The translations under genes were made by a program, and so were the position numbers. The notes under the pieces are model-generated. The model had not been told where the DNA came from and did no database searches. It saw nothing but the letters and a program-made list of their open reading frames with translations. From the NCBI GenBank assembly GCA_019118245.1, contig DWZJ01000053.1:1-60771 (forward strand): a stretch of DNA of 60,771 nucleotides, given 5' to 3'. This DNA is from Candidatus Oscillibacter excrementigallinarum (GTDB lineage: Bacteria > Bacillota > Clostridia > Oscillospirales > Oscillospiraceae). Shown here piece by piece: positions 1-60,771 of the stretch (positions are counted from its first letter, which is position 1; every line of letters starts with the position of its first letter).

Positions 1-54
1 AGGTCACCTTCTCAGTCATTTGCGGAAACGGCGGGAGGATGACCTCCCGCCGGC

Positions 55-660
55 TCATTCCTGGTCTTGTATTGTACCATAAAAAGAAAAGCTCGTAAAG
101 TCCGCCGTCAAAATGATTTCCCCATCCACGGCGATCTCCCCCCGGAGGGGGACGCTGTCCTCCTGCCGCAGCCAGAGGGTGGAGAGGATCTTGCCGTCCT
201 GTGCTCCGGTCTGGTCCACCGTCAGGCGGACGCAGGGCGTCTCCTGCCAGTCCTCCGTGTTCTCCTCCAGCAGCCAGCCGTCCCGCAGGGCGGTCATCAG
301 CTGGGGCAGGCAGGCCATGGGGCTGACCTCCTGACTGCTGACCGTCCCGGCGTTGAGACACTGGTCCTCGTATTCCAGCGCCACTTCCCCATCGGAGATC
401 ACCGCCCTGACACCAGCGATGGTCTCCGGCGCCAGCACCTCCACGGTGGTCTCTCCCTCCGGCACATAGTCGCAGCGGAGGGCGGCCTCCCAGACCGCCC
501 CGTCCTGGGTGCAGGAGACCTCCGCCTCCATGACGCAGCCCGTCATGTTCCGGTAGGGCATCCGGGCCTCGGACGCGCCCTCCGCCTCGCCGCCTGTGCC
601 GCCGCAGGCCGTCAGCAGCAGGCACAGGGTCATCATTGGTACGCAAGCCCATCTGCGCAC
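55..660 (-). CDS. putative lipoprotein, function unknown
   Basis: A 201-residue protein. It begins with a lipoprotein signal: two Arg, a hydrophobic stretch and the lipobox LLTAC at residues 16-20, so Cys20 should be lipidated and the protein anchored on the outer face of the membrane. The rest is a beta-strand-rich, acidic domain with no motif I recognise; its length and style resemble the small LolA/LppX-like lipoproteins of Clostridia, but that is only a guess. It lies 24 bp downstream of nnr on the same strand, so it may be cotranscribed. Confidence 0.75.
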   Translation of the reverse strand: MRRWACVPMMTLCLLLTACGGTGGEAEGASEARMPYRNMTGCVMEAEVSCTQDGAVWEAALRCDYVPEGETTVEVLAPETIAGVRAVISDGEVALEYEDQCLNAGTVSSQEVSPMACLPQLMTALRDGWLLEENTEDWQETPCVRLTVDQTGAQDGKILSTLWLRQEDSVPLRGEIAVDGEIILTADFTSFSFYGTIQDQE

Positions 661-684
661 CGCAAAAACCTCCGTCTTGAAAAA

Positions 685-2229
685 TCAGGCCGTCACTTCA
701 CCAATGGCCTCCGGAAGGGACGCCACCACGTCCTCCGGCGTCATGCCGTAGGCAGTCAGCCGCGCCGCCGCCAGGTCCCCCGCCCGGCCGTGGAGCCACA
801 CGCCCCCGGCCGCCGCCTGGACCGGGGAGGCCCCCTGGGCCAGCAGAGAGACAATGATGCCCGTCAGCACGTCGCCGCTGCCGCCCTTGGCCAGGCCGGA
901 ATTGCCGGTGGTGTTCACCAGCGCGTTGCCGGAGGGCACGGCGGTGATGGTCCGGTGGCCCTTCAGCACCAGGACGCAGCCGTGGGCCTCTGCAAAGGCC
1001 CGGGCCGCACCCAGCCGGTCGCCAGCTGAGAGGTCTCCTCCGATGCGGGCGAACTCCCCGTCGTGGGGCGTCAGCACCGTCACGGCGTCCCGCCGGGCAT
1101 CCAGTACATCCATATGCCCGGCCAGCGCATTTATGCCGTCGGCATCCAGCACCACCGGCTGCTGGAGCTGGCGCAGCAGCTCCAGCACCAGCTCCGTGAC
1201 GCCCTCGCCCCGGCCCAGGCCGGGACCCAGGGCCACCGCGTCGCAGTCCGCCGCCCGCTGTAAGATTTCCTCCTTCGCCTTGGGGGACAGCCTCCCGTGC
1301 TTGTCCGGCAGGGGAAACGGCATGGCGGAGACGCACTTGGCCGCCTCCACCGGCCAGATGGTCTCCGGCACCCCCAGGGACACCAGCCCGCACCCGGTCC
1401 GCACCGCGGCGGCGGCAGTGAGATAGGGTGCCCCGGTGTAGCCCACCGCGCCGCCCACGATCAGCACCTTGCCGAAGGTGCCCTTGTGGCCGTCGATCTT
1501 CCGGGGCGGCAGGGCGGCGCGGACGAAGTCCCGCTCCACCGTCTGGGCCCGGCACACAAGGCCCCGGACCAGGTCCGCCGGGATGCCGATGTCCCGGACC
1601 TCCAGGTCCCCGGAGAGGACCGCGCCCTCCCCCACCGCCTGGCCGCGCTTGGGCAGGGTGAAGGTGACGGTGCGGTCCGCCCGGACGGCCCGGCCCAGCA
1701 CCGCGCCGGTGTCCGCCGCCACGCCGCTGGCGATGTCCGCTGCCACCACGGCGGCCCGGCTCTCGTTCATCCAGTCCACCGCCGCCGCAAAGGGGGAGCC
1801 TGCCGCGACGGGCCGGGAGAGGCCCACGCCGAAGAGGGCGTCGATCACCACGTCGCACCCCAGCACCCAGGCCCGCTGGCCCGCATCCTCCGGATTGAAC
1901 CGCTCCAGCTCCACGCCGCACTCGCTGAGGCGGCGGGTCTCCTCCAAAGCGTCCGGGGTCAGCTTCTCGTAGTCCCCCACCAGGAACGCCCGGACCTTCA
2001 CGCCCCGCAGAAACAGCAGCCGGGCCGCGGCGATGCCGTCGCCGCCGTTGTTGCCCGCGCCGCAGAGGGCCGCTCCCCTGCATTTGCCCGGCCGCCGGGG
2101 CAGCAGGTCCAGCGCCGCATCCGCAACACCCTCCGCCGCCCGCTCCATCAGGTCGATGGAGGGGATGTGCCGCTCCTCGATGGCCTGCCGGTCCAGCTCC
2201 TTCATCTGTGCTGCTGTCGTCAGTTTCAT
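685..2229 (-). CDS. nnr: bifunctional ADP-dependent NAD(P)H-hydrate dehydratase / NAD(P)H-hydrate epimerase
   Basis: Repairs NADHX and NADPHX, the hydrated forms of the cofactors. The N-terminal YjeF_N epimerase domain (about residues 1-215) has GNNGGDG near residue 60. The C-terminal ribokinase-like dehydratase domain (about 230-514) has GPGLGRGEG and the ATP-site motif KGGSGDVLTG. At 514 residues it is the usual fused length. The ATG follows AGGAGG with normal spacing, and a promoter lies just upstream. The small lipoprotein gene follows on the same strand. Confidence 0.95.
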   Translation of the reverse strand: MKLTTAAQMKELDRQAIEERHIPSIDLMERAAEGVADAALDLLPRRPGKCRGAALCGAGNNGGDGIAAARLLFLRGVKVRAFLVGDYEKLTPDALEETRRLSECGVELERFNPEDAGQRAWVLGCDVVIDALFGVGLSRPVAAGSPFAAAVDWMNESRAAVVAADIASGVAADTGAVLGRAVRADRTVTFTLPKRGQAVGEGAVLSGDLEVRDIGIPADLVRGLVCRAQTVERDFVRAALPPRKIDGHKGTFGKVLIVGGAVGYTGAPYLTAAAAVRTGCGLVSLGVPETIWPVEAAKCVSAMPFPLPDKHGRLSPKAKEEILQRAADCDAVALGPGLGRGEGVTELVLELLRQLQQPVVLDADGINALAGHMDVLDARRDAVTVLTPHDGEFARIGGDLSAGDRLGAARAFAEAHGCVLVLKGHRTITAVPSGNALVNTTGNSGLAKGGSGDVLTGIIVSLLAQGASPVQAAAGGVWLHGRAGDLAAARLTAYGMTPEDVVASLPEAIGEVTA

Positions 2230-2270
2230 GGCCGAGACCTCCTGTGCTCCGCATGGTTTTTCTGGTGCTT

Positions 2271-2299
2271 ATTATAGGAATTTCTGCGCTGGATTGCAA
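2271..2299 (-). promoter_or_regulatory. promoter of nnr
   Basis: On the minus strand, TTGCAA (2299-2294) and TATAAT (2276-2271) are separated by 17 bp. It sits about 40 bp before the nnr ATG. A sigma-A-type match read from sequence only. Confidence 0.65.
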
Positions 2300-2375
2300 T
2301 CATTTGTAACCGGTCTGTCATGGAATTCCCGGGGAAATGTGATATGATGCAGCTACAGAACAGGAGGTGCACTGC

Positions 2376-3899
2376 ATGAGACGTATGCTGTTGTCTGTTT
2401 TTCTCGCCGCCGCGCTGCTGACCGGCTGCGGCGGGCGGGAATCTTCGGTCCCGCCCGATGAGGCCTCGGAGACCGCTCTAACGGAACAGGATGTTTTGAA
2501 TCTATATACCGCCGCGTCGGCGGTATACGACTGGTTCGACCTGACCACCCTGCCCCTGGACATGGAGGACGCCCGCACGGAGGGAGACCTTACTTACTAC
2601 CGGGTGGACGCAGAAAATCTCTCCCTGCCCGTTTCCGCCGTGCCAGAGCCCACGGACAGTTCGCTTCCCTGGCAGCCGCAGCCGGTCACCATCACATCCC
2701 TGGCGGACCTGCGGGAGACGGCGGAGACCTACTTCTCCCCGGAGATCGCGGACAGTCTCTTTGCCCTGTCCCCGGACCACTACAAGGACTTCGACGGCGT
2801 CCTCTACGCCACCGACGGCGGCCGGGGCAGCAACGTCTACCTGCTGGACAAGGCTGCGGCGGCGGAACAGGTGGACGAGGATCACTGGACCGTGACCGTC
2901 ACCTTCTACGCCGACAGCTATGAATGGGAGCGGCCCAGCGCCACCGTCGGCTATTCCCAAACGGTGCTGGACCTGGAGCGCACGGAGGACGGCTGGAAGT
3001 TTACTTCCTTTGTCCCCTCCGACGGGCTGGACCTGGAGGCGGAGACGGTGTTCACCTTTACTTATACAGATGATGGCTTCCCGGAGAGCCTGGGTAGTTT
3101 GGAAGACTGTTCCGACCTGAAGCTGGCCTGCTGGCTGCTCCACGCCGACGGGGCCTATTCCGAGGGCCCCTCCGACACGCTGACCCGGCGGTTCCTGGAG
3201 GACCCGGACACCTGGTTCGAGGCGCTGTCCGTCTTTCCGGACAGCCCCTGGGAGCACGCCGACACCGTGATGGCTGCCCCGGTGAACGACACCTACGCCT
3301 GGTACGGTCAGACGGAGCAGGACCGACTGGAAGAAATTTTGAACACCTACCAGCCGGAGAACGACGCCCAGCAGGCCCTGCTGGACGCCCTGAAGGAGGC
3401 CCAGCCCCAGGCCATCGAGCGGTCAACGGAAAACGCCACGGCCTCCTTCTGCCTGGTGACGGAGGGGCAGTTCCTCTCCCTGGGGCACAAAGAGGGCGGG
3501 TATCCCTGGGACTATGAGGGTCTCCCGGAGACTCCCCAGTCCGCCGGGACGGGGGACAATGGGGAGGCGGGCTTTGCCTTTTCTTTCGGCGGCGTGGACG
3601 CGGAGTACGTCGAAACAGACGACGGCGATGATCTTGTTTACCGCATGACCACCACGGTGCCGGGGCCGCAGACCCTGGGAGGCATCCAGGTGGGGGACGC
3701 GGAGGACGATGTAAAAGCCGTCTACACCGGTGCGGTGCAGATGGAGGCGGTGGGCGAGGACCAGTTCGGCGCCGACTACGCCCTGATCCACGAGCCCGGC
3801 GGCCTGTCCTACTGCAAGCACATCTCCTTTTTCATCACGGACGGCGAGGTGTCCGCCATCCAGGTGGAGGACCTGATGGACGGCCGGCTGCTTGGTTGA
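2376..3899 (+). CDS. large putative lipoprotein, function unknown
   Basis: A 507-residue lipoprotein starting MRRMLLSVFLAAALLTGCGG, with lipobox LTGC. I chose the ATG at 2376 because AGGAGG lies at 2362-2367, 8 bases before it; an in-frame GTG at 2367 overlaps that site and cannot use it. The mature protein is acidic, rich in Asp, Glu, Thr and Trp, with no recognised domain. A possible -10 (TATGAT, 2343-2348) lies upstream without a clear -35. It diverges from nnr and is followed by a hairpin and the pheS T-box leader. Confidence 0.8.
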   Translation: MRRMLLSVFLAAALLTGCGGRESSVPPDEASETALTEQDVLNLYTAASAVYDWFDLTTLPLDMEDARTEGDLTYYRVDAENLSLPVSAVPEPTDSSLPWQPQPVTITSLADLRETAETYFSPEIADSLFALSPDHYKDFDGVLYATDGGRGSNVYLLDKAAAAEQVDEDHWTVTVTFYADSYEWERPSATVGYSQTVLDLERTEDGWKFTSFVPSDGLDLEAETVFTFTYTDDGFPESLGSLEDCSDLKLACWLLHADGAYSEGPSDTLTRRFLEDPDTWFEALSVFPDSPWEHADTVMAAPVNDTYAWYGQTEQDRLEEILNTYQPENDAQQALLDALKEAQPQAIERSTENATASFCLVTEGQFLSLGHKEGGYPWDYEGLPETPQSAGTGDNGEAGFAFSFGGVDAEYVETDDGDDLVYRMTTTVPGPQTLGGIQVGDAEDDVKAVYTGAVQMEAVGEDQFGADYALIHEPGGLSYCKHISFFITDGEVSAIQVEDLMDGRLLG

Positions 3900-3907
3900 A
3901 AATCTTT

Positions 3908-3940
3908 GCCCCGATCCGCCAAATTCCGGTGGATTGGGGC
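3908..3940 (+). terminator. hairpin after the lipoprotein gene, probable terminator
   Basis: A 13-bp stem with wobble or mismatch at two positions, its left arm beginning GCCCCGATCC and its right arm ending TTGGGGC. The following sequence is only moderately T-rich and overlaps the next promoter, so termination strength is uncertain. Confidence 0.45.
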
Positions 3941-3969
3941 TTGCATTTCCCTGTTTTCTGTGTTATAAG
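3941..3969 (+). promoter_or_regulatory. promoter of the pheST T-box leader
   Basis: TTGCAT (3941-3946), 17-bp spacer, TATAAG (3964-3969). It lies directly before the T-box leader. Confidence 0.65.
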
Positions 3970-3979
3970 TGATAGTTGT

Positions 3980-4216
3980 TATCAGCGATGAACGGGAAAA
4001 TAACCGCGATACGCCGCCAAGAGAGGGTCGGTCACCGGCTGCGAGCCGACCTGCGGACGCCCGGTTTGGTTCGCCCGGGAGCCGCCGTGGAGACACGGTC
4101 GGTCCGCCCTCCGTTACCGGGGCGTCAAGCGCGTACTCTGTGAGTATGAATTTGGGTGGTACCGCGGAAGGTTTGCCTTTCGTCCCAAGAGATTGGGACG
4201 GAGGGCATTTTATTTT
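3980..4216 (+). promoter_or_regulatory. T-box riboswitch, tRNA-Phe specific (specifier UUC)
   Basis: The T-box core GGGTGGTACCGCGG is at 4154-4167. It is followed by a terminator whose arms CGTCCCAA and TTGGGACG sit at 4181-4200, before a T-rich run. The stem I K-turn GATGA is at 3987-3991, with its GAG partner after CCCGG. The helix CGGG/CCCG closes the specifier loop and leaves TTC (4070-4072) followed by G in the specifier position. Uncharged tRNA-Phe should therefore allow read-through into pheS-pheT. The specifier is my structural reading. Confidence 0.92.
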
Positions 4217-4333
4217 AATTAGGAATGAGGAGTTAGGAATTAGAAATTATGATGTCCGGCTTTGCCGGACGATCAAAATCGGCCGCCGCAGGCGGTTCAT
4301 CAATTCCTCATTCCTAATTTCTAATTCCTAATT
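4217..4333. mobile_element. MITE-like palindromic insertion between the T-box terminator and pheS
   Basis: About 117 bp with AT-rich terminal inverted repeats. The left arm (4217-4249) begins AATTAGGAATGAGGAG, and the right arm (4302-4333) is its imperfect reverse complement, ending CTAATTCCTAATT. The GC-rich centre holds two hairpins, GTCCGGC..GCCGGAC and GCCGCC..GGCGG. There is no coding capacity. It interrupts the usually short distance between a T-box terminator and the first gene. The class is inferred from its structure. Confidence 0.7.
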
Positions 4334-4353
4334 CAACAAAAGGAGTTTGACGT

Positions 4354-5379
4354 ATGAAGGAACAACTGGAAGCCATTCGCACCGGCGCGCTGGCGGCCAT
4401 CGGCGCCGCCGGGAACACCGGGGAACTGGAGGCCCTTCGGGTCCAGTACCTGGGCAAAAAGGGCGAACTGACCGCCCTGCTGAAGCAGATGGGCAAGCTC
4501 TCCGCTGAGGAGCGGCCCGTCATGGGCCAGCTGGCAAACGCCGTCCGGGCAGAGGTGGAGGCCGCCGTTGAGGCCCAGTCCGCCGTGCTGGCGGAGAAGG
4601 CCCTGGAGCAGCGGCTGGAGGCCGAGGCCCTGGACATCACCGTCCCCGGCCGGACCCACAAGCTGGGCCGCCGCCACCCTATGTACACCGCCCTGGACGA
4701 GATCAAGGAGATCTTCATCTCCATGGGCTTCACCGTGCTGGACGGCCCGGAGGTGGAACTGGCCTCCTATAACTTCGACAAGCTGAACGCCGGCGAGGGC
4801 CATCCCTCCCGGGACTGGAGCGATACCTTCTATTTTGACACCGACAGCCGGGTGATGCTCCGCTCCCAGACCAGCCCCATGCAGGTCCGGGCCATGGAGA
4901 CCATGAAGCTGCCCATCCGCATCATCGCCCCCGGCCGGGTGTACCGGAAGGACGAGGTGGACGCCACCCACTCCCCCATGTTCCACCAGGTGGAGGGCAT
5001 GGTCATCGACAAGGGCGTCACCATGGCGGACCTGAAGGGCACCCTGAACACGGTGGTGGAGATGCTGTACGGCAAGGGCACCAAGACCCGCTTCCGCCCC
5101 CACCACTTCCCCTTCACGGAGCCCTCCTGCGAGATGGACGTCCAGTGCCACAAGTGCGGCGGCGTGGGCTGCCCCACCTGCAAGGGCGAGGGCTGGATCG
5201 AGCTGCTGGGCGCCGGCATGATCCACCCCAAGGTGCTGCAGATGTCCGGCATCGACCCGGAGGTGTGGTCCGGCTGGGCCTTCGGCATCGGCCTGGAGCG
5301 CACCGCCATGCGGCGGTTCAAGATCGCCGACCTGCGGCTCATCTTTGAGAATGACGTCCGGTTCCTGGAGCAATTCTAG
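4354..5379 (+). CDS. pheS: phenylalanine--tRNA ligase alpha subunit
   Basis: Catalytic subunit of the alpha2-beta2 PheRS, which charges tRNA-Phe in the cytoplasm. It has 341 residues, the usual length. An N-terminal coiled coil (about 1-90) is followed by the class II core, with the motif 2 region around the residues MLRSQTSPMQ and RVYRKDEVDATH, and motif 3 GFGIGLERTAMRRF-like sequence (here FGIGLERTAMRRF) near the C terminus. The ATG follows AAAGGAG. The gene is under the T-box(Phe) leader and upstream of pheT. Confidence 0.97.
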   Translation: MKEQLEAIRTGALAAIGAAGNTGELEALRVQYLGKKGELTALLKQMGKLSAEERPVMGQLANAVRAEVEAAVEAQSAVLAEKALEQRLEAEALDITVPGRTHKLGRRHPMYTALDEIKEIFISMGFTVLDGPEVELASYNFDKLNAGEGHPSRDWSDTFYFDTDSRVMLRSQTSPMQVRAMETMKLPIRIIAPGRVYRKDEVDATHSPMFHQVEGMVIDKGVTMADLKGTLNTVVEMLYGKGTKTRFRPHHFPFTEPSCEMDVQCHKCGGVGCPTCKGEGWIELLGAGMIHPKVLQMSGIDPEVWSGWAFGIGLERTAMRRFKIADLRLIFENDVRFLEQF

Positions 5380-5594
5380 TTCTTAAAGAGGGGACTTCGT
5401 CCCCCTTTTAGATTCCCCTTCACCTGTGACATCGGTCACTGGTGAACGCCGCCCAGGGCGGCTGAGTCGGGGAATTTTCGGCAGGCACATGTCCTGCCGA
5501 AAATGATTAGATATTTTTCACGCCGGCGGCGTGAAACTCTGCGAGGCTTTTGCGGGGCACCCCCGCATTCCGATATAAAGGAGTTATAGAAGTT
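5380..5594. repeat. hairpin-chain intergenic region between pheS and pheT
   Basis: 215 bp packed with inverted repeats. First is AGGGGAC/GTCCCCCT (about 5388-5408, a possible weak terminator). Then CACC..TGAC/GTCA..GGTG, GCCGCCC/GGGCGGC, a long stem ATTTTCGGCAGG/CCTGCCGAAAAT (about 5473-5504), TTCACGCC/GGCGTGAA, and GCGGGG/CCCCGC before the pheT ribosome site. No ORF is supportable. The organisation recalls the hairpin chain after pheT, but I could not align the two. Confidence 0.6.
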
Positions 5595-8315
5595 ATGTTA
5601 CTAAGCAGAAAGTGGCTGGACGAGTTCGTGCACGTCGATGCCAATGATAAAGATTTCGCGGAGGCCATGACCCTCTCCGGTTCCAAGGTGGAGACCACCG
5701 AGGACCGGGGGGCCGAGATCTCCAATATCGTGGTGGGCACCATCCTCTCTATGGAGCGCCACCCGGATTCCGACCATATGTGGGTCTGCCAGCTGGATGT
5801 GGGCCAGAACGCTCCCATCCAGATCGTCACCGGTGCCTGGAACATCCACGTGGGCGACGTGGTGCCCGTGGCCCTGGACCACTCCACCCTCCCCGGCGGC
5901 AAGAACATTGAAAAAGGCATGCTCCGGGGCGTGGAGTCCAACGGCATGATGTGCGGGCTCTACGAGCTGGGCCTGGACGAGCGGGATTTCCCCTACGCCG
6001 CCATCGTCCCCGCCGCCATTTTGAACGACTACCACCCCCTGGACAAGGACAAGCCCTCCATCCCCGCGGACATCCAGCCCGGGGACAAGGTGTTCGGGCC
6101 CGTGGTGTGCGCCAGAGTCCTGGAGTGCGCCATCCAGCCGGACTACACCTTCCACACCTGTCTGGACCTGGGCGGCTCCACCGCCGCGCCGGACACCATC
6201 TGCCCCAACCTCCACGAGGGCGACCTGGTGGCCTACAACACCAAGAGCAACATCATCTGCACCCTGGAGGATCTCCATGCCGAGCAGAAGGAGTTTCCCC
6301 ACTGCATCCCCGACGGCATCTTTGTTCTCCATGAGGAGGGCGTGAAGAACGGCGACGACATCAAGCCCATCATCGGCGCCGATGACCATGTGGTGGAGTT
6401 CGAGATCACTCCCAACCGGCCGGACTGCCTCAGCATCATCGGCCTGGCCCGGGAGGTGGCCGCCACCTACCAGCAGCCCCTGTCCCTCCATGAGCCGGAG
6501 GTGAAGGGCGGCGCCGACGGCGTGCTGACGGACCTGCTGGATATCGAGACTCCCGCCGCCGATCTGGTGCCCCGGTACACCGCCCGGATGGTGCGGAACG
6601 TGAAGATCGCCCCCTCCCCCAAGTGGATGCGGGAGCGGCTGCGGAGCATGGGCGTCCGCCCCATCAACAACATCGTGGACATCACCAACTACGTCATGCT
6701 GGAGTACGGCCAGCCCATGCACGCCTTTGACTACCGCTACGTAAAGGGCGGCCACATCATCGTCCGCCGGGCCGAAGAGGGCGAGGAGCTGACCACCCTG
6801 GACGGCAACGTCCGCAAGCTCACCGCCAACCACCTGGTCATCGCCGACGAGCACCGGGCTGTGGGCCTGGCGGGCATCATGGGCGGATTGAACTCCGAGA
6901 TCGTGGCGGACACCACCGACGTGGTGTTCGAGTCCGCCTGCTTCGACGGCACCTGCATCCGCAAGGGCGCTCTGTCGCTGGGGATGCGGACGGAGGCCAG
7001 CGCCAAGTTTGAAAAGGGCCTGGATCCCCTGAACACATTGCCCGCCGTTGACCGGGCCTGCGAGCTGGTGGAGCTGCTGGGCGCCGGAGAGGTGATGGAC
7101 GGCGTCATCGACATCCTGAACCATGTGCCCCAGCCCCGCACCATCCGCATGGACCCGGAGCGGGTCAACGCCCTGCTGGGCACCGACATCCCCGCCGCGG
7201 ACCAGTACCGCTATCTGGCCCGGGTGGACATCCACACCCAGGACGGCACCATTCCCGACGGTCCCGCCGACGTGATCATCCCCTCCTGGAGGGGCGACGT
7301 GGAGGGTGTCGCGGACCTGGCGGAGGAAGTGGCCCGGTTCTACGGCTACAACAACATCCCCACCACCCTGATGCGGGGCCAGACCACCCTGGGCGGCTAC
7401 GGGGCCGAGGAGATCCTGGAGCGCCGGGTGTCCAGCGTGTGCCGCTCCTTTGGCTATGACGAGATCATCACCTACTCCTTCATCTCCCCCACCCAGTACG
7501 ACAAGATCCGCTGGCCGGAGGACTACCAGCGGCGGAACTCCTTCAAGATCCTGAACCCCCTGGGCGAGGACACCTCCATCATGCGGACCACCACCCTGCC
7601 CTCCATGCTGGAGATCCTGACCCGGAACTACAACTACCGCAACCAGGACGTGAAGCTCTATGAAGTGGGCCGGACCTACCTGCCCGGCGGCGAGGACGGC
7701 CTGGCCATCGAGTCCAAGACCCTGACCCTGGGCGCCTACGGCGGCGACATGGACTTCTATGCCATGAAGGGCGTCATTGAGGCGATCCTGAAAGAGCTGC
7801 GGGTCCAGGACGTGACCTTCCGCACCGGCAGCGGCACGCCGGAGGAGGCCTCTTATCACCCCGGCCGCTATGCTGAAATTTGGAGCGGCAGCGACTGCCT
7901 GGGCTGCTTCGGCCAGATCCATCCCCTGGTGGCCCGGAACTACGGTGTGGACGCTGAATTCTACTGCGCGGAGCTGTCCATGGACGAGCTGGAGAACGCC
8001 AAGGGCCAGGATCCTGAGTATGTGCCTCTGCCCAAGTTCCCCGCCGTCACCCGGGACATCGCCGTGGTGTGCGACAAGTCCGTCACCGTGGGAGCCCTGG
8101 AGGACTGCATCCGCCGGGGTGCCAAGGGCCTGCTGAAGGACGTGGCCCTGTTCGACATCTACACCGGTGCCGGCATCCCGGAGGGCAAGAAGAGCGTGGC
8201 ATTCAACCTGACGCTCCGGGCCGATGACCGCAGCCTGACCGCCGAAGAGGCGGACGCGGATGTGAAGAGCATTCTGGAACTGCTGAAGTCCGAGCTGAAC
8301 GCCGTCCTGCGGTAA
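5595..8315 (+). CDS. pheT: phenylalanine--tRNA ligase beta subunit, with a large insertion
   Basis: 906 residues, against about 800 for typical bacterial PheT. The ATG at 5595 follows AAAGGAG (5578-5584) and gives the expected start MLLSRKWLDEF. Domain order: EMAP-type tRNA-binding fold (about 40-130), B3/B4 domain, B5 with GMRTEASAKFEKGLDP, the core, and a C-terminal FDX-ACB anticodon-binding domain (RDIAVVCDKSVTVG). About 100 extra residues sit between GVESNGMMCGLYELGL (about 112-127) and EITPNRPDCLS (about 270-280). The gene ends at TAA 8313-8315 and is followed by a hairpin element and a duplicate of its own 3' end. Confidence 0.95.
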   Translation: MLLSRKWLDEFVHVDANDKDFAEAMTLSGSKVETTEDRGAEISNIVVGTILSMERHPDSDHMWVCQLDVGQNAPIQIVTGAWNIHVGDVVPVALDHSTLPGGKNIEKGMLRGVESNGMMCGLYELGLDERDFPYAAIVPAAILNDYHPLDKDKPSIPADIQPGDKVFGPVVCARVLECAIQPDYTFHTCLDLGGSTAAPDTICPNLHEGDLVAYNTKSNIICTLEDLHAEQKEFPHCIPDGIFVLHEEGVKNGDDIKPIIGADDHVVEFEITPNRPDCLSIIGLAREVAATYQQPLSLHEPEVKGGADGVLTDLLDIETPAADLVPRYTARMVRNVKIAPSPKWMRERLRSMGVRPINNIVDITNYVMLEYGQPMHAFDYRYVKGGHIIVRRAEEGEELTTLDGNVRKLTANHLVIADEHRAVGLAGIMGGLNSEIVADTTDVVFESACFDGTCIRKGALSLGMRTEASAKFEKGLDPLNTLPAVDRACELVELLGAGEVMDGVIDILNHVPQPRTIRMDPERVNALLGTDIPAADQYRYLARVDIHTQDGTIPDGPADVIIPSWRGDVEGVADLAEEVARFYGYNNIPTTLMRGQTTLGGYGAEEILERRVSSVCRSFGYDEIITYSFISPTQYDKIRWPEDYQRRNSFKILNPLGEDTSIMRTTTLPSMLEILTRNYNYRNQDVKLYEVGRTYLPGGEDGLAIESKTLTLGAYGGDMDFYAMKGVIEAILKELRVQDVTFRTGSGTPEEASYHPGRYAEIWSGSDCLGCFGQIHPLVARNYGVDAEFYCAELSMDELENAKGQDPEYVPLPKFPAVTRDIAVVCDKSVTVGALEDCIRRGAKGLLKDVALFDIYTGAGIPEGKKSVAFNLTLRADDRSLTAEEADADVKSILELLKSELNAVLR

Positions 8316-8460
8316 ACGGCCGCCTCTGTCCCGCAGAGCGGGACCGCGCGGGCGCGCGTCCAAGCGTTTTGGCCTCGCCAAAACCTTGGGCCGGGCGGAT
8401 CTACTCCGCCCGGCTCATATGGGATCGGGTCCCCGCAAAAGCGCCGCTTTTGCGGGACGG
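8316..8460 (+). repeat. 145-bp five-hairpin element (copy 1), inserted after the pheT stop codon
   Basis: Noncoding and made almost wholly of stems in this order. H1: GTCCCGC aga GCGGGAC (8328-8344). H2: a CGCGCG repeat (about 8345-8358). H3: CCAAGCGTTTTGGC ctc GCCAAAACCTTGG (8360-8389). H4: GCCGGGCGGA/TCCGCCCGGC (8390-8414). H5: CCCGCAAAAGC gcc GCTTTTGCGGG (8432-8456). The same order and a nearly identical H3 occur in the element after uppP. It is followed at once by a copy of the pheT 3' end. Confidence 0.8.
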
Positions 8461-8525
8461 CGGACGCCGATGTGAAGAGCATTCTGGAACTGCTGAGGTC
8501 CGAGCTGAACGCCGTCCTGCGGTGA
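8461..8525 (+). pseudogene. duplicated 3' end of pheT
   Basis: Bases 8461-8523 match 8251-8313 at 61 of 63 positions, offset by exactly 210. It encodes a C-terminal tail like that of pheT, with one Lys-to-Arg change, ending in TGA instead of TAA. There is no start codon or ribosome site, so it is not expected to be translated alone. The likely native terminator follows this copy. Confidence 0.9.
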
Positions 8526-8548
8526 CAGTTTCCAGTGTCTGGAAGATA

Positions 8549-8593
8549 CGCGCTCCCGGGGAGCCATGCCGCTCCCTGGGGGCGCGTTTTTTT
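8549..8593 (+). terminator. terminator of the pheST operon
   Basis: A GC-rich stem, CGCGCTCCC..GGGGGCGCG, followed by seven T. It lies after the duplicated pheT tail, so it was probably the original operon terminator. Confidence 0.8.
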
Positions 8594-8614
8594 CAAATTT
8601 CATTCGGAAAACCC

Positions 8615-8643
8615 TTTACACTTTTCCAAAAAACGAGTATACT
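8615..8643 (+). promoter_or_regulatory. promoter of ireB
   Basis: TTTACA (8615-8620), 17-bp spacer, TATACT (8638-8643), about 50 bp before the ireB ATG. Confidence 0.65.
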
Positions 8644-8691
8644 ATTTTTGTATTTTGAACTGGGATTCCCTTTGAGAGAGGCGGTGTCTGC

Positions 8692-8937
8692 ATGGACGAT
8701 TTTACCAGGAAATTCAATCTTGCCACGGAGAAGGACGCGGAGATCCATCAAATTCTCCTGACCGTCTATCGGGCATTGGAGGAAAAGGGTTACAACCCCA
8801 TTAACCAGATCGTGGGCTATATTCTCTCCGAGGATCCCACCTACATCACCAACCACAACAACGCCCGGACGCTGATCCGCAAGATCGACCGGGATGAGTT
8901 GCTGCAGGTGCTGGTCCGCAAATATCTGGGGCAATGA
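8692..8937 (+). CDS. ireB: IreB family regulatory protein (UPF0297)
   Basis: An 81-residue protein. Its whole length matches the IreB/UPF0297 family, including [36 protein letters not shown] and [12 protein letters not shown]. In Enterococcus, IreB is phosphorylated by the Ser/Thr kinase IreK and tunes cephalosporin tolerance; here a role in kinase signalling is inferred from the family. In many Firmicutes it precedes ruvX; here it is monocistronic, with its own promoter and a terminator directly after it. Confidence 0.93.
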
Positions 8938-8956
8938 CCGCGTGTCAGCTGTTTCC

Positions 8957-8989
8957 ACAGGAGCGCACAGAGTGCGCTCCTGTTTTTTT
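8957..8989 (+). terminator. terminator of ireB
   Basis: Stem ACAGGAGCGCAC/TGCGCTCCTGT with loop AGAG, followed by seven T. Confidence 0.85.
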
Positions 8990-9079
8990 GCGCCGCGGCG
9001 GTGGTCCCCCTGCAAGCACTGGGGCCCAGGCGTTTCCGCCGCTTTCCAGAGATTCCCTGTAATTTCTTGTGTCCAATCG

Positions 9080-9108
9080 TTGACAAAGCGGATAAAATCT
9101 GTTACAAT
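9080..9108 (+). promoter_or_regulatory. promoter of the small gene at 9138
   Basis: TTGACA (9080-9085), 17-bp spacer, TACAAT (9103-9108). A near-consensus -35. Confidence 0.7.
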
Positions 9109-9137
9109 TCGGTTACAACTTTTGAAGGAGTGTTTCC

Positions 9138-9443
9138 ATGGCTGAAAGCAAATCCAAAAAGGCTGAGGGCTTGATCTATAAGGGCCATCCGCTCCGCCGG
9201 GTGGATAATCTGATCTACTACGGCACGATGGCTGAGAAATATATCATCATGATGCAGATCCTGAATACCAAGAAAGAGCAGGATCTGGAGATCGCCACCA
9301 AGGTCTCCATCCAGCTGCAGCTGACGGAGCCGGACCTGAAGTCCCGGGACCGGGTGGTCAAGAAAAGTGAAAAGGACAGCCTGTACGCCGCCATGGACAT
9401 CGCCACTGTCTGGCTGGACCGGGCATTGGCCGGGAAACTGTAA
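9138..9443 (+). CDS. conserved-looking small protein of unknown function
   Basis: 101 residues, soluble and basic at the N terminus (MAESKSKKAEGLIYKGHPLR). The middle looks helical (YYGTMAEKYIIMMQIL, LEIATKVSIQLQL). There is no signal peptide or membrane segment. It has a strong promoter, an AAGGAG site and a normal ATG, so it is a real gene, but I do not recognise the family. The next gene, an NlpC/P60 hydrolase, starts 54 bp downstream and may be cotranscribed. Confidence 0.75.
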   Translation: MAESKSKKAEGLIYKGHPLRRVDNLIYYGTMAEKYIIMMQILNTKKEQDLEIATKVSIQLQLTEPDLKSRDRVVKKSEKDSLYAAMDIATVWLDRALAGKL

Positions 9444-9497
9444 GAACTGGACCTTCTCCCCCGCGATACAAAAGACCGACGAAAGGAACGTACACGT

Positions 9498-10385
9498 ATG
9501 ACGCACTTCGCAGGCAGAGCAGGCAAGGTCCTGTTCCTCTCCGTTCTCACCGCAATGCTGCTGGCGGCCACCGCCTTCGCAGCCGACATCGCCTCCGGCG
9601 CGGGAACCACCACCGGCTCTTCCCTGCGGCTCCGGTCCGAGCCCTCCACCTCCGCCTCCGTGGTCACCATGCTGGACAAGGATGTGACCGTCGCTCTCCA
9701 GGACGGCTCTGTGGACGGCTGGTACAAAGTCAGCTATAACGGCAGCACCGGCTATGTCTCCGCCGATTACCTCGCCGTGGACTCCGACAACGTCTTCACT
9801 ACATACGGCCGCATCAATTCCGACGGCGTCAACGTCCGCTCCGGCGCCAGCACGGACAGCTCCGTTCTGGCCACCATCGCCGAGGACGCCATCGTCACCG
9901 TCAACGGCCTGGTGGACGGCTGGTACGACGTCACCTGTGAATACGGCACCGAGGGCTACATCCGCAGCGACTTCGTGGACCTGACGAACTCCGCCTCTTC
10001 CAACAGCGACATCGTGGATACCGCCAAGCAGTACCTGGGCACCCGCTATGTGTATGGCGGCGTCTCTCCCAGCGGCTTCGACTGCTCCGGCTACACCATG
10101 TACGTGTACAGCCAGCACGGCTACTCCCTGCCCCACTCCGCCACCAGCCAGTGGCAGAGCGGTATTGGCACCCGGGTGTACTCCATCGCCGAGCTGGAGC
10201 CCGGTGATCTGGTCTTCTTCAATGACCCCAGCCGCAACGCAGGCAAGGCCTGCTCCCACGCGGGCATCTACATCGGGGACGGCAAGCACATCCACGCCTC
10301 CTCTTCCCGCAGCGGCGGTGTCATCATCAGCGATTTGACCAGCGGATATTACAACACCTACTTTGTGGGCGGCATCCACGTTTGA
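9498..10385 (+). CDS. secreted SH3-domain NlpC/P60 cell-wall hydrolase
   Basis: 295 residues. A signal peptide (about 1-30, ending TAFAAD) is followed by two bacterial SH3 domains, each with an LRSEPSTSA- or VRSGASTDS-type core (about 36-95 and 105-160). The NlpC/P60 peptidase domain (about 175-295) carries the catalytic Cys in GFDCSGY, the His in CSHAGIYIGD and a third polar residue in HIHASS. It probably cleaves stem-peptide bonds of peptidoglycan outside the cell. A terminator follows directly. Confidence 0.93.
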   Translation: MTHFAGRAGKVLFLSVLTAMLLAATAFAADIASGAGTTTGSSLRLRSEPSTSASVVTMLDKDVTVALQDGSVDGWYKVSYNGSTGYVSADYLAVDSDNVFTTYGRINSDGVNVRSGASTDSSVLATIAEDAIVTVNGLVDGWYDVTCEYGTEGYIRSDFVDLTNSASSNSDIVDTAKQYLGTRYVYGGVSPSGFDCSGYTMYVYSQHGYSLPHSATSQWQSGIGTRVYSIAELEPGDLVFFNDPSRNAGKACSHAGIYIGDGKHIHASSSRSGGVIISDLTSGYYNTYFVGGIHV

Positions 10386-10405
10386 TCCTTTCCTCTGTAC
10401 ATTTC

Positions 10406-10442
10406 AGCGGGCGGCACGCATTGCGTGCCGCCCGCTTTTTTG
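10406..10442 (+). terminator. terminator of the NlpC/P60 gene
   Basis: A long perfect stem, AGCGGGCGGCACGCA with its complement, followed by six T. Confidence 0.88.
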
Positions 10443-10447
10443 CGCTG

Positions 10448-11095
10448 TCAGAGTTTCTCTGCGGCCCGCTCCAGCGCCGCGAGCTCCCCGCTGCGGAGCA
10501 GGGGCAGCAGCTGCCGGAGCTTCTCCCGGGGCCAGTCCCACCACCGTAGCCGCTCCAGCCGCCGGATGGTCTCCGGATCGAACCGCTTCCGGATGGGCCT
10601 TGCCGGCACGCCGCCCACGATGGTGTAGGGCTCCACGTCCTGCGTCACCACCGCCCGGGCGGCGACGATGGCGCCGTCGCCGATCCGCACGCCGGAGAGG
10701 ATGACGGCCTCGTAGCCGATCCAGACATCATTGCCGATGACGATGTCCCCCCGGTTGTCCCAGGCCTCCGTGATCTCCGACACCGGCGTGTCCCACGCCT
10801 CGTAGAAGATGGGGAAGGGATAGGTGGACAGGGATTTCAGCGTGTGGTTGGCGCTGGTGAACAGGAACCTGGCGCCGCAGGCGATGGAGCAGAATTTTCC
10901 GATCACCAGCCGGTCGCCGTTGATGGGGTAGTGATAGAGCACGTTGTTGTGTGCAAACTCCGTGGGGTCCCGGACAAAGTCGTTGTAGATGGTGTGTTCC
11001 CCCACGGAAATATTGGGGTCTGTGACCACCGCCTTCAGGTACACGGTCTCCCGGTCGCCTGAGCGGGGATAGATGGTGTTCGCCGGAATCTGCAT
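10448..11095 (-). CDS. Vat/CatB-family xenobiotic O-acetyltransferase
   Basis: 215 residues with a left-handed beta-helix (hexapeptide repeats such as [27 protein letters not shown]). The Vat/CatB features are [14 protein letters not shown], with the catalytic-type His after SAN, and [16 protein letters not shown] near the end. Family members acetylate streptogramin A or chloramphenicol using acetyl-CoA; the true substrate here is unknown. It lies 100 bp downstream of a Cat-like gene on the same strand. Confidence 0.88.
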
Positions 11096-11195
11096 GAGAA
11101 AATGCTCCTTTCTGATTTTTTACGTCATGCGATCCCGGCCATCACAATGCAGCGCTTCACCTGCCGCTCTCTCCTTTCTCGATCCGATCTTCTGT

Positions 11196-11834
11196 TTACT
11201 CCCTGCCGCAGAGGGCTGCCATCTCCCGGTCCAGGTTCTCATAGAACCGGGCGATGTGGATGCCGTCCACCAGGGCGTGGTTGGCCAGCAGCGTCACGGG
11301 CAGCAGGGTCCGGCCCTCCTGCTGGTGCCAGCGGCCCCAGGTGATGCGGGGATTGCTGTCCGCCGGCGTGAGGGTTGGCTGGGTCAGCGCCGTGTAGGAC
11401 AGCCAGGGGACGCAGGAGAGGAAGAACAGGCTCTCGCCGTCCTCACCGTCCTCCAGGGAGGGCGCCTCCTTCACCCGGGCCTGCTCCGCCGCCGCATAGG
11501 GCAGGAAGTCCGCAAAGGGCCGGTCTGTATCCAGCCGGCAGTAGCAGTAGGTGCCGTCCGGCAGGGCCACTGTGTGGGAGGAGGGGCAGCGGTCGTACTC
11601 CACCACCTGGTCCCCCCAGATGCGCCGCCGCAGCTCCGGCACGCCGTTGGCCGCCCGGACAGCGGCGTACAGCACCGCCAGGAAGAAACTGCTGCCGGTC
11701 TCCCGGCACCAGGCCGCCAGCTCCGTCACATCCACCTGCACCGTCACCCCCACATAGGGATTGGCCAGGGTCTGAAAGTATGCGAATTGGTCCCGCCGGG
11801 GCTCCCGGGACATGTCTACGGTCCGCCAGTTCAT
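11196..11834 (-). CDS. chloramphenicol acetyltransferase-like protein (CatA family)
   Basis: 212 residues, the usual CatA length. The C-terminal active-site motif reads NHALVDGIH, against HHAVCDGFH in classical CAT; the His that aligns with His195 and the Asp that aligns with Asp199 are both kept. I chose the ATG at 11834, which follows GGAGGAGG. Whether it acetylates chloramphenicol cannot be told from the sequence, since many gut Clostridia carry such homologues. It may form an operon with the Vat-like gene and diverges from the abrB-type gene. Confidence 0.88.
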   Translation of the reverse strand: MNWRTVDMSREPRRDQFAYFQTLANPYVGVTVQVDVTELAAWCRETGSSFFLAVLYAAVRAANGVPELRRRIWGDQVVEYDRCPSSHTVALPDGTYCYCRLDTDRPFADFLPYAAAEQARVKEAPSLEDGEDGESLFFLSCVPWLSYTALTQPTLTPADSNPRITWGRWHQQEGRTLLPVTLLANHALVDGIHIARFYENLDREMAALCGRE

Positions 11835-11922
11835 CCGTGTACCTCCTCCACTTGGTTTCCAGCCGTATGATAGCACATCCGGAAGCATTTTGCACGTTTT
11901 TTCGATTTTTGGAAAACAATGC

Positions 11923-11951
11923 TTGCCAAGTTCTTCCGGTTGTGTTATGAT
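11923..11951 (+). promoter_or_regulatory. promoter of the abrB-type gene
   Basis: TTGCCA (11923-11928), 17-bp spacer, TATGAT (11946-11951). It lies in the divergent gap with the Cat-like gene. Confidence 0.65.
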
Positions 11952-11994
11952 TCACATTTGTGTGAAAAATGTGATTTCAAAAGGGGGCGTATCC

Positions 11995-12249
11995 ATGCCT
12001 GGAGGCAAACACATGCTGGGGATGTCCAAAAACCGGGTCTTTGGCACCGCCAAGGTGGGCGATCGGGGGCAGATCGTCATCCCCCAGGAGGCCCGGCGGT
12101 TTTTCGGCATCTCTCCCGGGGACACCCTGCTGATCTTGGGCAATGAGGCCAGCGGCCTGGTGGTGACGAAGCCCCAAGTCCTCAGCGACCTGGCGGACGA
12201 AATTTTGGGAACAACGGAGGAAGACCATGGAAATCGAGACCATGTATGA
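11995..12249 (+). CDS. AbrB/SpoVT-type transcriptional regulator
   Basis: 84 residues. The swapped-hairpin DNA-binding fold is clear: TAKVGDRGQIVIPQEARRFFGISPGDTLLIL (about residues 19-50, given here as separate motifs KVGDRGQIVIP and GISPGDTLLIL). The ATG at 11995 follows AAGGGGG. Its last 23 bases overlap the start of the downstream PLP-lyase gene in another frame, which implies translational coupling. It probably regulates its own operon. Confidence 0.9.
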   Translation: MPGGKHMLGMSKNRVFGTAKVGDRGQIVIPQEARRFFGISPGDTLLILGNEASGLVVTKPQVLSDLADEILGTTEEDHGNRDHV

Positions 12250-13519
12250 ACAGCTTGGCGTCAGCCGGGCGGTCTATGAATACGGCGAAGCGGTGCTCCG
12301 GGACCTGCGGCCCCGGTTCGACGCCATCGACCAGACAGCGGAGTACAACCAGGGCAAGGTGCTCCACGCCATGCAGAAAAACCGGGTGAACGCCACCCAC
12401 TTCGCCGCCACCACCGGCTACGGCTACAACGATGACGGCCGGGACAACCTGGAGCGGGTATATGCCGACGTGTTCCACACGGAGGCAGCCCTGGTGCGGC
12501 CCCAGATCACCTGCGGCACCCACGCCCTGGCGGTGGCCCTCTCCGCCAACCTGCTGCCGGGGGACGAGCTGCTGTCCCCGGTGGGGGCCCCCTATGACAC
12601 CCTGGAGGAGGTCATCGGCATCCGGGAGAGCAAGTGCTCCCTGAAGGAGTACGGCGTCACCTATGCCCAGGCGGACCTGAAGCCGGACGGGACCTTCGAC
12701 TACGACGCCATCCGGGAGAAGATCAACGACCGGACCAAGCTCATCACCATCCAGCGGTCCAAGGGCTACGCCACCCGGCCGTCCTTCTCCGTGGCGCAGA
12801 TCGGGGAGCTGATCGCCTTCTGCAAGGGGATCAAGCCGGATGTGAAGGTCATGGTGGACAACTGCTACGGCGAGTTCGTGGAGACCATCGAGCCCTCGGA
12901 CCTGGGGGCCGACATGGTGGTGGGCAGCCTCATCAAGAACCCCGGCGGCGGCCTGGCCCCCATCGGCGGCTACATCTGCGGCACCCAGGAATGTGTGGAC
13001 CGGTGCGCCTACCGGCTCTCCGCCCCGGGCCTTGGGCAGGAGGTGGGCGCCAACCTGGGACTGATGCCCGCATTGTACCAGGGGCTGTTCCTGTCCCCCA
13101 CGGTGGTGTCCGGGGCCCTGAAGGGCGCCATCTTCGCCGCCAACATCTATGAGAAGCTGGGCTTCGCCTGCGTCCCCAACGCCACGGAGATCCGCCACGA
13201 TATCATCCAGGCGGTGACCCTGGGCAGCGCCGAGGCCATGGTGGCCTTCTGCAAGGGCATCCAGGCCGCCGCCCCGGTGGACAGTTACGTGACCCCGGAG
13301 CCCTGGGCCATGCCGGGCTATGACTCCGACGTCATCATGGCCGCCGGCGCCTTCGTCCAGGGCAGCTCCATCGAGCTCTCCGCCGACGGGCCCATCCGTC
13401 ACCCCTACGCCGTCTACTTCCAGGGCGGCCTCACCTGGTACCACGCCAAGCTGGGCATTCTGATGTCCCTGCAGAAGCTGGTGGAGGCGGGTCTGGTGAC
13501 CCTGCCGGAAGGCAACTGA
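12227..13519 (+). CDS. PLP-dependent methionine gamma-lyase family protein (YnbB-like, aluminium-resistance family)
   Basis: 430 residues. The sequence fits the Met_gamma_lyase/YnbB family of fold-type I PLP enzymes: ATTGYGYNDDGRDNLE near the N terminus, TCGTHALAVAL for cofactor binding, DNCYGEFVE with the PLP-ring Asp, and the Schiff-base Lys in SLIKNPGGGLAP. The natural substrate of this family is not settled; C-S lyase activity is inferred. In many Firmicutes the gene sits near hfq/miaA/glnR; here it is coupled to an abrB gene instead. Confidence 0.9.
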   Translation: MEIETMYEQLGVSRAVYEYGEAVLRDLRPRFDAIDQTAEYNQGKVLHAMQKNRVNATHFAATTGYGYNDDGRDNLERVYADVFHTEAALVRPQITCGTHALAVALSANLLPGDELLSPVGAPYDTLEEVIGIRESKCSLKEYGVTYAQADLKPDGTFDYDAIREKINDRTKLITIQRSKGYATRPSFSVAQIGELIAFCKGIKPDVKVMVDNCYGEFVETIEPSDLGADMVVGSLIKNPGGGLAPIGGYICGTQECVDRCAYRLSAPGLGQEVGANLGLMPALYQGLFLSPTVVSGALKGAIFAANIYEKLGFACVPNATEIRHDIIQAVTLGSAEAMVAFCKGIQAAAPVDSYVTPEPWAMPGYDSDVIMAAGAFVQGSSIELSADGPIRHPYAVYFQGGLTWYHAKLGILMSLQKLVEAGLVTLPEGN

Positions 13520-13559
13520 CCTATTTCAATATCATTGTAAGTTTAGGAGAAAACGTATT

Positions 13560-14486
13560 ATGTGGTTTTGGCTCTCTCTCATCGCGCTGCTCTGCTGGAG
13601 CGGCTCCGACCTCTTTTCCAAGATCGGCTGTCGGGACGCCGGAGACAAGTACAGCCATCTGAAAATGGTGATGGCCGTGGGCGTCGTCATGGGGCTCCAC
13701 GCGGCCTATGAGGTCTTTGTGGGCGGCACGGTCATCAATCTGGACATCATTCTGACGTATCTGCCGGTATCGCTCCTGTACATCCTCTCCATGGCCATGG
13801 GCTATGTGGGCCTGCGGTACATCGAGCTGTCCATCTCATCCCCCATCTGCAACTCCTCCGGCGCGCTGGTGGCCGTGCTGGCCATCCTCTTTGACGGCAT
13901 CGCCGGCTACTCCCCCCTGGCCCTGTTCGCCGTGGCCCTGGTGTGTGTAGGCGCCGTGGGCCTGGGCGTGGTGGAGGTCCGGGAGGACGACGCGCTGCGC
14001 ATCGAGCGGCAGAAGGCCAGCAACTACAAGTACACCAAGAGCTTCATGGCCCTGGCCATGCCCGCCGCCTACTGCGTGCTGGACGCCGCCGGCACCTTTG
14101 CCGACAGCCGGGTGCTGGAGATCATCAGCCGCACTGTGGAGGACTACGAGGCCAGCGCCAACGTGGCCTACGAGCTGACCTTCCTTCTGGCCGGCATTCT
14201 CTCCTTTGTGTACGTGGTGCTCATCAAGCGGGACCGGCTGGTGCCGAAGATGGAAGCTCCCAAGTATGTGGGCGCCGTCTGCGAGACCGCCGGCCAGTTC
14301 GCCTACATCTACGCCATCGCCGACACGGAGCATCTGGCCATGTCCGCCCCGATCATCGCCTCCTACTGCGCGGCCTCCGTGCTGTGGAGCCGCATCTTCC
14401 TGAAGGAGAAGCTCTCCTGGAAGCACTATGCCATGATCGCGCTGATTGTGGTGGGCATCGCCATCATGGGTGTGTTCGACCTGTGA
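13560..14486 (+). CDS. EamA/DMT-family membrane transporter
   Basis: 308 residues with about ten hydrophobic segments in two EamA repeats; the second ends ASVLWSRIFLKEKLSWKHYAMIALIVVGI (key part IFLKEKLSWKHY), typical of drug/metabolite transporters. The substrate is unknown. It starts 40 bp after the PLP-lyase gene behind AGGAGA and is probably the third gene of that operon, so it could export or import a metabolite of the lyase. A terminator follows. Confidence 0.85.
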   Translation: MWFWLSLIALLCWSGSDLFSKIGCRDAGDKYSHLKMVMAVGVVMGLHAAYEVFVGGTVINLDIILTYLPVSLLYILSMAMGYVGLRYIELSISSPICNSSGALVAVLAILFDGIAGYSPLALFAVALVCVGAVGLGVVEVREDDALRIERQKASNYKYTKSFMALAMPAAYCVLDAAGTFADSRVLEIISRTVEDYEASANVAYELTFLLAGILSFVYVVLIKRDRLVPKMEAPKYVGAVCETAGQFAYIYAIADTEHLAMSAPIIASYCAASVLWSRIFLKEKLSWKHYAMIALIVVGIAIMGVFDL

Positions 14487-14490
14487 TGCC

Positions 14491-14528
14491 AAAACACCCT
14501 CTGTGCATGGCACAGAGGGTGTTTTCTT
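14491..14528. terminator. bidirectional terminator between the EamA and DUF368 genes
   Basis: AAAACACCCTCTGTG with its complement and loop CATGG. It has A-runs and T-runs on the two sides, and serves two convergent genes. Confidence 0.85.
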
Positions 14529-14538
14529 TCTTTGTCGT

Positions 14539-15390
14539 TCAGCCGCCGTTCTCCTCCTGGATGCGCCGGTCCAGCCGGGCCATAAAAAACGCCAGCAGGA
14601 AGCCGCCGATACAGCAGAGGATGGAGAGCATGATCTCCCCCACGCCGGTATAGGAGGTGGGGATGATCACCAGGGTGGAGGCCAGCACGATGCCGAAGAT
14701 GCCGTGAAAGGCGATGGAGTAGTGCCTCCGGAAGAACCATGTCACCAGCCGGGCCAGCAGCAGCACGCTGAGCACCAGGCCCGGCACGGTGGAGGCCAGC
14801 ACCGGGATATCCAAATGGGCCAGCCCCTCCAGCATGGGCTGATACAGCCCCAGGGCCATCATCACCGAGGAGGAGGTCATTCCCGGAATCACCAGGCTCA
14901 TGCCCCACAAGGCCCCGCAGAAGTTGTACCACCAGAAGCTGGGCTCTACCGTGACGCAGATCACCCTGCCCACATAGAACAGGCTGAAAAAAACGGCCAG
15001 GGCGCACACCGCCAGGCTGACCCAGGAGCCGATGCTCCGACCCTCCTTCCCCGCCTCCCGGTAGAGGGAGGGGACCGTCCCCACGATCAGGCCGATGAAC
15101 AGCCAGGTGGTGACAGTGCTGGAGATGTCGATGGCCGCCGCGATGCCCTTGGCAAAGCCCAGAAACCCCAGGACCCCGCCCAGCCCGATGGGGAGGAACC
15201 ACCGCCAGTATTTGGGGATGGCCGTCCGGGGGTGGGTCAGCACCTCCATAAAGGGACGGTAGATGTCAAAGACCACCGCCAGCACGCCGCCGGACACCCC
15301 CGGCAAGATCGCGCCGGCACCGATCAGGACGCCGCACAGCAAGTCCCGCAGCCAGCGGATGCTAACATGATGATTCCCGTTTCCTCTCAA
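14539..15390 (-). CDS. DUF368 membrane protein, PopT-type undecaprenyl-phosphate translocase
   Basis: About 283 residues with roughly eight membrane segments. The DUF368 signature is LIGAGAILPGVSGGVLAVVF, and a second copy reads SLVIPGMTSSSVMMALG. DUF368 proteins (PopT) have been described as recycling undecaprenyl phosphate across the membrane. I place the start at TTG 15390 because GGAGGAG lies 5 bases before it; the in-frame ATG at 15426 has no ribosome site. It is convergent with the EamA gene. The window also encodes UppP, which acts on the same lipid carrier. Confidence 0.85.
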   Translation of the reverse strand: MRGNGNHHVSIRWLRDLLCGVLIGAGAILPGVSGGVLAVVFDIYRPFMEVLTHPRTAIPKYWRWFLPIGLGGVLGFLGFAKGIAAAIDISSTVTTWLFIGLIVGTVPSLYREAGKEGRSIGSWVSLAVCALAVFFSLFYVGRVICVTVEPSFWWYNFCGALWGMSLVIPGMTSSSVMMALGLYQPMLEGLAHLDIPVLASTVPGLVLSVLLLARLVTWFFRRHYSIAFHGIFGIVLASTLVIIPTSYTGVGEIMLSILCCIGGFLLAFFMARLDRRIQEENGG

Positions 15391-15568
15391 CGCCGCTCCT
15401 CCATTGAACCAGTTGTCGAACAACATGATAGCAGTTTTGCCCAGCGGTTGCAATCCGATACCGGCGGTTCTTTTGAAAAAAATCCCGGTTTCGACAGATT
15501 TTTGTCCGCCTTGTGCATCCGCACAGAAATGCGCTGCAAATTTGTTCTTTTCTGTGCAGATTTCCGAA

Positions 15569-15597
15569 TTGACTTTTTTGCAAAGATTCGATAGACT
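15569..15597 (+). promoter_or_regulatory. promoter of the metNIQ T-box leader
   Basis: TTGACT (15569-15574), 17-bp spacer, TAGACT (15592-15597). Confidence 0.65.
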
Positions 15598-15602
15598 AAC
15601 TA

Positions 15603-15894
15603 CAATATCTCCGGTAAAACTTGATATCGCAAAGACGATGAAGAGAAGAGTACCCAGGCAGATACAGTGCAGAGAGCCTCGTGTGGTGAAAAGAGGTCTG
15701 GAAGGGCTTGGAGAACATGGTCTCGGAGTTGCGTGGCCGACCGCCTTGGGCATAGGTCACGACGTGTGCGCACGTCACAGCGCAGGAGTGTGCTGGCACT
15801 CCTCAAGGCCGCTTTCGTGAGGAAGCGTGCGAAGCAAGGTGGTACCACGGCGGATCACGTCGTCCTTGAGACTTTCGTCTCAAGGGCTTTTTTG
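15603..15894 (+). promoter_or_regulatory. T-box riboswitch, tRNA-Met specific (specifier AUG)
   Basis: The T-box core AAGGTGGTACCACGG is at 15836-15850. The terminator CCTTGAGAC tttc GTCTCAAGG is followed by six T, ending at 15893. In stem I the K-turn GATGA pairs with GAG, and helix GAGA/UCUC closes a specifier loop with 5' side AGAGTA and 3' side AGAAC-ATG-G, which is the canonical form. The specifier ATG is at 15717-15719. This fits the methionine importer genes downstream: low charged tRNA-Met should turn them on. Confidence 0.93.
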
Positions 15895-15926
15895 TTGCCC
15901 TAAACCTTTGAAAGGAGCGTTGTCCC

Positions 15927-16937
15927 GTGTCAATCATTCAGATCCAACACCTGTACAAGACCTTCGGCACCGGCGAGAGCGCCGTCCATGCCCTGGAGGA
16001 CATCAATCTGGATATCCAGGAGGGGGAGATCTTCGGGATCATCGGCCTCTCCGGCGCCGGCAAGAGCACCCTGGTGCGGTGCATGAACCTGCTGGAGCGG
16101 CCTACCTCCGGTACCGTCATCGTGGACGGGAAGGAGATGACGGCCCTCAGCGAGAAGGAGCTGCGGCTGGCCCGGCGGAAGGTCACCATGATCTTCCAGA
16201 GCTTCAACCTGCTGATGCAGCGGACCTGCCTGAAAAACGTCTGCTTCCCCATGGAGATCAGCGGCGTCCCCGCCGCCCAGGCCAAAAAGCGGGCGCTGGA
16301 GCTGCTGGAGCTGGTGGGCCTGGCGGAAAAGGCCAATTCCTATCCCTCCCAGCTCTCCGGCGGCCAGAAGCAGCGGGTGGCCATCGCCCGGGCCCTGGCC
16401 ACGGACCCCAAGGTGCTGCTGTGTGACGAGGCCACCTCCGCCCTGGACCCCACCACCACCGCTTCCATCCTGGCGCTTCTGAAGGACCTGAATGAAAAGC
16501 TGGGGGTCACCGTGGTGGTCATCACCCACCAGATGAGCGTCATCGAGGAGATCTGCTCCCGGGTGGCCATTCTGGACGGCGGCGTGGTGGCCGAGCAGGG
16601 CAAGGTGGAGGACATTTTCTCCGATCCCCACACCGACGCCGCCCGGCGGCTGGTGTATCCCGGCGGCGTCAGCATCCAGCAGTATCCCACCGGCACCCAT
16701 GCCGTCCGGGTGGCCTTCAACGGCGGCACGGCCTATCAGCCTCTGATCGCGTCCCTCGCCATCGACCTGGGGGTGAAGGTCAACATCCTGGGCGCCGACA
16801 CCCGCAACATCGACGGGAAGGCCTTCGGCACCATGCTGCTAGGGCTGCCGGACGACCCCAACGACGCGGCCCGGGCCCTCAGCTATATCCGGGCGCAGCC
16901 CAATGTTTCCGCAGAGGAGGTGGAGTATCATGCTTGA
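15927..16937 (+). CDS. metN: methionine ABC importer ATP-binding protein
   Basis: 336 residues; GTG start at 15927 with AAAGGAG nine bases before. Walker A GLSGAGKST, Q-loop FQSFNLL, signature LSGGQKQRVAIARAL, Walker B VLLCDEATSALD and the switch His in VVITHQMS are all present. The C-terminal NIL/ACT-like domain (about 265-336) is the methionine-sensing domain typical of MetN. Its end overlaps metI by 8 bp. It energises uptake of methionine (D or L) with MetI and MetQ. Confidence 0.96.
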   Translation: MSIIQIQHLYKTFGTGESAVHALEDINLDIQEGEIFGIIGLSGAGKSTLVRCMNLLERPTSGTVIVDGKEMTALSEKELRLARRKVTMIFQSFNLLMQRTCLKNVCFPMEISGVPAAQAKKRALELLELVGLAEKANSYPSQLSGGQKQRVAIARALATDPKVLLCDEATSALDPTTTASILALLKDLNEKLGVTVVVITHQMSVIEEICSRVAILDGGVVAEQGKVEDIFSDPHTDAARRLVYPGGVSIQQYPTGTHAVRVAFNGGTAYQPLIASLAIDLGVKVNILGADTRNIDGKAFGTMLLGLPDDPNDAARALSYIRAQPNVSAEEVEYHA

Positions 16938-17673
16938 GTCCATCGCGGCCTTCTGGGCCGAATACGGCGCGGTCCTGACGGACGGTGTCTGGGACACCCT
17001 GGTGATGGTGGTGATCTCCACCGTGTTTGCCTATCTGATCGGCCTGCCCCTGGGGGTGGCCCTGATCCTGACCAAGCCCCACGGCATCCGGCCCCACCGG
17101 GGCATCTACCGGGTGCTGGACTGGATCGTCAACATCGGCCGGTCCATCCCCTTCATTATCCTGATGGTGGCCATCATGCCCTTCACCCGGATGGTGGTGG
17201 GCACCACCATCGGCGTCCGGGGCGCCATCGTGCCCCTGGTGGTCTCCGCGGCCCCCTTCATCGCCCGGATGGTGGAGACCTCCCTCAGCGAGGTGGACGC
17301 CGGCGTGGTGGAAGCGGCCCAGTCCATGGGGGCCTCCACCTTCCAGATCGTCTGGAAGGTGTACCTGCCGGAGGCCAAGCCCTCGCTGATCCTGGGCGGC
17401 GCCATTTCCCTGGTGACCATCCTGGCCTACACCGCCATTGCCGGCACCGTGGGCGCCGGCGGCCTGGGCGACATCGCCGTCCGGTACGGCCACCAGCGGG
17501 GCATCACCTCCGTCATGTGGGTGACGGTGGTGTTCCTCATCATCCTGGTGCAGGTGGTCCAGCTGATCTTCAACTGGCTGTCCCGGCGCATCGACAAGCG
17601 GCTGGACCAGACGTCCGACGCCAAGAAATTCGCCCCCTTTGACCTGCTGTCCCGCTTCACCCACACCAAGTGA
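16930..17673 (+). CDS. metI: methionine ABC importer permease
   Basis: 247 residues, about five to six membrane helices. The EAA loop reads EAAQSMGASTFQIVWKVYLPEA-like sequence (EAAQSMGASTFQIVWK), which docks on MetN. The ATG at 16930 overlaps the metN stop (ATGCTTGA) and follows AGAGGAGG at 16913-16920, so the two genes are translationally coupled. Confidence 0.96.
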   Translation: MLESIAAFWAEYGAVLTDGVWDTLVMVVISTVFAYLIGLPLGVALILTKPHGIRPHRGIYRVLDWIVNIGRSIPFIILMVAIMPFTRMVVGTTIGVRGAIVPLVVSAAPFIARMVETSLSEVDAGVVEAAQSMGASTFQIVWKVYLPEAKPSLILGGAISLVTILAYTAIAGTVGAGGLGDIAVRYGHQRGITSVMWVTVVFLIILVQVVQLIFNWLSRRIDKRLDQTSDAKKFAPFDLLSRFTHTK

Positions 17674-17763
17674 GCTCCTCACGTTTTCATCGTTTGTCTC
17701 TTGGAATTCCGGCAAGCGTTTGAAATACACCCGAAAAAAACGATCATATTGGAGGAATGGAAC

Positions 17764-18615
17764 ATGAAAAAGAAATTGCTGGCCCTGCTGCTGGGCCTGA
17801 CCCTGTGCCTGTCCCTGGCCGCCTGCGGCGGCGACACCGCTGGTGACAGCAATGCCGACGACGCTGGTACGGAGGACGGCGGCGACACCGCCGGGACTGT
17901 CACCCTGACCGTTGCCGCCTCTCCCACCCCCCACGCCGAGATCCTGGAGCAGTGCGTGCCCATCCTGGCAGAGCAGGGCATCGAGCTGGTGGTCAATGAG
18001 TACAGCGACTACGTAGTGCCCAACACCGCCGTGGAGGACGGCGACGAGGACGCCAACTTCTTCCAGCACCTGCCCTATCTGGAGGAGTTCAACGAGACCC
18101 GGGGCACCCACCTGGTGAGCGTGGCCGGCGTCCACATCGAGCCCATGGGCATCTACGCCGGTCAGACCGCCTCTCTGGAGGACCTGCCCGACGGTGCCGT
18201 CATCGCCATCCCCAACGACGCCACCAACGAGGGCCGCGCGCTGCTGCTGCTGGAGTCCCAGGGCCTCATCACCCTGGATGACAGCTCCAACCTGACCGCC
18301 ACCCCCAACAACATCGTGGACAATCCCAAGAACCTGGAGTTCCAGGAGCTGGAAGCTGCCACCATCCCCAGCGTGCTGGCGGATGTGGACCTGGCCATCA
18401 TCAACTCCAACTACGCCCTGGGCGCGGACCTGAACCCCACCACCGACGCCCTGGCCATTGAGTCCAGCGACTCCCCCTATGTCAACGTGCTGGTGGTGAA
18501 GGAGGGCAACGAGAACAACGAGGCCGTCCAGGCCCTGGTGGAGGCCCTCCACTCCGACACCATCCGGGACTTCATCACCGAGTCGTACGGCGGCGCTGTT
18601 GTTCCTGCTTTTTAA
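17764..18615 (+). CDS. metQ: methionine-binding lipoprotein of the ABC importer (NlpA family)
   Basis: 283 residues. Signal MKKKLLALLLGLTLCL is followed by lipobox LAAC (Cys21), so it is a lipid-anchored solute receptor. The NlpA/MetQ fold shows in ASPTPHAEILEQC, DEDANFFQHLPYLEEFN and AIPNDATNEGRALLLL. The ATG at 17764 follows GGAGG. Third gene of the T-box(Met) operon; a terminator follows it. Confidence 0.95.
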   Translation: MKKKLLALLLGLTLCLSLAACGGDTAGDSNADDAGTEDGGDTAGTVTLTVAASPTPHAEILEQCVPILAEQGIELVVNEYSDYVVPNTAVEDGDEDANFFQHLPYLEEFNETRGTHLVSVAGVHIEPMGIYAGQTASLEDLPDGAVIAIPNDATNEGRALLLLESQGLITLDDSSNLTATPNNIVDNPKNLEFQELEAATIPSVLADVDLAIINSNYALGADLNPTTDALAIESSDSPYVNVLVVKEGNENNEAVQALVEALHSDTIRDFITESYGGAVVPAF

Positions 18616-18630
18616 TGCTCCACATGCTTG

Positions 18631-18672
18631 GCTGTGTCGGGGGATCTTTGATCCCCCAACACAGCTTTTTAT
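18631..18672 (+). terminator. terminator of metNIQ
   Basis: Stem GCTGTGTCGGGGGATC/GATCCCCCAACACAGC with loop TTT, then a T-rich tract. Confidence 0.85.
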
Positions 18673-18845
18673 CTTTTTTGTAAGTCCCAATTGGTCTTTG
18701 TGTTCCTAACCAGATCCATGACTTGACATCGCAATAGCCAAAGAGCAGGAGGAACGCAAGATGGAAACGGGAGCTTTGTAAAAAACGTGTAAAATTTTCT
18801 GAAAGAACCAGTGGAAATTCCTGAGGCACCGTGCTAGAATATGGA

Positions 18846-18870
18846 TTGCGCTGGAGAGCGCAAATTTTTT
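18846..18870 (+). terminator. hairpin plus T-run in the leader of the MATE gene, possible attenuator
   Basis: TTGCGCT ggag AGCGCAA (18846-18863) followed by A and six T. It lies only 22 bp before the MATE ATG. A weak promoter-like TAGAAT lies just upstream, so the order promoter-terminator-gene would be an attenuator; the -35 is poor and this is tentative. Confidence 0.4.
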
Positions 18871-18892
18871 GAAAACGCAAGAGAGGTTTGAC

Positions 18893-20326
18893 ATGGCAGG
18901 CAAACAGCTGACTCATTATGAGATCGATATGTGCAGCGGTCCTATTCTCTCCAAAATGTTGTTGTTCTCCATCCCGCTGATGTGTTCCAGCATTCTGCAG
19001 CTTTTGTTCAATGCAGCGGACATCGTGGTAGTAGGCCGCTGGGCTGGAGACAATTCTCTGGCAGCAGTAGGCTCAAACACCGCGCTGATCGGTTTATTGA
19101 CCAACCTATTTGTTGGGCTGGCTGTGGGAGCTAACACCCTGGCAGCCAAATACTATGGTGCCCGGAATCGTGACGAACTCCACCGAGTTGTCCATACCTC
19201 CATTCTGCTAAGTATCCTCAGCGGCCTGTTCCTGACGGTGATCGGTGTTTTGGGGGCCCGGACCATTCTGATCTGGATGCAGACTCCGGACAATGTACTG
19301 GACCTGGCGGCGCTGTATCTGCGGATCTACTTCCTGGGGATGCCCGCCACCATGGTCTATAACTTCGGTGCCGCCCTGCTGCGGGCGGAGGGCGACACCC
19401 GCCGCCCCCTGTACTTCCTCTCCCTGGCGGGCGTGGTCAACATCGTGCTGAATCTGTTCTTTGTCATCGTCTGCCATTTGGATGTGGCGGGCGTGGCCAT
19501 TGCCACCGTGATCTCCCAGTGCATCTCCGCCTCCCTGGTACTGCGCTGCATGGTGAAGGACACCGGCCCGCTCCACCTGGACCTTAAAAAGATGCGCCTT
19601 CATCCCCAGACCATGGCCCAGATCCTGCGGATCGGCCTGCCTGCTGGGTTCCAGGGCATTCTGTTCTCCCTGTCCAATGTGGTGATCCAGTCCTCGGTCA
19701 ACACCTTCGGGGAGGTCGTCATGGCCGGCAACTCCGCCGCCGCCAATATCGAGCAGTTCGTGTATGTGTCCATGAACGCCATGTACCAGGCCACCATCTC
19801 ATTCGTCAGCCAGAATTACGGTGCCGGCAATTACCACCGCATTCGCAAGATCGTCATCCGGGCTCAGTGCTGCGTGCTGGTGGTGGGTGTGGTCCTGGGC
19901 AACGCCGCCACCCTGGGCGGCCGGGTGCTGCTCTCCATCTACACCACCAGCCCTGCGGTCATCGACGCCGGCATCACCCGGATGCAGATCGTCTGCGCCA
20001 CCTATGCTGTCTGCGGCATGATGGACGTGATGGTGGGCGGCCTGCGGGGCATCGGCTACTCGGTAATGCCCATGCTGGTGTCTCTGGTGGGGGCCTGCGG
20101 CCTGCGGCTGCTGTGGATCGCCACCATCTTCCAGCTTCCCCAGTTCCATACCATTCAGATGCTTTACTGGTCCTATCCGGTCAGTTGGGTCATCACCTTC
20201 GGTGTCCATGTGATCTGTTTCCTGTGGGCCATGCAGAGGGTCAAGCAGCGGCTGCTGGCGAGTGGATCCGCTCCGGAGGCGGTGCCGGAAAAGTCGCCTT
20301 TGGAAGAGGATCTCCTGGCCGAATGA
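18893..20326 (+). CDS. MATE-family multidrug efflux transporter (first copy)
   Basis: 477 residues with twelve predicted membrane helices in two MatE repeats; examples are the N-terminal ILQLLFNAADIVVVGRW and GLPAGFQGILFSLSNVV at the start of the second half. It should export cationic drugs or metabolites using H+ or Na+. The ATG at 18893 follows GAGAGG. The first ~120 codons use many A/T-ending codons (GTA, GCA, TTA, CCT), while the rest uses the genome's GC-ending codons, which suggests a mosaic gene. Confidence 0.92.
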   Translation: MAGKQLTHYEIDMCSGPILSKMLLFSIPLMCSSILQLLFNAADIVVVGRWAGDNSLAAVGSNTALIGLLTNLFVGLAVGANTLAAKYYGARNRDELHRVVHTSILLSILSGLFLTVIGVLGARTILIWMQTPDNVLDLAALYLRIYFLGMPATMVYNFGAALLRAEGDTRRPLYFLSLAGVVNIVLNLFFVIVCHLDVAGVAIATVISQCISASLVLRCMVKDTGPLHLDLKKMRLHPQTMAQILRIGLPAGFQGILFSLSNVVIQSSVNTFGEVVMAGNSAAANIEQFVYVSMNAMYQATISFVSQNYGAGNYHRIRKIVIRAQCCVLVVGVVLGNAATLGGRVLLSIYTTSPAVIDAGITRMQIVCATYAVCGMMDVMVGGLRGIGYSVMPMLVSLVGACGLRLLWIATIFQLPQFHTIQMLYWSYPVSWVITFGVHVICFLWAMQRVKQRLLASGSAPEAVPEKSPLEEDLLAE

Positions 20327-20327
20327 A

Positions 20328-20365
20328 AGAGCGGGTGTATCGCAAGGGATACACCCGCTCTATCT
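20328..20365. terminator. terminator between the MATE gene and the small membrane protein gene
   Basis: AGAGCGGGTGTATC gcaagg GATACACCCGCTCT, a perfect 14-bp stem between convergent genes. T-run is short. Confidence 0.75.
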
Positions 20366-20383
20366 CTGTCCCCGGGGATGCTC

Positions 20384-20686
20384 TCACAGCCCCATCCGCT
20401 GCCGGACGGCCAGCACCGCGCAGGCCACCAGGAAGATGGTCAGGGCCAGCTGGCCCCACAGCAGGTTGTAAGAGACGTCCTCCTTGTCCCGCCGCCGGCC
20501 CGCCAGCACGGAGAGGGAGACATAGATCCCCACCACGCCGAAGGCGATGGCCGTCAGATCCGCCAGAAGCTCCTGGCCCAGCACCAGCAGGACCATGTAC
20601 AGCACAAAGCCCAGCCCGGTGACGATGGCCCCGTTGTTCATCTGCTTTTTGGTCTGGAGCAGCAGACCGTTTCTCTTGTTGTTCAT
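20384..20686 (-). CDS. small membrane protein, function unknown
   Basis: 100 residues with three predicted membrane helices (AIVTGLGFVLYMVLLVLG, LTAIAFGVVGIYVSLSVLAG, LALTIFLVACAVLAVR) separated by a basic/acidic loop RRRDKED. No family recognised. It starts 18 bp after the PBP2 gene on the same strand, so it is probably the last gene of the ftsW-pbp unit and may have a role in the envelope. Confidence 0.7.
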   Translation of the reverse strand: MNNKRNGLLLQTKKQMNNGAIVTGLGFVLYMVLLVLGQELLADLTAIAFGVVGIYVSLSVLAGRRRDKEDVSYNLLWGQLALTIFLVACAVLAVRQRMGL

Positions 20687-20704
20687 CTTGATCCCGCTTT
20701 CGTA

Positions 20705-22072
20705 TCAGTATCCGTTGACGATGACGTCCAGCACCTTGGCGGCCACCGTGCCGGCCACAGAGGACCCGCCGCCGCCGTTTTCCACCAGCACCACAAAGGC
20801 GTAGGGGGTCTCCTCCCCCCGGAGGAAGCCGGCGAACCAGGCGTGGGGCGTCTGGCCCTCCCCCACCTCGGCGGTGCCGGACTTGGCGCAGATGTCCATA
20901 TTGGGGAACCGGCTGGCGCCGTAAGTCTGCGTCACGTTGTTGGCCATCAGGTCCGCCAAGGCGGCCGCCGTGTCAGAGGAGATCAGCCTGCCGGTCCTGG
21001 CGGTGAAATGAGGCAGGCTGGGCAGCCCCAGGGCGCTCTCCGTCCGGAGGATCAGGTACGGCTCCGCCGCCTTGCCGCCGCTGGCGATGGCGCCCATGTA
21101 GATCATCAGCGCCGCCGGGTTCACCTGGTCCCGGTGCTGGCCCACGCCGGCCCAGCCCAGCTGGCCGTCGGTGATGCCGTCAAAATCAAAGGACCCCCGG
21201 GCCGTGGGCAGACCGCTGATGGAATAGCTGTCGGTCAGGCCCGCCTGCTCCGTGTACTTCTCCAGGGTGTCCGCCCCCAGCTCCTGGGCGATCTGGGCAA
21301 AGGCCACGTTGCAGCTGTTGGCGAAGGCCGCGGCGATGTCCTGCTCCCCATGGGTGCCGGAGCAGACGATGGTCTCGTCCCCGATCTGGACGCTGCCGGA
21401 GCAGGTCCAGGTCCGCTCCGTCAGGTCCGGGATCTCCTCCAGGGCCGCCGCCAGGGTGACGATCTTGTAGACCGACCCCGGCGTGAAGGTGGAGGACAGG
21501 AAGCGGTTCAGATAGGCGCCCTCGTACCGGTCGTTGGTGGTGATGTCCTCCGGCACGTTCAGGGGGTCGTAGCTGGGGGCGGAGACCATGCACAGGATCT
21601 CTCCGGTCTCGTAGTTGTAGACCGCCACGGTGCCGGCGTGGCCTCCCAGAGCCTCATAGGCGGTGTAGTTGTACCGGGCGTCGATGGTCAGGTACAGGTC
21701 GTTCCCCCGCTGGGCGCCGAAGGCGCCGTTTAGAAGGCTGTAGCCCGTCAGCTTGTCGGCAAAGGCATTCAATGCCCCGGTGCCGATGTTGCCCTGCAGG
21801 TCCCCCACCGCGTGGAGGGTGGCCTTGCGGACAGTGGCGTTGTCGTAATAGGTGCGGCGGCCGTCCGCCACTTCGGAGAGCACGTCCCCGTCCCGGTCCA
21901 GCACCGTGCCGCTGGCCAGTTCGCCGCTGCTGTTATACAGATGGCGGTTGAAGGCGGAGGACGCCCAGCTGCCCCCGTCCAGGAAGTATTTCACCAGGAA
22001 GAATCCCAGCCCCGCCGCCAGTAGCAGCGCCAGTGCCAGGCAGACAAAGGCCCGCCGCTCAATTTTCTTCAT
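20705..22072 (-). CDS. class B penicillin-binding protein (PbpA/FtsI-type transpeptidase)
   Basis: 455 residues. One N-terminal membrane helix (about 6-28), a short dimerisation/pedestal region, then the transpeptidase domain with SxxK in TPGSVYKIVT, SxN as SCN and KTG as KSGTAE. It cross-links peptidoglycan. The ATG at 22072 follows GGAGGGG and overlaps the end of the upstream FHA-FtsW gene by 14 bp, so the SEDS polymerase and its partner transpeptidase are made as a coupled pair. Confidence 0.93.
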   Translation of the reverse strand: MKKIERRAFVCLALALLLAAGLGFFLVKYFLDGGSWASSAFNRHLYNSSGELASGTVLDRDGDVLSEVADGRRTYYDNATVRKATLHAVGDLQGNIGTGALNAFADKLTGYSLLNGAFGAQRGNDLYLTIDARYNYTAYEALGGHAGTVAVYNYETGEILCMVSAPSYDPLNVPEDITTNDRYEGAYLNRFLSSTFTPGSVYKIVTLAAALEEIPDLTERTWTCSGSVQIGDETIVCSGTHGEQDIAAAFANSCNVAFAQIAQELGADTLEKYTEQAGLTDSYSISGLPTARGSFDFDGITDGQLGWAGVGQHRDQVNPAALMIYMGAIASGGKAAEPYLILRTESALGLPSLPHFTARTGRLISSDTAAALADLMANNVTQTYGASRFPNMDICAKSGTAEVGEGQTPHAWFAGFLRGEETPYAFVVLVENGGGGSSVAGTVAAKVLDVIVNGY

Positions 22073-23867
22073 GGCGCCCCTCCTTTTCCGTGCCAAAGGG
22101 ATCTCGCATCGGCTCCGCCCGGCGCCGGGCCGCCTGGGTCAGCTGCCGCTGGTGCTTCCGGGCGATGGCGAAGCTGGCGTTCTCCCGGGTGTCCGTGGCC
22201 TTCAGATAGGCCAAAAGCCCCCAGGCGGACATCATGGCAGAGCCGCCGTTGGAGACGAAGGGGAACGTGACGCCTGTGAGAGGCAGCAGGTCCACGGAGC
22301 CGAACACGTTCAGACAGGTCTGGAACACCAGCAGGGACGATGCCGCGCAGGCGGCGATGGTGTAGAAGCTGGACCGGCCCACCCGGCAGGCCCGGGCAGC
22401 GAAAAACGCCAGGGTGATGATGGAGCCCACCGCCAGCACGGCGATCAGCAGCCCCCACTCCTCGCAGAGCATGCCGAATACCAGGTCCGTGTCCGCCGCC
22501 GCCACGTTGTGGAGCCAGCCGTTGCCGGCCCCCATGCCCAGAAGGCCGCCGGAGGCGGCTGCGGACATGGTGCGGGTCTGCTGGTAGCCGGTGGTGGAGG
22601 CGGCCTCCCAGGCGTGGCCCCAGGAGGCGAAGCGGCTCAGAATATAGGGCTTGAACTTCAAAATGATGCCTGCCCCGAACACGGCGCCGCCGCAGATCAG
22701 GGACAGGGTGGCGAAGTCCCCGGACCGCATATAGGCGATCACCAGGAAGGTGACGAAGAAGATGGCCGCGGTGCCGAAGTCGCTCATCAGGCCCAGCAGG
22801 CCGATGCACACGCCCGTCAGCACGATGAAGAGGGTCAGGTTCCGCTTGTGGAACAGCCGCTCCAGCGTGGCGGCGCCGGCGAAGATGTAGCAGATCTTGG
22901 CGATCTCCGACGGCTGGAAGGACATCCCGCCGATGGAGATCCAGTTGACGGCACCGTATTTGGAGTTGCCGATCAGCAGGGTGATGCCCAGCAGACCGAT
23001 GGCAGCCGCCGCCATGAGCCAGCGGTTCTTCTGCACCCGGCTGAGATCCCGGAGGAACAGCCCCAGCACCAAAAACAGCGCCAGGCCCAGCAGGATCGCC
23101 AGGAACTGCTTGAACAGGCTCCCCTGGGCGCTGGAGGCGGTGATGGACAAAGACAGCGTGGAGAGGAAAAAGGCGATGGTCTCCATCTCAAAGCCCACGC
23201 AGCGGGTGGCCCGAAGGGCCGCGTAATAGAGCCACATCAGCACCGTCAGCCCCAGAAAGGCCAGGGGGATGGCGATGGTGGCCCCGGTCCCGGCCGCCAC
23301 GATCAGCTGCAGACAGGCCAGGACCTGGAACACCGTCAACCACAAAAAGGACGGCCAGATGGCGGCGGGCCGCTCCGCCCGGCGCCGGGCCTCCTGCTCC
23401 TCCCGCTCCGCCACGGTCTGGGGCAGGAAGATCAGGGGCACACCGCCCAGGGTGATGGTGTCCCCCAGCTTCACGGGGGCGGAAGTCTCTACCTGCTGCC
23501 CGTTCACCGCCGTGCCGCCCTTGGAGCCCAGGTCGTAGAGGGTCCAGTTCTCATCCTCTCCCCGGCAGAGGGCCGCGTGCTGGCGGGAGATGCTGGGATA
23601 GTTCAGATAGACGTCCGCGGTCTTGCTGCGGCCCAGGATGTTCTCCCAGTGGGTCAGGGGCAGGGAGGTGCCGTTGGGCAGGCTCAGCTGGCCCCAGTTC
23701 TCCGGCGTGTGGGGGATCCGCAGCAGGGAGCGGACCGCCCGGTACAGGATCAGCACCGCCAGGACCGGAAACAGAAACCGCACAAAGGCCATATACCAGT
23801 CTCCCGCCAGCGGATATGCCGCCAGAAGCGCTGTCAGGCTGTCCAGAAGCCCCTGTAAGGATTCCAA
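22059..23867 (-). CDS. FHA-domain / FtsW-RodA-SpoVE (SEDS) fusion protein
   Basis: 602 residues. An N-terminal membrane helix (about 22-45) precedes an FHA domain (about 60-150) with GRSKTADVYL and SISRQHAAL, the phosphothreonine-binding face. Then come about ten membrane helices of the SEDS glycosyltransferase, with WISIGGMSFQPSEIAK, MSDFGTAAIFF and FPFVSNGGSAMM. It should polymerise glycan strands, and the FHA domain could tie it to a PASTA-type Ser/Thr kinase. The start is TTG, supported by AAAGGAGG 8 bases before it. Confidence 0.93.
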   Translation of the reverse strand: MESLQGLLDSLTALLAAYPLAGDWYMAFVRFLFPVLAVLILYRAVRSLLRIPHTPENWGQLSLPNGTSLPLTHWENILGRSKTADVYLNYPSISRQHAALCRGEDENWTLYDLGSKGGTAVNGQQVETSAPVKLGDTITLGGVPLIFLPQTVAEREEQEARRRAERPAAIWPSFLWLTVFQVLACLQLIVAAGTGATIAIPLAFLGLTVLMWLYYAALRATRCVGFEMETIAFFLSTLSLSITASSAQGSLFKQFLAILLGLALFLVLGLFLRDLSRVQKNRWLMAAAAIGLLGITLLIGNSKYGAVNWISIGGMSFQPSEIAKICYIFAGAATLERLFHKRNLTLFIVLTGVCIGLLGLMSDFGTAAIFFVTFLVIAYMRSGDFATLSLICGGAVFGAGIILKFKPYILSRFASWGHAWEAASTTGYQQTRTMSAAASGGLLGMGAGNGWLHNVAAADTDLVFGMLCEEWGLLIAVLAVGSIITLAFFAARACRVGRSSFYTIAACAASSLLVFQTCLNVFGSVDLLPLTGVTFPFVSNGGSAMMSAWGLLAYLKATDTRENASFAIARKHQRQLTQAARRRAEPMRDPFGTEKEGRHEEN

Positions 23868-23904
23868 TGTGTCCGCCTCCTTTCGTTGACATGTAGATTA
23901 AGAG

Positions 23905-23933
23905 ATTATAGCATTTCTCGCGAAAAATGTACA
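23905..23933 (-). promoter_or_regulatory. promoter of the FHA-FtsW / PBP unit
   Basis: Minus strand TGTACA (23933-23928), 17-bp spacer, consensus TATAAT (23910-23905). The -35 is only a partial match. Confidence 0.6.
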
Positions 23934-24049
23934 GTCCTGTCTCCGGTCGGAGGCCGGCGATTCCCCCGGCAGAAACCGGTCTTGTGCAGGTTTTCCAGAA
24001 GTTCCAGCTGTTTTTTGTGTGTTTCCCTCGGGTAATTTTTCTTTTTCTC

Positions 24050-24078
24050 TTGACCTCTTCTGAAAAATCCTTTAGAAT
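24050..24078 (+). promoter_or_regulatory. promoter of the radical SAM gene
   Basis: TTGACC (24050-24055), 17-bp spacer, TAGAAT (24073-24078). Confidence 0.65.
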
Positions 24079-24100
24079 ATACTAATGTCTGCGAGACCCT

Positions 24101-24130
24101 CAAAATGGTTCTTGTTTCAGAACCATTTTG
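24101..24130 (+). promoter_or_regulatory. perfect 12-bp inverted repeat just after the promoter
   Basis: CAAAATGGTTCT, six-base spacer TGTTTC, AGAACCATTTTG. It sits about 25 bp after the -10 and 39 bp before the chosen start. It could be an operator for a dimeric regulator or a leader-RNA hairpin. It lacks a T-run, so it is not a normal terminator. Confidence 0.6.
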
Positions 24131-24168
24131 TCACGGATTTTCCATCTTACTCTGAAAGGCCGGTCGAT

Positions 24169-25056
24169 ATGAAACATCCCTACAAGACGCGGGAGGGCGG
24201 TGCCACGGTGACGATCTTCGTCCCCTACGACTGCAAAAACCACTGCCCTTTCTGCATCAACAAAGGCGAGTACGCGGATATGACAGGCTTCTCTCTGGAG
24301 AAGATCTGCCGGAGCATCGAGCGGATGGACGCCATCACGCCTTACTGCGACTTCGTCTTTACCGGGGGTGAGCCCTTCGCCAACCTGGAGTCCCTCCAGG
24401 TGATGCTGGACAAGATCCCCACTACTCACAAGGTGTATATCAACACCACCCTGCCGGTGTCCGAGCACCAGTCCGAGGCGGACATTCTGGCGTTCGCGGA
24501 AAAAAACAAGCACAAGATCACCTGCATCAACGTCTCCCGCCATATGCAGCACTATGTGGTGGAGTCCAATGACGAGCTGCTCTCCAAGCTGCCGGTGAAG
24601 TTCCGGGTGAACTGCGTGCTGTACAAGAATTACCCCGCGGACCAGCTGGTGCCCTATCTGGAGCGGTTCCGAAAGCTCCCCGGCGCCTCCATCCAGTTCC
24701 GGTTCGACTACACCGCCACCACGCCCGAGAACCTCTATGAGGAGGAGGGCGACAAGATCCTTCAGGATCTGAAGAAGGTGGCCCGCTACACGGGGCTGGA
24801 CGGCTGCCGGATGCGTTGCGGCTTCCACTTCGACTACAAGGGCATGGAGCTGACGTACCACAAGACGCTGCCCTACTCCACCATCGTGGAGACGGACCCC
24901 GCAAACGGCGTCACCTACGACATCCTCTATGACATCCTCATCAAACAGACTGGTGACATCCACTCCGACTGGGACGGCACGCCCCTGGATGTGGACGCCT
25001 ATGAAAAGGTCGTATTCGAACCCTACGACCTGAAATGGTTGGCCCGGATCGCGTAA
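24169..25056 (+). CDS. radical SAM enzyme, substrate unknown
   Basis: 295 residues from the ATG at 24169 (AAAGG nine bases upstream). The SAM-binding [4Fe-4S] motif is CKNHCPFC (CX3CX2C, about residues 23-30), followed by VFTGGEPFANLES (the GGE SAM-binding motif). No SPASM or B12 domain is obvious; two further Cys sit in CRMRC near residue 230. An ATG at 24085 would add 28 residues and would place the palindrome inside the coding region. No peptide or partner gene is visible nearby, so it stands alone. Confidence 0.85.
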   Translation: MKHPYKTREGGATVTIFVPYDCKNHCPFCINKGEYADMTGFSLEKICRSIERMDAITPYCDFVFTGGEPFANLESLQVMLDKIPTTHKVYINTTLPVSEHQSEADILAFAEKNKHKITCINVSRHMQHYVVESNDELLSKLPVKFRVNCVLYKNYPADQLVPYLERFRKLPGASIQFRFDYTATTPENLYEEEGDKILQDLKKVARYTGLDGCRMRCGFHFDYKGMELTYHKTLPYSTIVETDPANGVTYDILYDILIKQTGDIHSDWDGTPLDVDAYEKVVFEPYDLKWLARIA

Positions 25057-25114
25057 ACAGCAGGGGCGGCGGAGTGTTCCGCCGTCCCGTTTTGCACAGT
25101 TAGGAGGCATTTTG

Positions 25115-26032
25115 ATGAAACCCATTCAAACCGTCGGCGTCATCGGGCTGGGCTCTCTTGGCGTCCTCTATGCCACGCTCTTCACGAAGGCCCTGGGCAG
25201 GGAGCGCGTCCTGGTCCTGGCGGACAGCGGCCGGATCGCCCGCTACCGGGAGGAGGGCGTCTGGTGCAACGGAGAGCTCTGTGATTTCCACTATGTGGAC
25301 GCCGCCGCCCGGGCCGAGCCCGTGGATCTGCTGCTGTTCGCCGTCAAATTCGGCGGGCTGCGGGATGCCATCGAGACCTGCCGCCATCTGGTGGGGGCGG
25401 ACACCCTCCTGCTCTCCGTCCTCAACGGCATCGCCAGCGAGGAGATCTTGGCAGATGCCTTCGGCCCGGAACACGTGGTCGGGTGCGTGGCGGAGAAGAT
25501 GGCCGCCAAGAAGGAGGGCAACCACGTCACCTGCGGCCCCTGGGGCGAATTGGCGGTCGGTGTTCCCGCCGGAGAGGACCCAGCCCGTCTCCACCGGCTC
25601 ACGGCGTTCTTTGACGCCATCCGCTTCCCCTATGCCCTGCCGGCGGACATCCTGGTCCACCAGTGGAGCAAGCTGCTGTGCAACACCGGCTGCAACCAGG
25701 CGGCCATGGTGTTCCAGTGCGGCTACAGCCTGCTGCAAAAGCCCGGAACGCCCCGGGACACCATGATCGGTGCCATGCGGGAGGTGGCCGCCGTGGCCAA
25801 CGCGGAGGGGGTCCCCCTCTCCGAACGGGACGTGACGGCGTGGGTGGATATCATCGACCATCTGCCGCCGGACGGGGAGCCCTCTATGCGGCAGGACGGC
25901 AAGAACCACCGGAGGAGCGAGGTGGAGCTGTTTGCCGGCACCATCCGCCGCCTGGCGGCCAAGCACGGCATCTCCGTGCCGGTGAACGACTGGCTGTATG
26001 ACCGGGTCCAGGAGATGGAGCGGAGCTACTGA
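25115..26032 (+). CDS. ketopantoate reductase family protein (PanE/ApbA-like)
   Basis: 305 residues. The N-terminal Rossmann fold GVIGLGSLGVLYA binds NADPH; the C-terminal helical ApbA_C domain includes VHQWSKLLCNTGCNQ, with the Lys and Asn expected in the active site. No panB or panC lies nearby, and the NAD motif GLGSLG differs slightly from classical GAGAIG, so the substrate could be another 2-oxo acid. The ATG at 25115 follows AGGAGG. A terminator follows. Confidence 0.85.
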   Translation: MKPIQTVGVIGLGSLGVLYATLFTKALGRERVLVLADSGRIARYREEGVWCNGELCDFHYVDAAARAEPVDLLLFAVKFGGLRDAIETCRHLVGADTLLLSVLNGIASEEILADAFGPEHVVGCVAEKMAAKKEGNHVTCGPWGELAVGVPAGEDPARLHRLTAFFDAIRFPYALPADILVHQWSKLLCNTGCNQAAMVFQCGYSLLQKPGTPRDTMIGAMREVAAVANAEGVPLSERDVTAWVDIIDHLPPDGEPSMRQDGKNHRRSEVELFAGTIRRLAAKHGISVPVNDWLYDRVQEMERSY

Positions 26033-26040
26033 GCCCGGTG

Positions 26041-26087
26041 AAAAGTATCCCGGCAGTCCTGACCAGGACTGCCGGGATACTTTTTTA
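26041..26087. terminator. bidirectional terminator between the reductase and second MATE gene
   Basis: AAGTATCCCGGCAGTCCT gacc AGGACTGCCGGGATACTT, a perfect long stem with A and T runs at both ends. Confidence 0.9.
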
Positions 26088-27431
26088 CTGTCTGAGCGTT
26101 TGGATGCTCCTCCTCCGCCGCAGATACCAGATCCCGCACAGGACGATCTGCACCACCGTGGAGGCCGGGGTGGCCAGGCCCAGATGGAACAGGGAGCTGT
26201 CCGCCGCCCGGCTCACCAGCAGGGCCACCGGCAGCCGGACGCCCAGGGCGCCGATCATCCCCTGGATCATGACGAACAGCGTCTGGCCGCAGCCGTTGAA
26301 AAAGCCCACGAAGCAGAACAGGAAGCTGGTGAGCAGGCAGTCGATGGCATAGGCCTTCAGATACTCCCAGGCGGCGGCGATCACCGCCGGGTCCTCCGCG
26401 AAGATGCCCGCCAGCACGTCTCCGTGGAAGAAGGCCGCCCAGCCCATGAGGAGGCCCGCCACCAGAGAGGACAGCACCCCGTACAGCAGGGCCCGCCGGG
26501 CCCTGGTCTCCAGCCCGGCGCCGATGTTCTGGGCCACAAAGGCGGACATGGACTGCATATAGGCGGAGGGCACCAGCATGACGAAGGCGCAGAGTTTCTC
26601 CGCCACGCCCACACCGGCGGAGGGGATGGTGCCCATGGAGTTGGCGATGGCGATGATCACCAGGAACGTGAGATTCACCAGCAGGTCCTGGAGGGCCACC
26701 GGGCTGCCCAGCTTCAGGATCTTCCCGATGATGTCGCCGTTGAAGCGGATGTCCTGCCGCCGGAGGGTGAACGCCAGGTGCTTCCGCCGGATCAGCAGCA
26801 GGGACAGCACCACGCTCATGGCCTGGGCAAACACCGTGGCGATGGCCGCGCCAGCCACATTCAGGCCGAAGCCGCCCACCAGCAGCAGGTCGCCGCCGAT
26901 GTTCAGGACGCAGGCGATCAGCACGGTGATCAGCGGCACCCGGGAATCTCCGATGCCCCGGAAGATGCTGCCCAGCAGGTTGTAGGCCACGATGAACACC
27001 GCGCCGCCGGAGCAGATCCGCACATACTCCACCGTGCCGGCAAAGGCGTCCGCCGGGGCGTGCATCAGCGTGGCCAGCTGGGGGGCCGTCAGTTCCAGTG
27101 CCGCCGTGGCCGCCACCGCCACCACCAGAAAGAGACAGATGCCGCTGCCCACGGCGGCCCCCGCCTCCTCCGGCTTGCCCTCGCCGATCTTCTGGCCCAG
27201 CAGCACCGTGATGCCCATGGCAAGGCCCGTGATGACGATAGTCACCGTCTGCATGATCTGGCTTCCGGTGGATACTGCGGAGATGTCCGCCGCGGTGCCG
27301 AATTTCCCCACCACCTGCAGGTCCACCGCCCCGTACATGGCCTGCAGCAGCAGGGCCAGCAGGACCGGCAGTGCGAATTTCAGCAGGGCTGACAGGATCG
27401 GCCCCTGTGTGAATGACTTCTGTGTTTCCAT
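26085..27431 (-). CDS. MATE-family multidrug efflux transporter (second copy)
   Basis: 448 residues, twelve predicted membrane helices in two MatE repeats (LLQAMYGAVDLQVVGKFG and GSPVALQDLLVNLTFLVI mark the starts of the halves). It belongs to a different branch from the MATE gene at 18893. The ATG at 27431 follows GGGAGGAG. Its leader contains a promoter and then an intrinsic terminator before the ribosome site, which suggests attenuation. Confidence 0.92.
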   Translation of the reverse strand: METQKSFTQGPILSALLKFALPVLLALLLQAMYGAVDLQVVGKFGTAADISAVSTGSQIMQTVTIVITGLAMGITVLLGQKIGEGKPEEAGAAVGSGICLFLVVAVAATAALELTAPQLATLMHAPADAFAGTVEYVRICSGGAVFIVAYNLLGSIFRGIGDSRVPLITVLIACVLNIGGDLLLVGGFGLNVAGAAIATVFAQAMSVVLSLLLIRRKHLAFTLRRQDIRFNGDIIGKILKLGSPVALQDLLVNLTFLVIIAIANSMGTIPSAGVGVAEKLCAFVMLVPSAYMQSMSAFVAQNIGAGLETRARRALLYGVLSSLVAGLLMGWAAFFHGDVLAGIFAEDPAVIAAAWEYLKAYAIDCLLTSFLFCFVGFFNGCGQTLFVMIQGMIGALGVRLPVALLVSRAADSSLFHLGLATPASTVVQIVLCGIWYLRRRRSIQTLRQ

Positions 27432-27514
27432 AGTCTCCTCCCATACGATGGAGGGCATGGATCTTCATGCGCGTTCGCTGCTGCGCGTGACAGTTTCTAC
27501 GCCGCATCTGCGCA

Positions 27515-27563
27515 GAAAAAAGCTGGATAAGAGACCGGGCGCCCCCGGCATCTTATCCAGCTT
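27515..27563 (-). terminator. intrinsic terminator inside the leader of the second MATE gene
   Basis: Read on the minus strand: AAGCTGGATAAGA, GC-rich loop, TCTTATCCAGCTT, then T-run. It lies 85 bp before the MATE start and after its promoter, so it should attenuate the gene. Confidence 0.8.
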
Positions 27564-27602
27564 CGTGACTGCGGCCACAAGCCCTCCGATGAACCGCACA
27601 AC

Positions 27603-27631
27603 TCTAACACGGCCCGGCGGCCGTTGTCAAG
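27603..27631 (-). promoter_or_regulatory. promoter of the second MATE gene
   Basis: Minus strand TTGACA (27631-27626), 17-bp spacer, TTAGAG (27608-27603). Confidence 0.65.
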
Positions 27632-27801
27632 CCCCAGAAGCGCATCTGCTCCGCAGAGGTTTAACCATCCCTTTACAGAGTTCGGGTGGTAAACACGCCG
27701 GAATGGGAATAGACTGGATGCAGAAGCCTGCCAACGGCCCCGGCGGCGGAACGCGCCTGCTGGCCATCCGTCGGTGGATCTCGAAGATCGGAGTGATGGC
27801 A

Positions 27802-27996
27802 ATGCTGCCCTGTCGTCCCGGCTGCCCGTCCTATCAGGAGGGCTGCCATAAAACCTGTGCCCAATGGCAGCTGTTCCAGGAGGAACAGCGCGTCCAGCGC
27901 CAGGCCAAGAAGCAATATCTCCAGTTCCACAACGCGCTCTGCGCCCAGGTGGTCCGCCAGTGCCGGGCCATCCAGTGCCGCCGCGTGACCTGGTGA
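27802..27996 (+). CDS. small Cys-rich protein, probable metal-binding
   Basis: 64 residues starting MLPCRPGCPSYQEGCHKTC; the C-x3-C-x6-CHxxC spacing looks like a zinc-binding knuckle, followed by a charged helix (FQEEQRVQRQAKKQ) and three more Cys. Similar short CPxR..GCHxxC proteins occur in Clostridia and their phages, with no known role. I chose the ATG at 27802 because CGGAG lies 8 bases before; an ATG at 27796 would add two residues. It is convergent with the ZnuA-like gene. Confidence 0.65.
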   Translation: MLPCRPGCPSYQEGCHKTCAQWQLFQEEQRVQRQAKKQYLQFHNALCAQVVRQCRAIQCRRVTW

Positions 27997-28015
27997 GCGG
28001 GCGCTCAGCCCATCG

Positions 28016-28984
28016 TCACAGGTTTTCCCGCAGGGTCTCCAGATTCTGTTCCATCAGGGATACATAGGTAGCCCCCGCCGCCAGATCGTCGGCGGACACG
28101 TTGTGGCAGGTGTGGAACATGGCGGTCTTGACGCCCGCGGACTCGGCGATGCTGTCCGCCACCAGATGATTGGAAAACTCGATATACCAGACCGTGGGGA
28201 TCTGTTCCTCCCGGACCTTGTCCGTCAGGAAGGCGATGGTGGCCGCCGAGGGCTCCGTCTGGGTGCTGCATCCGGGGAAGGCGGCGTAGTAGTCGATGTT
28301 GAACTCCTCCGCGAAATACCGCAGGGGGAAGCGGTCGCCGAACACCATGGTCCGGTCCTCCACCCCGGCGAAGAAGTCCGCAAATTCCCGGTCCAGGTCC
28401 TCGATCTGCGCCGCATAGTCCGCGCTGTTGGCGGCATAGGTATCGGCGTTGGCCGGGTCCAGCTCCGCCAGCTTGTCCCCCACCGCCCGGGTGATCAGGG
28501 CGGCATTTTTCGGGGAGGTCCACACATGCTCATCATAGCCCACCACCTCGCCCAGGCCGGGGGCCTCGTCGTGGTCATGGTCGTGCCCCTCTTCGTAGCT
28601 CTCCATGCCCTCCACCGTCTCCTCCTCCAGCAGCGGCACACAGTCCACCATCCGCAGCGTCTGGCCCCGGAGCTCCACGGACTCCAGGATGGTCTCCACC
28701 CAGGTGTCGGACTCGCCCCCCAGGTAGATGAACAGATCGCAGTCCTGCACCACCAGGATGTCCGCCGGGGTGGGCTCGTAAGAGTGGCTCTCCGTCCCCG
28801 GCGGCAGCAGCAGCTGGACATCCGCCAGGTCACCGCCCACGGCCCGGGCGAAGTCATAGGCCGGGTACACCGTGGCCACCACCGTCAGCTGATCCGGATC
28901 CGTGTCCTCCTCCACGCTCTGGCCGCAGGCGGAGAGCAGCAGAAGTAATGCCAATATCATACACAAAAAAGCTCTTTTATTCAC
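28016..28984 (-). CDS. ZnuA-like metal ABC transporter substrate-binding lipoprotein
   Basis: 322 residues. Signal and lipobox LSAC, then the cluster A-I (TroA/ZnuA) fold: PPGTESHSYEPTP with a metal-site His, a His/Asp loop EEGHDHDHDE typical of zinc binders, DEHVWTSPKN and GDRFPLRYFAEEF. It should bind Zn2+ or Mn2+ outside the cell. No permease or ATPase gene is adjacent. I prefer the GTG start at 28984 (AAGGAG eight bases before); TTG at 28987 is possible. A Fur/Zur-type box covers the promoter. Confidence 0.92.
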   Translation of the reverse strand: MNKRAFLCMILALLLLLSACGQSVEEDTDPDQLTVVATVYPAYDFARAVGGDLADVQLLLPPGTESHSYEPTPADILVVQDCDLFIYLGGESDTWVETILESVELRGQTLRMVDCVPLLEEETVEGMESYEEGHDHDHDEAPGLGEVVGYDEHVWTSPKNAALITRAVGDKLAELDPANADTYAANSADYAAQIEDLDREFADFFAGVEDRTMVFGDRFPLRYFAEEFNIDYYAAFPGCSTQTEPSAATIAFLTDKVREEQIPTVWYIEFSNHLVADSIAESAGVKTAMFHTCHNVSADDLAAGATYVSLMEQNLETLRENL

Positions 28985-29002
28985 CAAATATGCTCCTTGA
29001 AT

Positions 29003-29017
29003 TGAGAATGATTTTCA
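29003..29017 (-). promoter_or_regulatory. Fur/Zur-family operator
   Basis: TGAGAAT G ATTTTCA, a 7-1-7 inverted repeat differing from the Fur-family consensus TGATAATNATTATCA at one base per arm. It starts 9 bp after the -10 of the ZnuA-like gene, where a bound repressor would block transcription. Zur is the most likely regulator given the gene; this is inferred. Confidence 0.75.
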
Positions 29018-29025
29018 AGTTCTGT

Positions 29026-29054
29026 AGTATACCATGCCCGCCAGGAAAATGCAA
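29026..29054 (-). promoter_or_regulatory. promoter of the ZnuA-like gene
   Basis: Minus strand TTGCAT (29054-29049), 17-bp spacer, TATACT (29031-29026). Confidence 0.7.
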
Positions 29055-29118
29055 GGCCCTGTATGCTCCTTCCGACGTCAGGATACTGCTCCGCATTTTG
29101 CCCCACAAATCTCCAACG

Positions 29119-29157
29119 GCAGAGCCCGGCATCCGATCAAAGGATGCCGGGCTCTGC
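29119..29157. terminator. strong hairpin downstream of the HMA gene
   Basis: GCAGAGCCCGGCATCC with its perfect complement, 7-base loop. There is no T-run on the minus strand, so termination is probable rather than certain. Confidence 0.5.
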
Positions 29158-29167
29158 AGCTCCCGTT

Positions 29168-29425
29168 TCACTTCTTCCAGGATGAGAACAGTCCCTTCTT
29201 CTCATAGGGCTCCATTTTGACAGCGCGCACCGTATAGCCGGTGCTGTCAATGGTCCGGCGAAGAGCCGCCTCGTCCAGGGGCTCCTCTGTCAGGATCATG
29301 GTCTGGTTCTTCCCGTGAGACGACTCCACCTTTTTCACATGGAATGCCCTGCGGATGGCGTCGTTCACATGGGATTCGCACATCCCGCACTGCATTCCCT
29401 CGACCTCCAATGTGTACCTGATCAT
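29168..29425 (-). CDS. heavy-metal-associated (HMA) domain protein
   Basis: 85 residues: one ferredoxin-like HMA domain with GMQCGMCESHV (the CxxC metal motif) and STGYTV at the end of the fold, plus a short basic/aromatic tail (KKGLFSSWKK). It is probably a metallochaperone or sensor for a soft metal; no metal ATPase is adjacent. The ATG at 29425 follows GAGGAG. Its promoter overlaps a palindromic operator. Confidence 0.88.
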   Translation of the reverse strand: MIRYTLEVEGMQCGMCESHVNDAIRRAFHVKKVESSHGKNQTMILTEEPLDEAALRRTIDSTGYTVRAVKMEPYEKKGLFSSWKK

Positions 29426-29473
29426 ATCCGGTCTCTCCTCGTTCCGGGATGCCGCTGACTTCGGCACCCCCTC

Positions 29474-29497
29474 TATAGTTAGTTATTTCTAACTATA
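29474..29497 (-). promoter_or_regulatory. palindromic operator at the HMA gene promoter
   Basis: TATAGTTAG, six-base spacer TTATTT, CTAACTATA: a perfect 9-bp inverted repeat overlapping the -10 and the transcription start. The TTAG..CTAA form resembles DtxR/IdeR-family boxes, so a metal-responsive repressor is likely. The regulator identity is inferred. Confidence 0.7.
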
Positions 29498-29525
29498 TCC
29501 TAGCACACCTGCCAGTCCCTGTCAA
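29497..29525 (-). promoter_or_regulatory. promoter of the HMA gene
   Basis: Minus strand TTGACA (29525-29520), 17-bp spacer, TAGGAT (29502-29497). The remaining ~220 bp up to the por promoter are AT-rich and contain no gene I can support. Confidence 0.7.
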
Positions 29526-29744
29526 TCATGATCCGCTCTTGGCCGGAACGAGGTTTCTCAAACTCAGCAGATGTCTGATGTCACTTCCCTCCAACCCAGC
29601 GAGAGGCAAAACGCCCAAAAAAAGGTCATTCTTTTGTACACAAAAACAATATTAAGAATTTGCAAGCGTCCATTCTTGCGCATTTGCACCAAAAAGCAGG
29701 TGCCAATGTGCATGGATTTCTATACCCAGTAATTTGTGATAGAA

Positions 29745-29774
29745 TTGACAAACCTCTTAAAATGGGACTATACT
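29745..29774 (+). promoter_or_regulatory. promoter of the por operon
   Basis: TTGACA (29745-29750), 18-bp spacer, TATACT (29769-29774). The ~80-nt leader holds two hairpins, AGGTGCT..AGCACCT and TTCCCCC..GGGGGAA, before the ribosome site. Confidence 0.7.
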
Positions 29775-29858
29775 ATAGGTGCTGACAAGCACCTATACTG
29801 GCAAAATTCGAGGCATTTCCCCCTAGGGGGGAAGCAAACCGAACGAGGAGGATCAAGC

Positions 29859-30437
29859 ATGAAAGACATTGTAGAGATCCGATGGCACGGCCGGGGCGGC
29901 CAGGGCGCGAAGACGGCGTCCCTGCTGCTGGCGGACGCGGCGTTCAACACGGGCAAGTATGTCCAGGGCTTCCCGGAGTACGGCCCGGAGCGCATGGGCG
30001 CGCCCATCACCGCCTACAACCGGATCAGCTCCGAGCGGAGCACCGTCCACTCCAACATCTACTTCCCGGACTACGTGGTGGTCGTGGATGAGACCCTGCT
30101 GTCCGCCGTGGACGTGACGGCGGGATTGAAGAAGGAAGGCGCCATCGTCATCAACTCCAGCAAGTCCCCCGCCGAGCTGCGGCCCCTGCTGAAGGGCTAC
30201 GAGGGCCGTGTGTGCACCATCGACGCCGGTAAGATCTCCGAGGAGGAGCTGGGCAAGAACTTCCCCAACACCCCCATGCTGGCCGCCATCGTGAAGGTCA
30301 GCGGCGTCATCGGCGAGGAGGAGTTCATCAAGGACATGGAGGGTTCCTTCAAGCACAAGTTCGCCAGCAAGCCCCAGGTCATCGAGGGCAACATGCGGGC
30401 GCTGAAGAGATCTCTGGAGGAGGTGCAGGTAGGATGA
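29859..30437 (+). CDS. porC: pyruvate:ferredoxin oxidoreductase, gamma subunit
   Basis: 192 residues. The gamma-subunit signature EIRWHGRGGQGAKTA (here IRWHGRGGQGAKTA) opens the protein, followed by FPEYGPERMGAP and VDETLL. With the other three subunits it oxidises pyruvate to acetyl-CoA and CO2 and reduces ferredoxin. The ATG at 29859 follows GAGGAGG. The four genes lie in the order gamma-delta-alpha-beta, as in archaeal and Thermotoga PORs. It ends inside the start of the delta gene (ATGA overlap). Confidence 0.93.
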   Translation: MKDIVEIRWHGRGGQGAKTASLLLADAAFNTGKYVQGFPEYGPERMGAPITAYNRISSERSTVHSNIYFPDYVVVVDETLLSAVDVTAGLKKEGAIVINSSKSPAELRPLLKGYEGRVCTIDAGKISEEELGKNFPNTPMLAAIVKVSGVIGEEEFIKDMEGSFKHKFASKPQVIEGNMRALKRSLEEVQVG

Positions 30438-30742
30438 GCCATCTGGCGAAGGATATGACCCCGGACGTGACCTGGAAGGACATCACCCCGGGCTGCAACA
30501 TTTATGAGGGCGGCACGTCCAGCGTGGTGGAGACCGGCGACTGGCGGACCATGAAGCCCGTGATCGACTGGGACAAGTGCAAACAGTGCCTGCTGTGCGC
30601 GCCGGTGTGCCCGGATATGTCCATCCCGGTGAACCAGGAGGGCAAGCGGGAGGACTTCGACTACTTCTTCTGCAAGGGCTGCGGCATCTGCGCCAACACC
30701 TGCCCCTTCGGGGCCATCACCATGGTCAAGAACGACAAATAA
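30434..30742 (+). CDS. porD: pyruvate:ferredoxin oxidoreductase, delta subunit (ferredoxin)
   Basis: 102 residues carrying two [4Fe-4S] sites: CKQCLLCAPVCPD and CKGCGICANTCPFGA. It passes electrons from the TPP site to external ferredoxin. It overlaps the gamma gene by 4 bp. Confidence 0.94.
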   Translation: MSHLAKDMTPDVTWKDITPGCNIYEGGTSSVVETGDWRTMKPVIDWDKCKQCLLCAPVCPDMSIPVNQEGKREDFDYFFCKGCGICANTCPFGAITMVKNDK

Positions 30743-30757
30743 GGAGGGGAAGGAATC

Positions 30758-31936
30758 ATGGGAATCAGAGAAAGACTTTCCGGCAATGAGGCGGTCGCCT
30801 ATGCCATGAAGCAGATCAACCCGGATGTGATGGGCGCGTATCCCATCACGCCGTCCACGGAGATCCCCCAGTACTTCTCCACCTATGTGGACAACGGGGA
30901 AGTGGACACGCTGTTCATCGCGGTGGAGAGCGAGCACAGCGCCATGTCCACCTGCATCGGCGCGGAGGCCGCCGGCTGCCGCGCCATCAGCGCGACTTCC
31001 TCCTGCGGCCTGTGCTACATGACGGAGATGCTGTATGTGGCGGCCTCTGACCGGCTGCCCATCACCCTGGCCGTCTCCTGCCGTGCCCTGAGCGGCCCCA
31101 TCAACATCAACAATGACCACTCCGACGCCATGGGCGTGCGGGACACCGGCTGGCTGATGCTGTTCGCGGAGACCAACCAGGAGGCCTACGACAACTACCT
31201 GCAGGCCATGCGGATCGCGGAGGCGGTGAGCCTGCCCATCATGGTGTGCCAGGACGGCTTCATCACCTCCCACGCCATCGAGAACATCGAGCTGGTGGAG
31301 ACGGAGAAGGTCAAGGAGTTCGTGGGCGAGTACAAGCCCCAGCATTACCTGCTGAACAAGGACGAAAAGATGGCGGTGGGCGCCTACGCCACGCCGGTGT
31401 ACTACATGGAGGCCAAGCGGCAGCAGGCCCAGGCCATGATGGACGCCAAGGAGGTCATCAAGAAAGTCGGCAAGGAGTTCGGCGAGATGACCGGCCGGAC
31501 CTACGGCCTCATCGAGACCTATATGATGGACGACGCCGAGGAGGCCATCGTCATCATCGGCTCCTCCGCCGGCACCGCCAAGGAGGCCATCAACGAGCTG
31601 CGGGCCCAGGGCAAGAAGGTGGGCCAGATCAAGGTCCGCTCCTTCCGTCCCTTCCCCAGCGAGGACATCTGCGAGGCCCTGAAGAACGTGAAGGCCTTCG
31701 CCGTGATGGACAAGGACGACAGCTTCAACGCCCACTGCGGCCCCATGTTCGCGGAGGTCACGGCCAGCCTGTACGCGGCGGGCATCAGCGGCCCCAAGGG
31801 CATCAACTACATCTACGGCCTGGGCGGCCGCGACGTGCGGGTGGAGAGCATCCAGCACGTGTTCGCGGAGCTGGAGAAGATCGCGGCCACCGGCGAGGTG
31901 GGCGAGACCTATCGCTACCTGGACGTCCGGGAATAA
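30758..31936 (+). CDS. porA: pyruvate:ferredoxin oxidoreductase, alpha subunit
   Basis: 392 residues. It matches the POR alpha chain closely: AYPITPSTEIPQYF, ESEHSAMSTCIGAEAAG, and RALSGPININNDHSDAMG through LFAETNQEAYDN. The second half is the transketolase-C-like domain. These stretches favour pyruvate over branched 2-oxo acids, but substrate choice is not proven. The ATG follows AAGGAGGGG. Confidence 0.92.
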   Translation: MGIRERLSGNEAVAYAMKQINPDVMGAYPITPSTEIPQYFSTYVDNGEVDTLFIAVESEHSAMSTCIGAEAAGCRAISATSSCGLCYMTEMLYVAASDRLPITLAVSCRALSGPININNDHSDAMGVRDTGWLMLFAETNQEAYDNYLQAMRIAEAVSLPIMVCQDGFITSHAIENIELVETEKVKEFVGEYKPQHYLLNKDEKMAVGAYATPVYYMEAKRQQAQAMMDAKEVIKKVGKEFGEMTGRTYGLIETYMMDDAEEAIVIIGSSAGTAKEAINELRAQGKKVGQIKVRSFRPFPSEDICEALKNVKAFAVMDKDDSFNAHCGPMFAEVTASLYAAGISGPKGINYIYGLGGRDVRVESIQHVFAELEKIAATGEVGETYRYLDVRE

Positions 31937-31951
31937 GGAGGGAAAACAGTC

Positions 31952-32884
31952 ATGGCATATAGTCTGAAAGAAAATCTGATGAAAGAGGACCGCCTGTCCG
32001 GCGGCCACAGAATGTGCGCGGGCTGCGGCTCTCCCATCGCGGTGCGGACGGTGCTGCGTGCCCTGGACCCGGAGGACAAGGCGGTGGTGTGCTCCGCTAC
32101 CAGCTGCCTGGAGGTCTCCACCTTCATGTATCCCTACACGGCGTGGAAGGACAGCTTCATCCACAACGCCTTCGAAAACGCGGCGGCCACCCTGTCCGGC
32201 GTGGAGACGGCGTACCGGGCCATGAAGAAGCGCGGCAAGCTGGACGACACGTACAAGTTCATCGCCTTCGGCGGCGACGGCGGCACGTACGACATCGGCT
32301 TCCAGAGCCTGTCCGGCGCCATGGAGCGGGGCCACGACATGGTGTATGTGTGCTACGACAACGAGGCGTACATGAACACCGGCATCCAGCGCTCCTCCTC
32401 CACCCCCCACTTTGCCGACACCACCACCACGCCCCAGGGCACGGTGATCCCCGGCAAGCTGCAGCAGAAGAAGAACCTGACGAAGATCATGGTGGCCCAC
32501 GGCATCCCCTATGTGGCCCAGACCACGTTCATCGGGAACTTCAAGGACATCACGGAGAAGGCCCACAAGGCCATCTACACCGAGGGCCCGGCCTTCCTGA
32601 ACGTGATGGCTCCCTGCCCCCGTGGCTGGCGGTATCCCAGCGAGAAGCTGATGGAGGTCACCAAGATGGCGGTGGAGACCTGCGTGTGGCCGCTGTATGA
32701 GGTGGTCGAGGGCAAGTACATCCTCAGCTACAAGCCGAAGAACAAGCTGCCGGTGGAGGAGTACCTGAAGATGCAGGGCCGCTTCGCCCACATGTTCAAG
32801 CCCGGCAACGAGTGGATGATCGAAGAGGTCCAGAAGGAAGTCGACCGCAACTGGGAGGAGCTCCTCAAGCTCTGCGAGCTGTAA
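31952..32884 (+). CDS. porB: pyruvate:ferredoxin oxidoreductase, beta subunit (TPP-binding)
   Basis: 310 residues. It has the [4Fe-4S]-ligand motif CAGCGSPI near the N terminus and the TPP-binding motif GGDGGTYDIGFQSL with the later YDNEAYMNTGIQRS. The ATG follows AAGGAGGG, 15 bp after porA. Last gene of the operon, followed by a hairpin. Confidence 0.93.
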   Translation: MAYSLKENLMKEDRLSGGHRMCAGCGSPIAVRTVLRALDPEDKAVVCSATSCLEVSTFMYPYTAWKDSFIHNAFENAAATLSGVETAYRAMKKRGKLDDTYKFIAFGGDGGTYDIGFQSLSGAMERGHDMVYVCYDNEAYMNTGIQRSSSTPHFADTTTTPQGTVIPGKLQQKKNLTKIMVAHGIPYVAQTTFIGNFKDITEKAHKAIYTEGPAFLNVMAPCPRGWRYPSEKLMEVTKMAVETCVWPLYEVVEGKYILSYKPKNKLPVEEYLKMQGRFAHMFKPGNEWMIEEVQKEVDRNWEELLKLCEL

Positions 32885-32911
32885 GGCGTTTCCTGAATAC
32901 CGGTCTATCCT

Positions 32912-32946
32912 GCGGGAGGGACTGCCGAAAGGCGTCCCTCCCGCGG
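32912..32946 (+). terminator. hairpin after porB, probable terminator
   Basis: GCGGGAGGGA with complement TCCCTCCCGC around a 13-base loop. The downstream T-tract is short. Confidence 0.6.
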
Positions 32947-32982
32947 CTCTATGTTTTGGTGGTTTTTCTCCCACGGCCGGAA

Positions 32983-33010
32983 TTGACAGGGCGGCCTGGT
33001 CCGCTATAAT
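32983..33010 (+). promoter_or_regulatory. promoter of the HpaI-type aldolase gene
   Basis: Consensus TTGACA (32983-32988), 16-bp spacer, consensus TATAAT (33005-33010). Confidence 0.78.
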
Positions 33011-33043
33011 AGAATCATGCTCGTTTCAGGAGGATCAGATGAT

Positions 33044-33814
33044 ATGGAAAACGTTGTCTTACAAAAATTCCGGGAAGGGCATCCCAGCCTGGGAACCTTC
33101 ACCGCGCTGAACAATCCCCTGGCGGTGGAGAGCCTGCGCTACACCGGATTGGACTATGTGATCGTGGACACGGAGCACTCCCCGGTGGGCATCGAGTCCG
33201 CCGCGGCCCAGATCGCCGCCGCCCAGGGCGCCGGCCTGACGGCCCTGGCCCGTGCCAATGAGATCTCCCGCACCGCCGTCCTGCGGCTGCTGGACGTGGG
33301 CGCCCAGGGCATCGTGGTCCCCTGTGTGGAGACGGTGGACGAGGTTCGGGAGCTCGTCCAGTACGCCAAGTTCGCGCCCCTGGGGAACCGGGGCTTCTGC
33401 CCCACCCGGGACGGCGGCTGGGGCCACGCCGCCCACGCCACCTCCATCCCCGCCTACATGGAGGCCTGCAACCGGGAGACGCTGCTGCTGCCCCAGTGCG
33501 AGACCGTGGGCTGCCTGGAGCACATCGAGGAGATCACTGCCATGGACGGCGTGGACGGCATCTTCGTGGGGCCCTTTGACCTGTCCATCGCCCTAGGCCG
33601 TCCCGGCGAGTTCGACGCGCCGGAGGTCCACGACGCCATCCTGCGGGTCCAGACGGCCTGCAAGCGCAACGGCAAGCTGTCCATGATCTTCACCGGCGGC
33701 CCGGAGGCCTCCCGCCAGCGGTTTGCCGAGGGGTACGACAGCGCCGCCATGGGCATGGACACGCTGTTCTATGTGGAGATGTACAAAAAGATGGTGAACG
33801 AGGTCTGGGGCTGA
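33044..33814 (+). CDS. HpcH/HpaI family aldolase/citrate lyase-type protein
   Basis: 256 residues, the size of class II 2-keto-3-deoxy acid aldolases. The barrel shows DYVIVDTEHSPVGIE (metal/acid loop), ARANEISRTAVLRLLDVGAQGIVVPCVET (in parts) and FVGPFDLSIALGRPG near the C-terminal metal site. It likely cleaves or condenses a 2-oxo acid with pyruvate as product. The ATG at 33044 follows AGGAGG. It has its own promoter and terminator, so it is monocistronic after the por operon. Confidence 0.9.
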   Translation: MENVVLQKFREGHPSLGTFTALNNPLAVESLRYTGLDYVIVDTEHSPVGIESAAAQIAAAQGAGLTALARANEISRTAVLRLLDVGAQGIVVPCVETVDEVRELVQYAKFAPLGNRGFCPTRDGGWGHAAHATSIPAYMEACNRETLLLPQCETVGCLEHIEEITAMDGVDGIFVGPFDLSIALGRPGEFDAPEVHDAILRVQTACKRNGKLSMIFTGGPEASRQRFAEGYDSAAMGMDTLFYVEMYKKMVNEVWG

Positions 33815-33828
33815 CCCTTTCCAAACAA

Positions 33829-33864
33829 CAAAAAACCGGCGCGGAGCTCCGCGCCGGTTTTTTT
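33829..33864. terminator. bidirectional terminator between the aldolase and XpaC-like genes
   Basis: A-run, ACCGGCGCGGAG/CTCCGCGCCGGT, T-run. A strong symmetrical terminator for convergent genes. Confidence 0.9.
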
Positions 33865-35042
33865 CATTCTGCCTGCTTGGGCTTCTCTTCTGCGGCCATG
33901 CCGCCCAGGCCGAAGTCCTTTTCCACGCTGGCGGTATCCCGCTCCAGCATGGTCTCCATCACCCGGATGTCGCTGTCCACATCCAGGGCGTCGGCCTTGT
34001 ACAGCTCGTCCAGCTGGTGCTCGAACCCCTTGATGATGAGGTCCATGGTGGACTCGATTCGGGCCTTGGCCTGGCGGAGGTTTTCCCCTTCCACCCCGGC
34101 GGCCTCGAACTCCGCGTAGGAGTCCAGCAGCTTCTGGGTGGTGGGCAGGTAATAGTTCATAAAGGTGTCGATCCGGCCCTGCTTCTTCGGGTCCTCCTCC
34201 ACCGCCCGGAAGATCTTGGCGGTGATGGTCTCCAGCCGGTCGATCTTGGCGGAGAGCGCCTCATCGGCGATGGCGTCGTTGGCCCGGCGGATCTTCCGCA
34301 GGATACCGGAGTACCCCTCCTCCGTCTCCTTGGGCGGCGGCGCCGCGGCCGCTGCCTGGGCCTGCTCCTGCTGGCGCTTCTGCTTCAGCTCCGCGTCCGC
34401 CTGGCCGCTGCGAAAGAGATACCCCAGCTCCATGTTCAGGTACGCCTCGTCCCCGAAGTAGCCCTTGTCGATCATCTTCTGCAGGTCCTTCTCCACCCGG
34501 ACCCTGGGATACCCCAGGGTCCGGGACAGCTGCTCCACCGCCATGGCCTCGTAGTCCCCCACCACGGCCAGGTACTTGTTGTACCGCTTCAGGCTGCGGT
34601 CGATGGACGTCCCGCTGCAGAACATGGCCACGCCGGCTGCGGTGATGGCCAGCGCCCACAGAAGCTCCTCGATGTACCAGACCTCTATCTTGCCCAGCCA
34701 GATCATCATGTCGATGGGGCTCCAGCAGGCCGCCAGGCCGCAGACCGTCAGCACCACGCCGATGATCTTCAGCCACTTGGCGTTGGACTTCTTCGGCGCT
34801 GGAGACCGCATGGCGTTGCGCATGACCTTTTTAGCCCCGCCAGACTCCGCCTCCAGCCCGGCGGTCTTCGCCGCTCCGGTCTGATTGAGGGAAGGCGCGG
34901 AGGTCCGGCGCTTCTTGTCATCGCTGCCGAAGAGCTTTACCAGCAGCATCACCAGCGCGATGGGCCACAGACCCACGGCAAACAGGACCACGATGGCCAC
35001 CCAGACGCCGACGCCCTCCTGCTTCTTGTTCTTCCTGGCCAC
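33864..35042 (-). CDS. XpaC-like membrane protein (5-bromo-4-chloroindolyl phosphate hydrolysis family)
   Basis: 392 residues. Three hydrophobic segments lie in the N-terminal third (about 13-36, 90-110, 125-145). A DNA-binding-like stretch (YEAMAVEQLSRTLGYPRVRVEKDLQKM) follows, then an Ala/Gln-rich linker, then the helical XpaC domain (about 255-370) with RRANDAIADEALSAKI and DTFMNYYLPTTQKLLDSY. XpaC-family proteins are often linked to tellurite/stress genes; the role is unknown. Last gene of a five-gene minus-strand cluster. Confidence 0.85.
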   Translation of the reverse strand: MARKNKKQEGVGVWVAIVVLFAVGLWPIALVMLLVKLFGSDDKKRRTSAPSLNQTGAAKTAGLEAESGGAKKVMRNAMRSPAPKKSNAKWLKIIGVVLTVCGLAACWSPIDMMIWLGKIEVWYIEELLWALAITAAGVAMFCSGTSIDRSLKRYNKYLAVVGDYEAMAVEQLSRTLGYPRVRVEKDLQKMIDKGYFGDEAYLNMELGYLFRSGQADAELKQKRQQEQAQAAAAAPPPKETEEGYSGILRKIRRANDAIADEALSAKIDRLETITAKIFRAVEEDPKKQGRIDTFMNYYLPTTQKLLDSYAEFEAAGVEGENLRQAKARIESTMDLIIKGFEHQLDELYKADALDVDSDIRVMETMLERDTASVEKDFGLGGMAAEEKPKQAE

Positions 35043-35047
35043 GGCCC

Positions 35048-35257
35048 TCAGTCCTCCTTCTGCTTCAGCTTGCGCTTGTTGCCCTGCTCATCCACCACGT
35101 AGGTGTGGTCCAGCTGGCTTTTCAGATCCCCCAGGACGGAGTCGATGTACTCCCGCCGCAGGGCAGCCTGTTCCATCCGCTCCCACTCCGTCAGGCCCTC
35201 CGGCGTCCTGGCCTTCCGGGCCAGCTCGTTGATACGGTCGATCTGCTTTTGGTCCAT
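35048..35257 (-). CDS. DUF896 (YnzC-like) small protein
   Basis: 69 residues: IDRINELARKARTPEGLT and ERMEQAALRREYIDSV are the hallmarks of DUF896/UPF0291, a two-helix cytoplasmic protein related to the SOS-linked B. subtilis YneB-YnzC proteins. AGGAGGAG precedes the ATG. It sits 5 bp before the XpaC-like gene. Confidence 0.88.
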   Translation of the reverse strand: MDQKQIDRINELARKARTPEGLTEWERMEQAALRREYIDSVLGDLKSQLDHTYVVDEQGNKRKLKQKED

Positions 35258-35272
35258 GTCTCGCTCCTCCTG

Positions 35273-35494
35273 TCAGGTGTCCGGGCGCTGGCGCTCGAAT
35301 ACCAAGTCGATGCTCTCGATAAATCCCCCGGCCCGCTGGCGCTTGGGGATAAAACCGGCGTACCGCCAGCCCTCTGCCGCCCGGCGGCGGATGGCCTTCT
35401 GATGGGCCGCAGTCTCCATGCCGAAACCGCCCAGCAGGCTCCAGCCGCCTCCGCCCTCGTCACAGGCGACCTCTTCAAACGCGTATTCCAGCAT
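35273..35494 (-). CDS. DUF4177-like small protein
   Basis: 73 residues: MLEYAFEEVACDEGGG at the start, RRAAEGWRYAGFIPKRQ in the middle and ESIDLVFERQRP at the end. The pattern (beta strand, helix ending in EGWRY, two strands) is that of DUF4177. GAGAGGAGG precedes the ATG. It lies between the YlmH-like and DUF896 genes with short gaps, so it is probably cotranscribed. Confidence 0.75.
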   Translation of the reverse strand: MLEYAFEEVACDEGGGGWSLLGGFGMETAAHQKAIRRRAAEGWRYAGFIPKRQRAGGFIESIDLVFERQRPDT

Positions 35495-35508
35495 CCAGCG
35501 TCCTCCTC

Positions 35509-36300
35509 TCAGATATATCGCTTCACCACGATGGCGGTGCGTCCCTTTTTCGTGACGCCGCCCACCTCCGCCAGCTGAAATTTTCCAAAGCCCCGGGCGG
35601 AGACCGTATCCCCTGCCGCAAGCAGTTTGTCCGCTTTTGTACACGCCCGCCAGTTCACCTGGACGTGGCCGGACGAGATCAGCTCCGCCGCCCTGCCCCG
35701 GGCCATCCGGAAGCCGGTGGAGCATACCGCGTCCAGCCGCAGGGAGGAGACGGTGTCCCGGATCTCCTCGCACCGGACCTCCGGGATGTGGAGGTGGGCG
35801 GCGGGGATCTCCGTCACCGTCAGCCGCGCCCGGCCGGCGCTGTTCCAGCTGGAGAGCAGGAACTCCGCCACCGTGTCCAGCACGATCAGGTCCGCGCTCT
35901 CCGGGGACACCAGGATGTCCCCCACCTTCTCCCGGACGATGCCCATGCCCATGAGGCTGCCCAGGATGTCCCGGTGGCTCAGGCGGTCCTCCGGCCGGAA
36001 TGCCGCCCGCAGACACCGGAGGGGGCTCTCCGCCGTCTCCGGCTCCATCCAGTCCGGCAGGAACAGCAGGATGTTCCGCTCCGCCCCCTGGTAGCCCCCC
36101 TGGCGGAGCCAGGCAGTCTCCGGGATGTCGGCCAGGCGCAGCAGGTCCTGGGCCAGCATCTGCTGCTGGGGGGAGAGGAAGTCCGTCCAGGCGGGGACAT
36201 TGCGGCTTTCCGCCTGCTCCGCCCGGTCCAGGACCTTGGCCAGCAGCAGCCGGTCCTCGCCTTCCGCCCCGCAGCGGTCCAGCAGCTTACTCTTTTCCAT
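35509..36300 (-). CDS. YlmH-type S4-domain RNA-binding protein
   Basis: 263 residues. An N-terminal YlmH domain (LSPQQQMLAQDLLRLADIP, GAERNILLFLPDW) is followed by a C-terminal S4 domain (about 185-250: SSLRLDAVCSTGFRMARGRA, SGHVQVNW). YlmH binds ribosomes and has been tied to rescue of stalled 50S subunits. In most Firmicutes it lies in the sep/divIVA cluster; here it overlaps the end of an ABC exporter gene by 14 bp. Confidence 0.88.
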   Translation of the reverse strand: MEKSKLLDRCGAEGEDRLLLAKVLDRAEQAESRNVPAWTDFLSPQQQMLAQDLLRLADIPETAWLRQGGYQGAERNILLFLPDWMEPETAESPLRCLRAAFRPEDRLSHRDILGSLMGMGIVREKVGDILVSPESADLIVLDTVAEFLLSSWNSAGRARLTVTEIPAAHLHIPEVRCEEIRDTVSSLRLDAVCSTGFRMARGRAAELISSGHVQVNWRACTKADKLLAAGDTVSARGFGKFQLAEVGGVTKKGRTAIVVKRYI

Positions 36301-38047
36301 GGCCGATCAGCTCCTGTGTCCGCACCAGTTCCGCATAGGCCCCGTTCTTCGCCATCAGCTCGTCGTGGCTGCCCAGCTCCGTGATGCGGCCGTCCTCGAT
36401 GACGGCGATGCGGTCCGCGTTGCGGACGGTGGAGAGCCGGTGGGCGATGATGATGGTGGTGCGGCCGTGGGCCAGCTTCTCAAAGGTCTCCTGGAGCTTG
36501 GCCTCCGTCACGGAGTCCAGGGCGGAGGTGGCCTCGTCCAAAATCAGCACCGGCGGGTCCTTCAAAAAGATCCGGGCGATGGAGATGCGCTGCTTCTGCC
36601 CGCCGGAGAGCAGGGTGCCCCGCTCGCCCACATAGGTGTTGAATCCCTCGGGCAGGGCCACGATGTCGTCGTAGATCTCCGCCAGCCGGGCCGCCCGGGC
36701 CACCTCCTCTTCCGAGGCGCCGGGCTTGCCGTAGCGGATGTTCTCCAGAATGCTGGCGGCGAACAGGAACACGTCCTGCTGTACCACACCCACGTTCTGC
36801 CGCAGGGACTCCTGGGTCACCTCCCGGACGTCGCGGCCGTCGATGCGGACGGCGCCGTCCGTCACGTCATAGAACCGGGGGATCAGCTGGCACAGGGTGG
36901 ACTTGCCGCCTCCGGATGGCCCCACCACGGCGATGGTCTCGCCGGGGCGGATGTGGAGATCCACATCGTGGAGCACCGCCAGGTCATCCTGATAGGCGAA
37001 GGACACATGGTCCACATCGATGCGTCCCTCCACCCGGGAGAGGGCGACGGCGTCCGGTGCGTCCTGCATGGCGGGCTCCTCCCGCATCAGCTCCAGGAAC
37101 CGGGCAAAGCCGGCGGTGCCGTTGGCGAACAGCTCCGCGAAGGTGGAGAGCTTGCGGACCGGGTTCACGAAGGTGGTGATATACAGGCTGAAGGTGATCA
37201 GGTCCACCGTGTCCATCCGGCCCCGCATGATGAGGAAGCCGCCCACGGAGATCACCGCCACGGAGAGGATGCACAGGAAGAACTCCATCACCGCGTTGAA
37301 CCGGCCCATGGCCCGGTGGAACGCCCGCTTGGAGGTCTTGAAGCTGTCATTGGACACGTCGAACTTCTCCAGCTCCGCCTCCTCATTGGCGAAGGCCTTG
37401 GCGGTCTTGATGCCGGAGAGGCCGGACTCGATGTCGGCGTTGATGGTGGCCGTCCGCTGCTTGACCTTGATGGAGGCGTCCTGCATGGACCTGCGGCACT
37501 TCCACACCACCAGGAAAAACACCGGGATGATGCAGGCGATCACCAGGGCCAGCTGCCACTGAATGGTGAACATAATGATCAAAGCGCCCACTATGGTGAC
37601 ACCTGAGATGAAAACATCCTCCGGGCCGTGGTGAGCCAGCTCGGTGATGTCGAAGAGGTCCGCCGTCAGCCGGCTCATCAGCTGGCCGGTGCGGTTGCGG
37701 TCGTAGTAGTCAAAGCTCAGCTCCTGCATATGGCGGAACAGGTCCCGGCGGATGTCCGCCTCCACCAGGATGCCGAAGGTGTGGCCGTAGTAGCAGATGA
37801 TATAGGTGAACACAGACCGCAGGATATAGGCGCAGAACACCACCGCCATCACCATGAAGAAGGTCTGATAGGCGCTCTTCGGCAGCAGCTCGTACATGCA
37901 CCACCGGGACACATAGGGAAACGCCAGGTCGATCAAAGCGATCATCAGGGCGCAGCACATATCCAGCAGGAACAGCCGCCGGTGGGGCTTGAAGTAGGAC
38001 AGGAAGATCCGCAGGGCGGAGCTCTCCTGAAACTGTCGGGTCGTCAT
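36287..38047 (-). CDS. ABC exporter, fused membrane and ATPase domains (type IV)
   Basis: 586 residues: six membrane helices (about 20-310), then the nucleotide-binding domain with Walker A GPSGGGKST, Q-loop VQQDVFLFA, signature LSGGQKQRISIARIF, Walker B VLILDEATSALD and the switch His in IIIAHRLS. It works as a homo- or heterodimer; no partner half-transporter is adjacent, so a homodimer is likely. The substrate is unknown (lipid, peptide or drug). First gene of the cluster running to XpaC. Confidence 0.93.
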   Translation of the reverse strand: MTTRQFQESSALRIFLSYFKPHRRLFLLDMCCALMIALIDLAFPYVSRWCMYELLPKSAYQTFFMVMAVVFCAYILRSVFTYIICYYGHTFGILVEADIRRDLFRHMQELSFDYYDRNRTGQLMSRLTADLFDITELAHHGPEDVFISGVTIVGALIIMFTIQWQLALVIACIIPVFFLVVWKCRRSMQDASIKVKQRTATINADIESGLSGIKTAKAFANEEAELEKFDVSNDSFKTSKRAFHRAMGRFNAVMEFFLCILSVAVISVGGFLIMRGRMDTVDLITFSLYITTFVNPVRKLSTFAELFANGTAGFARFLELMREEPAMQDAPDAVALSRVEGRIDVDHVSFAYQDDLAVLHDVDLHIRPGETIAVVGPSGGGKSTLCQLIPRFYDVTDGAVRIDGRDVREVTQESLRQNVGVVQQDVFLFAASILENIRYGKPGASEEEVARAARLAEIYDDIVALPEGFNTYVGERGTLLSGGQKQRISIARIFLKDPPVLILDEATSALDSVTEAKLQETFEKLAHGRTTIIIAHRLSTVRNADRIAVIEDGRITELGSHDELMAKNGAYAELVRTQELIGHGKE

Positions 38048-38085
38048 GGTACTCTCCTTTTTCTTGAACGATTCATATCGATCAA

Positions 38086-38114
38086 ATCATAGCACACTTT
38101 TTCCCCGGACGCAA
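38086..38114 (-). promoter_or_regulatory. promoter of the ABC exporter cluster
   Basis: Minus strand TTGCGT (38114-38109), 17-bp spacer, TATGAT (38091-38086). Confidence 0.65.
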
Positions 38115-38156
38115 CGAGAGATCCCCGTGTGTCCTTACACATCCGGGGATCTCTCG
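38115..38156. terminator. hairpin between the zinc-ribbon gene and the ABC exporter
   Basis: CGAGAGATCCCCG with its perfect complement, 16-base loop. It should separate the upstream zinc-ribbon gene from the exporter promoter, though the T-run is absent on the minus strand. Confidence 0.55.
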
Positions 38157-38169
38157 CACCGTTTTCTTA

Positions 38170-39114
38170 TCAATTTTGCAGATACTCGCCCATCATGTAG
38201 CCGGTGGTGGTCACGCCGCCGGTGGCTACAAAGGTGATCTCATACCAGCCGTTCCCGGCGCTCTGCACCACCTGCACCGTGGCGCCGTTGGACACCGTGG
38301 CCAGGATCTCGCTGCTGGTGTTGGGCTGGGAGCGGACCCGCACGCCGTTCCCGGCGTTGACCACCGTCGCGGTCCCTGCCGTCAGGCCCCCGCCGCCGGA
38401 GGACGTGCCGGTGGACCCGCTGTCCGTGCCGGAGCCGGTGGTGGTGCTGCCGCCCCGCACCCGCACCAGGCAGGTGCCCTTGGCGGAGCCGTCCGTCACC
38501 GTCAGGGTGGCCTGGCCGGAGGAGACGGCGGTCACGTTGCCGCTGGCATCCACGGAGGCGATGCCGTCGTCACTGCTGCTCCAGGTGTAGGTACCGGTCC
38601 CGCCGGAGACCGTCAGGGGAATGGGCTCGTCTCCCACGGACATGGTGAACTCCTCTCTGGGAGAGCCCATATAGGCGATGGTCAGCGTCTCCGGCAAATC
38701 GGAGAGGTCTGTCTCCGGGGCCGTGGTGGTGCCGCTGTCGGCATCCCCGGTCTCCCCAGTGTCGCTGCCGTCCTCCGGCATGGTCACATCCCCGCTGTCG
38801 TCCGGATCCGGTGCCTCAGGCGTCACATCCTCCACCTGCTGGTCCTGGGTCCCGCTGTCGCCGGAGAGCCGGCTGGCGATCCGGTCACCGAACAGGAGGT
38901 AGACCAGCAGCGCCAGCATGATCACGATCAGAACGATCAGAATGGGGCTGAGCAGATTGGGCTGACGATTCTTGGCCGTCCGCTTGCCGCCCCGGCCGGA
39001 GCTCCTGCGGATCTGGCTTCCGCTCTGCAGGGCCTCTTCCTCCTCACAGAACGGGCAATTTTTATAGGTATCGGAATACTTCTCCCCACAGACGGGGCAG
39101 CGTTTCATGGCCAT
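38170..39114 (-). CDS. zinc-ribbon membrane protein with Ig-like and SH3 domains
   Basis: 314 residues. The N terminus is a cytoplasmic zinc ribbon (CPVCGEKYSDTYKNCPFCEE), then a basic linker, one membrane helix (about 52-76), an acidic Asp/Ser/Gly-rich stalk, a BIG2-type Ig-like domain (GTYTWSSSDDGIASVDASG) and a C-terminal SH3 domain (VRVRSQPNTSSEIL). It probably joins a cytoplasmic signal to the cell wall. The ATG at 39114 follows GGGAGGA; ATG 39108 is possible. Confidence 0.8.
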   Translation of the reverse strand: MAMKRCPVCGEKYSDTYKNCPFCEEEEALQSGSQIRRSSGRGGKRTAKNRQPNLLSPILIVLIVIMLALLVYLLFGDRIASRLSGDSGTQDQQVEDVTPEAPDPDDSGDVTMPEDGSDTGETGDADSGTTTAPETDLSDLPETLTIAYMGSPREEFTMSVGDEPIPLTVSGGTGTYTWSSSDDGIASVDASGNVTAVSSGQATLTVTDGSAKGTCLVRVRGGSTTTGSGTDSGSTGTSSGGGGLTAGTATVVNAGNGVRVRSQPNTSSEILATVSNGATVQVVQSAGNGWYEITFVATGGVTTTGYMMGEYLQN

Positions 39115-39153
39115 GGGTCCATCCTCCCGCGCATCAGCGTTCTCACAATTTAC

Positions 39154-39182
39154 ATAATATCGGCTTTTTTCAGAGCCGTCAA
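39154..39182 (-). promoter_or_regulatory. promoter of the zinc-ribbon gene
   Basis: Minus strand TTGACG (39182-39177), 17-bp spacer, TATTAT (39159-39154). Confidence 0.6.
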
Positions 39183-39232
39183 GTATCGGCTGTCGATTTC
39201 TCAGGAAATTTGCAGTTTTCCAGCGCTTGTCC

Positions 39233-39261
39233 TTGCTTTTGGGCAGCACCTCACCTATAAT
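39233..39261 (+). promoter_or_regulatory. promoter of udk
   Basis: TTGCTT (39233-39238), 17-bp spacer, consensus TATAAT (39256-39261). Confidence 0.6.
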
Positions 39262-39322
39262 GGACGAAAGAGAAACCGGTTTTGTTTCACAGAACTGTCA
39301 AATTTTAGGGGGAATCGGGAAG

Positions 39323-39940
39323 ATGGATACCATGCTGATTGGGATCGCCGGGGGCACCGGCTCCGGCAAGACCACCCTGACCCGGCATTTGAAAGAGCAT
39401 TTCGGTGGCGATGTGACCGTCATCGGCCACGACAGCTATTACAAGCGACAGGAGGGAAAGACCTACGAGGAGCGGGCCCAGGTGAACTACGACCACCCCA
39501 ACGCCTTTGACACGGAGCTGCTGATCCAGCACCTGCGGGAGCTGAAGGCCGGCCGCTCCATCCAGTGCCCCGTCTACTCCTACGCGGACCACAACCGCAC
39601 GGATCAGACAGTGACCATCACCCCAACCAAGGTCATCATCGTGGAGGGCATCCTGATTTTCCAGAATCCCACCCTGCGGGAGATGTTCGACATCAAGATC
39701 TTCGTGGAGACGGACGCGGACGAACGCATCCTCCGCCGCTGCCTGCGGGACGTGGAGGAGCGGGGCCGGACGCTCCAGTCCGTGGTGAATCAGTACCTCA
39801 CCACCGTAAAGCCCATGCACGAGAAGTACGTGGAGCCCTCCCGGAAGTACGCGGACATCGTGGTGCTGGAGGGCGGCCACAATCTGGTGGCCCTGGACAT
39901 GATCATGCAGCGGATCCAGGGGCACATCAACGGGAACTGA
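39323..39940 (+). CDS. udk: uridine/cytidine kinase
   Basis: 205 residues, the usual length. The P-loop GIAGGTGSGKTT is near the N terminus, followed by GHDSYYKRQ, NYDHPNAFDTELL and the lid with RRCLRDVEERGR. It phosphorylates uridine and cytidine for pyrimidine salvage in the cytoplasm. A run of G before the ATG serves as ribosome site. Its own promoter and terminator bracket it. Confidence 0.95.
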   Translation: MDTMLIGIAGGTGSGKTTLTRHLKEHFGGDVTVIGHDSYYKRQEGKTYEERAQVNYDHPNAFDTELLIQHLRELKAGRSIQCPVYSYADHNRTDQTVTITPTKVIIVEGILIFQNPTLREMFDIKIFVETDADERILRRCLRDVEERGRTLQSVVNQYLTTVKPMHEKYVEPSRKYADIVVLEGGHNLVALDMIMQRIQGHINGN

Positions 39941-39974
39941 CCGTCCGCCGCCATGCCATTTCTGCAAAAAGCGA

Positions 39975-40018
39975 AAGCCGCCCGCCGGGAGAAAATCCCG
40001 GCGGGCGGCTTGTTTCTA
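39975..40018. terminator. terminator between udk and the YbaK-like gene
   Basis: AAGCCGCCCGCCGGGA gaaaa and its perfect complement. It serves convergent genes; a short T-run follows on the plus strand. Confidence 0.85.
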
Positions 40019-40501
40019 TGACAGCGGACACCAGACCACCGGCACGCCCTGGTCTTCCAACAGTGCCGCCAGATCGTCCAGATCCAGGAAGATCGTGGCG
40101 GTGTTCTCCAGCGGGTGGACGCCTACGGTCTGCCCCCGCAGAGACGCATCCAGCACCACGGTGACGGTTCCGGCCGGTGCCCGGAGGGCGCCCAGCGGCG
40201 TCACCTGTCCTGGCTGCAGGCCCAGCAGCCGTTCCAGGTCCGCGGCTCCCGCAAAGCTCAAAGGGCGGCTGTCCAATATCTGCCGCAGAGCCTTCAAATC
40301 TGCCGTCTGCCCGCCGTCCAGTGACACCAGATAGTACCGCCGCTTCTTGTCATCCCGCAGGAAGAGGTTTTTCAAAATCCGCTCCTCCTCCGGCAGACGG
40401 AGGGCATGGAGCTCCTCCATGTTCCACACCGCAGGGTGCGTCACCTCCTCAAAGGGGATCTTCCGTGCCCGCAGCAGGGCATACAGCGCCTCCCGGTCCA
40501 T
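40016..40501 (-). CDS. YbaK/ProX-type aminoacyl-tRNA editing domain protein
   Basis: 161 residues, a free-standing editing domain that covers the whole protein: KNLFLRDDKKRRYYLV, FAGAADLERLLGLQPGQVTPLGAL (in parts) and the C-terminal VGVHPLENTATIFL. The family removes misacylated amino acids, usually Ala from tRNA-Pro. The KNLFLRD..LVSL signature matches ProX (ProXp-ala) of Clostridia. The ATG at 40501 has GGGGG upstream; a GTG at 40507 overlaps the preceding stop. Confidence 0.88.
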   Translation of the reverse strand: MDREALYALLRARKIPFEEVTHPAVWNMEELHALRLPEEERILKNLFLRDDKKRRYYLVSLDGGQTADLKALRQILDSRPLSFAGAADLERLLGLQPGQVTPLGALRAPAGTVTVVLDASLRGQTVGVHPLENTATIFLDLDDLAALLEDQGVPVVWCPLS

Positions 40502-40503
40502 TC

Positions 40504-41121
40504 TCACACCCCCGCGAAGCGGAACACCACGCCCACGACGGCCGAAATGCCGATGAACACGATGGGATGGAGCTTCTTGGTGGGCTTCACCCAGTTGGTC
40601 AGTGCCAGCAGGACCGCCGCCAGCAGCAGCCCAGGCCAGTTGAACAGCCCCGCCAGGCCGCCGGTGCCCAGCTGGAACTGGTTGACGATCCCGGTCTCCG
40701 GCGCTGTCACCACGATGTTGGTCAGCACCTCAAACACCACTGACACGCAGGCGGCGCCGATCAGGCCCGTGGAGGCGGGCCGCAGGCCGTAGAAGGCCCG
40801 GTCCACATACCGGTTCTCCCGGAAGCTCCGCAGCAGGGCGGCGATGATGAGGATGACGATGATGGAGGGAGTCACCTCGCCCAGCGTGGCGATGACCGCG
40901 CCGGGGACACCGCCCACGGTAAAGCCCACATAGGTGGCCATGTTGATGCCGATGGGGCCGGGCGTGGACTCGGACACCGCCAGCATATTCATCAGATCCG
41001 CCTGGGTGAACCAGCCGGTGGCCTCCCCCATGTCGTGGAGGAATGGCAGCGTGGCCATGCCGCCGCCGATGGCGAACAGGCCGGTCTTGAAAAACTCCCA
41101 GAACAGGCGCAGATAGATCAT
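40504..41121 (-). CDS. chromate transporter family protein, second half-gene
   Basis: 205 residues, one CHR domain with six helices: FFKTGLFAIGGGMATLPFLHD and STPGPIGINMATYVGF are the family motifs. Two single-domain proteins are encoded by overlapping genes (ATGA), the arrangement seen for heterodimeric short-chain ChrA. In anaerobes the substrate may be another oxyanion. Confidence 0.88.
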   Translation of the reverse strand: MIYLRLFWEFFKTGLFAIGGGMATLPFLHDMGEATGWFTQADLMNMLAVSESTPGPIGINMATYVGFTVGGVPGAVIATLGEVTPSIIVILIIAALLRSFRENRYVDRAFYGLRPASTGLIGAACVSVVFEVLTNIVVTAPETGIVNQFQLGTGGLAGLFNWPGLLLAAVLLALTNWVKPTKKLHPIVFIGISAVVGVVFRFAGV

Positions 41122-41660
41122 GACCGCTTCGCCTCCAAATTCTTCAGCAGGATGCCGATGACCGCGGCCACCAGAATGAACCACACCGGGGAGATGTCCA
41201 TCACCGTGCTGCCGATGAGCACCACCACAAAGATCACCGCCGTGGGCTTATCCACCACGGAGTTCTTCATCAGCTTGAGAGTGGCGTTGAAGATCAGCAC
41301 GCACACGCACACCTGGATGCCCGCAAAGGCGTTCTGGACCCAGGCCAGGTCCGCGAAGTTGTTGATGAGCCCCGCCAGAATGGAAATGATGACCAGAGAC
41401 GGGAAGACAATGCCCAAGGTGGCCACGATGCCCCCGGCGATGCCCTTGTACTTCTGGCCGATAAACGTGGCCGTGTTGACGGCGATGATGCCCGGCGTGC
41501 ACTGGCCGATGGCGTAGTAGTCCGTCAGTTCCTCCTCCGTGGCCCAGTGCCGGGTCTCCACGATCTCCCGCTGGAGAATGGGCAGCATGGCCATGCCGCC
41601 GCCAAAGGTCATGACCCCCATTTTGGCGAAGGTCCAAAACAATGTCCAAAGCTGTTTCAA
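41118..41660 (-). CDS. chromate transporter family protein, first half-gene
   Basis: 180 residues, one CHR domain with FAKMGVMTFGGGMAMLPILQRE and QCTPGIIAVNTATFIG. TTG start at 41660, chosen because AGAGGGGG lies 7 bases before and the family begins with this WTLFWTFAKMG helix. Its last four bases overlap the start of the second half-gene. Confidence 0.88.
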   Translation of the reverse strand: MKQLWTLFWTFAKMGVMTFGGGMAMLPILQREIVETRHWATEEELTDYYAIGQCTPGIIAVNTATFIGQKYKGIAGGIVATLGIVFPSLVIISILAGLINNFADLAWVQNAFAGIQVCVCVLIFNATLKLMKNSVVDKPTAVIFVVVLIGSTVMDISPVWFILVAAVIGILLKNLEAKRS

Positions 41661-41682
41661 TCCGCTTCCCCCTCTGTCTCTC

Positions 41683-42681
41683 TCACTCTGTATAGCCGTA
41701 CAGGCCCCGGACGGACACCTCGCCGGACCGCACGCTCCGCACGGTGCCGTCCGCTGTCCGCACGACCAGGCCAAAATCCGCGTCGATGTCCAGCGCTTCC
41801 GCCGTCTCGCCGCCGCCTGGACCCAGCAGGCGCACGGTCCGGCCCAGGTTCACGCACCGGCGCCGGTACTCCGCCAGATAGGGCTCCAGCTCCCCCGCCG
41901 CCAGGGCCGCGTAGAGCTGGTCCACCTCCCGGATCACCTCCGCCGCCAAGGCGGGCCGTGACATGGGACGCCCCAGCGCCTGGGCCAGGGAGGTGGCGAT
42001 CTCCCGCACCTCGGGGTTGAAGTCCTCCGGCCGCTGGGAGACGTTGATGCCGATGCCCAGCACCAGGTCCTGCACCCGGCCCGTCTCCCCCTCCAGGGAT
42101 AGTTCTGTCAAAATGCCGCAGAGCTTCTTCCCCTCCAGCACCGGGTCATTGGGCCACTTCAGGCCGGGGCTGACCTTGCAGAGCCGCTCCACCGCCCGGC
42201 ACACCGCCACGCCGGCCATGGCCGTCACCGGGGACAGCCGCTCCGGCGGCAGGTTCGGCCGCAGCAGGGCCGTCAGGTAGATCCCCCGCCCCCCCGGGGA
42301 CTGGAAGCTCCGTCCCAGGCGGCCCCGCCCGGCGGTCTGGCGGTCCGCCACCACAACGGTGCCGTCCGCCGCGCCCTCCGCCGCCAGCTGCTTGGCATAG
42401 AGATTGGTGGAGTCCACCTCCTCCAGGCACACCAGCGTCCGGCCCACCCGGTCCGTCTCGCCCAGGAAGTGGCGGATCTCCGGCTCCGTCACCGCGTCCG
42501 GCGCCTCCAGCAGGCGGTATCCCAGGCCGGTACGGGCTTCCACCGTATAGCCCTCCCGCCGCAGGGCGTCCACCGCCTTCCAAATGGCGGTGCGGCTCAG
42601 TCCCAGACGGCGGCTGAGCTCCTCGCCGGAGACAAAGCCCTCCTGCTGCCGCAGCAGGGACAGAACTGCCTGTCGGCTCAT
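41683..42681 (-). CDS. birA: biotin operon repressor / biotin--[acetyl-CoA-carboxylase] ligase
   Basis: 332 residues: an N-terminal winged helix (about 1-60, LSRRLGLSRTAIWKAVDALR), the central ligase domain with GRGRLGRSF and KWPNDPVLEGKKLCGIL, and a small C-terminal SH3-like domain. It biotinylates carboxylase subunits and, with the HTH, can repress biotin genes. No biotin genes are in the window. The chromate transporter genes follow 23 bp downstream. Confidence 0.95.
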   Translation of the reverse strand: MSRQAVLSLLRQQEGFVSGEELSRRLGLSRTAIWKAVDALRREGYTVEARTGLGYRLLEAPDAVTEPEIRHFLGETDRVGRTLVCLEEVDSTNLYAKQLAAEGAADGTVVVADRQTAGRGRLGRSFQSPGGRGIYLTALLRPNLPPERLSPVTAMAGVAVCRAVERLCKVSPGLKWPNDPVLEGKKLCGILTELSLEGETGRVQDLVLGIGINVSQRPEDFNPEVREIATSLAQALGRPMSRPALAAEVIREVDQLYAALAAGELEPYLAEYRRRCVNLGRTVRLLGPGGGETAEALDIDADFGLVVRTADGTVRSVRSGEVSVRGLYGYTE

Positions 42682-42843
42682 GCGTCTCTCTCCTCTCCTG
42701 TGTCCATGCCCTTGAGTCTACCACGTTTTCCGCCGGTTGTAAACCGGGCCGTGTGCTCCGGCGGTCGGGCGGAAAACGGCGGACGGCGCCGCCCCCTGTC
42801 CGGGCGCCGCGCCGTCCATTTCTGACGTGGCCGTCTGTATCGT

Positions 42844-43278
42844 TCAAAGGGCAAGCAGCTCTTCCGCCCGGGACTCTCCGTACACCGGGATGCTCTGGGC
42901 CCGCAGCAGCTCCGCCGTGACGCCGTCCCCCGCCGTCAGCGTGCCGGTGAAGGTGCCGTCGTAGATCTCTCTGCTGCCGCAGGAGGGACTTCGCTCCTTC
43001 AAAAGCGCCGCTTCGCACCCCAGCAGGCGGCAGAGACGCAGGGCCTCCTCCGCGCCCCGGCGGTACTGGGCGGTGACATCGCCGCCCGCCCGGGTGACCA
43101 CCCGGTCTCCCCGCCGCTCTGATGGCGGCCGGGGCGTCGGGAGACCTCCCAGCTGCTCCGGGCAGACAGGCACCAGGGTGTGACGCTCCGCCAGGGCGGC
43201 GATCTGCGGCAGGGGTTTGGAGGCCCCGTCGTACCGGCACCGGCACCCCAGCAGGCAGGCAGAGATCAGGAACTTCAT
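42844..43278 (-). CDS. DUF523 family protein
   Basis: 144 residues with ISACLLGCRCRYDG at the N terminus, PVCPEQLGGLPTPRPP and LKERSPSCGSREIYDG: the DUF523 pattern, with conserved Cys that could ligate a metal cluster. Function is unknown. It follows the DUF3783 gene by 4 bp. The ~160 bp between it and birA contain GC-rich inverted repeats but no gene. Confidence 0.88.
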   Translation of the reverse strand: MKFLISACLLGCRCRYDGASKPLPQIAALAERHTLVPVCPEQLGGLPTPRPPSERRGDRVVTRAGGDVTAQYRRGAEEALRLCRLLGCEAALLKERSPSCGSREIYDGTFTGTLTAGDGVTAELLRAQSIPVYGESRAEELLAL

Positions 43279-43282
43279 CTCC

Positions 43283-43657
43283 TCACCGCCCGTTCATGGC
43301 CTGGTGCTCCCGCAGGAGCTCCTCGTGGAGCTTGATGGCGTTCCAGGTCCGGTTGTGCGGCGTCAGCACCGCTTTCAGACAGTCCGGGCCGATGCCCGCC
43401 TGACGCAGCGCCGGCAGCAGGGCGTCCATCTGATCCTCCAGGCCGCAGAATACCACCATCCGGCCCCCCAGAGGACCGCCGGTGAAGGGCAGCAGCGTGC
43501 CGGGGTCGTCGTCCAGGCCCGCCAGCACCGCCAGGGGCTTGTTGTAGTCCTGCCGGGCCACCGGCACCACCTCCGCCCCGAAGGGGCCGGCGGCGGCCGC
43601 AGCCGCCAGGATGGTGGGCAGCTCCTCAAAGCTGAACAGCAGCAGTTTTCCGCTCAT
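43283..43657 (-). CDS. DUF3783 domain protein
   Basis: 124 residues. The C-terminal half (MVVFCGLEDQMDALLPALRQAGI, then KAVLTPHNRTWNAIKLHEELLREH in parts) is the DUF3783 signature TPhN..W. The ATG at 43657 follows GAGGG at 6 bases. Probably one transcription unit with the DUF523 gene. Function unknown. Confidence 0.85.
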   Translation of the reverse strand: MSGKLLLFSFEELPTILAAAAAAGPFGAEVVPVARQDYNKPLAVLAGLDDDPGTLLPFTGGPLGGRMVVFCGLEDQMDALLPALRQAGIGPDCLKAVLTPHNRTWNAIKLHEELLREHQAMNGR

Positions 43658-43727
43658 GAACATCCCTCATTTCTCCATGGTTGCGCGGGCTCTCCCGCAT
43701 AAGGCGCGCCCCCTGTCCGGATGCCGC

Positions 43728-44243
43728 TCACGCCCTGCCGCCGGACCGGCGGGCATAGTCCCAGATGTCCAGCGTCCGCCCCTCCCGGCAGAAGGCGCCT
43801 GGGTGGACGGCGGTGCGGACGAACCCCAGCCGCTCCAGGATGCGAACGCTGGCGGTATTCTCCGCCACCGTATCCGCCAGCACCAGGGAGGGTCCCAGCT
43901 TCTCCAGCCGCTCCAGCGCCTCGCGGGCGGCGGCAAGTCCCAGGCCCCGGCCCCAGCAGGCGGACAGCAGCTGGTAGAACAGCCCATATGTCCCGGCGGC
44001 CGCGTCCACCGGCGGGCAGCCGGCCAGACCCAGGAATGCCGCTCCCTCCCGAATGGCGAAGACCGTGTAGGCGGGCAGCTCCCGCTGGTCGTCCAGCAGG
44101 CAGTCCAGCCGGTCCGCCGCCCCTGCCGCCGTGCAGGGGGCTGCGATATTGGTGTATCGGATCACCGCCGGATCGGCCCACAGGGCCGCTGTCTCCTTCC
44201 GATGCGCCCAGGACAAGGGCTCCAGCGTCAGGACCGGCGTCAT
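43728..44243 (-). CDS. GNAT-family N-acetyltransferase (RimJ/RimL type)
   Basis: 171 residues. The acetyl-CoA loop is seen as ACWGRGLGLAAAREALE and the C-terminal part as NTASVRILERLGFVRT, as in Acetyltransf_3 proteins that act on protein N-termini or drugs. The start overlaps the end of the Nudix gene (ATGA), so the two are coupled. Substrate unknown. Confidence 0.85.
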   Translation of the reverse strand: MTPVLTLEPLSWAHRKETAALWADPAVIRYTNIAAPCTAAGAADRLDCLLDDQRELPAYTVFAIREGAAFLGLAGCPPVDAAAGTYGLFYQLLSACWGRGLGLAAAREALERLEKLGPSLVLADTVAENTASVRILERLGFVRTAVHPGAFCREGRTLDIWDYARRSGGRA

Positions 44244-44707
44244 ACGATCGATCTCCCGTTCAGTACCGCCTCCATCAGCCGGTCTCCCTGATACCGGAGC
44301 TTCAGGGAGAAGAAGGGGGCATCCCGCTCCAGCAGGTCCAAAAAGATCTTGTCTCCCTCCCACATGGGCAGCTTCCGCAGGTCCGCCTTGGGGATCCAGG
44401 CCAGTTCCCCCTCCTCGCAGGGATGGGGCGTACCGGTCCAGCCGGTGGCGGTGAAGAGGTGCATATACTCTGTGGGGGCCTCATTGGACACGAAGGTCAC
44501 CAGCCCCCGGTAGCGGTAGTCCGTCAGGGTCAGGCCCGTCTCCTCCCAGGTCTCCCGGAGGATGCAGTCCTCGGGGCTCTCCCCCTCCTCGAACTTGCCG
44601 CCCACGCCGATCCACTTGTCGTGGTTCAGGTCGCCCTTCTTTTTCACCCGGTGGAGCATCAGATAATCGTCTCCCCGCTCCAGGTAGCACAGGGTGGAGT
44701 TGACCAT
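44240..44707 (-). CDS. Nudix hydrolase, MutT/8-oxo-dGTPase type
   Basis: 155 residues with a complete Nudix box GKFEEGESPEDCILRETWEETGL-like pattern: G(x5)E at GKFEEGE, then RETWEETGL. The N terminus LCYLERGDDYLMLHRVKKKGDLNHDKWIG resembles the clostridial MutT/MTH1 group that hydrolyses oxidised purine nucleotides. It heads a two-gene unit with the GNAT gene and diverges from the TipA-type regulator. Confidence 0.9.
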   Translation of the reverse strand: MVNSTLCYLERGDDYLMLHRVKKKGDLNHDKWIGVGGKFEEGESPEDCILRETWEETGLTLTDYRYRGLVTFVSNEAPTEYMHLFTATGWTGTPHPCEEGELAWIPKADLRKLPMWEGDKIFLDLLERDAPFFSLKLRYQGDRLMEAVLNGRSIV

Positions 44708-44801
44708 GGGCGGCCCCCCTTTCGCAGCTTATGAAATGGTGTTATTCTATTATAGACCTTTCGCGCCGAAAAAGAAACCCCCGGTTTTTTTCAAAAACCT
44801 C

Positions 44802-44832
44802 TTGACCTTGCCGCAGCGTCAACCGTTATACT
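44802..44832 (+). promoter_or_regulatory. MerR-type promoter with a 19-bp spacer and dyad operator
   Basis: TTGACC (44802-44807), 19-bp spacer, TATACT (44827-44832). The spacer carries a dyad, TTGAC..GTCAA (44802-44822). Over-long spacers with a dyad between -35 and -10 are the mark of promoters activated by MerR-family proteins, so autoregulation by the next gene is expected. Confidence 0.75.
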
Positions 44833-44855
44833 CCAGATCGACAGGAGGGATCACC

Positions 44856-45617
44856 ATGGAATACACCGTCAAGGCGCTGGCGGAGCTGGCCGGCGTCACC
44901 CCAAGGACTCTGCGCTGGTACGACCAGACGGGGCTGCTGAAGCCCCTGCGGACCACGGAGGCCGGATACCGCCTCTACGGTCCAAAGCAGCTGGACCGGC
45001 TGCAGGACATCCTATTCTACCGGGAACTGGGGCTGGACCTGGCCTCCATCCGGGCCATCCTGGACGATCCGGCCTTTGACCGCCAGGCGGCGCTGCAGAG
45101 CCACCTGACGGAGCTGAAGGCCCGCCGGGCCCGGCTGGACGATCTGATCCTGACTGTCCAGCGGACCATTGACGACATCAAAGGAGGAACGAAAATGACC
45201 GATCAGGAGAAATTTGAGGCGTTCAAGCGCAATGCCGTCGCCGCCATGGAGGCCGCCCACGGTGCCGAGAGCCGGAAGAAGTACGGGGACGCGGAGGTGG
45301 ACCGGGCCAACGCCTGCGTCCTGGCTCTGACCCAAGAGGAGTACACGGCATGGAAGGCTCTGGGGGATGAGATCCTCCAGGCCCTGGCCGCCGCCGTGCA
45401 GGCGGGCGCGGACCCCGCCGGGCCGGAGGGACAGCGGGTCGCCGTTCTCCACCGGCGGTGGCTGTCCTACTCCTGGGAGGCGTACACGCCCCAGGCCCAC
45501 GCGGGGCTGGCGGAGCTGTACGTGTCTGACCCCAGGTTCACCGCCTATTACGACCGGGAGGTCTCCGGCTGCGCGGCATTCCTGCGGGATGCCGTCCGGG
45601 CCTACACCGGCGCATAA
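44856..45617 (+). CDS. MerR-family regulator with TipAS drug-sensing domain (TipA-like)
   Basis: 253 residues. The N-terminal MerR winged helix (about 1-70) has YTVKALAELAGVTPRTLRWYDQTGLL (in parts) and AGYRLYGPKQL; a coiled coil follows (about 75-110). The C-terminal domain (about 114-253) is TipAS-like, ending SDPRFTAYYDREVSGCAAFLRDAV. Such proteins bind thiopeptides or other drugs and activate their own promoter. Inside the gene, AAGGAGG (45181-45187) precedes an in-frame ATG at 45195, which could yield the sensing domain alone. Confidence 0.92.
   Translation: MEYTVKALAELAGVTPRTLRWYDQTGLLKPLRTTEAGYRLYGPKQLDRLQDILFYRELGLDLASIRAILDDPAFDRQAALQSHLTELKARRARLDDLILTVQRTIDDIKGGTKMTDQEKFEAFKRNAVAAMEAAHGAESRKKYGDAEVDRANACVLALTQEEYTAWKALGDEILQALAAAVQAGADPAGPEGQRVAVLHRRWLSYSWEAYTPQAHAGLAELYVSDPRFTAYYDREVSGCAAFLRDAVRAYTGA
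45195..45617 (+). CDS. possible internal product: free TipAS domain from an in-frame internal start
   Basis: The SD-like AAAGGAGG encodes the linker residues of the full-length protein and lies 7 bases before ATG 45195 in the same frame. Translation from here would give a 140-residue drug-binding domain with no DNA-binding part. In Streptomyces the tipA gene makes TipAL and TipAS in just this way. Here it is inferred from the sequence alone. Confidence 0.6.
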   Translation: MTDQEKFEAFKRNAVAAMEAAHGAESRKKYGDAEVDRANACVLALTQEEYTAWKALGDEILQALAAAVQAGADPAGPEGQRVAVLHRRWLSYSWEAYTPQAHAGLAELYVSDPRFTAYYDREVSGCAAFLRDAVRAYTGA

Positions 45618-45622
45618 GAAAA

Positions 45623-45658
45623 CAGGGCCGCCCGTCAACGGGCGGCCCTGCCGCTTTG
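45623..45658. terminator. terminator between the TipA-like and P-type ATPase genes
   Basis: CAGGGCCGCCCG tcaa CGGGCGGCCCTG, a perfect 12-bp stem between convergent genes; T-run modest. Confidence 0.75.
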
Positions 45659-45670
45659 ATTGGGAGAGAT

Positions 45671-48259
45671 TTACTTCCTGCCCATGCTGCGGATGGCTTT
45701 CAGGATCTGGATGACCACCATGGAGCCGAAGGCCAGCCCCACAATGCAGCCCACCAGACCGGCGGACAGCTCCGCCACCTGGAACAGGGGCTCCAGCGGC
45801 GGGATCAGCAGCACCGCCGTCAGCAGCAGCGCGCCGATGGCAAAGGCGCCCAGCAGGAACTTGTTGTTCCAGAAGGCCCGGGTGAAGATCACCGGACGGC
45901 CGGACTTGCAGTTGAAGCCGTGGAACAGGCGGCTCAGGCACAAGGTGGCAAAGGCCATGGTGCTGGCCACCGCGGCGCCGCCGTTGGCCAGGCCGATGTG
46001 GAAGGCGATGATGGTGGCCAGGGCGATCACCAGGCCCTCCGTGCCCACGCTGATCTGGAAGGGCTTTGTCAGGATTCCCTCGTGGCGGGGACGGGGCTTC
46101 TCCCGCATCACCGCGTCGCTGTGGGGCTCCAAGCCCAGCGCGATGGCGGGCAGGGAGTCCGTCAGCAGGTTGATGAACAGCAGGTGCACCGCCGCGAAGG
46201 GCACCGGCAGGCCCACCAGAGAGGCGTACAGCACCGTCAGGATGCCCGCCGTGTTGCCGGAGAGCAGGAACTGGATGGCCTTCTTGATGTTTGCGTAGAC
46301 GTTCCGGCCGTTCTTGACGGCCTGGACGATGGTGGCGAAGTTGTCGTCCGTCAGCACCATGCCGGCGGCGTCCTTGGCCACCTCGGTGCCGGTGATGCCC
46401 ATGGCCACGCCGATGTCCGCCTGCTTCAGGGCCGGGGCGTCGTTGACGCCGTCGCCGGTCATGGCCACCAGGTTGCCCCGCTCCTGCCAGGCCCGGACGA
46501 TGCGGATCTTATGCTCCGGGGACACCCGGGCGTACACACTGACCTTGGGCACAAACTCCCGCAGCTCGTCGTCGCTCATGGACTCGATGACGGCGCCCTC
46601 CACGGCCTCGGTGCCAGGGGTCAGGATGCCGATCTCCCTTGCGATGGCGGAGGCGGTGACCTTGTGGTCGCCGGTGATCATGATGGGCCGGATGCCGGCG
46701 GCGATGCACTCGCTGACTGCGGCCTTGGACTCCTCCCGGGGCGGGTCCATCATGGCGATGAGGCCCAGGAACTGGAGGTCCTTCTCATCCTCCAGGCCGA
46801 TGGCGGGGGCGGTCAGCATCCGCTTGCCGAAGGCCAGCACCCGCAGGCCCTGCTGGGACAACTCCTCGTTCACCCGCTCGATCTCCGCCTTCTCCTCCTG
46901 GGAGAGACGGGTGCGGTCCAGCATCACGTCCACGGCGCCCTTGGTCAGCATGGTCAGGCCGTCGGACAGCTGGTGGACCGTGCTCATCAGCTTCCGGTCG
47001 GAGTCAAAGGGCAGCTCCGCCAGGCGGGGGTACTTGCCCCGCACGTCCGCCTCGTCGAAGCCGTAGCCCTCGCCCAGGCGCACCAGAGCGGTCTCGGTGG
47101 GGTCGCCCACCTCGCCGGACTCGTTCACCGTGGCGTCGCTGCACAGCAGGGCGGCCCGCAGCAGCTCCCGCTGGTCCGGCCGGGAGAAGTCCGCCCCGTC
47201 CGCCGGGATGATCTGGCCCCCGGCATAGAGCTTTTTCACGGTCATCTTGTTCTGGGTCAGGGTGCCGGTCTTATCGGAGCAGATGACGGATACGCTGCCC
47301 AGGCCCTCCACCGCCTGGAGCTTGCGGATGATGGCGTGCTCCTTGGCCATCTTCTGGGTGCCGAAGGACAGCACGATGGTGACGATGGAGCTGAGGGCCT
47401 CCGGAATGGCGGCCACAGCCAGAGCCACGGCGAAGAGGAAGGCGTTCATCACATCCTCGCCCCGGACGAACACGCTGACGGCGAAGAGGATGGCGCAGAT
47501 GATCAAAATGCCGATGGAGAGCTTGCGGCCGAACTGGTCCAGGCTCACCTGGAGGGGGGTCTTCTTCTCCTCCGTGCTCTTCAGCAGGGCGGCGATCTTG
47601 CCCATCTCCGTGTTCATGCCGGTGGCGGTCACCAGGAACCGGGCCCGGCCGTAGGTGACGAAGCAGCCGGAGAACACCATGTTCCTCCGGTCGCCCAGGG
47701 GCACGTCGCCATCGATCTCCTCCAGGTCCTTCTCCACCGGCAGGCTCTCGCCGGTGAGGGCGCTCTCGGCGCATTTCAGGCTGGCGCACTCCAGCAGGCG
47801 GCCGTCGGCGCAGATGGAGTCGCCGGCCTCCAGCACCACCACGTCGCCCACGGTGACCTCCCGGCCGGGGATCTGGACCACCTGGCCGTCCCGCACCACC
47901 TTGGCGGTGGGGGCGGACATCTGCTTCAGGCTGTCCAGGGACGCGGCGGCCTTCACCGTCTGCACGGTGCCCAGGATGGCGTTCATGGTGATGACCGCCA
48001 GGATGACCACGGCGCTCTCCACGTCGTCCAGCATGGCGGAGACGACGGCCGCCAGGATCAGGATGATCACCAAAAAGTCCGCGAACTGTTCCAGGAAGAT
48101 CCGCGGGACGCTCTTCTTTCCGCCCTCCTGCAGCTCGTTGGGGCCGTATTGTTCCAGGCGGCGGGCGGCCTCCGCGCCGGTCAGGCCCTCCGGGGTGCTG
48201 TCCAGCTCCTGGAACAGCTCCTCCCGGCTCTTCTGCCAGATGGTCTTTTCCGTCTTCAT
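45671..48259 (-). CDS. P-type cation ATPase (type II), probable Mn2+ or Ca2+ exporter
   Basis: 862 residues. It has an N-terminal cation ATPase domain, TGES in the actuator domain (LTGESLPVEKD), the phosphorylated Asp in CSDKTGTLTQNK, GDGVNDAPAL, and ten membrane helices. The M4 site reads AIPEALSSIV where Ca2+-ATPases usually have PEGLP, so the Glu is kept but the following residues differ. The gene is controlled by a yybP-ykoY riboswitch, which senses Mn2+, so Mn2+ export is the best guess. The ATG at 48259 (MKTEKTIWQKS) follows AGAGGGAG. Confidence 0.92.
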   Translation of the reverse strand: MKTEKTIWQKSREELFQELDSTPEGLTGAEAARRLEQYGPNELQEGGKKSVPRIFLEQFADFLVIILILAAVVSAMLDDVESAVVILAVITMNAILGTVQTVKAAASLDSLKQMSAPTAKVVRDGQVVQIPGREVTVGDVVVLEAGDSICADGRLLECASLKCAESALTGESLPVEKDLEEIDGDVPLGDRRNMVFSGCFVTYGRARFLVTATGMNTEMGKIAALLKSTEEKKTPLQVSLDQFGRKLSIGILIICAILFAVSVFVRGEDVMNAFLFAVALAVAAIPEALSSIVTIVLSFGTQKMAKEHAIIRKLQAVEGLGSVSVICSDKTGTLTQNKMTVKKLYAGGQIIPADGADFSRPDQRELLRAALLCSDATVNESGEVGDPTETALVRLGEGYGFDEADVRGKYPRLAELPFDSDRKLMSTVHQLSDGLTMLTKGAVDVMLDRTRLSQEEKAEIERVNEELSQQGLRVLAFGKRMLTAPAIGLEDEKDLQFLGLIAMMDPPREESKAAVSECIAAGIRPIMITGDHKVTASAIAREIGILTPGTEAVEGAVIESMSDDELREFVPKVSVYARVSPEHKIRIVRAWQERGNLVAMTGDGVNDAPALKQADIGVAMGITGTEVAKDAAGMVLTDDNFATIVQAVKNGRNVYANIKKAIQFLLSGNTAGILTVLYASLVGLPVPFAAVHLLFINLLTDSLPAIALGLEPHSDAVMREKPRPRHEGILTKPFQISVGTEGLVIALATIIAFHIGLANGGAAVASTMAFATLCLSRLFHGFNCKSGRPVIFTRAFWNNKFLLGAFAIGALLLTAVLLIPPLEPLFQVAELSAGLVGCIVGLAFGSMVVIQILKAIRSMGRK

Positions 48260-48285
48260 AAAACTCCCTCTTTCCGACAAGACGC

Positions 48286-48336
48286 AAAAAAGACGAGACT
48301 TTTGCGTCAATGCCTTTGCATTGATACAAAAGTCTC
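48286..48336 (-). terminator. riboswitch-controlled terminator before the P-type ATPase
   Basis: Minus strand: GAGACTTTTGTATCAATGC, loop AAAG, near-perfect complement GCATTGACGCAAAAGTCTC, then GTC and six T. The left arm is also the 3' strand of the riboswitch closing stem, so the two structures exclude each other. Confidence 0.85.
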
Positions 48337-48421
48337 GCCGTTTCAACCCGAAGCGGGGCCGAAGCCCGTACTGACGCCGTTGGGTACACAATCAAATGTG
48401 CCAGCTACTCCCTTTTGGTAT
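48327..48421 (-). promoter_or_regulatory. yybP-ykoY (Mn2+) riboswitch aptamer
   Basis: Read on the minus strand, the leader contains the conserved AAAAGGGAGTAGC (GGGAGTA core), then GCGTCAGTACGGG, then GCTTCGGGTTGAAACGGCGAGAC with the closing arm GACTTTTG (each part below 20 bases where it is conserved). These are the hallmark blocks of the yybP-ykoY class in the right order. It starts at the predicted transcription start and leads into a terminator, so Mn2+ binding should favour read-through. Confidence 0.9.
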
Positions 48422-48428
48422 GGAAGGC

Positions 48429-48457
48429 ACTATACACCAGTTTTCCCAGGTTGTCAA
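48429..48457 (-). promoter_or_regulatory. promoter of the riboswitch-ATPase transcript
   Basis: Minus strand TTGACA (48457-48452), 17-bp spacer, TATAGT (48434-48429). Confidence 0.75.
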
Positions 48458-48476
48458 TCCCTAAACTGTAAATTTT

Positions 48477-49814
48477 TCAAGTCCGCCGGCGGTCGAACAG
48501 CCAGCCGATGCCCATGACCACGGCATACACCGCCAGATAGTACAGCACCGTTACCCCATATCCGGCAAAGGCCGCGTACACCATGAAGCCGCAGCTGCAC
48601 AGTGCCAGGGCCGGCATGACGAACCGCCGGAAGGGGGGCAGGTCCGTGCTCTTCCGCATGAACTGAATGAACATGGGCACATACATTCCGTACAGGGTGA
48701 TGATGGGCAGCTCCGAGGAGTCGAAGCTGAAAGGGCCGAACCAGGGGCCTCCCACGTTGGCACCGTAGAAGTACACCAGCCACAGGGCGGAGAGGCCCAG
48801 GCTGGCCAGGGCGGAGTTGCCCGCCATGTGGGTCACCGGGTCCACCTGCCGGAACAGCTCCGGCGCAGGTCCCTCATTCCGGACCGCCAGGGCGTACAGC
48901 CCCCGGCAGCAGGAGAGGGTCAGACCGTTCAGGGTCCCCAGACAGGAGATGACGATCAGCACGAACACCACCGTGCCCGCCGTCTCCCCGAACACCCGCT
49001 GGAAGGCCATCTTGGCCGCCGCCTCGCCGCTGGCCATCAGCTCCTCTGTGGTCACCGCGCCGGTGAGGCCGATGTAATAGAGGATATAGGTGACCACCAC
49101 GATGAAGGCCCCCGCCACCAGGGCCCGGGGCAGCGTCCGCTTGGCGTCCCGCAGCTCTGAGTTGATGGAGGTGGCCAGGATCCACCCCTCATAGGCGAAG
49201 GCCACCGCCACGGTGGAGGCCATCAGCCCCTCCCCGGTGGAGAGGGCGCCGGAGCTCATGGCGGTGAAGTTTTCCGCCATGCGGCCGTTCATCAGACCCA
49301 CCGCCGCGCCGCAGACGGCCATCAGGGCCAAGGGGATCATCTTGATGACGGTGGTGGACACCTGGAACTTGCCCGCCAGCCGGGGGGCCAGGGCGTTGAG
49401 CACGTGGTCCAGGCACAGCATGGCCCCGGCGATGGTCATGCAGGCGCCGCCGGTGATGTCCCACCCCAGCAGCACACAGAAGTACCGGGCGGAGATCCAG
49501 GCCAGGGCGGACACCAGACAGGGGGTATACAGCACCGCCATGAACCATCCCACGTAGTAGGCGTACCGCCGGCCCACGGTGGCCTCGGCATAGTCCACCA
49601 GGCCGCTGACCTTTTCATACCGGGTGGCCATGGTGGCGAACACATAGGAGCAGATGATCATAATGGCGCCCACGATCCCCCAGGCCAGGATGCCCAGGGG
49701 CATATTGCCCTGGGTGGCCTGAAGGACCTTTTCCGCCTTGAAAAACACGCCGGAGCCGATGACGATCCCCACCACCATGCAGATGGCGGTGGGCAGGCCG
49801 TACCGCTTTTCCAT
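48477..49814 (-). CDS. APC-superfamily amino acid permease
   Basis: 445 residues with about twelve helices. It has the GxG(I)F substrate loop as VIGSGVFFKAEKVLQ near the N terminus and AFAYEGWILATSINSEL in helix 6, as in L-type amino acid exchangers. No companion enzyme gives away the substrate. It ends close to the promoter of the riboswitch-ATPase transcript. RBS is GGGGAGGA. Confidence 0.9.
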   Translation of the reverse strand: MEKRYGLPTAICMVVGIVIGSGVFFKAEKVLQATQGNMPLGILAWGIVGAIMIICSYVFATMATRYEKVSGLVDYAEATVGRRYAYYVGWFMAVLYTPCLVSALAWISARYFCVLLGWDITGGACMTIAGAMLCLDHVLNALAPRLAGKFQVSTTVIKMIPLALMAVCGAAVGLMNGRMAENFTAMSSGALSTGEGLMASTVAVAFAYEGWILATSINSELRDAKRTLPRALVAGAFIVVVTYILYYIGLTGAVTTEELMASGEAAAKMAFQRVFGETAGTVVFVLIVISCLGTLNGLTLSCCRGLYALAVRNEGPAPELFRQVDPVTHMAGNSALASLGLSALWLVYFYGANVGGPWFGPFSFDSSELPIITLYGMYVPMFIQFMRKSTDLPPFRRFVMPALALCSCGFMVYAAFAGYGVTVLYYLAVYAVVMGIGWLFDRRRT

Positions 49815-49875
49815 GGTCCTCCCCTTTCCCGATCAAACGCTTTACTGTGATGCGCCCCGAATGGGCAGTAGAAGA

Positions 49876-49904
49876 AGGATATCACACTCCTGCACAAATT
49901 GCAA
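49876..49904 (-). promoter_or_regulatory. promoter of the APC permease gene
   Basis: Minus strand TTGCAA (49904-49899), 17-bp spacer, TATCCT (49881-49876). Confidence 0.6.
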
Positions 49905-49936
49905 TCTATTTTCTGCGGATCTCGACAGCAATATGC

Positions 49937-49966
49937 AAAAAGGCGCTCCCCAAAATGGGGAGCGTC
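49937..49966 (-). terminator. terminator of yjbQ
   Basis: Minus strand GGACGCTCCCCA..GGGGAGCGCC followed by five T. Confidence 0.82.
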
Positions 49967-50006
49967 CGCTGGATTTGTCGGGCGTCTGTTCCGCAGCAGA
50001 TTTCGC

Positions 50007-50459
50007 TCACTCCCCCATCACCTGGAACACGATGTCCCGCACTCGGTCTCTCGTGTCGCATTCGATGAGGGTCAGGTTCTGCCAGGGGCCCACGGTGATC
50101 TTGCCGTTCACAAAGGGCACCGTGATGAAGGGGGACAGCAGAGCCGCCTTGATGTGGGAGGAGCCGTTGTCATCGTGCCAGGTCTCGTGGTGCCAGTAGG
50201 GCACCACCCTTCCCTTCTCATCCAGATAGGGGGAGAATACATCCAGAGCCGCCTTCAGGTCGTGGTTCACGATGCCCGGCTCGAACTCCAGGGTGGTCAG
50301 GCCCGCCACGCCGCCGGTGGTGAAGCCGGTGATGGTGCCAGCGGAGATGTTCTTCTGACGGCATGCCTCCGTCACCGCGTGCTGGAAGTCCTCCGTCACA
50401 TCGATCATGCCCATGTTGGCCTTGGTGTGATATGTCTTTTTTTCGGTATAAACCGCCAT
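50007..50459 (-). CDS. YjbQ family protein (UPF0047, secondary thiamine-phosphate synthase-like)
   Basis: 150 residues, full length for the family. Conserved parts are GTITGFTTGGVAGLTTLE, WHDDNGSSHIKAALL and GKITVGPWQNLTLIECD; the His in WHHETWHDDNGSSH and NHDLK form the likely metal/active site. E. coli YjbQ shows weak thiamine-phosphate synthase activity; the real role is unknown. The ATG at 50459 follows AAGGAGG. It diverges from the nitrilase-type gene. Confidence 0.93.
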   Translation of the reverse strand: MAVYTEKKTYHTKANMGMIDVTEDFQHAVTEACRQKNISAGTITGFTTGGVAGLTTLEFEPGIVNHDLKAALDVFSPYLDEKGRVVPYWHHETWHDDNGSSHIKAALLSPFITVPFVNGKITVGPWQNLTLIECDTRDRVRDIVFQVMGE

Positions 50460-50523
50460 TGCTGGGTCCTCCTTTGCTGTCTCCGCCGGCCCGGCGCCGC
50501 GGGACAGCGGATTCTTTGGGGGT

Positions 50524-50553
50524 ATTGTATCACACTTCCCGCCGTGATACAAT
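50524..50553. promoter_or_regulatory. palindromic divergent promoter of yjbQ and the nitrilase-family gene
   Basis: Perfect 10-bp inverted repeat ATTGTATCAC / GTGATACAAT with a 10-bp centre. On the plus strand TTGTAT (50525-50530), 17 bp, TACAAT (50548-50553); on the minus strand TTGTAT (50552-50547), 17 bp, TACAAT (50529-50524). Each -35 is the complement of the other strand's -10, shifted by one base. It may also bind a dimeric regulator. Confidence 0.7.
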
Positions 50554-50604
50554 GGCACCAGAGACCCTGTCCATCACATCCAGCTGAAATGAGGAGGAAC
50601 GCCC

Positions 50605-51420
50605 ATGCGTGCTGCACTGATCCAGATGATGGTGACCGCCGACAAGGGGCAGAATCTCCGGACTGCCTGTGACAGGATCCGGGAGGCCGCCCAAAACGGC
50701 GCGGACATCGCCGTGCTGCCGGAGATGTTCTGCTGCCCCTATGACAACAGCTGCTTTGCCGCCTACGGGGAGCCGGAGGGCGGCGAGGCCCAGGCCGCCC
50801 TGTCCGCCCTGGCGGCGGAGCTGGGCATTTACCTCGTCGGCGGCTCCCTCCCCGAGCTGGCGGAGGGCCGGATCTACAACACCAGCTATGTCTACGGCCC
50901 CGACGGCCGCCAGATTGCCAAGCACCGGAAGGCCCATCTCTTTGACATCGACGTCCAGGGGGGCCAGCGGTTCCGGGAGTCGGACACTCTTTCCCCCGGA
51001 AACGCCGTCACCACCTTTGAGACGGCCTTCGGCACCATGGGACTGTGCATCTGCTTCGACCTGCGGTTCGAGGAGCTGGCCCGGTGCATGTGCCTGCGGG
51101 GGGCCAAGGTGCTCCTCGTGCCGGCGGCCTTCAACATGACCACCGGCCCCGCCCACTGGGAGCTGCTGTTCCGCCAGCGGGCGGTGGACAATCAGTGCTT
51201 CACCGTGGGCGTCTCCCCCGCCCGGGACGAGGCCGCCTCCTATGTGGCCTACGGGAACTCCATGGCCGTGGACCCCTGGGGCAACGTCCTCTGCCGGGCC
51301 GGGGCGGAGGAGACCACCCTTTACGCGGACCTGGATATGGACCGTCTGAAGGCGGTGCGGGCCCAGCTGCCCATCCTCTCCGCCCGGCGGACAGACCTGT
51401 ATGAGGTGCGGGAGCGGTGA
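50605..51420 (+). CDS. carbon-nitrogen hydrolase (nitrilase superfamily, omega-amidase-like)
   Basis: 271 residues. The E-K-C triad is visible: Glu in VLPEMFCCPYD, Lys in KHRKAHLFDID and Cys in MGLCICFDLRFEEL. The overall pattern, including DLRFEELAR and RAVDNQCFTVGV, is that of Nit2/omega-amidases, which hydrolyse alpha-ketoglutaramate or alpha-ketosuccinamate. GAGGAGGA precedes the ATG. It is coupled to the Ogt-like gene through a GTGA overlap. Confidence 0.92.
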   Translation: MRAALIQMMVTADKGQNLRTACDRIREAAQNGADIAVLPEMFCCPYDNSCFAAYGEPEGGEAQAALSALAAELGIYLVGGSLPELAEGRIYNTSYVYGPDGRQIAKHRKAHLFDIDVQGGQRFRESDTLSPGNAVTTFETAFGTMGLCICFDLRFEELARCMCLRGAKVLLVPAAFNMTTGPAHWELLFRQRAVDNQCFTVGVSPARDEAASYVAYGNSMAVDPWGNVLCRAGAEETTLYADLDMDRLKAVRAQLPILSARRTDLYEVRER

Positions 51421-51728
51421 GCGGCACGGTATTCAGCGCGTTTTACGAGATCGTCCGGCGGATCCCCGCCGGAAGCGTGACCACCTACGGCCAGGTGGCG
51501 CGCCTGGCCGGGATGTCCCGGAGCGCCCGGCTGGTGGGATACGCCATGGCAGCCTGTCAGGACCCGTCCGTGCCCTGCCACCGGGTGGTGGACCGCTTCG
51601 GCGGCACCAAGGCGGCCTTTGACACCTTTGCCCCCGGCACCCAGCGGGCGCTGCTGGAGGCGGAGGGCGTCCCCTTCCGCCCGGACGGCACGGTGGATCT
51701 GGACCTGTGCCTCTGGGCGCCGGAGTGA
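51417..51728 (+). CDS. small MGMT/Ogt-type DNA alkyltransferase domain protein
   Basis: 103 residues, the DNA-binding/active-site domain of O6-alkylguanine-DNA alkyltransferase without the N-terminal domain. The active-site motif is PCHRVV, so the acceptor Cys is present, unlike in ATL proteins, which usually have PWHR. The recognition helix lies at TTYGQVARLAGMSRSARLVG. GTG start overlaps the preceding stop (GTGA). Activity as a suicide repair enzyme is likely but the short form is unusual. Confidence 0.87.
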   Translation: MSGTVFSAFYEIVRRIPAGSVTTYGQVARLAGMSRSARLVGYAMAACQDPSVPCHRVVDRFGGTKAAFDTFAPGTQRALLEAEGVPFRPDGTVDLDLCLWAPE

Positions 51729-51734
51729 TTGGAA

Positions 51735-51774
51735 CAAACAAGGAGAGAGGCGACGGCCTCTCTCCTCTGTTGTT
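51735..51774. terminator. bidirectional terminator between the Ogt-like and aminotransferase genes
   Basis: AGGAGAGAGGC gacg GCCTCTCTCCT with A/C-rich and T/G-rich flanks, between convergent genes. Confidence 0.75.
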
Positions 51775-52970
51775 TACTGCTTCCGGGCGTTGTAGGCCTC
51801 GATGCCGTGGGCCAGGACCTCCATGGCCCGCCGCAGATCCTCCTGCTTCAGGATGTAGGCCAGCCGGACCTCGTCCCGGCCCTTGCCGGGGGTGCCGTAG
51901 AAGCCCTCGCCGGGGGCGAACATGATGGTCTCCCCGTTGTCCTGGAACTCCTCCAGCAGCCAGGTCTGGAACTTGTCCGTGTCGTCCACCGGCAGCTTCG
52001 CCATGATGTAGAAGGCGCCCTTGGGGCACTCACACACCACGCCGGGGATCTTGGACAGGCCCTCCATGCAGGTGTCCCGCCGCTTGTGGTATTCGTCCCG
52101 CACGGCGGAGAAATAGTCGGAGCCCACGCTGTACAGGGCGGCGGCGCCGATCTGGTCCAGGGTGGCGGCGCACAGGCGGCCCTGGCAGATCTTCAGGGCC
52201 TGGGCCATCAGCTCCTGGTTCCGGGACAGGAGGATGCCCACCCGGGCGCCGCAGGCGGAGAAGCGCTTGGAGATGGAGTCCACCACCACCACGTTCTCTG
52301 CCGCGTCGTCAAACTGGGCCATGGAGGCCAGGGGCTCGCCGCCGTAGACGAACTCCCGGTACACCTCGTCGCTCACCAGGAACAGATCGTGCTCCCTGGC
52401 GATGTCCGCCATCAGCCGCATCTCCTCCGGGGAGAGGACCACGCCGGTGGGGTTGCCGGGGTTGGTCACCAGGATGGCCCGGGTGTGCTCGTTGATCAGG
52501 GGCTCGATCCGCTCCCGGTCGGCGTAGCGGTAGCCCTCCTCCGCCGTGGTGGGGATGGGCCGGATCACGCCGCCGGTGACGCTGACAAAAGTGTTGTAGT
52601 TGGGATAGAAGGGCTCCGGGATCAGGATCTCGTCTCCCTCGTCCAGGATGCAGGTCAGGACCATCTGCAGCGCCTCGCTGCCGCCGGTGGTGGCAAAGAT
52701 GTTCGACTGGTCCAGATGGACGCCCAGCTTGGCGTAGTAGCCCTGGACCGCCGCCAGGAACTCCGTCACGCCGGGGGCCGCCGCGTAGGCCAGCACCGGG
52801 CTCTGGAAGCCCTTCACCGCGTCAAAGAAGGCCTTGGGCGTCTCAATGTCCGGCTGGCCGATATTCAAATGGTAGATCTTGCGGCCCTTGGCCTCCGCCG
52901 CCAGCTCATAGGGCAGGAACTTCCGCATGGGAGAGAGCTCGCACCGCTGGATCTTGCTGGAAAATTTCAT
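51774..52970 (-). CDS. PLP-dependent class I aminotransferase, probable alanine aminotransferase
   Basis: 398 residues. Fold type I markers are HLNIGQPDIETP, TTGGSEALQMVL, NPGNPTGVVLS, SDEVYREFVYGG and the Schiff-base Lys in VDSISKRFSACGARVG. The C-terminal Arg for the alpha-carboxylate is in EVRLAYI. The upstream T-box carries an Ala (GCC) specifier, which points to alanine synthesis from pyruvate rather than aspartate. The ATG at 52970 has only a weak ribosome site (AGGAGGTC further upstream). Confidence 0.9.
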   Translation of the reverse strand: MKFSSKIQRCELSPMRKFLPYELAAEAKGRKIYHLNIGQPDIETPKAFFDAVKGFQSPVLAYAAAPGVTEFLAAVQGYYAKLGVHLDQSNIFATTGGSEALQMVLTCILDEGDEILIPEPFYPNYNTFVSVTGGVIRPIPTTAEEGYRYADRERIEPLINEHTRAILVTNPGNPTGVVLSPEEMRLMADIAREHDLFLVSDEVYREFVYGGEPLASMAQFDDAAENVVVVDSISKRFSACGARVGILLSRNQELMAQALKICQGRLCAATLDQIGAAALYSVGSDYFSAVRDEYHKRRDTCMEGLSKIPGVVCECPKGAFYIMAKLPVDDTDKFQTWLLEEFQDNGETIMFAPGEGFYGTPGKGRDEVRLAYILKQEDLRRAMEVLAHGIEAYNARKQ

Positions 52971-53020
52971 AGAAAAGACCTCCTTGGTCGGATTTTGTGA
53001 TATCAGCCAGGGCACCCGTC

Positions 53021-53255
53021 AATAAAAAAACGCCCCTGACACCTGTCAGGGGCGAAAATAATTCCGCGGTACCACCCTGATCTGCAGCCCCGCTTTGGGC
53101 AGCATCTCACGTCATCCGATAACGGGGATGGGCCGTTCCGCTCCTCGCGGACTGCTCCAAAGTGGCTGCCGTGCGGCGTGGGCTGGGGGCTTGCACCATC
53201 TCCCCCTCGCTGAGAGCCGGTTTCGCGCGGCTGGCTTTGTCATCGCGTTTTGGAT
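53021..53255 (-). promoter_or_regulatory. T-box riboswitch, apparent Ala specifier (GCC)
   Basis: Minus strand. T-box core AGGGTGGTACCGCGG (53078-53064). Terminator CGCCCCTGACA/TGTCAGGGGCG with seven T (53054-53024). Stem I: K-turn GATGA pairs with GAG; helix CAAAG/CUUUG closes the specifier loop, leaving GCC-A in the specifier position (GCC at 53166-53164). AG bulge and distal loop (GGTGCAAG) are in place. By analogy with the Phe and Met leaders in this window, the specifier is Ala. Confidence 0.85.
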
Positions 53256-53261
53256 AGTCCC

Positions 53262-53289
53262 ATTATACGTCTTTGCGGAGATTTGTCAA
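53262..53289 (-). promoter_or_regulatory. promoter of the Ala T-box leader
   Basis: Minus strand consensus TTGACA (53289-53284), 16-bp spacer, consensus TATAAT (53267-53262). Confidence 0.78.
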
Positions 53290-53323
53290 GCGGAGGTTTT
53301 GAGAAATTCTCCGCCCCGGCCAT

Positions 53324-55867
53324 TCAGCCCTCCTCCGTGGGGAAGGGCGGCTCGTCCGCCGGCTCCGGCGCCGGGGCGCCGCCCATCTGCATCTCCTGCC
53401 ACTTCTCCCGGGTGATCAGCAGCTGCCGGGGCTTGGAGCCCTCGAAGGGGCCCACGATGCCCCGCTCCTCCATCTGGTCCACCAGGCGGGCGGCCCGGGA
53501 GTAGCCCAGCTTCAGCCGCCGCTGCAGCATGGAGACGGACGCCTGCCCGGTCTCCAGAACCACCTCCACAGCGGCGGGCAGCAGTTCGTCCTCCTCCTCG
53601 CCGGCATCCGCCGGCGCCGCAGAGGCGCCCTTACCGCCCTTTTCCTTCTCTTGAATAGACTCTTCGATCTTGGCCATGACCTCGTCAGAGTAGTGGGCTT
53701 CGCCGGACTGCTTCACAAACTCCACCACCCGCTCGATCTCCTCCGGGGAGATGAAGCAGCCCTGGACACGGGTGGGCTTGCCCTGGCCCAGGGGCGCGTA
53801 GAGCATATCGCCCTTGCCCACCAGCTTCTCCGCGCCGGTGGTGTCCAGGATGATGCGGGACTCCAGGGAGGACGCCACGGCGAAGGCGATGCGGCTGGGG
53901 ATGTTGGCCTTCATGAGGCCGGTGATCACGTCGGCGGAGGGCCGCTGGGTGGCGATCACCAGGTGGACGCCGGCGGCACGGCCCATCTGGGCCACCCGGC
54001 AGATGGACTCCTCCACCTCCTTGGCCGCCACCAGCATCAGATCCGCCAGCTCGTCGATGACCACCACCACGCTGGGCAGGGTCTCCAGGTCCTCCCGGGC
54101 CCGGGCTAGGCGGTTGTACTCCTCCAGCTTCTTCACGCCGTGCTCGGAGAAGGTCTTGTACCGCTTCATCATCTCGAACACCGCCCACTGCAGGGCGCCG
54201 GCGGCCTTCTTCGGGTCTGTCACCACCGGGATCAGCAGGTGCGGGATTCCGTTGTAGGGGGCCAGCTCCACCATCTTGGGGTCCACCATGATGAAGCGGA
54301 CCTCGTCCGGGGTGGACTTGTACAGCAGGGACACGATGAGGGAGTTGGTGCACACGGACTTGCCGGAGCCGGTGGTGCCGGCGATCAGCACGTGGGGTAG
54401 CCGCTCGATGTCCCCCACGATGTTCCGGCCGCCGATGTCCCGGCCCAGGGCAAAGGCCACCTTGGACTTGTGCTCCGTGAACTCCCGGGACTCGATCACG
54501 TCCCGGATCAGCACCGGCGTCACCTGCTTGTTGGGCACCTCGATGCCCACCACGGAGATCTTGTCCGGGATGGGGGCGATCCGCACGCCGGAGGCCCCCA
54601 GGGCCAGGGCAATGTCATCGGAGAGATTCGTGATCTTGGAGAGCTTCACGCCCTGGTCCAGCACGAACTCATAGCGGGTGACGGAGGGGCCGTGGACCAC
54701 GTCTCCGGCCGTGGCGTCCACGCCGAAGCTGGTGAGAGTCTCCGCCAGGCGGCGGGAGTTGTTCCGCAGCTCCGCGCCGGTCTCGGCGTAGTTCTCCTCC
54801 CGGCTCTCCTGCAGCAGGGTGATGGGCGGGAATTGATAGGTATCCGCGTCCTCGGTCAGCTTCTGCTCGATCTCCGCTGTCACCGCCGCGGTGGCGGCGG
54901 CCACCTCCTGGGCTACGGCCTTCTTCCCCGCCGCAGGGGGCGCCGGGGCAGGGGCTGAAGGTGCGGGCGCCGGCGCGGGCTCCTCCGCCACCGGCTCCGG
55001 CGCGGGGGCCGCGGCGCGGAGCTGCCCCGCCGGAGGCTCCGGTGCGGGAGCAGGCTCCGGCTCTCCGCCGGATAGGATCTGGTCCGGCGTTTTCAGCTGA
55101 TCGGACTTATGCCGGAAGAATCCGGTGAAACGGCCCGGCTCCTGCTCCGGCGCGGGAGCAGGCGTCTCGCCGTCCAGAGGGATATCGATGGCAGGCTTGC
55201 TCTGCCGCTCCGTCCGCCGCTTGGGCGACTCCTCCGGGGTGATCCGGATTGCCGGCGCAGGCTCCAGCTCCTCCTCGTACTCCGGCCGGTTCCGCACCAT
55301 CTCCAGAATGGCCGAGGGCGTCAGGTGCAGCGCCCCCAGCAGTGAACCCGCCAGCAGCAGCCCGAAGAGAACGATGGAGACGTACTTGGAGACCGTCACC
55401 ACAGCGGCCTCCGCCACCAGGCCGGAGACAGCGCCGCCCGCCTTCAGGACAAGGCCCGCCGTCCAAAGCTCCTTCAAAACGCCCGCGCTGCTCAGGGCGT
55501 AGTCCCCCGCCGCAAACAGCGTGTGGAACAGCGCCCCGGCCAGGACCGGCACCAGCAAGGCGCAGGTGGTCCGCAGCGCCACCGGGCGGCCCCGGTGCAG
55601 CAGCAGGATCCCCCCCGCCAGCAGCATGGAGGGCCCAGCCAGCCAGTACCCATAGCCGAACAGTCCCCGCAGCAGCTCCGCCAGCAGGTCAATGAGGATG
55701 GCCTGCACACCGCAGTAGCTCACCAGTACGCACAGGGCCAGCACCAGCAGAACCACGCCCCCTACCTCCCGGCGGATGGGGCGCTTCTGGGGCTGCCGGC
55801 CCTTGGCCGTGCGGGAGCCGGACCGGCCCTGTTTGGTTGTCGTCTTTTTCCGCGTTGTGGATGCCAT
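53324..55867 (-). CDS. ftsK: FtsK/SpoIIIE DNA translocase
   Basis: 847 residues. Four to five membrane helices (about 32-185), an Ala/Pro/Glu-rich linker (APAPEP-type repeats, about 205-330), then the motor: alpha/beta with Walker A AGTTGSGKSVCTN and Walker B VVVVIDELADLMLVA, and the C-terminal gamma winged helix LKLGYSRAARLVDQMEERG that reads KOPS/SRS sites. It pumps the chromosome through the septum. The ATG follows AAGGAGAG. A ~60-bp gap and the duplicated uppP tail precede it. Confidence 0.95.
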   Translation of the reverse strand: MASTTRKKTTTKQGRSGSRTAKGRQPQKRPIRREVGGVVLLVLALCVLVSYCGVQAILIDLLAELLRGLFGYGYWLAGPSMLLAGGILLLHRGRPVALRTTCALLVPVLAGALFHTLFAAGDYALSSAGVLKELWTAGLVLKAGGAVSGLVAEAAVVTVSKYVSIVLFGLLLAGSLLGALHLTPSAILEMVRNRPEYEEELEPAPAIRITPEESPKRRTERQSKPAIDIPLDGETPAPAPEQEPGRFTGFFRHKSDQLKTPDQILSGGEPEPAPAPEPPAGQLRAAAPAPEPVAEEPAPAPAPSAPAPAPPAAGKKAVAQEVAAATAAVTAEIEQKLTEDADTYQFPPITLLQESREENYAETGAELRNNSRRLAETLTSFGVDATAGDVVHGPSVTRYEFVLDQGVKLSKITNLSDDIALALGASGVRIAPIPDKISVVGIEVPNKQVTPVLIRDVIESREFTEHKSKVAFALGRDIGGRNIVGDIERLPHVLIAGTTGSGKSVCTNSLIVSLLYKSTPDEVRFIMVDPKMVELAPYNGIPHLLIPVVTDPKKAAGALQWAVFEMMKRYKTFSEHGVKKLEEYNRLARAREDLETLPSVVVVIDELADLMLVAAKEVEESICRVAQMGRAAGVHLVIATQRPSADVITGLMKANIPSRIAFAVASSLESRIILDTTGAEKLVGKGDMLYAPLGQGKPTRVQGCFISPEEIERVVEFVKQSGEAHYSDEVMAKIEESIQEKEKGGKGASAAPADAGEEEDELLPAAVEVVLETGQASVSMLQRRLKLGYSRAARLVDQMEERGIVGPFEGSKPRQLLITREKWQEMQMGGAPAPEPADEPPFPTEEG

Positions 55868-55934
55868 GCTTCTCTCCTTCGAGATCCGTCTCCTCTGTAA
55901 TTTCTCTCACTGGGCCCCGCACACCTGCGGCAGG

Positions 55935-56009
55935 TTATCCCAGCACCAGCGTCAGCGCCAGCACAATCAGACCCGCCGCCCAGCAGTAATAGGCGAACCA
56001 GCCGAACTT
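55935..56009 (-). pseudogene. duplicated 3' end of uppP
   Basis: Matches 56155-56229 at 72 of 75 positions, offset by exactly 220. It encodes the same last 24 residues (KFGWFAYYCWAAGLIVLALT...LG) and the same TAA, without a start codon or ribosome site. It lies downstream of the hairpin element, just as the pheT duplicate does. Confidence 0.9.
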
Positions 56010-56154
56010 CTCCCTGCAAAATCTCCGATTTTGCAGGGGCCCCGTGATCTTACCTGAGCGGCCAGGCGGAGCCCGCCCGCTCCAAGGTTTGGCTGCGCCA
56101 AACGCTTGTGACGCCGCTTTCGCGGCGGGCGCGCTCTGCGCGCCCAAAGGCAAG
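56010..56154 (-). repeat. 145-bp five-hairpin element (copy 2), inserted after the uppP stop codon
   Basis: In gene direction: GGGCGCGC aga GCGCGCCC (56145-56127), CGCCGC gaaa GCGGCG (56127-56112), CAAGCGTTTGGC gca GCCAAACCTTGG (56108-56082), a GAGCG..GGCGG/CCGCC..CGCTC stem (56082-56056), and CCCTGCAAAATC gga GATTTTGCAGGG (56038-56012). The order, orientation relative to the gene and total length (145 bp) match the element after pheT. The third stem is almost identical in sequence. Confidence 0.8.
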
Positions 56155-56994
56155 TTATCCCAGCACCAGTGTCAGCGCCAGCACGATCAGTCCCGCCGCC
56201 CAGCAGTAATAGGCGAACCAGCCGAACTTGCCTTTGTCGGCGATCATCTTCAGCAGGCGGATGCAGGCGTAGCCCACCACGGCGGCCACCGCCACACCCA
56301 CCAGGTACACCGGGATGTCCGAGACGATGATGGTATTCTCCTGGATGGCATCGATCATCGTCAGGAGGTTGGCCCCCAGAATGGCTGGGATGGACATCAG
56401 GAAGGAGAAGCGCACCGCGAACTTCCGGTCAAAGCCCACAAAACAGCCAGCGGTGATGGTGGTGCCGGAGCGGGAGATGCCGGGGCAGGTGGCGATGGCC
56501 TGAGCCACGCCCACTAGCAGCACATCCACCAGGGTGGCGTTCTTCTCCGTCTTGCGGCCCTTTTTCACCCGGTCGCTGGCGAACAGCAGAAAGCCCGTCA
56601 CGATCAGGGCCCCCGCCACGAAGTAGATGTTGCCGGACAGGGCCTCCACCAGGTCCTTTACCGGCAGCACAGCAAACAGAGGCAGTGTGGCCACGATGAT
56701 CAGCAGGATCAGCCGCCGGGCCGGGGGAATTGGATTGGGTGTGGTGCCGTGGGCCAGATCCCGGATCCCGTCGATCAGCTCCACGACCATCTCCCGGATG
56801 TCCTGCCAATAGGCCACAAACACCGCCACCAGGGTGCCCAGGTGCAGCAGTACGTCAAAGAAGTCCGGCGTCGCCGGGATGCCGGCCTGCCCCAAGAAAT
56901 GCTCCGCAATGGCCAGATGGCCGGAGCTGGAGATAGGCAGGAACTCCGCCAGGCCCTGAATCAGGCCCAGCAGGATGGATGACAGCAAAGACAA
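56155..56994 (-). CDS. uppP: undecaprenyl-diphosphatase
   Basis: About 279 residues with about eight helices. It has the BacA motifs LIQGLAEFLPISSSGHLAIAE (in parts) and GISRSGTTITAGCFVGFDRK. It removes a phosphate from undecaprenyl diphosphate so the lipid carrier can be reused in peptidoglycan synthesis, and its overproduction gives bacitracin tolerance. TTG start at 56994 has GGAGG about 10 bases before; TTG 57003 abuts that site. Its 3' end is duplicated downstream. Confidence 0.93.
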   Translation of the reverse strand: MSLLSSILLGLIQGLAEFLPISSSGHLAIAEHFLGQAGIPATPDFFDVLLHLGTLVAVFVAYWQDIREMVVELIDGIRDLAHGTTPNPIPPARRLILLIIVATLPLFAVLPVKDLVEALSGNIYFVAGALIVTGFLLFASDRVKKGRKTEKNATLVDVLLVGVAQAIATCPGISRSGTTITAGCFVGFDRKFAVRFSFLMSIPAILGANLLTMIDAIQENTIIVSDIPVYLVGVAVAAVVGYACIRLLKMIADKGKFGWFAYYCWAAGLIVLALTLVLG

Positions 56995-57097
56995 TGGATT
57001 CAATCCTCCAGTCGTTCAAAATCGGACATACATGATTGAGTATATCACGGCCAGGCGGAAAATTCCAGTCATATTTCCGGGAAAGGCGCAGAAGGGG

Positions 57098-57130
57098 CAA
57101 AAACAGACCGGCCCCCAATGACCGGTCTGT
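57098..57130 (-). terminator. terminator of rnc
   Basis: Minus strand ACAGACCGG, loop, CCGGTCTGT followed by five T. Confidence 0.85.
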
Positions 57131-57151
57131 TCTTCTGTATTCTGCGGAGGC

Positions 57152-57835
57152 TCACACCTCGCCCATGGCCTCCAGGGCGGCCCTGGCCGCCGCCTGCTCC
57201 GCCTCCTTTTTACTGTGGCCGGAGCCGGTGCCCACCGACGCCCCATTGAGACGCACCTCCGCCTGGAAGGTCTTATCGTGGTCCGGCCCCGCCTCACCGA
57301 TCATGTGATAGGTGAGCACCTGGTCCGCCTGGCGCTGGACCAACTCCTGCAGGGCGGTCTTGTAGTCCCGGCGGCGCTCCTCCACCACCTCTTCCCGCTC
57401 CGCGTCCAGCAGGCACCGGTGGATCAGGGCGGTGGCCTCCTGGATCCCGCCGTCCAGATACACGGCGGCGAACACCGCCTCTGTGGCGTCCGCCAGGATG
57501 GAGATCCGCTCCCGGCCGCCGCCGGCCTCCTCGCCCCGGCCCAGCTTCAGGTACTGGCCCAGGCCCAGCTTCCGCGCCACCTCGTAGAGACTCTGCTCGC
57601 ACACCAGCGCCGCCCGGATGCGGGTCAGGTCCCCCTCCGGCGCGTCCGGGTGCTGGCGGAAGAGGAACTCCGCCGTCACAAAGCCCAGCACGGAGTCCCC
57701 CAGGAACTCCAGCCGCTCGTTGCTGCGCAGCCCGGCGGACCGATGCTCGTTGGCGTAGGAGCTGTGGTTCAGCGCCTCCTCCAGCAGGGCCGGGTCATGG
57801 AAGGTGTAATTCAATTTTTTCTCCAGATCCCGCAT
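57152..57835 (-). CDS. rnc: ribonuclease III
   Basis: 227 residues: endonuclease domain with NERLEFLGDSVLGFVTAEFL (the RNase III signature) and the second acidic site in DATEAVFAAVYLDGG, then the dsRNA-binding domain (about 155-225, VQRQADQVLTYHMIGEAG and SGHSKKEAEQAAARAAL). It processes rRNA and mRNA. The ATG at 57835 follows GGGAGAG; a TTG at 57850 would add five residues. It lies downstream of acpP, as in many bacteria. Confidence 0.95.
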   Translation of the reverse strand: MRDLEKKLNYTFHDPALLEEALNHSSYANEHRSAGLRSNERLEFLGDSVLGFVTAEFLFRQHPDAPEGDLTRIRAALVCEQSLYEVARKLGLGQYLKLGRGEEAGGGRERISILADATEAVFAAVYLDGGIQEATALIHRCLLDAEREEVVEERRRDYKTALQELVQRQADQVLTYHMIGEAGPDHDKTFQAEVRLNGASVGTGSGHSKKEAEQAAARAALEAMGEV

Positions 57836-57855
57836 GATCTTCTCTCCCAAAAGGA

Positions 57856-57876
57856 AGCCCCGCTGTCCGCGGGGCG
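57856..57876. terminator. short GC hairpin between acpP and rnc
   Basis: GCCCCGC tgtcc GCGGGGC just before the rnc start. There is no T-run, so it may be a partial terminator or a processing site. Confidence 0.4.
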
Positions 57877-57886
57877 CTCCTGCGTA

Positions 57887-58135
57887 TCAGTCGTTCAGCT
57901 TGCCGGCCACATAGTTGACGGCATCGCCCACGGTCTTGATGGCTTTGACCTCGTCCTCCGCGGTCTGTCCCAGCTCGAACTCCTCCTCCATGGCCATGAT
58001 CAGCTCCACCAGGTCCACGGAGTCGGCGCCCAGATCGTCCTCAAAGGATGTCTCCGGTGTCACCTCGTCCGGCTCCATGCCAAACTGCTCGGACACCAGG
58101 TCCCTCATGGTCTGAAAAATCTCCTCATTCGACAT
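57887..58135 (-). CDS. acpP: acyl carrier protein
   Basis: 82 residues, acidic, with the phosphopantetheine Ser in GADSVDLVELIMAMEEEF. It carries acyl chains in fatty-acid synthesis. I chose the ATG at 58135 (GAGAGG eight bases upstream); a GTG at 58144 is too close to the ribosome site. It lies between plsX and rnc, the classical order. Confidence 0.95.
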   Translation of the reverse strand: MSNEEIFQTMRDLVSEQFGMEPDEVTPETSFEDDLGADSVDLVELIMAMEEEFELGQTAEDEVKAIKTVGDAVNYVAGKLND

Positions 58136-58217
58136 ATGGTCCACCTCTCATGGAAAAATGGCTCTGTGCCTTGATGGGGTAATCATACGGCAATCCCCTG
58201 GTGGTGTCAATAGGAAA

Positions 58218-59252
58218 TCAATTTTTTTCCGCAGGCGTGCGCACCCGCATATGCTCGATATTGGCCTGGATGTCCGCGATGAAGCCGCTCTCGGCGTACT
58301 CCTTGGCCCGCAGCACCGCGTTTTCGATAGCCCGGGCGTTGGAGCCGCCGTGGGCCTTGATCACCGGCTTCTGGATCCCCAGGAAGGGCGTGCCGCCCAC
58401 CTCGCTGGGGTCCATCAGCTTCTTCATCTGCCCCAGGTCGCCCTTCACCAGCCCGGCGGCCAGTTTGGTCTTGGTGCTGGAGAGGAACATCGCCTTCAGG
58501 GACTTCAGCAGGAACTTGCCCACGCCCTCCATGGTCTTGAGCATCACGTTGCCGGTGAACCCGTCGGTGACGAGCACGTCGGCGGCGCCCATCATGGCGT
58601 CGTTGGCCTCCACATTGCCGATGAAGTGGATGCGGCCGGCGTCTCCGGCCTCTTTCAGCAGGGTGTAGGTCTCATGGCGCAGGGCATCGCCCTTCTCCTC
58701 CTCCGCGCCGATGTTCAGCAGGCCCACCCGGGGCTTGTCGATGCCCATGACCTTCTGGGCGTAATAGCTGCCCAGGTACGCGAACTGGAGCAGGTACTCC
58801 GGCGTGCACTCGGCGTTAGCGCCGCAGTCGCAGAGAACTGCCCGCCCGCCGGCGGTGGGGATCTGGGGGCCCATGGCGGCCCGGCGGATGCCCCGGATGC
58901 GCTTGACCACCAGGGTGGCGCCGGAGAGCAGGGCCCCGGTGGACCCGGCGGAGACGAAGGCGTCGCCCACGCCGTCTTTCAGCAGGTTCAGTCCCACGGT
59001 CAGGGAGGAGTTGGGCTTCAGCTTGAAGGCCATGGCGGGGTCGTCGGCGATCTCCACCACCTCGGCGGCGTCCTTGATCTCCACGCCCGACGGCAGGCTC
59101 TTCTGGCCGCAGGCCTCCACGGCCTTCAGCACCTCCGCGGTCCGGCCCACCAGGATGATCTCCACCCCGTGGTTCCGGTTGGCGTCCAGGGCGCCCCGGA
59201 CGATCTCCAGCGGGGCGTTGTCCCCGCCCATTGCGTCTACGATGATCTTCAT
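58218..59252 (-). CDS. plsX: phosphate acyltransferase PlsX
   Basis: 344 residues. Begins MKIIVDAMGGDNAP, the standard PlsX N terminus, with DAGANAEC-like motif (here DCGANAECTPEYL), GLLNIGAEEEKGD and LVTDGFTGNVMLKTMEG. It converts acyl-ACP to acyl-phosphate for phospholipid synthesis. Its ATG overlaps the trmFO stop (ATGA). Confidence 0.96.
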   Translation of the reverse strand: MKIIVDAMGGDNAPLEIVRGALDANRNHGVEIILVGRTAEVLKAVEACGQKSLPSGVEIKDAAEVVEIADDPAMAFKLKPNSSLTVGLNLLKDGVGDAFVSAGSTGALLSGATLVVKRIRGIRRAAMGPQIPTAGGRAVLCDCGANAECTPEYLLQFAYLGSYYAQKVMGIDKPRVGLLNIGAEEEKGDALRHETYTLLKEAGDAGRIHFIGNVEANDAMMGAADVLVTDGFTGNVMLKTMEGVGKFLLKSLKAMFLSSTKTKLAAGLVKGDLGQMKKLMDPSEVGGTPFLGIQKPVIKAHGGSNARAIENAVLRAKEYAESGFIADIQANIEHMRVRTPAEKN

Positions 59253-60559
59253 GCTTCCCGCACCTCCTGCTTGATTTGGTCGATGATGGCCAGCGAACGG
59301 GCCGACAGCTCCGCGTTCTTGTTCCGCTTCCCCTTCACCCGGTGGTCCAGGGGCGGCATGATGCCGAAGTTGATGTTCATGGGCTGGAACACCGTGACTG
59401 AGGGGTTGGACACATACAGTCCCAGGGCGCCGATGGCGGTCTCCCGGGGGAAGTCGATGGGCGGCCTGCCGGTCAGGCGCCGGGCGGTCTCCACCCCCAC
59501 CAGGAAGCCGGATGCGGCGGACTCCACGTACCCCTCCACGCCGGTCATCTGGCCGGCAAAGGAGATGCGGGGCTGGCTTTGCAGCCGGTAGTACCGGTCC
59601 AGCAGCCGGGGGGAGTTCAAAAATGTATTCCGGTGCATGACGCCGTAGCGGAGGAACTCCGCGTCGTGGAGGGCGGGGATCATGGAGAACACCCGCCGCT
59701 GCTCCGGGAATTTCAGGTGGGTCTGGAAGCCCACCAGGTTGTACACGGTGCCGTCGGCGTTGTCCCGCCGCAGCTGCACCACGGCGTAGGGCTCCTTCCC
59801 CGTGCGTGGGTCCTTCAGCCCACGGGGCTTCAGGGGGCCGTAGCACAACGTGTCGTGGCCCCGGCGGGCCATGACCTCCACGGGCATACAGCCCTCGAAC
59901 ACCATCCTGTCCTCAAAGCCGTGGACCGGGGCCTCCTGGGCCGTGGTCAGCTCCTTCCAGAAGGCGTCGTACTCCTCCTCCGTCATGGGACAGTTGACAT
60001 AATCCGCCGTCCCCCGGTCATACCGGGAGCCGAACCAGGCGTAGTTCATGTCCACGCTCTCGGCGGTGACCAGGGGGGCCGCCGCGTCGTAAAAGTGGAG
60101 GGCCGTGTCTGCCCCCAGCAGGGCCTGGAGCCGCTCCGCCAGAGCGTCAGAGGTCAGGGGGCCGGAGGCGATGACCACCTCCCCCTCCGGGATCTCCGTC
60201 ACCTCGCCGGGCACCACGGTGATGCGGGGGTGGCTGCGGATCTGCTCCGTGACCATGCGGGCGAAGCCGTGGCGGTCCACCGCCAGTGCGCCGCCGGCCT
60301 CCACCCGGGTGGCGTCGGCGCACTGGAGGATCAGGGAGTCCAGCCGCCGCAGCTCCTCTTTCAAAAGGCCCACGGCGTTTTCCAGCTGGTCGCTCCGCAG
60401 GGAGTTGGAGCAGCACAGCTCCGCGAAATATTCGGTCTCATGGGCGGGGGTCTTTTTCTCCGGCTTCATCTCCCGGAGGGTGACGTCGATGCCCCGCTGG
60501 GCCAGCTGCCAGGCGGCCTCTGAGCCGGCCAGGCCGGCGCCGATGACTGTAACATGCAT
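59249..60559 (-). CDS. trmFO: folate-dependent tRNA (uracil-54-C5)-methyltransferase
   Basis: 436 residues. It has the FAD-binding N terminus VTVIGAGLAGSEAAWQLA, CCSNSLRSDQLENAVGLLK (in parts) and the GAGA-like RISFAGQMTGVEGYVESAASG near the C terminus. It makes ribothymidine at U54 of tRNA using methylene-THF. At 436 residues it is full length. It is translationally coupled to plsX. In many Firmicutes topA precedes it; that gene would lie beyond the end of this window. Confidence 0.95.
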   Translation of the reverse strand: MHVTVIGAGLAGSEAAWQLAQRGIDVTLREMKPEKKTPAHETEYFAELCCSNSLRSDQLENAVGLLKEELRRLDSLILQCADATRVEAGGALAVDRHGFARMVTEQIRSHPRITVVPGEVTEIPEGEVVIASGPLTSDALAERLQALLGADTALHFYDAAAPLVTAESVDMNYAWFGSRYDRGTADYVNCPMTEEEYDAFWKELTTAQEAPVHGFEDRMVFEGCMPVEVMARRGHDTLCYGPLKPRGLKDPRTGKEPYAVVQLRRDNADGTVYNLVGFQTHLKFPEQRRVFSMIPALHDAEFLRYGVMHRNTFLNSPRLLDRYYRLQSQPRISFAGQMTGVEGYVESAASGFLVGVETARRLTGRPPIDFPRETAIGALGLYVSNPSVTVFQPMNINFGIMPPLDHRVKGKRNKNAELSARSLAIIDQIKQEVREA

Positions 60560-60771
60560 AGCTTTGGATCCTTCCGATCGTGGTTGGTTGAATGGGTGCG
60601 TCCCATTGGACGCGGGAATTCAGCCATGCTGATGGCTGGGCAGATGCGCCCCCCATTGTCGTCGTCGCAAAGTCCGCTAAGCTCCGTTTCCGCCTGCGGC
60701 GAAAACTGCGCCCGCTCCCTTGCTCCTCCTCTCCCCACCGCGCGGGGCGCGGTGGGGGCCCCGCATAGAGA
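60560..60771. other. noncoding tail of the window with palindromic repeats
   Basis: 212 bp without a gene I can support. It contains CGTCCCATTGGACG, CAGCCATGCTGATGGCTG and a GC-rich hairpin CCCCACCGCGC/GCGCGGTGGGG at the window edge. It may be a repeat family member, or the gap before an upstream gene that is cut off. Confidence 0.4.

Follow-up and report, generated by a model that had tools for sequence, protein, structure and literature searches.

Why should a bacterial gene be followed by a second copy of its own end, with a chain of hairpins between the two? The window, by which we mean the whole 60,771-nucleotide stretch of contig DWZJ01000053.1 of Candidatus Oscillibacter excrementigallinarum, poses this question twice, once at uppP and once at pheT. 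The original prediction was that both genes carry members of one family of hairpin-chain elements inserted at 3' ends, and its description of the uppP locus holds: a downstream copy of the gene's last 75 nt matches at 72 of the 75 positions, within a full repeat of 81 bp (77/81), and the 145 nt in question fold as a hairpin chain (z = -6.6 against 200 shuffles). The sister element at pheT has the same layout, with 65-bp repeats identical at 63 of 65 positions and 145 bp between them, and the third stem, said to be nearly the same in both elements, is indeed so and forms the conserved core of the family. The features are as follows, T1 and T2 being the two copies of the gene end and x' a guide-like stretch that precedes the hairpins.

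56155..57003, minus strand: uppP (bacA), the gene with the duplicated 3' end (Pfam BacA, 8.5e-79; open reading frame).
56149..56229, minus strand: T1 of uppP, the terminal copy attached to the gene body, including the stop codon (direct repeat, 77/81).
Between 56230 and 56229, minus strand: uppP insertion point (direct repeat).
56145..56156, minus strand: x' of uppP, AACTTGCCTTTG (12/12 complementary; covaries with the target in other species).
56127..56145, minus strand: uppP hairpin 1 (fold).
56113..56126, minus strand: uppP hairpin 2 (fold).
56083..56108, minus strand: uppP hairpin 3, conserved core CAAGCGTTT..AAACCTTG (covariation, 86 sequences).
56057..56081, minus strand: uppP hairpin 4 (fold and covariation).
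56012..56038, minus strand: uppP hairpin 5, terminal, its end 2 nt from T2 (covariation).
55929..56009, minus strand: T2 of uppP, the second 3'-end copy (direct repeat).
5550..8315, plus strand: pheT, start codon not settled (Pfam tRNA_synthFbeta, B3_4, FDX-ACB).
8249..8313, plus strand: T1 of the pheT unit (63/65 repeat).
8317..8327, plus strand: x' of the pheT unit, CGGCCGCCTCT (pairs with AGA|GGCGGACG, one mismatch).
8314..8458, plus strand: 145 bp separating the two pheT tails, made up of x' and the hairpin body (repeat bounds).
8459..8523, plus strand: T2 of the pheT unit (63/65 repeat).

The x' of uppP, AACTTGCCTTTG, is the reverse complement of CAAAGGC|AAGTT (56225-56236), which spans the insertion point, and the three differences between T1 and T2 inside the coding part of this gene all fall at codon position 3. 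The two uppP repeats (56149-56229 and 55929-56009) are separated by 139 bp, or by 145 counting from the stop codon; the folded segment comprised the 139 bp and the 6 nt before them. The equal 145-bp lengths of the two elements, once taken as meaningful, are a coincidence, and the expectation of a fixed length near that value was wrong, as the stretch between the repeats has a mean of 150 and a standard deviation of 19 across 65 units.

The uppP and pheT elements belong to one hairpin-chain family. Each unit was used to search the DNA of the genome's own assembly (G000; 2.4 Mb, 108 contigs), and further relatives came up. A covariance model built from ten elements of this genome returned 35 matches in it at E<=1 and 20 at E<=1e-5, the ten model sources counted among them, and matches at E<=0.01 were found in 40 of 61 genomes of the same genus, with 0 to 40 per genome and some of them forming tandem arrays of whole units. 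Searching GTDB species genomes for the exact core pattern gave at least 117 stretches; among the 80 loci listed are isolates of Flavonifractor plautii, Pseudoflavonifractor capillosus and Oscillibacter valericigenes, all three Oscillospiraceae, and the family is also present on two IMG/VR viral contigs. Units were seen in the complete genome AP018533 and in the one-contig genome G037 as well as in isolates, which makes an assembly artefact unlikely. In the aligned hairpin bodies (86 sequences), 26 of the 31 pairs show two-sided change, compared with 15.9 +- 1.2 in shuffles (0/500 as high) and at most 16 in slid structures, in an alignment that was fitted to the covariance model and hence leans to the model's structure. 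The stems covary strongly, and in place of two isolated copies without covariation there are many copies with it. Copy number, covariance-model hits and covariation rule out chance hairpins or a lone duplication, and the many copies, the covarying stems and the empty sites together are strong support for a genuine family of elements associated with gene ends.

No Rfam family reached the gathering score in the element stretches scanned, which were those of the window and of eight further loci; the latter gave five weak matches, all under that score. The sole Rfam hit in the window at the gathering threshold is a T-box leader at 15629-15870 (95 bits), and ARAGORN places one tRNA-like gene, type undetermined, with anticodon cgaa at 50250-50339. 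A search of open-licence PMC papers on guide-bearing, gene-end or Oscillospiraceae repeats found no description of such an element among the papers listed. It looks like a guide-directed kind of tiny mobile element that was previously undescribed.

The order within a unit is T1, x' and hairpins, followed by T2. We examined 84 elements, of which 65 have an accepted flanking repeat, 6 were set aside as tandem or mis-anchored, and 13 lack an accepted repeat. The 80 listed core-pattern loci and the two viral contigs yielded 92 matches, 69 of them with at least one repeat of score >=18, and 45 of those matches were added to give a set of 110 units. In the 65 units T is 32-119 bp long, and its length trades off against the stretch between the repeats (r = -0.58), so that the sum of the two is tighter (sd 17) than if they were independent (26); the inserted unit of T1, x' and hairpins is mostly about 165-250 bp. 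When the allowed repeat distance was widened to 4 kb to look for larger, gene-carrying versions, the one case at 753 bp (L324) contained tRNA-like sequence and no obvious enzyme by eye.

T usually extends to the stop codon. In the analysis of gene ends and x' extent, which took in 102 of the 110 units, 78 of the 85 sense loci have a T that passes the stop codon or ends within 12 nt of it. Measured from the last base of the stop codon, the insertion point is at a median distance of 56 nt and never closer than 34 nt. At a nusA-like gene (L352) T is 138 bp, enough to span to the gene end from a more distant site. The same genes are hit in different species, including infB, lepA, secA, uppP and a response regulator, and 25 site families are present in more than one genome; gene names other than uppP and pheT (lepA, prfC, infB, secA and so on) are those we presume from the peptides encoded. 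The predicted 3'-end linkage needs widening. It holds for gene termini in general, since lepA and prfC have units at the gene start, antisense to the gene, whose T includes the start codon; next to the one at lepA the sequence holds a ribosome-binding-like motif. At the junctions of 80 distinct sites, the gene side has G at -3 (0.60) and at -2 (0.74), and GGG(A) is the usual end of the element; only GG stands out, and a short target motif alone was rejected as the basis of site choice.

The new feature here is x', a reverse complement of the element's own site that is carried inside the element and differs between sites; the original prediction had neither this, nor the coding ancestry of both tails, nor the units at gene starts. 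It comprises about 10-19 nt preceding the hairpins and complements the target across the insertion point, from about -7 to +12. Its complementarity score is 10 or more in 34 of 65 units, far above the 1.8% seen when x' was paired with other sites (4090 pairings), and coverage peaks at the insertion point; in 20 of the 65 it is below 8, a value that 11% of controls reach, and the site families of L028, L055-057 and L068 have a poor x' throughout. By a stricter score x' is strong in 64 of 110 units. On the gene side its extent piles up at 5-7 nt and drops thereafter, and on the far side it reaches up to 12 nt with few beyond. Two cases have a perfect x' of 7+12 nt, L032 in the own genome and L432 on a viral contig, where the unit follows a gene that we take to resemble the terminase large subunit. 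Between species x' tracks its target, so that ggc|AAGTTC occurs with GAACTTGCC and ggga|AAATTCGG with CCGGATTTTCCC. The empty uppP sites compared are without x', except in G045, where x' is kept and a matching body is absent; this site (L128) may be a decayed unit. Three further sites that are empty by tail copy (L255, L281, L295) likewise have an x' after T, and the x'-bearing sites at the lepA start of G023 and G037 (L281, L295) are partly like a second element type, B, described below.

Were these elements inserted? At infB, the relative G045 matches F1 at 60/60, has a single T and continues into the own genome's downstream flank at 39/40, the own site being 222 bp longer; pheT is empty in G056 (F1 58/60, downstream flank 28/40). 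For every one of the fourteen sites compared, the tail-copy test calls at least one relative empty, a call that is wrong for L127, L280, L294 and L308, and occupancy is patchy between close relatives. Insertion is supported by clean empty sites, but ordinary intragenomic transposition is not, because hairpin bodies group with their site and not with their genome. The nearest relative of a hairpin body is at the same site in another genome in 79 of 98 cases and at another site in the same genome in 2 of 98, and bodies are on average 0.80 identical within a site, 0.716 within a genome and 0.712 when they share neither; a few elements are present twice in this set (L066/L157, L096/L164), and same-site pairs within a genome were excluded as neighbours. 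Among 14 genomes at infB (G037 left out as a degenerate copy, the G069 distance set by hand), body and gene distances are correlated (Mantel r 0.41, p 0.005). T1 correlates with T2 at r 0.50, with the body at 0.07 and with the gene at 0.15, so that the notion of a T1 that travels with the body has no support at this site and the pattern fits partly vertical descent.

The two tail copies offer a further view of descent. In the 100 of 110 units whose frame is settled, 233 of 297 T1/T2 differences fall at codon position 3, with 229 synonymous, 68 not and one nonsense, in a count that under-represents frameshifted copies since T was defined by ungapped similarity. The share at position 3 is 195/240 in sense units and 38/57 in the 18 antisense units, the latter figure, taken alone, not exceeding what is expected of a half-constrained pair. 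One serine codon at the lepA start alternates between AGC and TCG. Both tail copies at gene 3' ends are thus of coding ancestry, unlike a decaying duplicate, and T2 may either derive from exchange with related functional alleles or be functional part of the time. Within genomes T1 and T2 differ by a mean of 0.052 (infB) and 0.035 (uppP). For T1 compared between occupied genomes, the difference ranges over 0.155-0.217 in the infB bins and over 0.089-0.255 in the uppP bins. Where T1 and T2 of the window's genome differ (59 positions), the relative G045 agrees with that T1 at 35 and with that T2 at 20, frequently as a mosaic; four further relatives take no clear side (T1/T2 matches 22/19, 23/26, 27/23 and 21/18), which weakens the idea that T1 is always foreign and T2 native. 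A divergence step was observed at the insertion point; because empty genomes show it too, it mostly reflects variability of gene ends. A hypermutated T was largely dropped, as occupied pairs exceed the others only at gene divergence <0.06 (ratio 3.4, n=6, vs 1.8, n=5).

Our best reading, held tentatively, is that the window elements are non-autonomous, site-locked homing mini-elements in which x' acts as a cis guide that recognizes the target, following a logic like that of IS608. The unit of T1, x' and hairpins would enter a conserved coding site tens of bases from the gene end; T1 would supply the remainder of the gene, which would therefore survive, and the old terminus would stay behind as T2. 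The x' would pair with the target strand over the insertion point, with about 7 nt on the gene side and up to 12 nt beyond, and this pairing would tie each element lineage to its own gene. Recognition and strand transfer would take place on folded single-stranded DNA, at the GG-type motif common to both junctions, with the strand-transfer enzyme supplied in trans, and later recombination between T1 and T2 would delete or multiply units. A bolder version, possible though doubtful, would make these a novel class of mobile DNA. On first entering a site, a minimal homing element would acquire its guide by copying the 19-nt complement of the target (-7 to +12) into itself, and it would then spread at that site between strains, species and phages while protecting the host gene by the end it carries.

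Against this best reading, no enzyme that we searched for follows the element, including the Y1 transposase that IS608 logic needs. The mixed matches of relatives to T1 and T2, the partly vertical pattern at infB, the units with a poor x', the lower share of position-3 differences in antisense units and the mixed G.U and A.C counts also speak against it. The original prediction had looked to a transposase, RAYT or reverse transcriptase with the distribution of the element. We compared 17 high-copy genomes (at least 13 covariance-model matches) with 21 zero-copy genomes among the 61 of the same genus. Reverse transcriptase (RVT_1) is found in 6/17 and 7/21, and was not found in the own genome; Y1/RAYT (PF01797) occurs in 7/17 vs 5/21, does not follow copy number and was not found in, among others, G000, G008, G013, G045, G048, G056 and G059. 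TnpB (3/17 vs 12/21) does not track copy number, RRXRR of the IscB type is present in 1/17 vs 1/21, and the IS110 DEDD transposase occurs in 9/17 and 7/21 and was not found in G007, G023, G048 or G059. None of the five fits strictly as a partner; eight of the element-rich genomes are at least 95% complete, and incomplete genomes can hide genes.

The main rival, on balance rather unlikely, is RNA-guided homing, in which x' and the hairpins would be transcribed as a 5' guide and a 3' scaffold, a nuclease would cut the empty allele at the insertion point, and repair would copy the unit from the occupied one. IscB guide RNAs have a 5' guide followed by a structured scaffold, and the elements share this layout with OMEGA (IscB/TnpB) systems; body clusters locked to sites suit this account as well, and so does the coding ancestry of the tails, which exchange with a related allele would leave. 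However, these nuclease families were not found in most high-copy genomes (RRXRR in 1/17, TnpB in 3/17), no Rfam family reached its gathering score in the element stretches scanned and HEARO RNA was not matched there, and an occupied allele still has the target at F1|T1, so it would be unprotected from the nuclease. The stems bear on the same point. G.U pairs are usually tolerated in RNA stems, and in the fitted alignment the main stem holds 2 G.U and 2 A.C among 1032 cells; such near-absence suits DNA. Outside the main stem G.U is commoner than A.C, as RNA would have it: hairpin 5 has 63 G.U vs 9 A.C, with 51 of the G.U in a single column, and hairpin 4, which is badly aligned, has 89 vs 38. 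Refolding gave 62 G.U and 3 A.C for hairpin 5 and 11 G.U, 3 A.C and 39 other for hairpin 3, and the mismatches in x' pairing are 11 G.U, 4 A.C and 31 other. The best-aligned stem gives a slight lean to DNA rather than RNA as the putative folded substrate.

Alternatively, the element might not move at all. It could be a functional structured element kept in place by selection, its tails arising from tandem duplication and unequal crossing-over and its x' kept for pairing with the gene end of the transcript. The partly vertical pattern at infB, the tandem arrays of whole units, the similarity of T1 and T2 within genomes and the covariation of x' with its own target are what this would lead one to expect. 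We consider it unlikely, since occupancy is patchy among close relatives, some units lie antisense at gene starts, the family occurs on two viral contigs, and the centring of x' on the joint is left unexplained. It is highly improbable that this is an ordinary transposon family whose target-site duplications happen to be unusually long: direct repeats of 32-119 bp do flank 65 of 84 elements (138 bp in L352) and empty sites exist, but a free copy should decay evenly, and we rejected this account on codon positions (78% of differences at position 3, 233/297, with one nonsense); in addition T ends near gene ends, bodies cluster by site, and no transposase among the families searched goes with it. 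Least probable of all is reverse splicing or target-primed retrohoming of an intron-like RNA, for although x' spans the joint, as the internal guide sequence of a group I intron, to which it would be akin, spans both exons, and the T2 "exon" stays coding, RVT_1 was not found in 11/17 high-copy genomes (the own genome included), the Rfam scans made gave no intron family, and self-splicing does not require gene-end sites or antisense gene-start units.

Where does the homing mini-element reading stand among known systems? IS608 picks its target by base pairing, and engineered extended pairing directs it to sites of 12-17 nt (PMC5934647). IS608 and our elements are small DNAs with hairpins whose in-element guide pairs with the target, and the elements here look like a natural counterpart of the extended-pairing form. 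In IS200/IS605 elements a similar short motif stands at both junctions, as the short GG-type motif does here. Unlike IS608, whose native target is a tetranucleotide, our elements have an x' of about 10-19 nt that differs per site, carry a gene terminus and are without tnpA (Y1_Tnp in 7/17 high-copy genomes, not found in the own genome); they are not members of IS608, because its defining transposase does not follow them.

Other comparisons are looser. REP/REPIN sequences are described as short palindromic non-autonomous repeats with many copies (PMC8266576). Our elements resemble them in being short, palindromic, non-autonomous and multi-copy, but REPs go with TnpAREP (RAYT), to which we find no link, and the bodies here cluster by site. 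To our knowledge, REPs have neither a target-matching guide nor a gene-end copy. Some integrative elements restore the 3' end of their target gene, and these likewise insert in a gene end and keep the gene whole by a carried terminus; ours differ in measuring about 200 bp rather than kilobases, in having no integrase, in occupying many unrelated genes and in holding a complement of the site. In group I introns, a guide near the 5' end of the element pairs across the joined exons, and x' pairs across the joint in the same manner; in contrast, the elements gave no group I match in the Rfam scans, show no intron-like core, are restricted to gene ends and include antisense cases.

If x' does direct insertion, nature would have evolved a guide-specified means of DNA insertion that is very small and leaves the conserved genes it enters unbroken. 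It would be of interest for tools of site-directed insertion and would add a further form of homing to those known from introns, inteins and endonuclease genes. A covarying element in many housekeeping genes, with a matching complement for each joint, needs explaining even if it does not move.

Related repeats surround the family. The second element type, B, was seen at L022 (own genome, contig C41, about 1426-1564), L014 and L293 (G058), and shares only the GGGGTCCCC-hairpin-GGGGA part with type A, followed by AAAGGAG. The type-B element at L022 also has tail copies and an x', and at the lepA start of G058 types B and A stand in tandem, each with an x' for the same site. In the own genome the end sequence of type B also occurs as long inverted repeats that enclose 0.7-0.9 kb of repeated DNA with no obvious gene (L044, 1430-2314; L048, 874-1703). 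On one IMG/VR contig (L431), two core elements directly precede two viral genes, presumably portal-like and capsid-like, and hairpin 5 runs into AAAGGAG, a possible ribosome-binding site. Finally, the sequence after the infB T2 at L025 (query 569-751) recurs widely in the own and related genomes and constitutes another dispersed repeat family.
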